From: Actinomycetes bacterium
GTDB lineage: Bacteria; Actinomycetota; Acidimicrobiia; Acidimicrobiales; Acidimicrobiaceae
NCBI GenBank assembly: GCA_021847985.1
Contig: JAJZNF010000127.1
Location: 1 to 35,064 of the forward strand
DNA length: 35,064 bases
Reading direction: 5' to 3'
Made by a program: the position numbers and the translations under genes. Below are positions 1 to 35,064 of this stretch, piece after piece; positions within the stretch are counted from its first letter, which is position 1, and each line of letters starts with the position of its first letter. The notes under the pieces were generated by a model, which was not told the origin of the DNA, made no database searches, and was given only the letters and a program-made list of their open reading frames with translations.

Positions 1-55
1 CGAGCGCGAGAGTGAGGGAGCCGGTCGCGATTTGCATGAGCTGGGCCTCGGTCAT
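1..55 (-). CDS. fliQ: Flagellar export protein FliQ, N-terminal fragment (runs off window edge)
   Basis: Reverse complement starts ATG at 55 and reads MTEAQLMQIATGSLTLAL, typical of the FliQ N-terminus; ATGA overlap with the fliP stop. Confidence 0.75.
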   Translation of the reverse strand, partial: MTEAQLMQIATGSLTLAL

Positions 56-759
56 CGGTAGCTCACAAGCAAGGAGTGGGCCACCAGGGTCCATCCGTCC
101 ACCAGGACGAAGAGCAGGAGCTTGAAGGGCAGCGAGATGATGGTCGGTGGAAGCATCATCATGCCCATGGACATCAGCACGGAAGCCACCACCAGGTCGA
201 TTATCAGGAAGGGAACGAAGATGACGAAGCCGATGATGAAGGCGGAGTGAAGCTCCGAAAGTATGTATGCGGGCACGAGGGCGGTCATCGAAACGTCCTG
301 GGGCATGGCGGGGTGCTCTTTGGTGACCTGGGTGAACATTTCCAGCTCAGGGGTACGGGTCTGTTTCAACATCCAGGTCTTGAGCGGGGTCTCGGCGGCG
401 TCGTAGGCCTGCACCGCGTCGATCTTCCCGCCCATGTAGGGCTGGATCGCGGCGTGGTTGATGGTCGAGATGGTCGGCGCCATCACGAAGAGGGAGATGA
501 AAAGTGCGAGCCCCGCCAGGACCTGGTTGGGCGGAACCGCGGAGAGGCCGAGCGCGTTGCGCGTCAGCGACAGAACCACCACCGCGCGCACGAACCCGGT
601 GAGCATGATGATGAGCGAGGGCGCCACCGCCAGAAGCGAGAGCACCAGGATGATCACCACCGATTCGCTCGGCTTGGTGACACCTTGCAAATTCACCGTC
701 ACACTGGGCAGCGTCGTCGGCGTGGTCAGTGCGGAAAGCAGGGTGGCGGCCCCCGTCAT
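52..759 (-). CDS. fliP: Flagellar type III export protein FliP
   Basis: Translation contains FliP-like segments (LTGFVRAVVVLSLTRNALG, PPNQVLAGLALFISLFVMAP, FIIGFVIFVPFLIIDLVVASVLMSMGMMMLPP). Confidence 0.97.
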   Translation of the reverse strand: MTGAATLLSALTTPTTLPSVTVNLQGVTKPSESVVIILVLSLLAVAPSLIIMLTGFVRAVVVLSLTRNALGLSAVPPNQVLAGLALFISLFVMAPTISTINHAAIQPYMGGKIDAVQAYDAAETPLKTWMLKQTRTPELEMFTQVTKEHPAMPQDVSMTALVPAYILSELHSAFIIGFVIFVPFLIIDLVVASVLMSMGMMMLPPTIISLPFKLLLFVLVDGWTLVAHSLLVSYR

Positions 760-789
760 TCGATTCTTGGCTCCTTGGCTGGATGGCGG

Positions 790-1227
790 TTATCTGCGCG
801 CGCCGAGAAGGCGCTTGAGTTCCGTCCTTAGAGCAAATGGCATGGTGGTTGCCGTGGAGGGATTCCCTTCCCCCCACTTGGTGAGCATCGCCCCGAGAGG
901 GTCGTCGCTGGCGCTGAGGTCGATGTATTCCTCGCCGGCCACCGAGGCTTCGGCACCGTTGGCCGGCTGCTCGCCTTCGGCGATGAGCGAGATGTTCTGC
1001 GGGGTGATCCCGACCAGGATCGCACGCCCTCCCCAGTTGACCGAGGCGATGCTCTGCCCTTTGCCGACGCCGACTCGGGACTCGACCCGGATCGAAGCCG
1101 GCATCGAGCCTCCGGGCGTCCCCTTGGCGTTGAAGCGCCGGGCCAGCCGCGCCAGGAAATACATGAGGGCGATCACCGCGGCCAGCGACACCGCCGAGCG
1201 CAGGACCACGCCAAGGCCGGCCGTCAC
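790..1227 (-). CDS. fliO: Flagellar biosynthetic protein FliO
   Basis: Short protein with one N-terminal TM segment followed by a FliO-like region (VESRVGVGKGQSIASVNWGGRAILVGITPQNISLIAE); between fliN and fliP; ATGA overlap with fliN. Confidence 0.85.
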   Translation of the reverse strand: MTAGLGVVLRSAVSLAAVIALMYFLARLARRFNAKGTPGGSMPASIRVESRVGVGKGQSIASVNWGGRAILVGITPQNISLIAEGEQPANGAEASVAGEEYIDLSASDDPLGAMLTKWGEGNPSTATTMPFALRTELKRLLGARR

Positions 1228-1544
1228 TGCGCGGCACCCGTCTGAGGCTGGGTCACCTCGGTGATGCGCACGCCGAACTCGTCGTCGACCAGCACCACCT
1301 CGCCGCGGGCAAGCAGGGTACCATTGACCAGCACGTCCACCGGCGCATTGGCGGAGCGATCGAGCTCGATCACGTCGCCGGGCACCAAGGAGAGGATCGA
1401 GCCGATGGGCATGCGCGCCCGCCCGAGTTCCACCGAGACCTGCATCTCGACGTCCTTGAGCAGTGCAAGGGGGAGCATGGAGGGCGCGCCCTCCGGGGCC
1501 CCCTTGCCCGCCGTGGCAGCGGATTCGTTCACAGCCTCGTCCAT
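1224..1544 (-). CDS. fliN: Flagellar motor switch protein FliN (short form)
   Basis: 106 aa with LKDVEMQVSVELGRARMPIGSILSLVPGDVIELDRSANAPVDVLVNGTLLARGEVVLVDDEFGVRI, a canonical SpoA/FliN domain. Confidence 0.95.
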   Translation of the reverse strand: MDEAVNESAATAGKGAPEGAPSMLPLALLKDVEMQVSVELGRARMPIGSILSLVPGDVIELDRSANAPVDVLVNGTLLARGEVVLVDDEFGVRITEVTQPQTGAAQ

Positions 1545-1547
1545 CTC

Positions 1548-2462
1548 CTACTCCTTCACGATCATTGCGGCGACGCGCTTGCCGATCCTGGTCGGCTGCG
1601 CCTTGTGGAGGACGACACCTCCGACCCTCAGCTCGATGGGTTCGCTCCTGCTATGGCCCAACGAGAGGACGGCTCCGGGCTCGATGGCCATGACCTCCCC
1701 ATAGGAGAGGGTCGTGCTCTTGAAGCGCGCCTCGATCGAGACGGGTACGTCCAGCATCCGCGCGCGCATCGATTCGCGAAAGTTGCGCGAGTCGGTCACG
1801 CCCACCCCCTCGCTGCGCACGTTGAAACTCTCCAGGAGCGGAATCAGCATGGTGAAAGGGAAGGCGAAGCTGAGCTGGAAGTTCTCGGCAATGTCGCCTA
1901 TTGCGATGTCGAATGTCGCGTAGAGGTACATTTCGTTGCCGGGGAGCCGCTGCACTATTTGGCGAGACTGCTCGGCACCTTGCCAGTCGGCGTGTAACTC
2001 CGTCGCATGCGAAAAGGCCACGGCCATCCTGGCAAGCAGTTCGTTGGTGAGCTCCTTCAAGAGCACGGCCTCGATCTCGGTGAGGCTTGAACGGCGAGGG
2101 ATTCGATGACCGTTGCCTCCCAGCTTCAACTCGACCATCAGAAGGGCCATGGGCACGGGCATGATCATGATTCCGCGGGAGGGCAGAGGCGGGAGCGAGA
2201 AGACCACCGGGCTGTAGCTCTCGGGATGGGACAGCGACTCCCAGGGATTCTGAACGATCTCGCGCAGCTCGACCTTGCAGTTCTGCCTGAGGCTCCCGGT
2301 AAGGGTGCTTGCGGCCGGCTTGCAGTAGCTCTCGAGCAGGAGCTCGACGGAGCGCAAGTAAGCGCGCTCGAGGGTTTTTTGGCGCCTGAAGTCGAATTTC
2401 TCGGAGCTGGCGGCGGCGGGCGGGGTATTCACGCGGAGAGTATCGACCGGCCGGGCCCCCAC
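1548..2462 (-). CDS. fliM: Flagellar motor switch protein FliM (lacks canonical N-terminal EIDALL motif)
   Basis: FDFRR...LELL-like start of the FliM middle domain, LGGNG motif, SLTEIEAVLL, and C-terminal SpoA domain (LGHSRSEPIELRVGGVVLHKAQPTRIGKRVAAMI); GTG start. Confidence 0.9.
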   Translation of the reverse strand: MGARPVDTLRVNTPPAAASSEKFDFRRQKTLERAYLRSVELLLESYCKPAASTLTGSLRQNCKVELREIVQNPWESLSHPESYSPVVFSLPPLPSRGIMIMPVPMALLMVELKLGGNGHRIPRRSSLTEIEAVLLKELTNELLARMAVAFSHATELHADWQGAEQSRQIVQRLPGNEMYLYATFDIAIGDIAENFQLSFAFPFTMLIPLLESFNVRSEGVGVTDSRNFRESMRARMLDVPVSIEARFKSTTLSYGEVMAIEPGAVLSLGHSRSEPIELRVGGVVLHKAQPTRIGKRVAAMIVKE

Positions 2463-2679
2463 TTTAGAGAAGTCGGGTCCGTTGTTGAAAGCCGGGCTAC
2501 CCTGTGCGCCTCATGGACCAGGAATTGGCGGCATGAGGCGCCAGGATGAGTGGCCGCAGCGGCCGGCGGCCGGGCCCTGCATTCGGCAGGCGCGGAGCCG
2601 GTTTCGGACCTGGCCCGGCGGTGCTGTTGCCGAGAGAAACGATACCAGAATTCTTGATAACCAAAATATCAAAAACTCC

Positions 2680-2706
2680 TAAAGGTATTCTTTCGCTATT
2701 CGATAC
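2680..2706 (+). promoter_or_regulatory. Candidate sigma28 (FliA/SigD-type) promoter of the downstream MCP
   Basis: TAAAGGTA-N11-TTCGATAC versus sigma28 consensus TAAAGTTT-N11-GCCGATAA; predicted start site about 2712-2714, at the ATG. Confidence 0.6.
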
Positions 2707-2713
2707 CTGCATC

Positions 2714-3904
2714 ATGAAAAACCCGACCAAGCGGAGCCGTGGTATCCCCACTGCCGTGCTGCAACAGGCACTCGACAACGTCGACAACGTAGTGATGCTG
2801 GCCGACACCACGCCCGAAAACCGCATCTTCTATATGAACGAGGCGGCCCGCCGCATGCTGGAGCAGCACCACGACGAATTCAACAGCCGCCTGCGGGGCG
2901 GTGACGTCGGCCGGGCGCTTGGCAACAGCATCCATCAGTTCCATTCCGATTCCCAGCGCGTTCGGCGCATTCTGCAAGGCTTTTCCTCCGGCGGCCGCTC
3001 CGTGCACGAGGCGGACATCCCCATCGGCCACGTGACGCTGCGTACCAAGACGTATCCGATCTGGAGCGACGGCCCGGGCAGCCAGGTGGCTTGTTACATG
3101 GCCTGCTGGGAGGACGTGACCGCCGATCGGAAGCTCAGCGACGCGCGCGACCGCGCCGAGCAGCAGGCACGCGCGATAGAGGACCAGGTGAACATGGTGG
3201 CGACCGCGGTGGAGGAGATGAGCGCCTCGATCGCCGAAGTCGCCCGCTCGACGTCGGAGTCGTCCCGCATGACCGGGGCGGTGAGCGAGAACGCGGACAT
3301 TGCCGCCTCCACTGTGAAGGCCGCTGCGCAGGCGATGCGGGAGGTGGCCGAGATGATCCGGTCCAATGCGGTCATGATCGTGGAGTTGGGCGCACAGACC
3401 GAGGCGATCGGGACGATTGTCGACTCGATCACCTCGATTGCGGATCAGACCAATCTTCTTGCCCTTAACGCCGCCATCGAGGCGGCCCGAGCCGGCACCG
3501 CCGGCCGCGGCTTCGCCGTGGTCGCCGACGAGGTTCGGGCGCTGGCGGCGCGCGCCCGGGAGTCGGCGGAGGACATCACCACCAAGGTGACCAGGATTCG
3601 CGGCCAGGCCCAGACGGTGGTGACCGCGATCGAGTCCTCCCGTGAGCGGATGGAGGAGGGCGAGCAGCGCTCCGAGGATGCCTATGGTGCGATCTCGCTG
3701 ATCGTCAAGGACATCTTCGTGGTCCGCGATGCCATAGCCCAGATCGCCAGCGCGGCGGAGGAGCAGGGAGCCGTTGCGGGCCAGATCTCCTCCGACCTAG
3801 TGGCAATCGTCTCCTCGGCGTCCGCTGAAGAGGCGCCGGTGCCTCACGGCGGCGCCGGGCAACGCCCGCGCTTCGGGGATCTCCGCGCGGGTTCGCTCCG
3901 TTAG
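2714..3904 (+). CDS. Soluble PAS-domain methyl-accepting chemotaxis protein
   Basis: PAS-like N-terminus ([24 protein letters not shown]...[12 protein letters not shown]) and MCP signalling hairpin ([40 protein letters not shown]); no TM segments seen. The 2546 start in the ORF track is not favoured. Confidence 0.92.
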
Positions 3905-3940
3905 GCCCGCCGTCGTTCCCGCTCCTCCTTCTCCCTCTCC

Positions 3941-3979
3941 CGCGACCGACCCCTCCGTAGTGCGGAGGGGTCGGTCGCG
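3941..3979 (+). terminator. Strong hairpin downstream of the MCP, probable transcription terminator without U-tract
   Basis: Perfect 17-bp inverted repeat CGCGACCGACCCCTCCG-TAGTG-CGGAGGGGTCGGTCGCG, 37 nt after the stop codon. Confidence 0.65.
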
Positions 3980-4133
3980 TTAATCGGCCCCCCAAAGCGT
4001 GGCGCGTGCCGCCCCCGGGGCAAGCGCGCGATGACGGTGTGGCGAACGTGACCCAAGCGCCCGACGGCGCGGATGTAGGCTGGTCCGATGTGGGCGGCCC
4101 TTGTCGCCGTCGGCCCTGTATCAAGGAGGACTG

Positions 4134-4379
4134 GTGCTCGTACTGACGAGGCGGGTGGGGCAATCCATCGTGATCGGCGACGATATCGTCGTCACCGTCC
4201 TCGAAGTTCGCGGAGAGCAGGTACGCATCGGCGTCGAGGCGCCTCGCACGGTCGAGGTCATGAGGTCGGAGATTTACAGGGCCGTCGAGGAGGCCAACCA
4301 TGCCGCGGCCCAGTCGGCGGCCGGGGTGCCTTTGGTTCCTCCGGCGGTGGACGAGGGTCCTCAGCTCGCCGAAGGCTGA
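4134..4379 (+). CDS. csrA: Carbon storage/translational regulator CsrA
   Basis: GTG start preceded by AAGGAGGA; MLVLTRRVGQSIVIGDDIVVTVLEVRGEQVRIGVEAPRTVEVMRSEIY is canonical CsrA. Confidence 0.97.
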   Translation: MLVLTRRVGQSIVIGDDIVVTVLEVRGEQVRIGVEAPRTVEVMRSEIYRAVEEANHAAAQSAAGVPLVPPAVDEGPQLAEG

Positions 4380-4864
4380 CCTGTGGCGCGCGCTGAATCG
4401 TAGACAGGCACCTTGATCCGGACGGCGAGTTGGCTTGCGTCCGCATCCGGCTGCACAACCTGGCAGCCGCGTCCGTTGGCGAGGTTGACAACGATCGGAG
4501 CCGCGAGATTCGCGGTCGGGAGGCTCCGCTCCCCGTGCAGGGTGATGAGGACCAGTACCAGGACGCTCTCGGTGGACTCCAGCCCGATCAGTGCCTGGCT
4601 GACATCGTCGATCTCGACGTCGAAGGCGGGCGTGATCGCTGCGGGCTGGGCGACCACGAAGACGGGGTGCTCCCGGCCGGCTGCTTTGAGCGCGAGGTAG
4701 GGGCCGAACTCGGGGCCGAGCGGCAGAAGCTGGAAGGCCTGAACGTCGGTGAAGCCGGGGACGCCGGCGGGGAAGTCGAAGACGAGCCCGGCCGGGCTCA
4801 TGGTCGCCTCCTCGGTCGGCTCGACCGTGGCCGTCGCGTGCATTGACTCTGTGTTCCGGGGCAT
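4361..4864 (-). CDS. fliW: Flagellar assembly factor FliW (CsrA antagonist)
   Basis: FDFPAGVPGFTDVQAFQLLPLG...FVVAQPAAITPAFDVEI...VLITLHG...TANLAAPIVVNLANGRGCQVV matches the FliW pattern; adjacent to csrA. Confidence 0.93.
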   Translation of the reverse strand: MPRNTESMHATATVEPTEEATMSPAGLVFDFPAGVPGFTDVQAFQLLPLGPEFGPYLALKAAGREHPVFVVAQPAAITPAFDVEIDDVSQALIGLESTESVLVLVLITLHGERSLPTANLAAPIVVNLANGRGCQVVQPDADASQLAVRIKVPVYDSARATGQPSAS

Positions 4865-4889
4865 TGCGATCCTTCCTATGGCGGTGTTG

Positions 4890-5774
4890 TCAGATGTACT
4901 TGGCGAGCGTGGGCTGCACCGCGGAAGCGGCGACTTGCATGGCGACCTGGTAGTTGTTCATCGCCTGGGCATATTCGCCTGCGACCTGGGCGACGTTGAC
5001 GTTCTGGATGCCACCGTATTGGGCCTGAAGGTCCTGAAGCGTCTGGGTCGATTGGTTCTGCATGTATTGCAGCTGCTGGACCATCTCGCCCTGGGTGGCG
5101 GCGGAGGAGAGGACGCCTTGCATGGAGCTGTCGAAAGCGGCCAGGTCGCCGTTGTACACCTTGGAGTAGTTTCCCGCCTTGAGGTCGGAGATGGCCGTCT
5201 GCAGGGTCGCAAAGACATTGTTGGACGCGCCGGACTGTCCAAATGGCGCAGTGACCGCCACCGGGGACTGGAAGGCGGGCGCCACGGTGCGGGTGATCGA
5301 CGATTGCGAGCCCAGGTAGTTTCCCGCCGAGTCATAGGCTGACGCGGAACCGGAAGTGCCGGCGAATATCGCCTGCCCCATGTAGGTGGTATTGGCCAGC
5401 CCGAGAAGGCTCTGGTAGGCCGATTGCAGCGACTGGATCAGCCCGGCTGCCGAGGTGGGCGTGATCCCGGCGCCGCCGGCCGCCACGAACACCGTCCGGG
5501 CCTGTTGCAACGCCGAGACTGCGGAGTTGAGGGTGGAGTCCGCCATTTTGGCCACGATCAGGCCGTCGTTCGCGTTCGACAGGTACTGGTTGAACCGGCC
5601 GATCTGGGATGAGATCCCCAGCGACTGCACGACCGCCGCCGGATCCTGGGACGGCTGGCTGTAGTTGACCCCTGAGGAGAGCTGCTGTTCCAGTGCCGCG
5701 AGGCCGGACTGCTGAGTGTCCAGGCTTGCCGTCAGCATGGAGGAGATCGAGGACTGGGTGACCGCCATTCCCAT
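4890..5774 (-). CDS. flgL: Flagellar hook-associated protein 3, FlgL
   Basis: N-terminal flagellin-like helix (SSISSMLTASLDTQQSGLAALEQQLSSGVNYSQPSQDPAAVVQSLGISSQI); downstream of flgK. Start may be 5768. Confidence 0.92.
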   Translation of the reverse strand: MGMAVTQSSISSMLTASLDTQQSGLAALEQQLSSGVNYSQPSQDPAAVVQSLGISSQIGRFNQYLSNANDGLIVAKMADSTLNSAVSALQQARTVFVAAGGAGITPTSAAGLIQSLQSAYQSLLGLANTTYMGQAIFAGTSGSASAYDSAGNYLGSQSSITRTVAPAFQSPVAVTAPFGQSGASNNVFATLQTAISDLKAGNYSKVYNGDLAAFDSSMQGVLSSAATQGEMVQQLQYMQNQSTQTLQDLQAQYGGIQNVNVAQVAGEYAQAMNNYQVAMQVAASAVQPTLAKYI

Positions 5775-5776
5775 TG

Positions 5777-7153
5777 CTACACCGCCTGCATGAGTGATTG
5801 GATGCTTGCCGAGATGGTGGAGATGACCTTGGCGGCGGCCTGATATCCCTGCTGGTAGTTGAGCATCTTCACCAGCTGGTCGTTGGTGGAGACACCCGAG
5901 ACGGATTGGAAGTTCTGATAAGCCGACTGATAGGTCGTTGCGCTTGAACTGGCGAGGTTCTGCGCCGACTGGACATCGAGGCCCATGGTGCCGATCCAGG
6001 ACGAGTACATGGAGTCGACACCGTTGGAGAGTGTTCCCATCTCCGCCAGGATCTGGGCGTTGCTGCCGTCGTTGGGGCCGGTGGGCGGGTTACCCGCTGC
6101 CGCAATTTCGTAGGGGTTGGCGGCGACCGAAGAGCTGACGCCGAGGTTGGCGGCGATGGAGGTGCCGTTGCCGCCGAAAACGAAAAGGGGCACCCCGGGC
6201 GTAGCGCTGGTCGATCCCTGGTTGTAGTAGTTGCCTGCGGTCAGCTGCGAATTCACCTGCTGGGCGAGCTGTGCCGCCTGCTGATCGAGAGCGGAGGAGT
6301 AGGCGGGAAGGTAGTCGTTGGTGACCTGCAGCAGACCTCCGACGCTGCCCGATGCAACCGGGACCGGGCTTCCCGAACCCGCAACGACAACTTGCACGCC
6401 GGCAGCGGAGGGAATGGGCGGAGCGGTGGGGGCGCTGAGGGCGAGCTTGCCGGCGAGGGTCCCCTGCACCAGCATGGTTCCACCGGCCAACAGGTTGATG
6501 CTCCCATCGGTCTGTGACTGGACCGTCACACCCAGCTCTCCGGCCAGACTCTGCACCAGCTGGTTCCTCGCGCTTACGACGCTTGCGGACGGATTCGGTC
6601 CGGATGCGAGTATCTCCTGATTTAGCTTTGCCACCTGCTGGAGCTGGCTGTTGACGGTGGTGAGCGAGCCCTGAATCTGCGAGACGGTGGAGTTGTAGAT
6701 CTGCCCGTAGCTCGCGGCCCGCTGATTGAACGTGGCAGCCAAAGTCTGGGCCTGGGCGATCAGCTGCTGGCGAGGCGCCAGCTGGGAGGGGTTGTTGGCC
6801 ACCTGGTCGAAGGCGTTCCAAAAGGAGGAGAGCTGTTCGGAGATGCCCATGCTGGAGGGCTCGTTCACCGTCGACTGGATTTGTCCGAGTGACTGCGACA
6901 GGCTCTGCGCGTAGTCCTGCGCACCGATCGCAGAGGTAAGGGCGTTGTTGGCGATCTCCGAGCTGACGGCCGAGACGGAGGCCACCTGCACTCCGTCACC
7001 GGTTTGGGAGGCCTGGTCGACGAGCGGGCTCAGGTTCACCTGCTCGGCAAGGTAGCCGGGTGTCGAGGCGTTGGCGATGTTCTGGCTCACCACGTCGAGG
7101 CCGGTCTGGGCGGCGTTCAATCCCGAGAGTGCTATTGAATACGAGCCGCTCAT
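5777..7153 (-). CDS. flgK: Flagellar hook-associated protein 1, FlgK
   Basis: SGSYSIALSGLNAAQTGLDVVSQNIANASTPGYLAEQVNL start and C-terminal VSTNDQLVKMLNYQQGYQAAAKVISTISASIQSLMQAV. Confidence 0.96.
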   Translation of the reverse strand: MSGSYSIALSGLNAAQTGLDVVSQNIANASTPGYLAEQVNLSPLVDQASQTGDGVQVASVSAVSSEIANNALTSAIGAQDYAQSLSQSLGQIQSTVNEPSSMGISEQLSSFWNAFDQVANNPSQLAPRQQLIAQAQTLAATFNQRAASYGQIYNSTVSQIQGSLTTVNSQLQQVAKLNQEILASGPNPSASVVSARNQLVQSLAGELGVTVQSQTDGSINLLAGGTMLVQGTLAGKLALSAPTAPPIPSAAGVQVVVAGSGSPVPVASGSVGGLLQVTNDYLPAYSSALDQQAAQLAQQVNSQLTAGNYYNQGSTSATPGVPLFVFGGNGTSIAANLGVSSSVAANPYEIAAAGNPPTGPNDGSNAQILAEMGTLSNGVDSMYSSWIGTMGLDVQSAQNLASSSATTYQSAYQNFQSVSGVSTNDQLVKMLNYQQGYQAAAKVISTISASIQSLMQAV

Positions 7154-7728
7154 ACCGCCTCGTTCATGAGGGGGGAGAGGCCGCCGGTCAGCCTTCCCTT
7201 GCTTCCGTAGGTGCCCACAGGCTGCACGCCGAGCAGGGACATGGACTCGCGCAGCCGTTCGATGCGCTCGGTGCAGATGCGCCCAAGGTTGTCGCGAAGC
7301 CTGGAGACCGACTCCAGCGTGTCGGATAGCTCCTGTGTCGCGATCAGGACCGCCGGGCCCGCTTCGCCCAGCATTTTCGCCAGCTCGCCAAGGTGCGCGG
7401 ATCCCGGCGCGCCGATTTGGCCGGCGAGCGCACGTGCCTCCTGGGCCAGGAGTTCTTCGTCTTTGCCAAGCATCGCCGCCGAGCTCAAGACCTCACCTGC
7501 GGCTCTTGGCATCATGGCCACGGAGCCGGCCTCGGCCAAGGCCAGTAGCACCGAGAGGCGATACTCGAGATCCCTGGCAGCGGCGTTCACATCGCTGAGG
7601 ACTTTGTGCAGCTCTTCGCATAGCATCCCTCTCGAATCGGCCGGAGGCAAAAAAACTTTAGGGGGCGCTTGGCCACCGGATCGGACCCGGTTCTCATCTC
7701 CCGGGTAGGGGTACGGCCGGCTCTTCAC
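7150..7728 (-). CDS. flgN: FlgN-like flagellar chaperone
   Basis: Helical protein with ATGA overlap onto flgK; contains LRDNLGRICTERIERLRESMSLLG. GTG start at 7728 with upstream GGAGGTGG; an alternative start is 7626. Confidence 0.65.
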   Translation of the reverse strand: MKSRPYPYPGDENRVRSGGQAPPKVFLPPADSRGMLCEELHKVLSDVNAAARDLEYRLSVLLALAEAGSVAMMPRAAGEVLSSAAMLGKDEELLAQEARALAGQIGAPGSAHLGELAKMLGEAGPAVLIATQELSDTLESVSRLRDNLGRICTERIERLRESMSLLGVQPVGTYGSKGRLTGGLSPLMNEAV

Positions 7729-7783
7729 TTCGTCACCACCTCCATCGCGCGCATACCATTGGGTGCCAATTCAAGAAAACCGA

Positions 7784-7999
7784 TCATGCTTTGTCCATGC
7801 GCCGCCGCCGCAGCCTCCGCTCTTCGATGCGGACCCACTCCACCAGGCGAGAGAGCAGCTGCATGGCCAGGAGTGAAAAGACAAGGGCGACGATCGCCCG
7901 CAGGAACAGATCGCTCAGGGTGAGGTACCCGCGGCTGTAATCCAGGAACGAGGGGACGGTGCAGATCGCGCCGAGCAGCAGTGTCGTCTTGGGCCTCAT
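7784..7999 (-). CDS. Small (71 aa) membrane protein of unknown function, coupled to the FlhF-like gene
   Basis: ATGA overlap with the upstream gene; hydrophobic LFLRAIVALVFSLLAMQLL then basic tail RIEERRLRRRRMDKA. Confidence 0.7.
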   Translation of the reverse strand: MRPKTTLLLGAICTVPSFLDYSRGYLTLSDLFLRAIVALVFSLLAMQLLSRLVEWVRIEERRLRRRRMDKA

Positions 8000-9147
8000 T
8001 GCCTGGCCGCCGCCTCAACCGCGATGCCGAGCCAGGCCGCCAGGGTCGAAGGCCGTCCGTTCAAGGTGGCAAAGGGGAGCCCGAGCGCCATCAGCCCCTC
8101 CAGGTTGAAGCTCGAGCCCTCCCCGCTCACGGCGAGGACGTCCGGGGCCGGCGATGCCGCCGACACCTCGGTCAGGCGCTCGGCGCTCCAGGAGCCATGC
8201 ACCTGCAGGGCACTCAGCACCCTGTGAGTCGGCGAGAACAGCGCCCTCCACTCCTCTTCCATTGCGGCATCGACGTGGGCGGCGAAGCTGACGCCGTCAA
8301 CTAGGTGGTTGCGCAGGAGCTCCGGGTCGAAGCCGCGCTGCATCGTAGCCCTCAGCCTCTCCTTGCGCAGGTCCCAGGCGCTGTCCATCGGGATATTGAA
8401 GGTGTCGACGAGGGTTTCGAATTCCGACTCCCCGTCCGGGGTGGTGGTCGTCAGGATCACCGCGACCGGCCGGTCCAGCGGCGGCAGTTCGCACAGCCTG
8501 ATCAGGTCGATGATCACGGACGCCGGGACCGACGCCTGCTGCCGCGTACTCTCCGCGCTTGGGCGCTCGAGGCCCATGAGGCCGGCTATCGCCTCGGAGA
8601 GGAGTTCACCCTGGACGGGATCGTCTTGGCCCGGCCGCGCCCAGGTGGCGGCGCGGACTTCGGTTTGCGGCGGCAGCGTTCCCCAGCTCGGCCGGCGCGG
8701 TTCGATCGCCAATGGTTTCGGGCCGCCGGGGCCGTAGACGCGAGCGCCGGTCCCGCCGGTCCACGCCGGCCCCGGCCAGGCCTCGGCCGAAGCGGGTTCG
8801 TCGATTTGTACGTCCATCTCGGTGCTGCTCTCGCCCCCGGCGGCCCTGTAGCTGGCGATAGCGTTCCGTGTCCGGGACTCGGTCCTCGCCGTCGGGGCGG
8901 GCGCGGAGGCAACCGCCTCTCTCAAGCGAGAGGCGAAGAGGTTCAAGCGCTCCGGCTGGAAATCCTCGGGCGTGGGTGCTTCAACAACCAGCTCGAAGCG
9001 CTGCCTCGGGCCGAAGGGCAGGACCCCGCGCTTGCGCGCCAGCCTGCGTGCGAAGACCACCCGCACGGAGGCGCCGCATGCGGCACGAGCCTTGGCCATG
9101 GCCTGCTCCACCGTGTCTCCGTCAAACTTGAGCTGTTGCGATACCAT
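7996..9147 (-). CDS. FlhF-like protein lacking a recognisable GTPase P-loop
   Basis: N-terminus LKFDGDTVEQAMAKARAACGASVRVVFARRLARKRGVLPFGPRQRFELVVEA resembles the FlhF N-domain; C-terminal NLEGLMALGLPFATLNGRPS resembles the FlhF end (xGEAxxxxIRxxLPIxYxTNGQxVP); downstream of flhA, start inside flhA; no GxxxxGK[ST] found. Confidence 0.65.
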   Translation of the reverse strand: MVSQQLKFDGDTVEQAMAKARAACGASVRVVFARRLARKRGVLPFGPRQRFELVVEAPTPEDFQPERLNLFASRLREAVASAPAPTARTESRTRNAIASYRAAGGESSTEMDVQIDEPASAEAWPGPAWTGGTGARVYGPGGPKPLAIEPRRPSWGTLPPQTEVRAATWARPGQDDPVQGELLSEAIAGLMGLERPSAESTRQQASVPASVIIDLIRLCELPPLDRPVAVILTTTTPDGESEFETLVDTFNIPMDSAWDLRKERLRATMQRGFDPELLRNHLVDGVSFAAHVDAAMEEEWRALFSPTHRVLSALQVHGSWSAERLTEVSAASPAPDVLAVSGEGSSFNLEGLMALGLPFATLNGRPSTLAAWLGIAVEAAARQ

Positions 9148-11164
9148 TTGCCACTCCTATCTGGATGACCCGGGCGCTCGGAGGCACCTCGTAGTGAGCG
9201 AGGACGGGTATGTCGAGGCCGTTCGCCAGGAGAACCCGGCGCAGAGCGGCGCGGATTCCCGGCCCGCACAGGACCACCGGGTCTGCTCCGAGGCGGGCGC
9301 CGCGCTCACGCAACTCGGAGATCTCCGTCTTGATGGCGGCCATCTGCTCGGCCGAGATGACCAGGATCCCTCTTCCGTCCACCATGCGATGCGCCGTGCG
9401 CAGCGACTCCTCCAGGGCGGGATCGAGCTGGATCACCGAGAGGGTCCCTTGGGCCACGTAGGGCACGGCCACCTGCGAGCCGAGCGCTGCCCTGGCGGCA
9501 TCGAGCAGGTGGTCGCGCTCCCGCGTGACGCGCGAACGGTCGACGATCGCCTCGACGATGGTCGGCAGGTTGCGCACGGCCACACCTTCTTCCAGGAGAT
9601 CGCGGAAGACCTGCTGCAGCTCGCCGAGGGAGACCTGGGCCTGGGTCAGCTCGTCCACCACGACCGGGGAGTACTGCTTGAGCAGATCCAGCATCTCTTT
9701 CACCTGCTGGCGGGCCACCAGCGCCGGCGCATGCCGCCTGATCACCTCGGAGAGGTGCGTGATTATGACGGAGCTGCGATCCACCACCGTTGCGCCCAAG
9801 CCGATCGCATGAGGCTTGGATCCGGGGGGTATCCACTTGGCGGGGATTTGGAAGACGGGTTCGACGGTGGCCTCTCCCGGCAGACCCTCGAGCCGGTCGC
9901 CGATGGCGAGAACCCGATTTGCCGGCGCCGAGCCGCGCGCCACTTCCACCTCGTAAACCTTGATGGCATATTCGCCGGCGGCCAGCGATAGATCGTCGCG
10001 CACGCGTACCTGGGGGAGCGGAACGCCCAACTCGCCCGAGAGTTTGGATCTAAGGGTCTTGATCCTGTCGGTCAAGTCGCCCCCCTCGGCCGGATCGGCG
10101 AGTTCCAGGAGGTCGAGCGAGAGGTCCAGTTCCAGAGGCTCGACGCTCGGCCTGGCAGCCACGACCTCCGTGGGGACCACCTCATGCGTCTGGGTGAGTT
10201 CCGCGGCCCGCAGCTCGGAGCGCTCCTGGCCGTTGCGGACTCTTCGGCCCACGAAGAAGATGGTGAGCCCGACCACGATGAAAGGAAGCTTGGGCAGTCC
10301 GGGCATCAGGCCGAGGAAGGCGACCACTCCTCCGCCCATCTCCAGCGCTCGCGACTGCCGGCTCAACTGCCGGATCAGGTCCAGGCCGAAGTCGGCCTCG
10401 TTGGCGCTGCGCGTCACGATCAGGCCGGTGGAGATCGACATGAGAAGCGCCGGGATCTGAGAGACCAGGCCGTCGCCGACCGAGAGCAGGCTGTAGGTGT
10501 CTATCGACTGGGTAATGGGGAGGTGGCGCTGCATGACGCCGACGATGAATCCACCGATCAGGTTGACCAGGGTGATCACCACCGCGGCGATGGCGTCACC
10601 CTTGACGAACTTCGAGGCGCCGTCCATCGCGCCGTAAAAGTCGGATTCCTTGGCGATACGCTCCCGGCGTCGCCGCGCCTCTGTTTCGTTGATGTGGCCG
10701 GCGTTCAAATCGGCGTCGATCGCCATCTGCTTTCCCGGCATCGCATCCAGGGTGAAGCGTGCGCCCACCTCGGCCACCCGGCCGGCACCGTTGGTGATCA
10801 CCACGAACTGGATGACGAAGAGGATCAGAAAGACGACCAGGCCAACGACGACGGAGCCGCCTACGACGAAGTGCCCGAAGCTTTGTATGACGCTTCCGGC
10901 ATAGCCGTGCAGCAAAACCAGGCGGGTCGCGCTCACGTTGAGGGCGAGCCGGAACATCGTTGCCACCAGGAGTACGGAAGGGAAGGTCGAAAACTCGACC
11001 GGGTCTTTCACCCGGAGTGCGACCATCAGGACGATGATCGCGAAGCTGATGTTCAAGGTGATAAGGAAGTCCAGGACCGCTGCAGGCATGGGCACGACCA
11101 GCATGACCACGATCATCACGATTCCCAGGGGCACCAGGAGGGCGGCGCGGGCGCTCCGAGACAT
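9122..11164 (-). CDS. flhA: Flagellar export protein FlhA
   Basis: FHIPEP family: PMPAAVLDFLITLNISFAIIVLMVALRVKDPVEFSTFPSVLLVATMFRLALNVSATRLVLLHG...GAGRVAEVGARFTLDAMPGKQMAIDADLNAG. Confidence 0.98.
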   Translation of the reverse strand: MSRSARAALLVPLGIVMIVVMLVVPMPAAVLDFLITLNISFAIIVLMVALRVKDPVEFSTFPSVLLVATMFRLALNVSATRLVLLHGYAGSVIQSFGHFVVGGSVVVGLVVFLILFVIQFVVITNGAGRVAEVGARFTLDAMPGKQMAIDADLNAGHINETEARRRRERIAKESDFYGAMDGASKFVKGDAIAAVVITLVNLIGGFIVGVMQRHLPITQSIDTYSLLSVGDGLVSQIPALLMSISTGLIVTRSANEADFGLDLIRQLSRQSRALEMGGGVVAFLGLMPGLPKLPFIVVGLTIFFVGRRVRNGQERSELRAAELTQTHEVVPTEVVAARPSVEPLELDLSLDLLELADPAEGGDLTDRIKTLRSKLSGELGVPLPQVRVRDDLSLAAGEYAIKVYEVEVARGSAPANRVLAIGDRLEGLPGEATVEPVFQIPAKWIPPGSKPHAIGLGATVVDRSSVIITHLSEVIRRHAPALVARQQVKEMLDLLKQYSPVVVDELTQAQVSLGELQQVFRDLLEEGVAVRNLPTIVEAIVDRSRVTRERDHLLDAARAALGSQVAVPYVAQGTLSVIQLDPALEESLRTAHRMVDGRGILVISAEQMAAIKTEISELRERGARLGADPVVLCGPGIRAALRRVLLANGLDIPVLAHYEVPPSARVIQIGVANGIATAQV

Positions 11165-11352
11165 GGGTTCCTTTCAGCCGATGCGTCCGTTGCTGCTTCC
11201 TGGCCCGTCCTGGGCAACTTGCTCTTCGGCAGCGGTACGCGCCCACTTGAAGGGGAATCGGGCGACGAAGTGAAACTCGTCTGTCCTGGCGCCATGGGAG
11301 CGCGGCGGCCTCCCGTGGCCTGCCATTTGGCGCGCCCGTGCGGCTGAGGGCC

Positions 11353-11367
11353 GGCTCCCGCGGAGCC
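11353..11367 (-). terminator. Weak hairpin after the SNF2 gene
   Basis: GGCTCC-CGC-GGAGCC inverted repeat just past the helicase stop; no U-tract. Confidence 0.3.
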
Positions 11368-11381
11368 CGGTTAGAAGCGTC

Positions 11382-14300
11382 TCAGGCTTCCAGCAGCCGG
11401 CGGATGTCCTCGGCGCTGATCGAGGTCGCTTCGCTGGCCACGCCTTCCATCACTTGGGCGAACAGTTCGGCCTTCTTCTTGCCGAGCTGGACGACCTTTT
11501 CCTCGATTGTGTCCTGGGATACCAGGCGGTAGATCATGACGCTGCGCGTCTGGCCGATTCGGTGGGCACGATCGACCGCCTGGCTCTCGGCGGCCGGATT
11601 CCACCAGGGGTCGACAAGGTAGACGTAATCCGCCGCCGTCAGGTTCAGGCCGAAGCCTCCGGCCTTGAGGCTGATGAGAAAGACCGGGACCTCGCCGGCC
11701 GCGAACTCCTCCAGCAGCCTTCCGCGTCCCCGCGTGGCGCCATCCAGGTACAGGTGGCGGACGCCTCTTGACGCCAGGGCTTCCCGGATGCGGGAGAGAA
11801 AGCTCGTGAATTGGCTGAACACGAGCGCGCGGTGGCCCTCTGCGGTTATTTCCTCCAGGCTTTCCAGCAGGAACTCGAGCTTGGAGGAAGGGATGCCTTC
11901 GTAGGCCTTTGCATCCACGAGAGAGGGGTCGATGCTCAGTTGGCGAAGCTTGGTCAGTGAGCTGAAGATGGTGATGCGGTTCTCGCGGAAGTCCTCGAGC
12001 AGTCCAAGGATCCGTTGGCGCTCGCGCTGAAGGTGTAGGTCGTAAACGCGCCGGTGCTGGGGCGCGAGGGCGAGTTCGACCACTTGCTCGCTCTTGCCGG
12101 GCAGCTCGGTGACCACCTCCTCCTTGGTGCGTCTCAGCATGAGCGGGCGGATCCGTCGGCGCATTCGTGCCAGGGCATCGGGATCCCGATTGCGCTCGAT
12201 GGGGAGCTGGTACATCTCCCTGAAGATTCGGGCCGAGCCCAACAACCCTGGCGCCACCAGGGAGAGGATGCTCCAGAGCTCCATCAGGTTGTTTTCCAGT
12301 GGCGTTCCGGTGAGCGCAAACTTGGCCTTGGCGGAGAGCCTGCGCGCCGAGCGATACCCCTTGGATTGGTGGTTCTTCACGAACTGGGCCTCGTCGAATA
12401 CCACGCAGTCCCAGGCGAGGCCCGCGAACTCCTCCTCGTCGAGGCGCAGAACCGTATAGGTGGTGACAGCCAGGTCCGCGCCGGCGATTCTTTCGGCGAC
12501 GCGGGCCCCCTCCTTGCGCGAAGTGGTGCCCAGGTGCGCCACGGTCAGCGATGGCGCAAAGCGGGCGGCTTCCACCAGCCAGTTGGCTGCAACGCTGGTA
12601 GGCGCGACGATTAGCGAAGGCCGCTCCGCGTGCCCTCCGGCGTGCAGGTCCAGTAGCAGCGCCAGGGCCTGCACCGTCTTGCCCAGCCCCATGTCGTCGG
12701 CGAGGATGCCTCCCAGCTCCAGCTCGCGCAGGAAGGCGAGCCAGGAGTAGCCTTCGGCTTGGTACGGCCGGAGCTTGGCTGCGAGCTCCGCAGGCTCCTT
12801 GCGCAGCTCGACCCCACCTGCCCTGGTCAGCTCGGCGGCCCTGGAGAGCCAGCTTCCCGCTGCCTCGTCGAGCTGCCCCAAGGATGAGAGTTCGGAGGCC
12901 AGATCGATTTGGAAGCGGCTGAGCCTCAGCCGTGACGGAGGGGCGTCGGCCATCGAGCGAGCCTCTTCGACCAGGCTTCGGAAGCGCGCGAGCGCGGGGT
13001 CGTGAAGGGAGAAGTGCGTCCCGTCATCCAGGAGCATGCGCGATGCGCCCGAGTGCAGCGCGCTGAGAAGCTCCGAGACCGGCACCTGCCGCCCGGCTAC
13101 CTCGATCCGCACCGTCAGGTCGAGCCAGTCGACCTGGCCCTGTGGGTTGGCCTCGGCGCCGAGCCGGATTGTCGGCGGGGCCGGCGCCTCCACGAAGTCG
13201 GGGAATCCCGCTTCGTACTCGACCACGAACGAGCTCCTGTCTTCTTCGAGGAGCTGCAGCGTGTCCAGAGAGAAGGCGAGGGCGTCCATCCCGGAGAGGC
13301 TGAAGGCATGAGGTGCCCAGGGCGAGACGGAAAATCCGAGAATCCCGCTCGCCTGGGCGAGGATCGCCTCCTCTGCTCGTTCGTCCCTCACCACCGATCC
13401 CCCGGCCAACTGCTCACCTGCGAGGCCGAGCTCGGCCACCATTTCTCCGGAGTCTTCGTATCTCCAGAGCAGCTTTAGGTAGATCGTCGTCGCGCCGTCC
13501 CCGCCGAGTTGCACCAGCATCCGCGGGCGAGCGTGCCTGGGGGTGAGCCCTGCCTCGGCCGCGTGCACCCGGAAGTTGGCCGTGAGCGCCGGGTAGGCAA
13601 GGGAAAAGAACTGGGCGCGCTCGCCCGCCGGCACCCTCAGCTCGACCCCTTGCGCCACGGCGGAGGCGAGCCGCCGCGGCAATGCCGTCGACAAGGGGGC
13701 GAGAACGATGGTGGCGGAATCGGGCGAGGCTCCGCGTTTCCACCGGTAGCTACCCACCGCCGGTGAGCCGAAGATCCGCACCTCGTAATCCGAAAGCTCT
13801 CCGGGAGCCCCGAGGCGCGTCTCGAGCCTGAGTGACCCGTCCTCGCGTTCGGAGATCTCCAGTGCCGCTTCGAGGGGCTCGGCCCGGAAATCGATGCCAC
13901 CTGTCGCGTTGGCGCCGCGGACGAACGGGATGCCGAGGCGCCTTGCCTCGGCCAGGAGGTGCCAGACGTGTGCCGAGGCGAAGTCGTCGAGGTAACACCA
14001 CGCGGGAGCCTGGTAGTAGTACCGCTGGTATCCGTGATAGCCGCGCCCGGTGCCCGTGTCCTCGGTGGCCGTGTACAAGGCCAGCCATTCGTGGAACCAT
14101 TCCTCGTGCCCGGGCGGCCGCATCGTGCCGTAGTTGGAGGTGGCCCCCCATTTGACGCCGGACATCACCCAGCGGCCGGTTCGATCGGATTTGACGGCGG
14201 GGCGGACCGCGAGTTTGCAGCTCGTGCCGGCGGCCTTGGTGTCCGCCTGGCCGTAGCGGCGGGGAGGGGCGACGTTTTGCAGCTCGAACAGGAGCGCGAT

Positions 14301-14720
14301 GGGTTTGGTGTCTCTGCCCGGAGAGGAGGAGGCGGCCACCATTTCGGAAAGCGCCACGCGCCATCCGAGGGCAGTGTCGGCAGGAGGGTCGGATTCGGAG
14401 TCCGACTCCAGGGCCTGCGCCAGCGCGAGGAGGGCGGCGACCATGTGCTTGCATCGGAATCCCACCGGGCAGTCGCAGACCCCGTCTGCGAAGCGGAGTT
14501 GACCCTTGGCGTCGGGCGAGAAGGTGAGCACCACGCGGTAGAGCGTGGTGCCGCTGACCAGCGCGACGATGGACGCCTGGTCGTGGACCTCCAGCGACCT
14601 GACCCGGCCCGTGCGGAAGTACCCGAGGCCGCGGGCGTAGGAGGCGGCGTCGAAATAGGAAGGGACCATGGTCTGGTCGAGCACGTATCGGTGCACCCGA
14701 TCCATGGTATGGGCGGGCAT
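11382..14720 (-). CDS. SWIM zinc-finger SNF2-family DEAD/DEAH-like helicase
   Basis: SWIM motif [11 protein letters not shown] near the N-terminus; helicase motifs [81 protein letters not shown]. Confidence 0.95.
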
Positions 14721-14834
14721 CCCGGTATCCCGCGAAATTCCGCGGTCCGGGCTGCGTGCCTGTTATGGGCGGGGGCCATCAGTCGCCGCCGGAGCTGCGC
14801 CTTCGCAATACGGGAAAGGATTTCCCAAAACCGC

Positions 14835-14862
14835 TAAAGAAATCCGGCCCTTGCTCCGATTG
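14835..14862 (+). promoter_or_regulatory. Candidate sigma28 promoter of flagellin
   Basis: TAAAGAAA-N12-TCCGATTG, about 80 nt upstream of the flagellin ATG. Confidence 0.6.
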
Positions 14863-14890
14863 ATAGGCGTGCGTTCCCCTGGGGCGCACG

Positions 14891-14940
14891 TGTCAATGGA
14901 TTGACAAGCATTTGCTACTTATCACGGAGGAATTCGGGAG
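14891..14940 (+). promoter_or_regulatory. Candidate two-site CsrA target in the flagellin 5' leader
   Basis: Perfect 6-bp hairpin TGTCAA-TGGA-TTGACA with GGA in the loop (14891-14906), and a second GGA in the Shine-Dalgarno ACGGAGG (14924-14930). Confidence 0.6.
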
Positions 14941-15774
14941 ATGTCTCTCTCAGTCAACACCAACATCTCGGCTATCGACGCCTACAACAACCTGAACGCC
15001 ACCAGCAACAACATGCAGTCGGCGATCTCGGAGCTCTCCTCGGGCCTGCAGATCCAGACCGCTGCCGACAACGCCTCGGGCTATGTCATAGCCCAGGGCC
15101 TGAACGTGCAGGCCAACGGTCTGGGGGTGGCGATCAACAACGGCCAGAGCGCCATCTCGGTCCTGCAGATCGCCGAAGGCGCCATGAACCAGCAGGTCTC
15201 CATCCTCCAGAGGATGAACGAGCTGGCCACCCAGGCCGCCAACGCCGGCACCGCCAACTCCTCTTCGCTGGCCGCCGACCAGCAGGAGTTCGCCGCCCTG
15301 CAGAACCAGCTGGACCAGATCGCCCAGAGCACCCAGTTCGGCCAGACCGCCCTTCTCAACGGCTCCTACCAGAGCGAGTCCTTCCAGATCGGCGCCTATG
15401 CCGCTTCGGCGGACCAGGTGGTGGTCTCCATCGCCACCATGACCTCCTCGGCCATGGGCGTCTCCACCTCCGCGGTCTCCATCGGCACCTCTTCGGCGGC
15501 CATCTCGGCCATGAGCGCGGTGCAGTCGGCCATCAGCTATGTGGCCTCGGCCGAAGCAGTGGTGGGCGCCACCCAGAACCAGATCCAGGCCATCATCGCC
15601 AACGACACGGTGAGCCAGCAGAACGTCCAGTCCGCCTACTCCACCATGGTGGATGCCAACGTGGCCCAGGCTATGACCAAGTTCTCCTCGGATCAGGTGC
15701 TCATGCAGTCGGGCATCGCCATGCTCTCCCAGGCGCAATCACTGCCCCAGCTGCTCCTCAAGCTGATTCCATAA
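14941..15774 (+). CDS. fliC: Flagellin (compact, about 277 aa)
   Basis: MSLSVNTNISAIDAYNNLNATSNNMQSAISELSSGLQIQTAADNASGYVIAQGLN ... conserved C-terminal helix; upstream of fliD-fliS. Confidence 0.96.
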   Translation: MSLSVNTNISAIDAYNNLNATSNNMQSAISELSSGLQIQTAADNASGYVIAQGLNVQANGLGVAINNGQSAISVLQIAEGAMNQQVSILQRMNELATQAANAGTANSSSLAADQQEFAALQNQLDQIAQSTQFGQTALLNGSYQSESFQIGAYAASADQVVVSIATMTSSAMGVSTSAVSIGTSSAAISAMSAVQSAISYVASAEAVVGATQNQIQAIIANDTVSQQNVQSAYSTMVDANVAQAMTKFSSDQVLMQSGIAMLSQAQSLPQLLLKLIP

Positions 15775-15783
15775 GCTGACCCC

Positions 15784-15815
15784 GGTGGCCGGAGGAGATC
15801 GTGCCTCCGGCCACC
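15784..15815 (+). terminator. Hairpin between flagellin and fliD (terminator, attenuator or mRNA stabiliser)
   Basis: Perfect 12-bp stem GGTGGCCGGAGG-AGATCGTG-CCTCCGGCCACC, 10 nt after the flagellin stop; no U-tract. Confidence 0.6.
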
Positions 15816-15863
15816 CCCTCACTTCCCACGCCCGAGCCGCCTCCCTCTCGCCAAGGAGGATCC

Positions 15864-18419
15864 GTGACTTACGTCAACAGCACCAGTTCGACTTCTTCGC
15901 CGTTCTCGAGTTACTCCCTGAACACCTCGGGTAGTGGCCCGGCGGTGACCTTCAACGGCTTGATCTCAGGCATAAACACCCAGGCCATTATCCAGGCGAT
16001 CATGGCCGCCTACAAGCTTCCCCAAGAGGACATTGCCCAACAGTACGCCAATGTCACCGGTCAGACGAACGACTACCAGCAGATCTCGGCTGACCTGACC
16101 AGCCTTCAGACCGCCGCCGATGCGCTAAGCCAGACCAGCTTGTGGAATCAGATGTCGGCCTCCTCGTCGAACTCCCAGGTGGCGACTGCCACGGCCAGCG
16201 CCGGTGCTCAGACCGGGACGCTCTCGTTCAATGTCGACCAGCTGGCACAAGCCAATGTGCTGATCAGCTCGAGCGGCGTGGCCGCCACCTCGACGCCTGT
16301 CGCCAGTTCGTCGGGTTCATTCCTCGTCTCTTCGGGGGCGGCCGGCTATGGCGTCACTTCCCTCAGCGGCTCGTCACTGGCGCTCGGGAGCCACAGCTTC
16401 GACGTGACCAGTGCCCTCTCGGGTGGTACGGCCACCGGCCAGAGCGCGCTGGGTGCCAGCACGACCATCACCTCCGGCGTCAACGATCAAATCACCGCCA
16501 ACGTGAACGGCACCGCCTACACCTTTACCATCGCTGCAGGTACTTACACGTCCTCGCAGCTGGCCCAAGCTGTTGCCGCCGCTTCGACCGTGAGCGGGAC
16601 TCAGCTTCTCCAGGCCCGAGTGACGCCTACGGGTCAACTTGAGATGGGAACGACGCTTCTGGGCAGTGGCGCCTCGTTGCAGGTGACAGGAGGCACCGCT
16701 CTGGCCAGTTTGGGGATGGCGGCACAGTCGAGCGTCAGCTCGGGGAGCGCCGGCTCAGTGAGCTTTGACGGCACGGTGACGTCCGTCAACAACATCAACG
16801 CAAATTCCTCCACCACGCTCACCAACTCATCAGGTGGCAGCGTGACGGTGGGGGTGGGCTCCTTTGGGCTTAGCGCCGGGAGCTTTAGCGCACAGAACAT
16901 CTCCACGGGCTCGGGCACACTCTCCGACATCGTCAACAACATCAACGCGGCCGGTGCCGGTGTGACCGCCACCGCGGTTCAAACGAGCTCTGGCGGCAAC
17001 TACTACCTCCAGCTCGCCGCAGCCAATACAGGCGCCGGAAACGACATCATTCTGGACCCGTCGCTCTTCAGCTCGACTCTGGGCACCTTCAATACCGTCA
17101 CGGCGGGCCAGGACGCCAAGATACAGGTGGGCGGCAGCTCGGGCTACACCGTCGATTCGGCGTCGAACACGGTAACGGGCGTGATGAGCGGAGTTTCGAT
17201 CAACCTGCTCTCGGCCCAGGCGAGCGGGTCTACGCCGGTGACGGTCACGGTTTCGCCAAACGCGAGCGCGATGGCAACCCAGGTTCAGAACCTCGTGAAT
17301 GCGGCTAACACGGCGCTCTCTGACATCAACCAGTATGCCGGCTATAACAACCAGACCCAGGCCGGCGGTCCGCTGATGGGCGACCCGACGCTAAACCAGA
17401 TCACCAACCAGATACTGCAGGCCGTGTCGCAAGTGACCGGCAGCGGTACCTTGGATGGATCCCAGGCGGTCGGGCTCTCGCTTTCGAGCAGCGGCACCAT
17501 CAGCTTCAACCAGGCGACATTCGAGTCCGCGTATGCGGCGAATCCCACCGCCGTGCAGCAGATGTTCGCCCAGACCGGCAGCCTCGCCGCTTCGTCGAGC
17601 GCTTATTCGGGAACCGCCAGCCTGGTCTACGCGCCGGACGGGACCGCGGCGGGTTCCTACCCGGTGACAATCACCAGCTCCGCCACTCAGGCGACCGACA
17701 CCGGCTCTGTGAGCTCGACAGGCACGATCACGTCCGCCGAGAGCCTCAGCTTCACCCAAGGCTCCTTGACCGCCAACTACTCCGCCACTGCCGGTGAGAG
17801 CCTGAGCGCGATTGCGGCAGGACTGAACCAGGCCTTTGCCCAGGCCGGACTTAGCCTCTATGCCTCCGCGAACACCGTCTCCGGCGGGACGCAGCTGGTG
17901 GTAAGTTCAGTCGGGTACGGCTCCTCGCAGTCCTTCAGCGCAACCTCCAACAATACCGCGACCGGCCAGACGGGATTGGCCGGCAGCTCGGGCAGTGCCA
18001 GCTTCACCGGCACCGACGTTGCCGGGACGATAGACGGCGTTACCGCTACGGGCAACGGTCAGCTGCTCTCCATTCCCTCCACCAGCTCCACCCTGCCGGG
18101 ATTTGCGATCAACGTGACCGCGACCGGAATAACCAGCGCGACCAACATCGGAAACTTCAACTATGCGCCTGGCATCGCCGGGAGCCTTGCCAATGTCGCC
18201 AATGACGCCACGGCGCCGGTAACGGGGTCCTTGACGAACACCATCTCCTCCCTGGAGACGCAGGCGACGAATTTGAAGAACCAGTACAACAGCTACACAC
18301 CCATGATCCAGTCCGAGCAGACCATGCTGCAGCAGCTCTTTTCCCAGATGGAATCCCAACTGGGTGGGTTGCAGAACCAGAGCCAGTGGTTGGCCGGGCA
18401 GATCTCCAAGCTCCCATAG
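15864..18419 (+). CDS. fliD: Flagellar filament cap protein FliD (HAP2)
   Basis: GTG start with CAAGGAGGATCC RBS; VTFNGLISGINTQAIIQAIMAAYKLPQEDIAQQYANVTGQTNDYQQISADLTSLQTAADAL and C-terminal coiled coil ending IQSEQTMLQQLFSQMESQLGGLQNQSQWLAGQI. Confidence 0.93.
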   Translation: MTYVNSTSSTSSPFSSYSLNTSGSGPAVTFNGLISGINTQAIIQAIMAAYKLPQEDIAQQYANVTGQTNDYQQISADLTSLQTAADALSQTSLWNQMSASSSNSQVATATASAGAQTGTLSFNVDQLAQANVLISSSGVAATSTPVASSSGSFLVSSGAAGYGVTSLSGSSLALGSHSFDVTSALSGGTATGQSALGASTTITSGVNDQITANVNGTAYTFTIAAGTYTSSQLAQAVAAASTVSGTQLLQARVTPTGQLEMGTTLLGSGASLQVTGGTALASLGMAAQSSVSSGSAGSVSFDGTVTSVNNINANSSTTLTNSSGGSVTVGVGSFGLSAGSFSAQNISTGSGTLSDIVNNINAAGAGVTATAVQTSSGGNYYLQLAAANTGAGNDIILDPSLFSSTLGTFNTVTAGQDAKIQVGGSSGYTVDSASNTVTGVMSGVSINLLSAQASGSTPVTVTVSPNASAMATQVQNLVNAANTALSDINQYAGYNNQTQAGGPLMGDPTLNQITNQILQAVSQVTGSGTLDGSQAVGLSLSSSGTISFNQATFESAYAANPTAVQQMFAQTGSLAASSSAYSGTASLVYAPDGTAAGSYPVTITSSATQATDTGSVSSTGTITSAESLSFTQGSLTANYSATAGESLSAIAAGLNQAFAQAGLSLYASANTVSGGTQLVVSSVGYGSSQSFSATSNNTATGQTGLAGSSGSASFTGTDVAGTIDGVTATGNGQLLSIPSTSSTLPGFAINVTATGITSATNIGNFNYAPGIAGSLANVANDATAPVTGSLTNTISSLETQATNLKNQYNSYTPMIQSEQTMLQQLFSQMESQLGGLQNQSQWLAGQISKLP

Positions 18420-18431
18420 GTAAAGGCGAAG

Positions 18432-18839
18432 ATGGCTTTCCCGGCACGCGCTAGAAGCGCATACAACGAGGCGTCGATACTCTCCTGCTCTCCGCGCAAG
18501 CAGCTGATCATGTTGTATGACCGGCTGATTGGCGATCTGGTGGCGGCAGGCTCGGCCTTCGACACCGGTGATCTCTACGCCGTTCACAACAGCCTGCGCC
18601 ATGCCCAGGACATAGTGCATCTTCTGATGACGTCACTGCGCACGGACCTGTGGGAGGGGGCTGCCCAGGTGCGCGATCTGTATCAGTATGCGCTCCATAA
18701 CCTGGTCATGGCGAACCTCAAGAAGGATCGCAGCCACCTCGACGCGGCCGAGGCGGTCCTTGTGCCCCTGGGCGAGGCCTGGAGAGGGGCCGACCGCAAT
18801 TTGGACCAGCAGGAGGCGGTGGCCGATGGGGTGGCCTGA
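18432..18839 (+). CDS. fliS: Flagellar secretion chaperone FliS
   Basis: ARSAYNEASILSCSPRKQLIMLYDRLIGDLVAAGSAF...LHNLVMANLKKDRSHLDAAEAVLVPLGEAWR. Confidence 0.92.
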   Translation: MAFPARARSAYNEASILSCSPRKQLIMLYDRLIGDLVAAGSAFDTGDLYAVHNSLRHAQDIVHLLMTSLRTDLWEGAAQVRDLYQYALHNLVMANLKKDRSHLDAAEAVLVPLGEAWRGADRNLDQQEAVADGVA

Positions 18840-19104
18840 TGTCCTGGACGCCTACGAAGCTCACTTGGACCTGGTCGAGCAGGCTGTTCGCGGAGAAGTC
18901 CCTTGGCCGGGCGAATTCGTGGCTGCCGAGCCCGGTGAGGCCATGGGAGGCTCGCTGCGGAGAAGAGCCCGGGATCTCGTGCGCCGCACGGAACTTCTGG
19001 CGGGAGTGCTGAGCGAGCAGATGCGGATCTGTGCCGACGTGCTCGAGCGCTCCAAGGAGCGCGAGGCCACTGGGCGTGTCGTTCTTCTCGATCTCCTGGC
19101 ATAG
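18826..19104 (+). CDS. Small helical protein in the FliT position, candidate FliT-like chaperone
   Basis: GGAGG RBS 9 nt before ATG 18826; 14-nt overlap with the fliS 3' end; 92-aa, predominantly helical-looking sequence. Confidence 0.55.
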   Translation: MGWPDVLDAYEAHLDLVEQAVRGEVPWPGEFVAAEPGEAMGGSLRRRARDLVRRTELLAGVLSEQMRICADVLERSKEREATGRVVLLDLLA

Positions 19105-19398
19105 GAGCGCCTCACAGCCCACGGTGGCCGGCACCGGTGATTCGGCTTCTTTGGAAGCTTGTGGGTGGACGTACAGTCCGATTAATGTTTGTATTTTTCC
19201 CGCTCGGAGGCGTATTTATTGACGCCAGAGCAGGTTGCACGGCTTGCCTATTCCATCTTCGCCTGGAGAGAGTCAGCGCCTTTCAAGTGGGGTGACTCCA
19301 AGAGAAAGCGATGTCGGCCGAGCGTTGTGCTTTCGCGTATCGCTCAATGGGACGCATGATGCCAAGTAGAAAAAGTTGGATGAAATGCCGGGCGGGGC

Positions 19399-19425
19399 TC
19401 AAGAAATGCGGAGCAAATCCGATAG
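19399..19425 (+). promoter_or_regulatory. Candidate sigma28 promoter of the chemotaxis operon
   Basis: TCAAGAAA-N11-TCCGATAG, close to the flagellin promoter TAAAGAAA-N12-TCCGATTG. Confidence 0.55.
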
Positions 19426-19540
19426 AGATTGAGATGCCGCCCGGGTAGGCGCTCCGAGGGGCACTGCGCGTAAAAGAATGGATGGCCGTGCCGGCCGGAA
19501 TAGCACGAGGCACGAGCCAAATGGTGGAAGGCAGGCACCG

Positions 19541-20401
19541 ATGCGTGTCCTAGTTGTCGACGATTCCCGCGCGATGCGGATGATCATCCGGCGCGAACTG
19601 CGCACCGGAGCCGACATTGACGACGTCACCGAGGCGGATAGCGCGCCGGCCGCGCTCCGGCTACTTGAAGACGACTCCTTTGACCTGGTGATCAGCGATT
19701 GGAACATGCCGAGCATGACCGGGATCGAGTTCCTCGAGACGCTTCGCGGCCGCGGGTACAACGGCTCTTTTGCTTTCGTCACCTCCGAGTCGGGCGAGGG
19801 GACACGGCTGCGGGCGCTGCAGGCGGGCGCAGCCTTTCTTCTGACCAAGCCTTTCACCGGCGCCGAGCTGGCCAAGGAGATTTCATTGCTGGGTTCTGGA
19901 GGCTCCGGCGGCACTGTGGGCGCGCCCGAGGACGGGGAGCGGACGGTCACCTCCGTGCTCGAAGGGCTGTTGCGCAAGCCGGTCGCGGCCGTCAAGTCGG
20001 AGCCGCCGAGCCGCCGGGTGGCTCGGGCGATGGCCAGATACCAAGGCCCCTCGGGCAACGAGGTGGCGGTGTTCATCGCCGAGATCGGATTTGCCGCATC
20101 GGCCGGCGCCGCCCTTTCGCTGCTTCCGCCCGCCACCGCCGCGGAGTGGGCCAGGGCGGGCGTCATGACCGAGACCATCGAGCAGAACTTCTTCGAGGTG
20201 GCCAACGTGCTCGCCTCGGTCGTGAATCCCAAGGCCGGCCACTGCACGCTGAAAGAGGTCGAGCTGCTGGCCGATTTCGAGAAGCCGCGCGACAACGAGC
20301 GCCTGTCGTCTGCGGTTCAGCAGACCAACCTGCAGCTGACGATCGCAGGGTATCAGCCCGGGCGAGTCGCGCTGATCGCGCTGGACGACACGGCCGCCTG
20401 A
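19541..20401 (+). CDS. Response regulator with C-terminal CheX/CheC-like domain
   Basis: REC domain MRVLVVDDSRAMRMIIRREL...DLVISDWNMPSMTGIEFLE...LTKPF; C-terminal region contains ETIEQNFFEVANVLASVVN, resembling the CheC/CheX ExxN motif. Confidence 0.85.
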   Translation: MRVLVVDDSRAMRMIIRRELRTGADIDDVTEADSAPAALRLLEDDSFDLVISDWNMPSMTGIEFLETLRGRGYNGSFAFVTSESGEGTRLRALQAGAAFLLTKPFTGAELAKEISLLGSGGSGGTVGAPEDGERTVTSVLEGLLRKPVAAVKSEPPSRRVARAMARYQGPSGNEVAVFIAEIGFAASAGAALSLLPPATAAEWARAGVMTETIEQNFFEVANVLASVVNPKAGHCTLKEVELLADFEKPRDNERLSSAVQQTNLQLTIAGYQPGRVALIALDDTAA

Positions 20402-20458
20402 GCGGCTCGAATTTGGGAGCGCCTCGGATGCCGGGGCGCAGAGGCGAGAGGCAGGGCT

Positions 20459-21571
20459 GTGGACTTGGCAGTCGAACCGCAGGGCGGCAGCGACATCAGA
20501 GTTCTCATCGCCGACGACTCGGCGGTAATCAGGGGTGTACTCAAGCGGACCCTCGAGGCGGCATCTGGAATCACGGTTGCCGGGGCGGCTTTCGACGGGA
20601 TGCACGCGGTGCGGCAGGCCGCGCAGCTGCAGCCCGACGTGGTCATTTTGGACGTGGAGATGCCGGTTCTCGATGGGCTGGCCGCCCTGCCGCGCATCTT
20701 GGAAGCCGCTCCCGGGGTGCCGGTGGTCATGTACTCCACCCTCACCAGACGAGGCGCCTCGGCCGCGATCGAGGCTCTCTCCAAGGGCGCGAGCGACTAT
20801 GCGACCAAGCCCAGCAACACCGGAAGTGCCGAGGAGGCACGCCTTGCGGTGGAGGAGAGCCTGATCCCTTTGGTGAGGACCTGGGGGAGCATCGGACAGT
20901 CGCGCCACCTTCGCGGGGCGAGGACGGTGGCCCCAAGGGTGCAAGCTCCGCTTCGGCCCCGCCCCATGGGGCTTCGACGTCCGCCGTCGGCGATCCTTGT
21001 CGGATGCTCCACGGGCGGCCCCAATGCGCTCGCCGCAGTCGTGTCCAAGCTTCCGGTCCTGAGCGTTCCGGTGCTCGTGGTGCAGCACATGCCGGAGATT
21101 TTCACCGAACTCCTCGCCCAGCGTCTTAACTCGATGACCCCTATGCCCGTCAGCGAAGCCGCCGAGGGAGCGTTGGTGGAGCCGGGTCACGTCTATATCG
21201 CCAGGGGCGGCAGGCATATGACGCTGAGGCGTAGCGACAAGGAGGTGCGCATCCATCTGGACGACGGCCCTCCGGAGAATTTCTGCAAACCGGCGGTCGA
21301 CGTCTTGTTCCGCGACGCCGTCGAGGTGTGGGGTGGCGCCCTGACGGCGTACGTGCTTACGGGAATGGGCAGCGACGGCCTCCGTGGCGCCCGCGGAATT
21401 CGCGAGGCAGGGGGAAGCGTCTACGTCCAGGACGAGGCGACCTCTGTCATCTGGGGTATGCCGGGAGCCATCGCGGGTGCGGGCCTGGCCGATGGCACGC
21501 TGGCGCTCGACTCGATCGCCGCCTCCATGGCCGAGGCCGGGGGAGTGGCGCGGGTGGCGAGGGCGCTATGA
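20459..21571 (+). CDS. cheB: Chemotaxis response regulator / protein-glutamate methylesterase CheB
   Basis: REC domain plus methylesterase with LVGCSTGGPNAL, VVQHMP, TGMGSDGLRGARGIREAGG. Confidence 0.97.
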   Translation: MDLAVEPQGGSDIRVLIADDSAVIRGVLKRTLEAASGITVAGAAFDGMHAVRQAAQLQPDVVILDVEMPVLDGLAALPRILEAAPGVPVVMYSTLTRRGASAAIEALSKGASDYATKPSNTGSAEEARLAVEESLIPLVRTWGSIGQSRHLRGARTVAPRVQAPLRPRPMGLRRPPSAILVGCSTGGPNALAAVVSKLPVLSVPVLVVQHMPEIFTELLAQRLNSMTPMPVSEAAEGALVEPGHVYIARGGRHMTLRRSDKEVRIHLDDGPPENFCKPAVDVLFRDAVEVWGGALTAYVLTGMGSDGLRGARGIREAGGSVYVQDEATSVIWGMPGAIAGAGLADGTLALDSIAASMAEAGGVARVARAL

Positions 21572-22419
21572 CCGTGCCGGCGACCGGATCCAGGAATTCA
21601 ATAGCCGAGGCCGACTTCGCCTTCCTCCGCGACTTCCTCTACCAAAGCTCCGCCATGTTGCTCCAGGAGAACAAGGAGTACCTTGTCGTCTCGAGGCTGG
21701 TGCCCGTGGCAGAGCAGTTCGGGCTCGAGAGTCTCAGCCGGCTTGTCGCGGAGTTGCGCAAGGGCTCCGTATCGCACCTCGCCACGCGGGTGATCGAGGC
21801 GATGACCATCAACGAGACGCTCTGGTTCCGCGATATCCGGCCCTTCTTCGCGCTCCGCGACCACATCGTCCCTGAGCTCATCCAGCTGCGAGGCCCCACG
21901 CGAAGGATGTCCATCTGGAGCGCAGCCAGCTCCACCGGCCAGGAACTCTACAGCGTGGCCATGATGCTCGACTCGAGCTTCCCGTCGCTCGAGTCCTGGA
22001 GCCTGACGCTGCTGGGGACCGATATCAACGAGACGATTATCCGCAAGGCTCGGGAGGGCCGCTACAGCACGGTGGAGATGAACCGGGGCCTGCCGGCGGA
22101 GATGCTTGCACGCTATTTCACCCGGCAGGGCGGGCACTACCAGCTGAGCGAGGGGATCCGCCGCCGAACGCGCTTCGCGGCGATGAACCTCGCCAAGGCG
22201 TGGCCCCTGATGCCCGAGTTCGACATCATCATGTTGCGCAACGTCCTCATCTACTTCGATCCCGTGACCCGGTCCCGGGTGCTCGAGCAGGCGGCATCCA
22301 GGTTGAGCCCCGGCGGTTATTTGATCCTGGGTGCGGGCGAGGCGATCTACAACGGCCTGTCGGCGCTTGTGCCGGTCGTAGTCGACGGAGCCACCTACTA
22401 CCGGCGCACAGGGAGGTAG
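21568..22419 (+). CDS. cheR: Chemotaxis protein methyltransferase CheR
   Basis: MTINETLWFRD, IWSAASSTGQELYSVAMML, LGTDINETIIRKAREGRYS, DIIMLRNVLIYFDPVTR; ATGA overlap with cheB. Confidence 0.97.
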   Translation: MTVPATGSRNSIAEADFAFLRDFLYQSSAMLLQENKEYLVVSRLVPVAEQFGLESLSRLVAELRKGSVSHLATRVIEAMTINETLWFRDIRPFFALRDHIVPELIQLRGPTRRMSIWSAASSTGQELYSVAMMLDSSFPSLESWSLTLLGTDINETIIRKAREGRYSTVEMNRGLPAEMLARYFTRQGGHYQLSEGIRRRTRFAAMNLAKAWPLMPEFDIIMLRNVLIYFDPVTRSRVLEQAASRLSPGGYLILGAGEAIYNGLSALVPVVVDGATYYRRTGR

Positions 22420-22423
22420 GGAC

Positions 22424-22834
22424 GTGAAAGCGCTGATCGTCGACGACTCGAGGACAATGCGGACGATCCTCGGCCGCGTTATTTCACAGCTCGGCTTCGA
22501 AGTCGAGCAAGCGGAGAACGGCAAGACGGCCTGGGCGAGGCTCGGGGCCGGCGTGCCCCCTGAGCTGGTGCTGGTGGACTGGCACATGCCCGAGATGACC
22601 GGTCCGGAGCTGGTTGCCTTGATGCGTGCCGATGCGCGTTTCGAACATGTATTCGTCATCATGGTGAGTTCCGAAGGCGACCCGGCGATGATTGGTGAGG
22701 CACTGGCGACAGGCGCCAACGAGTACATCGTCAAGCCGTTCGACGCCGGCGCGGTGGCCGAGAAGCTCGCGCTCGTGGGCCTGGGGGCCGGCGGGCTTGA
22801 TTCAAAAGTGGAGATGGAATGGAGCATGCGATGA
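22424..22834 (+). CDS. cheY: CheY-type single-domain response regulator
   Basis: MKALIVDDSRTMRTILGRVISQLGFEVEQAENG...VLVDWHMPEMTG...IVKPF; GTG start. Confidence 0.93.
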   Translation: MKALIVDDSRTMRTILGRVISQLGFEVEQAENGKTAWARLGAGVPPELVLVDWHMPEMTGPELVALMRADARFEHVFVIMVSSEGDPAMIGEALATGANEYIVKPFDAGAVAEKLALVGLGAGGLDSKVEMEWSMR

Positions 22835-23325
22835 GCGAGAATCCGAACCCCCAGGACCTGGGCGAGATCGTCGAGTCGATCTGGGAAGTCTTCCTGGCCG
22901 ACGGCGGGCCGATCCGCCACGCCGAGCGGACGGAGTTCGAACCGGCGATGACCGCCAGCATCAGCATCAGCGGGGCGTGGAACGGCCTGGTGGCGATCGG
23001 CTTCTCCGCGCAGGCCGCGCGTTGGAGCGCCGCACACATGCTGGGAATCCCTCTCGAGGACCTTCGCGATGCGGATGTGGTCGACGCGGTCGGAGAGCTG
23101 GTGAATGTCATCGGCGGCAACGTGAAAGGGATCGTGGACGCGCCGACCGACCTTTCACTGCCGGTGGTGGCGCGCGGCCGGAGCCTGAGCGAGCAGAGCT
23201 CCAGGGCAGGCGAGGTGATCGAACTTCACTTTTCGTGGGCTGATGAGCCGGTCAGCGTCCAGGTCATCCCCATGGCCGGTGTCCAGGCCCCCTCCGCCGC
23301 GGCCGCGGCCCACAGCGCCCGCTGA
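22831..23325 (+). CDS. cheX: CheX-family chemotaxis phosphatase
   Basis: VVDAVGELVNVIGGNVKG carries the ExxN motif of CheC/CheX; ATGA overlap with cheY. Confidence 0.85.
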   Translation: MSENPNPQDLGEIVESIWEVFLADGGPIRHAERTEFEPAMTASISISGAWNGLVAIGFSAQAARWSAAHMLGIPLEDLRDADVVDAVGELVNVIGGNVKGIVDAPTDLSLPVVARGRSLSEQSSRAGEVIELHFSWADEPVSVQVIPMAGVQAPSAAAAAHSAR

Positions 23326-23603
23326 CTTCATTTGGCACAGATGGGCATTCGGCCTGTCGAGCTGCGGCCGGTGCCGAGCGCTATGGTTGCTGAAGCACTG
23401 GAGGAGGTGCACGGTTCAGCTCGCCTTCCCTGATGGCAGATGCCGTAGGGCCCGGGTGGGAGCTCCGGAAGCGTGCAGGCGCCGGATGGGCGCTGTTGCC
23501 CGGGAGCCGGGTAGCGTCCCGAGCGCGTCTTAGAGTTGTTGGGAGCGATCGCGGGCGGAGCCGGCATTTCACGGTGTGCCGGACGCGCTCGCGTGTTTGG
23601 GAG

Positions 23604-24671
23604 GTGACTGTGGCGCAGCCCGAGGTCGGCAGGTACATGCGGGACTGGGATACCCCGGGAGTCGAGTCCGTTGCCCCGGGCGTTCACCGCGTGCCGCTGC
23701 CCCTTCCCGGCGACGCGCTCAAAGCAGTGAACGTCTACGTGATCGAAGACGGAGACGGCTTGGTGCTCATCGATTCCGGCCAATATCTCAGCGATGCGCG
23801 CGCCGAGCTCGAAAGCGCGTTGGCCACCCTGGGAGCGGGCATCGGCGATGTGCGCGACTTCCTGGTTACCCACATCCACCGTGACCACTACACCCAGGCA
23901 ATTGCCTTGCGCAGGGAGTTCGGCACTCGCGTGAGCCTCGGGGCAGGCGAGTCGATATCGATCGCCGCAGTGCAGGACCCGTCGAACGCCTCCCTCTCCC
24001 GTCAGCACAAACTGCTGCAGCTTTGCGGCGCGGAGCCACTGATCGAGCTGCTGCGGCGCGCCGCGCCGAGCGATGCCGACGCCCTCCGAGGGCTCTTCGA
24101 GCCGCCCGATGCGTGGCTTGAGGACCGGGCCGTCGTCGGCCTGTCCTCACGGGCCCTGCGCGTGGTCTCCACTCCCGGGCATACCAGGGGGCACGTGGTC
24201 TTTTTCGACGACGAGGCCGGGCTCCTCTTTGCCGGGGACCACGTCCTTCCGCACATTACGCCGTCGATCGCTTTCGAGCCGGTGCCATCCGAGAACGCAC
24301 TTGGCCTTTATCTTGCCTCGCTCTCGCTGGTGCGCAACCTTCCCGACGCGCGGCTCCTGCCGGCACACGGCCCGGTGGCGCCAAGCGTCCATGCGCGTGT
24401 GGACGAGTTGGTGATCCACCACGAGCGACGCCTGGATGCCACTTTCGAAGCGGTGGTGGAGGGTCGCCACACCCCGTACGAAGCCGCGCAGGGACTCCGA
24501 TGGACACGCCGGGAGCGGCCCTTCGAAGCACTTGACCCCATGAACCAGATGCTCGCGGTGATGGAGACCAAGGTGCATCTCGACCTGCTGGCCGCACAGG
24601 GTCGCATTGTCCAAGGCACCCGAGAGGGAGTCCTCGTCTACGCGCGGCCACCCGAAGCCCCCAAGAGCTGA
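23604..24671 (+). CDS. MBL-fold metallo-hydrolase (LACTB2/glyoxalase II-like)
   Basis: THIHRDHYTQ metal motif, STPGHTRGHVVFFDDEAGLLFAGDHVL, LPAHGP; C-terminal winged-helix-like tail. Start uncertain (23604 or 23610 GTG). Confidence 0.88.
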   Translation: MTVAQPEVGRYMRDWDTPGVESVAPGVHRVPLPLPGDALKAVNVYVIEDGDGLVLIDSGQYLSDARAELESALATLGAGIGDVRDFLVTHIHRDHYTQAIALRREFGTRVSLGAGESISIAAVQDPSNASLSRQHKLLQLCGAEPLIELLRRAAPSDADALRGLFEPPDAWLEDRAVVGLSSRALRVVSTPGHTRGHVVFFDDEAGLLFAGDHVLPHITPSIAFEPVPSENALGLYLASLSLVRNLPDARLLPAHGPVAPSVHARVDELVIHHERRLDATFEAVVEGRHTPYEAAQGLRWTRRERPFEALDPMNQMLAVMETKVHLDLLAAQGRIVQGTREGVLVYARPPEAPKS

Positions 24672-24842
24672 CTGATCGATTCCGCGCGGCGGCCCGAGCG
24701 GGGTCGCCCATCCAGGATCGGAACCCGGACCTGGCTTGCCGCAGAGATCGCCATGCGCGGTGAGCAAAGCACTTTGCGAGGCCGGCTCGACCAGGCCTGA
24801 GGAGCCAATCGCGGGTTCGCCCGGCTGTCGCTCGAGCTTTGG

Positions 24843-24873
24843 CCCCAGCCGGCGCCAAGCCGGCTGGGGTTTT
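24843..24873 (+). terminator. Intrinsic terminator
   Basis: CCCCAGCCGG-CGCCAAG-CCGGCTGGGG followed by TTTT, between convergent gene ends. Confidence 0.85.
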
Positions 24874-26583
24874 CTATCTCTGTGCCAGCGAGCCGTTTCG
24901 ACTCTCGCCGGTGCCGAAGCGGGGGCGCTTCGGCGGGTCAAAGTCTCCGGCGACGTAGCGCGCCTGCGGGCCGGCCCCCCTTTGGCCGCTGCCGAGAAAC
25001 GAGCTGACCATTGCGTCCAGCTCCGCGGTGGCGTCGCCAAGTGTGCCAAGCATCTCACGGTTCACCGCCACCTTGGCGAGCGAGTCGCGTGCGGCGCTCG
25101 CCACGTCGGCGACGTAGCTCGAGGCGTTGCTGGAACCGAGCGCGGCCTCGGATGCCATTCGCCCGATCCCGGTTATGGTTGCCGACTGCTCTTCAACAGC
25201 GGAGGCTATGGAGGTCTGCAGGTTGTTTATCTCCCGGATGACGTCGCCGATCTTGGCTATCGCCTCCACCACTGCCCGCGTGTCGCCCTGAATGGTGGTC
25301 AGCTTCGAGGAGATGTCCTCGGTGGCCTCGGCGGTGTTGCGGGCGAGGTCCTTGACCTCGGAGGCGACCACCGCGAAGCCTTTGCCCGCCTCTCCGGCCC
25401 TCGCCGCCTCGATCGCGGCGTTCAGCGCCAGCAGATTGGTCTGCCCGGCGATGTCGTTTATGGTCTGGACTACGGTGCCGACTTCCTGGGACGATGACCC
25501 CAGCCGCTCGACAGTGCCGGTAACGAAGGTGGCGAGCTCGACGGCCGAGTTGGCGACGCGGGCTGCTTCCGAAGCCGATCGGGCAACCTCGTTGATCGCC
25601 AGCTGCATCTCCTCCGTTGCCTCCGAGACCGAGGAGGCGTTGGCGGCCAGCTGCTCGGTGCTGGCGGAGGCCATCTCCGCCCGGTTCGAGGCCTGCTCGG
25701 AGGCCGCCGCGAGCTCGTTGGTGGCGGCGGACATCTCGTTGCTCACCTGGCCCAGCGTGGTTGCGGAGGAGGCCACTTGCAGGAACGCCTCGACCAGACG
25801 CCGACGGAACGCATTGAAGGAGCGGGATATGTCGGCGAACTCAGGCGTGCCGGACTCGGGAAGCTCGGTGTTGACGTCGGTGCTGGTGTCCGACAGCTTC
25901 GCCAGCTCTCCGTTGAGCCCCTTGAGGCGCCGGATCACCTGGGTCTCGAATCCCCAGACGAGCGCCCCTGAGCCGAGCAGCACCGCAAACAGCAGGACGT
26001 AGTTGAGTTGGCGTGTGGTAGCCAGGCCCCCCGTAACTTGCGCAATCTCAGAGGTGGAGCGGCTGTTCGCGAGCGAGCTGACCTTGGAAAGCTCCGCCGG
26101 GATTGCATTGGAGGGCTTCAGGTTGCCAATGGTCTGGATCCAGGCCGCTTTGGTGAGGTTGCCTGAGGCCACCATGGAGTGCACTTGGCCCGCGAAGGCG
26201 TCATAAGACGAGATGTCCCGGCGCAGCGAAGCGATCAGCGAGGAGTAGGTTGGGTCGGCGCCGGTTTTGGCCGCAAGGGTGTTCAGGTCTTTCAGCAGGG
26301 AGGCATGCGCCGCCACCGCCTGCTGGTAGGTCTGGCTGATCAGGCCCTGGTTGTCCTTGGCCGTTGCCGCGACCACGACGTACATGTTCATCTGGTCGTC
26401 GTATAGGTAGAAATCAGCGGACATGGCCATTGCGCTTCTGCCGATTGGCCCGGTGGTGCGCTGGTAGCGGGCAACGCTGCCGGCAGCACTGGACGTCTTC
26501 CATAACACGAGTGCGGTCGCGGAAACGACGAGGAGGATCATCCCCGTCAGCATCGCCAGCACTTTCTTCTCCAGCGTCATCAT
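24874..26583 (-). CDS. Transmembrane methyl-accepting chemotaxis protein (4-helix-bundle-like sensor, HAMP, signalling domain)
   Basis: TM1 [23 protein letters not shown]2 [20 protein letters not shown], signalling tip [47 protein letters not shown]. Start set to the GGAGG-preceded ATGATG. Confidence 0.95.
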
Positions 26584-26620
26584 GACCTCCGGTTCTTCGA
26601 GACGGGCTCGGGTGGGTTGT

Positions 26621-26648
26621 CTATCGGTTTGCCATAGTTGAGGATTGA
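26621..26648 (-). promoter_or_regulatory. Weaker candidate sigma28 promoter of the TM-MCP
   Basis: Minus strand TCAATCCT-N12-ACCGATAG; good -10, poor -35. Confidence 0.35.
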
Positions 26649-26761
26649 AGGATTTTTCCTTGCCCCTCACCCGCGGGTGCGGGCGATGGGCGGGAGTCGG
26701 CGAGTGCGCGCTTTCGGCGTCGCCCATCGGGGACGCCGCAGCTAAGGGCACGGTCGCCGGT

Positions 26762-27199
26762 TCAGCAGATGCTGACCGCCCGTTCCGTCTTCAGGACCAG
26801 GAGGAGGCTGTCGCTCAGCTTGTGCACGCCGCTCATCAGCTCTCTCACCACGCCCGAAACGGTCGGGGGGATGTCCTCGAATCCCTCGGGGTCGACCTCG
26901 ATGACGTCCCCGATCTCGTCCACGAGCAGACTGATCGGGTCCTCCCGAGTGCGCACGATCACGTTCATGGGCATAACACCGGCCGGGCGGTCCTCCATGT
27001 TCAGTTGGCGGCGCATGTCGACCGCGGTCACGATCTGGCCTCTTAGGTTGATGAGCCCGCGCACCACTGGCGGCGCCAAGGGGACGCGGGTGATCTCCTG
27101 ATAGCGGAGCACCTCCTGGACGTCCTGGACGTCGATCCCGAACAGCAGCTCCCCCACCTTGAAGCTGCAATACTTGCCACCCTCCACCAGGACTGTCAC
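26762..27199 (-). CDS. cheW: Chemotaxis coupling protein CheW
   Basis: [54 protein letters not shown]...[16 protein letters not shown] overlap with cheA. Confidence 0.96.
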
Positions 27200-29439
27200 C
27201 TGGCCACCTCCAATTCGAAGTCGTTCTCGAACATGGCCTGGTCGAAGTTCTGCACGAGCTCGGAGATGTCCAGGATGCTGGTCACCTTCGACCCCACCAC
27301 GGCAGTCCCGACGACGCCGGAGCGTTCGGATATCGGCTGGAGCCGAACTGCTTCGCTGACGATGTCGACGATCGCATCGACCACCAGGCCCACCGTCCGC
27401 CTTCCTGCGCGCGCCACCACCATGGGTACGCTCGTGGAACGCTCGGCCGTCGCGGGGACTCCCATGAACTGCGCCAGGTCGATCAATGGGAGGATCCGGC
27501 CGCGGTATTGGACCACCTGGCGGCTTTCAGCCTGTTCCAGACGTTCCGGCTCGAATTCCTCGAGCCTTGCCACCTGGGCCAGGGGCACGGCAAGCTGCCG
27601 GTCGTCGCCGACCCGAACCACCAGGAGCGAGGAGATGACGGTGCCGTCGGTGTCCGTCTCCTGGTGAGCTTCGGCGGCTGCCCCGTCCGAGTTCTCGGCC
27701 ACCACGTGGGCGCCATGAGCAAGCCCGATGACGTCCAGGATGAGCGCCACCCGGCCGTCGCCCATGATCGTTGCGCCGGCCAGATGCCGTATGTTCTGCA
27801 ACTGCCGGCCCAAGGGCTTGACGACGATCTCCTCCGTATCGTTGACGTCGGACACCACGAGGCCGAACTGCCGGTCATCGGCTTGAAGCACGACGATGTT
27901 GAAGGAGCGTGGATCGTCCGCGTCCTGGAAGTGAGAGGACTCCACGCCGAGCTCGGCACCAAGATCCACCAGTGGCAGCAGCTTGCCGCGAAGCCGGTAG
28001 GTGGGCGTGCCGCTGATCGTCTCGATCGCCCCCCTGCGCTCGCCGCTGTTCAGGCGGACGAGCTCCAGCAGGTTGACCTGGGGAATGGCGTAGCGGTCGC
28101 CGCCGGTGGTGACGATCAGCGCCGGGACGATCGCCAGAGTGAGGGGGATCTTGATCTTGAAGGTTGTCCCCTCGCCGGGGGCGGTGAAAAGGTCGATGCT
28201 GCCACCGATCTTCTCGATGTTGGTCTTTACGACGTCCATCCCGACTCCCCGCCCGGAGACGTTGGTCACCTTGTCGGCGGTGGAGAATCCGGGCAGGAAG
28301 ATGAGCGCGAGGATTTCCCTTTCGCTCATTCTTGCGGCGGCGTCCGGGCTCACGAGACCCCTATCCAGCGCCTTTCGCAGGACCTTCTGCCCGTCGATTC
28401 CGGCGCCGTCGTCCTGAATCTCGATGTTGACCTGGCCGCCCTCGTGGAAGGCGCGGATCATCAGGCGACCTTCCTCGTTCTTGCCGGCCGACCGCCTTGT
28501 TTCGGGGGATTCGATTCCGTGGTCGACGGAGTTGCGCACCAGGTGCGTCAGCGGATCCTTGATCGCCTCAATGATGGTCTTGTCCAGCTCGGTTTCGCGC
28601 CCTTCGGTCTCCAGTCGCACCTGTTTGCCGCAGGCCTGCGCCAGGTCCCGCACGACGCGTGGAAACTTGGAGAGCACGTTGCCGATCGGCTGCATGCGGG
28701 TCTTCATGATCCCGGCCTGCAGGTCCGTGGTGATCAGGTTCAAGCGTTGGGAGGTGGCGGCCAGAGCCGGATCGTTGCGCGACTCGGTGTGCTGGATGAT
28801 CTGGTTTCGTGCCAGTACCAGCTCGCCAACCAGGTTCATCAGCGTGTCCAGGAGCCTGACGTCCACCCTGATGTTCAAGTCGGCTGCGGCGGCCTTGGCC
28901 TCCCCGTGCACCGGCTGAGCGTCCTCGGCACCGTGCGCGCCGCGCTCGGTGGCCGCGTCGGACGGGTAAGAACCTTGTGAAGCCTGCTCACCCGAGGCGG
29001 GCTGAGTCGGCGGTTCGACAGGCGGGGCTGACGCCGCGGCCCGGGGGGCCGGCACCCCCTGGGGACCGGCCAGGGCGCGAAGAGTTGAGATGATCTCGCC
29101 GTAGTCCCGGTCTCCCTCCGCCCCCGTCGCCTCCAGCAGTGCGAGGATCTCGCGCATGGCATCCGTTGTGGCCAGCAGGGCGTTGGCGAGAGCGCTGGAA
29201 TAGGCGATCTCGTTGTCTCGCAGGAGTGAGAGGAGGCTCTCGGCGGCATGCGCCACCGCCTCCAGCTTGGGATAACCAAGAAAGCCGCAGGTCCCCTTGA
29301 TGGTGTGCATCGCCCTGAAGATGGAGCTGAGCAGCGCGGGGTCCCCTGGGGAGCGCTCGAGCTCGACAAGGTCGATGGCGACCTGGTCGAGATTCTCGGT
29401 GCTCTCGATCACGAATTCCTGAACGATCTCGTCTTCCAC
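27196..29439 (-). CDS. cheA: Chemotaxis histidine kinase CheA with two C-terminal CheW-like domains
   Basis: Hpt box FRAMHTIKGTCGFLG; dimerisation LDTLMNLVGELVLARNQI; ATPase LTHLVRNSVDHGIE and GRGVGMDVVKTNIEKIGG; two CheW-like regions. GTG 29439 has GGAGGAG upstream; the ORF can extend to ATG 29565. Confidence 0.95.
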   Translation of the reverse strand: MEDEIVQEFVIESTENLDQVAIDLVELERSPGDPALLSSIFRAMHTIKGTCGFLGYPKLEAVAHAAESLLSLLRDNEIAYSSALANALLATTDAMREILALLEATGAEGDRDYGEIISTLRALAGPQGVPAPRAAASAPPVEPPTQPASGEQASQGSYPSDAATERGAHGAEDAQPVHGEAKAAAADLNIRVDVRLLDTLMNLVGELVLARNQIIQHTESRNDPALAATSQRLNLITTDLQAGIMKTRMQPIGNVLSKFPRVVRDLAQACGKQVRLETEGRETELDKTIIEAIKDPLTHLVRNSVDHGIESPETRRSAGKNEEGRLMIRAFHEGGQVNIEIQDDGAGIDGQKVLRKALDRGLVSPDAAARMSEREILALIFLPGFSTADKVTNVSGRGVGMDVVKTNIEKIGGSIDLFTAPGEGTTFKIKIPLTLAIVPALIVTTGGDRYAIPQVNLLELVRLNSGERRGAIETISGTPTYRLRGKLLPLVDLGAELGVESSHFQDADDPRSFNIVVLQADDRQFGLVVSDVNDTEEIVVKPLGRQLQNIRHLAGATIMGDGRVALILDVIGLAHGAHVVAENSDGAAAEAHQETDTDGTVISSLLVVRVGDDRQLAVPLAQVARLEEFEPERLEQAESRQVVQYRGRILPLIDLAQFMGVPATAERSTSVPMVVARAGRRTVGLVVDAIVDIVSEAVRLQPISERSGVVGTAVVGSKVTSILDISELVQNFDQAMFENDFELEVAR

Positions 29440-29603
29440 CGCCGGCTCCTCCGTGGTTGTCGCCGTCTCTGCTCGGGCGCTTCGATGCCTGCCGGCCTGC
29501 GGCGTCGTCGCGACGAGATTCGGCGTCCCGGGGCGGCGCCGCCAGGGCCATTTCGATGCGCGCATGCAGCTGAACTGCGCATACGAGGCTCGGCGCTACC
29601 TGT

Positions 29604-29630
29604 CTATCGGCGCCGGCTAATCGGGCTTGA
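29604..29630 (-). promoter_or_regulatory. Candidate sigma28 promoter of cheA-cheW
   Basis: Minus strand TCAAGCCC-N11-GCCGATAG. Confidence 0.5.
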
Positions 29631-29701
29631 GCCCAAATGCATTCAAAGGCGGCCCGGCGGACTCGGGTTACCCGGCCGAGCCGGGAGTTGGGGTGAGGAG
29701 C

Positions 29702-30427
29702 TCAGCATCCCCCCGGGGGGCCCGGCGTGCCGGAACCGGTGGCAGGGTTGTCGACGATGCCGATCCGTACGGCTCGGGACTCCGCGCCGAGGTGCACGAC
29801 GTACCACTGGCCCCGGTAGGAAATGAGCGAGGCGATTCCGATGGAGTGCAACGTGCCGCCAACCGTGTAGAGCAGGCGAGATCCCGGCACGTTCCAGTAT
29901 CCCTCCTTGTTGTAGCAGCCCCCCGGGTTGATCCAGTGGATGTAGGAGGCGGGAACCTGAACCCCCACATACGTGGCCGATGATCCCTGGGAGGCGATCA
30001 GTGCATGCGCCGCCTCGACGTCCAGGGCGAACTCGAAGAGGAGCCGGTGCGCGTAGTCGTACCCGTTGTCAGTCAGGTTCTTGATCGCCAGATAGGAGTC
30101 GAGGGTCAGATACGACTTCAAGGCGATCCCGATCGAGTCGTAGGCGATGCCGTAGAAGAGGTCGCGCATGCGCGCTTGGAAGGCCGGGTCCGAGCTGCTG
30201 GGGAGCGCCGCCGTCTGGGGTGCCAAACCGGGGTCGGGTAGGGAGGTGGTGGTGGACCGCGGCAGGGTCGTGGGAACCGTCGTCGATGACGCCGTGGTCC
30301 GCACCTGCGTCGTGGTTGGCGCGGCCTGGCTCGAGGGTGCGCCGCAGCTCGCCGTTGCGACACCCATGAGCAGGGCTCCCGCAATCATCGCCGAACGTCT
30401 GAGCGTTCGCAGCCCTAAGGCGGCCAA
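29702..30427 (-). CDS. Secreted lipoprotein of unknown function with Thr/Ser-rich linker
   Basis: Signal peptide and lipobox ATASCGAP, then TTTQVRTTASSTTVPTTLPRSTTTS, then a globular-looking domain. Confidence 0.75.
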   Translation of the reverse strand: MAALGLRTLRRSAMIAGALLMGVATASCGAPSSQAAPTTTQVRTTASSTTVPTTLPRSTTTSLPDPGLAPQTAALPSSSDPAFQARMRDLFYGIAYDSIGIALKSYLTLDSYLAIKNLTDNGYDYAHRLLFEFALDVEAAHALIASQGSSATYVGVQVPASYIHWINPGGCYNKEGYWNVPGSRLLYTVGGTLHSIGIASLISYRGQWYVVHLGAESRAVRIGIVDNPATGSGTPGPPGGC

Positions 30428-30542
30428 AGGTCCTCCGCTCCCTTCGCGCGGCCGTTCTCCGGCGCGGCAGCCAATATTACTTTGGCCGGGCTCCCCCGCC
30501 CCGGCGGGCTGTCAGCCCGCTCTCAGTTCCGAGACGTAGGCT

Positions 30543-31580
30543 TTGGTGGTTATGGGTCGGTCGATCGTCAATCGCCGCAGAGGCCGGAGCCCTTACGTCC
30601 GTGCCCTGGCCGGGCTCGGCGTGGCGGCCCTTGTGCTGGCCGCGTGCGGAAGCGCCAAAGGCGCCGCGCCCTCCGCCTCGAGTGTTTCGAGCACGGCACC
30701 TCCGAACAGCAAGGGGGCCCCGCCGACCACCGCCGGGACCACCACGACCACCACCGCAGCTCCGCGCTTTGTCCACCCGCACGTCTTCGTGATAGTCATG
30801 GAGAACCTGGGATACGCGGCCGCAATGGCCACACCGGCGGATGCCGCACTGGCTCATCGCTACGCGTACACCACCGACTATTACGCGACCACGCACCCAT
30901 CGCTTCCCAACTACATCTCACTGCTGGCCGGATCGACGTTGGGGATCACTTCGGACTGCGTCACCTGTTTCGTCAATGCGCCCAATCTGCCCACCGAGCT
31001 CACCGCCGCCGGTGTCAGCTGGGCGGCGTACATGGAGGCCATCCCCGGCCCCTGCTACTTGTCTCCCTATGCTCCGTCGGGCCTCTACGCGGGCAAGCAC
31101 GACCCCTTCGCGTACTTCGAGAACATCCGCTCCAACCCCTCGCTCTGCAACGGTATCCAGCCACTCCCAAACCTGACCCCGCTGCTCGCGGGACCGGCTC
31201 CGGCGGTGCCCGACTTCGTCTGGATCACCCCCGACATCTGCAATGACGGCCACAACTGCGCCCCCGAGGCGGCGGGCCAATGGCTTACGGGAATGGTTTC
31301 GCAGATCACCGCGAGCGCGGCCTGGCGGGACGGCGGAGCCCTCTACGTCACATGGGATGAAGGCAACGGAGGCGATTACTCCGGCCTGTCGGGTTCCGCA
31401 GTTTCGTCCTCCGGCGGAGGTGGTCATGTGCTCACACTGGTGATCGAGCCGGGGCTGGCGCCTGGGACCAGCCTGACACAGCTGCTCGATCACTACGCGC
31501 TCTTGAAGACCATCGAGCAGAATTTTCATGTGGGGCTTTTGGGCGCCTCGGCGGCTCCCGGATTGGCGACGCTGCCCTAA
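30543..31580 (+). CDS. Lipoprotein phosphoesterase/acid phosphatase-like protein (phosphoesterase family)
   Basis: Lipobox VLAACGSAK, then HVFVIVMENLGY...TTHPSLPNYISLLAGST...VTWDEGNGGD...GGGGHVLTLVI. Confidence 0.85.
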   Translation: MVVMGRSIVNRRRGRSPYVRALAGLGVAALVLAACGSAKGAAPSASSVSSTAPPNSKGAPPTTAGTTTTTTAAPRFVHPHVFVIVMENLGYAAAMATPADAALAHRYAYTTDYYATTHPSLPNYISLLAGSTLGITSDCVTCFVNAPNLPTELTAAGVSWAAYMEAIPGPCYLSPYAPSGLYAGKHDPFAYFENIRSNPSLCNGIQPLPNLTPLLAGPAPAVPDFVWITPDICNDGHNCAPEAAGQWLTGMVSQITASAAWRDGGALYVTWDEGNGGDYSGLSGSAVSSSGGGGHVLTLVIEPGLAPGTSLTQLLDHYALLKTIEQNFHVGLLGASAAPGLATLP

Positions 31581-32470
31581 GGGTGGCGGGCACCGGCCGT
31601 CATCGCCAGGTGGGCCTGACTTGCCCCGCGCAGGGCGGCATCGTCGCCGAGCACCGCCTGCCGGAGTTCGACCGCGAAGTAGGCGGGTGTCAGCTCGTTC
31701 AGCCGGGCTTCGATCAGTTCGGTGACCCCGCCACCCAGTATCACGCCACCACCCACCACCAGCAGCTCCACGGAGAAGAGGTGCACCATGTTCACGAGCG
31801 CCACGGCGGCGATCTCGGCGAATGCGGCGATCGCTTTCTGGGCAGCGGCGTCGCCGTCTCCGGCTTTTTCCACCAGCCCCGCCGCGCCTCCATCTATCTT
31901 CAGCTCCGAGGCCCGCCGGCCGAGCGCCGTGCCGGAGGCCTCCCCCTCGACCGAGCCGGTGCCGGACCGATCGGCGCGGGCCGCGTCGATGTAACTATGC
32001 CCGAGCTCGGCGATGGAATAGCGGGAGCGCATGAGCCGGCCCCCGATGACGACGCCGGCCCCGACGCCGGTGGAAATGGTGACGTATGCCATCGATTGCC
32101 GCCCGGCCCCGGCCCCGAGGTATGCCTCCCCAATTGCCGCCAGGTCGGCATCGTTCACCAGGATTGCCTCTGCGCCGATCGCGTTGCTGATGGCGACGGC
32201 CGAGAGGCCCTCCATAAAGCCGCGGGGAAGGTTTGGGGCATACAGGAGCGACTGGGATTCGTAGTCGACGATCCCCGGCACGCCCGCTGCGGCTCGCTCC
32301 GCTCTTCCATGAGGATCCACCGCCTTGACCAGCTGCTTCAGTCCCTCCGCTGGGCTGGAAAGGGTGTCGGTGGCGAGGGTTTCGTGTTTTAGCAGCTCTC
32401 CCTCCGCCGAGCAGAGGCCCATCCGGAAGTGCGTGCCGCCTATGTCGATGCCCAGTATTTCGCCGCTCAT
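31577..32470 (-). CDS. ROK-family sugar kinase (glucokinase-like)
   Basis: GIDIGGTHFRMGL, GVPGIVDYESQ, LVNDADLAAIGEAYLGAG, YVTISTGVGAGVVIGGRL. Confidence 0.9.
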   Translation of the reverse strand: MSGEILGIDIGGTHFRMGLCSAEGELLKHETLATDTLSSPAEGLKQLVKAVDPHGRAERAAAGVPGIVDYESQSLLYAPNLPRGFMEGLSAVAISNAIGAEAILVNDADLAAIGEAYLGAGAGRQSMAYVTISTGVGAGVVIGGRLMRSRYSIAELGHSYIDAARADRSGTGSVEGEASGTALGRRASELKIDGGAAGLVEKAGDGDAAAQKAIAAFAEIAAVALVNMVHLFSVELLVVGGGVILGGGVTELIEARLNELTPAYFAVELRQAVLGDDAALRGASQAHLAMTAGARHP

Positions 32471-32491
32471 CCGCAGGTGGCTCCTTTCGCG

Positions 32492-33520
32492 TCAGGCGCC
32501 GCCGGGCGCCTTCTCCTGGTGGCCACCGAAGCCTTTGCGCATTGCCGACAGGACCTGGTTGGCGAAGTGGTCATGGTCGCGCGAGGCGAAGCGTGAGAAG
32601 AGTGCGTTCGAGAGGACCGGGGAGGGGACCCCCTCTTCGATGGCGGCGATGGCCGTCCAGCGGCCCTCGCCGGAGTCCGAGACGAGACCCGAGAAGTCGT
32701 GCAGGTCGCCCGAGGCGGCAAGCGCCTCGGCGGTCAGGTCCAGCAGCCAGGAGGATATGACGCTCCCTCGCCTCCAAACCTCGGCGACGTCGGCGAGGTC
32801 GAAATCGTACTGGTAGTACTCGGGATGCTCGAGCGGAGCCGTCTCGGCGTCGGCTTCGCGGCCGACCTTCCCCGCGTTGGCGTTGCGCAGGATGTTGAGC
32901 CCTTCCGCGAACGAGGCCATCATGCCGTATTCGATCCCATTGTGGACCATCTTCACGAAGTGGCCCCCTCCGCTGGGACCGCAGTGAAGGTATCCCTGCT
33001 CGGCCGGAGAGGGGTCGCCGGTGCGGCCCTCGGTGCGGGTCGCGGCTCCGAAGCCGGGAGCGACAGCGGAGAAAATGGGCTCCAGGCGCTCGTAAGCCGC
33101 CGTCGCCCCACCGATCATGAGGCAGTATCCCCTTGTCAGTCCCCATATTCCACCGCTGGTTCCTACGTCGAGGTAGTCGATGCCGGACTTGGCCAGGCTC
33201 TCGGCGCGGCGTATGTCGTCCCGGTAGTAGCTGTTCCCCCCGTCGATGATCGCGTCCCCGGAGCTGAGCAGCGATGCCAGCGAAGAGACCGCCTGCTCGG
33301 TGATCTCGCCAGCCGGCAGCATCACCCAGACCGCCCGGGGCGCCTCGAGCTTGGACACCATGTCGGCGAGCGAGCTCGCCGCGACAGCCCCCTGCGCCGC
33401 GAGCTCCTTGCCGGGTGCCGGGTTGGTGTCGAAGACGACGCATTCGTGCCCGGCGGACATGATCCGCCTTGCCAGGTTGGATCCCATTCGGCCGAGGCCG
33501 ACCATGCCTAGTTGCATCAC
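32492..33520 (-). CDS. gnd: 6-phosphogluconate dehydrogenase (short form, GndA/YqeC-like)
   Basis: MQLGMVGLGRMGSNLARRIMSAGHECVVFDTNP; DGGNSYYRDDIRRAE; DVGTSGGIWGLTRGYCLMIGG; FVKMVHNGIEYGMM. Confidence 0.93.
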   Translation of the reverse strand: MMQLGMVGLGRMGSNLARRIMSAGHECVVFDTNPAPGKELAAQGAVAASSLADMVSKLEAPRAVWVMLPAGEITEQAVSSLASLLSSGDAIIDGGNSYYRDDIRRAESLAKSGIDYLDVGTSGGIWGLTRGYCLMIGGATAAYERLEPIFSAVAPGFGAATRTEGRTGDPSPAEQGYLHCGPSGGGHFVKMVHNGIEYGMMASFAEGLNILRNANAGKVGREADAETAPLEHPEYYQYDFDLADVAEVWRRGSVISSWLLDLTAEALAASGDLHDFSGLVSDSGEGRWTAIAAIEEGVPSPVLSNALFSRFASRDHDHFANQVLSAMRKGFGGHQEKAPGGA

Positions 33521-33637
33521 CTCTCCTTCCGGTATGGGTCCAAAGCCTACGCCCGGACCTGTAGCAGGAGGGAGCGCCCCCGGGCTGGCCAGGTATTCCT
33601 TGACACCCGGAAGGCGAAAAAGCTAGCCTGACCCTCG

Positions 33638-34699
33638 GTGTGCGACGACGCGACAGGCCATGCCGAGGCCAACCTCAGCCGTCCCCGTGAGGCGTCGGGC
33701 CCGGCGGTCGATCCGGTTCACCTGGAGCCGGTCGACGAGGTGTCGGTCACGGTGCTGGTCGACAACTTCTATGACGCGCTGGTGGAGGGCGCGCCAGGCG
33801 TGGCGCGCCCGAGTTTCGGCGCCGGAATCGCCTACGCCGGGCAGTTCGAAGGTGGACGCACCCCGGTGGGCATGGTCGCCGAGCACGGCTTCTCCGCCAT
33901 CGTCTCCGTACGTCGCGGAGTGGAGCGCTCGACCATCCTTTTCGACACGGGCCTGTCCCCGGATGGGATGGTCGTCAACGCGGAGCGGTTGGGAGTCGAT
34001 TTCGGGGATGTCCAGGCCGTGGTTCTCAGCCACGGCCATTTCGACCATGCCGGTGGCCTGGAGGGGTTGGCCCGCCGACGGGGCGGCCAGGCGATCCCCA
34101 TGGTGATCCACCCGCTGGTTTGGACCAGGCGCCGGCTGGCCATCTCCGGTGGAGACTTCGAGATGCCAACGCTGTCGCGCCGTGCTTTGCAGGAGGAGGG
34201 CTTCGAGATAGTCGAGCGGCGTTTCCCGTCACTGGTTGCCGAGGCGGGGATTCTTGTCACCGGGGAAGTCGACCGCACCACCGAGTTCGAGCGCGGCATG
34301 CCTCCGGCGCACCAACACTGGGTGGGAACGGGATGGGAGCCGGACCCTTTGGTGCTTGACGATCAGGCACTGGTGGTCAACCTGCGCGGGCGTGGCCTGG
34401 TGGTGGTGACCGGATGCGGCCATGCCGGCGTGGTGAACATCGTGCGCCATGCCATGCGCCTGACCGGTGAGTCCCGCCTGTCCGCGGTATTCGGCGGCTT
34501 CCACCTGGGGGGCAAGGCATTCGAGCCCAACATCGCTCCGACGGTCGAGAGCCTGGCCGAGATCGGTGCTGAGCTGCTGGTGCCCGGCCATTGCACGGGG
34601 TGGCGAGCCCAGCATGCTCTGGCCGCGGCGTTTCCGGCGGCGTGGGCACAATCGAGCGCGGGCTCGGCGTTCACCTTGCGGGCTGCCACCGGGCAATAG
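33638..34699 (+). CDS. MBL-fold hydrolase, dihydropterin-aminobenzene phosphate synthase-like
   Basis: FDTGLSPDGMVVNAERLGVDFGDVQAVVLSHGHFDHAGGL; VVVTGCGHAGVVNIVRHAM; AVFGGFHLGG. Start codon uncertain. Confidence 0.85.
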   Translation: MCDDATGHAEANLSRPREASGPAVDPVHLEPVDEVSVTVLVDNFYDALVEGAPGVARPSFGAGIAYAGQFEGGRTPVGMVAEHGFSAIVSVRRGVERSTILFDTGLSPDGMVVNAERLGVDFGDVQAVVLSHGHFDHAGGLEGLARRRGGQAIPMVIHPLVWTRRRLAISGGDFEMPTLSRRALQEEGFEIVERRFPSLVAEAGILVTGEVDRTTEFERGMPPAHQHWVGTGWEPDPLVLDDQALVVNLRGRGLVVVTGCGHAGVVNIVRHAMRLTGESRLSAVFGGFHLGGKAFEPNIAPTVESLAEIGAELLVPGHCTGWRAQHALAAAFPAAWAQSSAGSAFTLRAATGQ

Positions 34700-34713
34700 A
34701 TCCCACCGGCGGA

Positions 34714-35064
34714 TCAGCCGTTCGGGGTTATGACCGCGCGCCCCTCCAGCTTGCCCTCCCTCATCAGCCGGTAGGCACTGGTCGCCTGGTCGAGGGTGAA
34801 ACGCTGCACGTGCGATCGAATAAGTCCCGCCTGGGCAAGGGAGACTACCTCCATCAGCTCGGCCCGGGTGCCCCAATAGGTGCTTGCCATCTCGACCTCG
34901 TAGCGGGAGGTGAAGAAACCGAACGGCGCGCTGCCGCCGGCCAGGCCGACCAGAGACAGGTCGCCCCTGGTGCGCGCGACGCGCATCCCCAGGGCGATGG
35001 TGGAGTCCGCGCCGACCAAGTCGATGACCGCCTCGGCGCCCTGACCATGGGTGAGCTCGGTGAT
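34714..35064 (-). CDS. Zinc-type alcohol dehydrogenase, C-terminal part (truncated by window edge)
   Basis: Minus frame is open to the window end: ITELTHGQGAEAVIDLVGADSTIALGMRVARTRGDLSLVGLAGG...QRFTLDQATSAYRLMREGKLEGRAVI. Confidence 0.85.
   Translation of the reverse strand: MTELTHGQGAEAVIDLVGADSTIALGMRVARTRGDLSLVGLAGGSAPFGFFTSRYEVEMASTYWGTRAELMEVVSLAQAGLIRSHVQRFTLDQATSAYRLMREGKLEGRAVITPNG

Follow-up and report, generated by a model that had tools for sequence, protein, structure and literature searches.

The window, the whole 35,064-nt stretch analysed here, belongs to a 2.78-Mb draft genome and carries flagellar and chemotaxis genes: an MCP, csrA, fliW, flgL, flgK, flgN, flhA, an SNF2 helicase, flagellin, fliD and fliS, with cheB, cheR, response regulators, cheX, an MCP and cheA. 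An earlier note on this DNA had placed both csrA and fliW here, which profile matches and coordinates bore out (Table 1). A sigma-28 (FliA)-like promoter precedes the flagellin gene. Because its TAAAG and TCCGATTG elements lie upstream of flagellin, the TAAAG-N-CCGAT form recurs at a similar distance in several relatives, and the genome encodes a FliA-family sigma factor (263.8 bits), we place the predicted start of the leader near position 14870. The hairpin described below lies downstream of this promoter and is therefore probably within the mRNA. The TTGACA at 14901 was rejected as the -35 element of a sigma-70 promoter, as a consensus scan returned no such promoter.

Table 1. Positions of the flagellin leader features and of the CsrA and FliW genes in the window
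Feature	Position	Strand	Details
csrA	4134..4379	+	GTG start, 81 aa; PF02599, 81.9 bits
fliW	4361..4864	-	PF02623, 86.7 bits; matches FliW of 5dmb; convergent with csrA, 19-nt overlap
Sigma-28 (FliA)-like promoter	14835..14862	+	TAAAG 14835-14839, TCCGATTG 14855-14862; predicted start ~14867-14872
5'-terminal leader hairpin	14868..14890	+	Strong, GC-rich, separate from the CsrA site; from folding
Candidate upstream CsrA site (BS1-like)	14891..14906	+	UGUCA-AUGGAU-UGACA, ANGGAN hexaloop; GGA 14898-14900
Shine-Dalgarno, candidate BS2-like site	14923..14930	+	CACGGAGG; second GGA 14926-14928; basis, sequence
Flagellin gene	14941..15774	+	ATG 14941, 277 aa; Flagellin_N PF00669, 111.9 bits; Flagellin_C PF00700, 53.1 bits

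Two candidate CsrA sites in the flagellin leader

The leader sequence contains two candidate CsrA sites, the second overlapping the Shine-Dalgarno CACGGAGG. The earlier note had described the first as TGTCAA-TGGA-TTGACA, a perfect 6-bp stem holding GGA in a tetraloop. The palindrome TGTCAATGGATTGACA and its perfect stem are present as described, but a hexaloop describes the loop better than a tetraloop. The top A-U pair is weak and is opened in the centroid of the full leader, so the stem is best read as five pairs closing an ANGGAN hexaloop. The site was predicted to form a hairpin both alone (-4.5 kcal/mol) and inside the predicted leader; in the piece 14885-14945, from which the 5' hairpin is removed, the minimum free energy fold opens the site and the centroid retains the 5-bp stem with its 6-nt loop. 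Fold energy indicated no unusual stability of the leader (z about -1.3 to -1.6) and, being ordinary, was unconvincing alone and was not used as evidence. No Rfam family matched the window or 20 flagellin loci at the gathering threshold.

Such structures are rare in the window. Only two of its 1395 GGAs, counted on both strands, sit in an NGGA tetraloop closed by at least six Watson-Crick pairs. ANGGAN hexaloops with at least four Watson-Crick pairs also number two on both strands (70 kb), of which just that at 14891-14906 lies on the + strand. The second GGA had been put about 20 nt further on, which is true from the hairpin end; the two GGA starts, at 14898 and 14926, are 28 nt apart. It had also been offered as evidence for CsrA, and although it is indeed present, it is uninformative by itself because any GGAGG includes GGA. 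The window Shine-Dalgarno resembles a CsrA site less closely than does the CAAGGAGG found in most relatives. The separate 5'-terminal hairpin, which also occurs in the two closest relatives, is predicted to be an mRNA 5' stabiliser, probably.

Comparison of leaders in the family and the phylum

The earlier note had suggested aligning leaders from related genomes for stem covariation around an invariant GGA loop, and the flagellin leaders of family-level relatives revealed both compensating stem changes and a conserved position. In the two closest relatives, whose flagellins are 96-97% identical, the hairpin is unchanged, and covariation therefore comes from more distant leaders only. At the homologous position, other species assigned to the same genus have CC-AAGGAU-GG within CGUC...GACG, and a sister genus has CCA-ACGGAU-UGG. 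Aligned, these stems differ by double changes from A-U to C-G and from U-A to C-G around an invariant GGA. Hairpins that are unrelated in sequence yet equivalent occur in other genera, such as AGC-AAGGAA-GCU in g6. In four further genera of the family (g4, g5, g7 and g8) the upstream GGAs are kept and a clear upstream stem is absent, with ANGGA retained in g7 and g8. The Shine-Dalgarno itself is looped in g4 (GAAUUC-AAGGA-GGAUUC) and in g6 (UGUC-AGCAGGAG-GACA).

We then pooled the family leaders with those from a sample of 297 genomes of the phylum, giving 66 non-redundant leaders, with the start codon and Shine-Dalgarno of each set by rule. GGA occupied a 6-nt loop closed by at least 4 bp in 23 of the 66, against a mean of 0.97 and a maximum of 5 for the other 63 trinucleotides. 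When any of four loop sizes was allowed, 33 leaders had GGA in the loop of a stem with 4 bp or more, compared with 5.5 ± 2.2 in dinucleotide shuffles. At least one such leader was found in 20 of 30 lineage groups. The commonest loops were ACGGAU, AAGGAU and AUGGAU, and examples include UGUAGC-AAGGAU-GCUACA (L078), GGGGAGCC-ACGGAU-GGCUCCCC (L075), ACCACCC-AAGGAC-GGGUGGU (L107), CGUCGAC-AUGGAU-GUCGAUG (L084) and GGC-AAGGAA-GCC (f50). The spacing from GGA to GGA had a median of 30 (interquartile range 24-39) in hairpins with at least four pairs.

Pairing was also assessed at sites chosen by motif only, that is by ANGGA and its distance to the Shine-Dalgarno (12-50 nt upstream), with pairing ignored. 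Sites of this kind were present in 42 of 63 leaders and absent from 21; their ANGGA is invariant by construction, the unselected test being that of GGA against the other trinucleotides. Over the first five stem positions 72% were paired, compared with 42 ± 3.5% when arms were swapped between leaders, and the first four pairs were all formed at 20 sites compared with 2.7 for swapped arms. The covariation score of this set of 42, unselected for pairing, was 0.562, against 0.194 when shuffled and 0.25 for the best slid control. Two-sided compensatory changes numbered 98, against 49.6 ± 5.5 when shuffled and 56 in the best slid register, the cells counted being related sequences.

Since almost all flagellated genomes have csrA, ruling out a comparison of csrA-plus with csrA-minus genomes, the leaders of other genes served as the control. 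None of 173 non-redundant leaders of predicted reading frames from the same loci had a hairpin of at least 4 bp (Fisher P = 3 × 10−13 against flagellin leaders, ignoring relatedness). This set began as 175, from which two matches that were themselves flagellins were removed. At the level of sequence, the comparison thus establishes a flagellin-specific RNA element with an ANGGA motif and a covarying stem. In several deep lineages (L073, L079, L080, L082 and other f50, f47 and f37 loci), csrA, with or without fliW, lies directly upstream of flagellin, and the hairpin falls in the gap between csrA and flagellin.

CsrA, FliW and the probable control of flagellin translation

Of 48 flagellated genomes tested, 47 had csrA and 47 had fliW. 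In the 297-genome sample, 46 genomes gave a flagellin hit and 45 of these carried csrA, as did 16 of the remaining 251; a profile search of those 16 found flagellin in four, flagellin having been sought in this way in csrA-positive genomes only, which makes the table asymmetrical. The window CsrA has intact RNA-binding residues L4 and R44, a C-terminal extension, and V51 and N55. The last two are mapped FliW contacts in Campylobacter jejuni CsrA, and N55 is required in Bacillus subtilis too (PMC7829508). N55 is lost from CsrA copies away from fliW, namely in genus g6 (L052-L054, L056, L057) and in the second copies of L146 and L148, and likewise from most copies in genomes without flagellin (loci including L175-L177 and L180). 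In the copies without N55, position 55 is T, R, Q, A or K. This pattern fits retention of N55 for FliW, and the copies without it look as though released from FliW control.

Taken together, these comparisons make it very probable that the leader of the flagellin mRNA serves as a two-site operator for CsrA, with the gene under homeostatic control of the Hag-FliW-CsrA type. All the computational predictions tested for the switch proposed in the earlier note held; from them we infer CsrA binding and FliW antagonism. The comparison of leaders and proteins raises the CsrA reading from a plausible guess to a strong inference, and that of a Hag-FliW-CsrA system acting on the window flagellin is well supported at the sequence level. 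A CsrA dimer would dock on the ANGGAN hairpin, a putative high-affinity site, and bridge the 28 nt to the Shine-Dalgarno GGA, blocking 30S binding; this spacing would suit a single dimer bridging both sites. While the hook is incomplete, cytoplasmic flagellin would hold FliW, leaving free CsrA to repress. Once flagellin is exported, FliW would be released and would bind CsrA through a surface including V51 and N55, and the FliW-bound CsrA would leave the leader, allowing flagellin translation to resume. ANGGAN hairpins are high-affinity targets of RsmE, for which structures of the ANGGAN hexaloop form are known (PMC7652899). Counting against the reading are the relatives and phylum leaders that lack a clear upstream stem or the upstream ANGGA, and the poorer CsrA match of the window Shine-Dalgarno; in addition, a stem of 5-6 bp is an imperfect match to the SELEX preference, which favoured stems of at most four pairs (PMC7652899).

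The evidence from the RNA, that is GGA specificity, pairing and covariation, bears on CsrA alone, and would also fit a hairpin at which CsrA represses or stabilises the flagellin mRNA without feedback, with FliW confined to another task, such as that of a flagellin chaperone. The convergent arrangement of fliW and csrA in the family, which means that they are not co-transcribed, likewise favours such a separation. However, fliW accompanies csrA in nearly all flagellated genomes, and the window CsrA retains both V51 and the N55 that copies away from fliW have lost, so we consider CsrA control without FliW unlikely. A role for the GGA loop as a ribosome standby site or a Shine-Dalgarno decoy, rather than as a CsrA site, gains some appeal from the fact that GGA also forms the Shine-Dalgarno core. 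The loops read ANGGAN, though, most of them lacking the GG needed to lengthen the pairing with 16S rRNA, and the control genes have no such hairpins, which renders this explanation very improbable.

Still less credit is due to the two remaining explanations. Being a perfect palindrome of 16 nt close to the predicted start, the inverted repeat could be an operator in the DNA, bound by a transcription factor acting just past the promoter, but the genome has a single copy of it, plus one other site at one mismatch, and in relatives the arms covary around a constant GGA loop, the opposite of what an operator would do; we rejected this explanation on the uniqueness of the palindrome and the covariation of its arms. 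That the window hairpin arose by chance, the class being real elsewhere in the phylum, would agree with the ordinary fold energy and with a stem identical in the two nearest relatives, which hence offer no test by variation. It is nevertheless scarcely credible, given that the sole + strand site of its kind in 35 kb falls in the flagellin leader and that sister species carry a covarying ANGGAN hairpin at the homologous position.

Known systems and gene arrangement

The Hag-FliW-CsrA system and the hag leader of B. subtilis were reportedly described by Yakhnin in 2007 and Mukherjee in 2011. FliW reportedly binds flagellin there through residue N255 of Hag, from which we draw no claim. The system has been reviewed (PMC7652899). 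Like hag, the window gene has two CsrA sites in its 5' leader (candidate sites here), one of them over the Shine-Dalgarno, with CsrA and FliW encoded in the flagellar region and the FliW-binding asparagine present in CsrA. Unlike hag, it belongs to another phylum, its fliW and csrA run tail-to-tail and not in one direction, and its candidate upstream site is a clear ANGGAN hairpin with a covarying stem. CsrA binding has been measured for the C. jejuni flaA leader, where one ANGGA stem-loop is followed by another that covers the ribosome-binding site (PMC4894983). The window resembles flaA in having an ANGGA stem-loop in the flagellin leader, stems backed by compensating changes, and both csrA and fliW, whereas its Shine-Dalgarno lies outside any clear stem-loop and the stem sequences are unrelated. 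A Shine-Dalgarno stem-loop like that of flaA does occur in actinobacterial leaders of family f42 (L081, L083, L090, L095, L096), which have GAC-ANGGAG-GUC hairpins and lack a clear upstream hairpin; these appear to be a one-site or shifted variant.

The mechanism is thus already known from Bacillus and Campylobacter, and CsrA control has been proposed for one actinobacterial flagellin. In 2008 it was suggested for Kineococcus radiotolerans Krad1626 from a BS2-like match at the Shine-Dalgarno, the only match reported in the accessible part of that paper (PMC2587704); the upstream hairpin, covariation and phylum-wide spread come from the present analysis. Actinobacteria were listed in 2015 among phyla possibly using FliW to control CsrA (PMC4682653), and a 2023 survey of actinobacterial flagella queried CsrA and FliW (PMC10746217); the accessible text of these two surveys describes no flagellin leader or RNA element for Actinobacteria. 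We found no description of an upstream hairpin or conserved flagellin leader in Actinomycetota in the open-access literature. What appears new, judging by the sequences compared, is a leader element that is conserved across the phylum and has no Rfam entry, together with the tail-to-tail arrangement of fliW and csrA.

We give roughly an even chance to a wider proposal. The leader would be an undescribed phylum-wide cis-acting RNA element, an ANGGAN hairpin with a Shine-Dalgarno GGA ~20-45 nt downstream; CsrA-FliW control of flagellin would be ancestral to the flagellated members and be the main role of CsrA in the phylum, since csrA is mostly confined to those members; and the tail-to-tail genes of the family may add antisense coupling. 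The details of CsrA-FliW control of flagellin have so far been established in Bacillota and Campylobacterota. Flagellin control has been proposed as the ancient function of CsrA (PMC4894983), and that proposal would gain support if a two-site leader with a covarying stem is indeed conserved throughout Actinomycetota. Such a leader would also provide a simple RNA, ready to test, in a phylum with little-studied flagellar regulation, whose later classes are without FlgM (PMC10746217). The element could merit its own Rfam entry and serve in searches for flagellin genes and further targets of CsrA.

In each of the 24 family loci with both genes (L001, L032-L060), fliW and csrA converge, with stop codons that overlap by up to 19 nt (4361-4379 in the window) or mostly lie within ~50 nt. 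The two genes are also convergent in f21 and f27, and co-directional in most other actinobacteria that have them adjacent. Antisense coupling or RNA overlap of the tail-to-tail pair is possible. The ribosome-binding site of the window csrA (UAUCAAGGAGGACUG) is without a stem of the kind seen in the csrA genes of the family (L032-L060), where a hexaloop hairpin resembling GCGC-AAGGAG-GCGC mostly encloses the Shine-Dalgarno and is likely to serve CsrA autoregulation.
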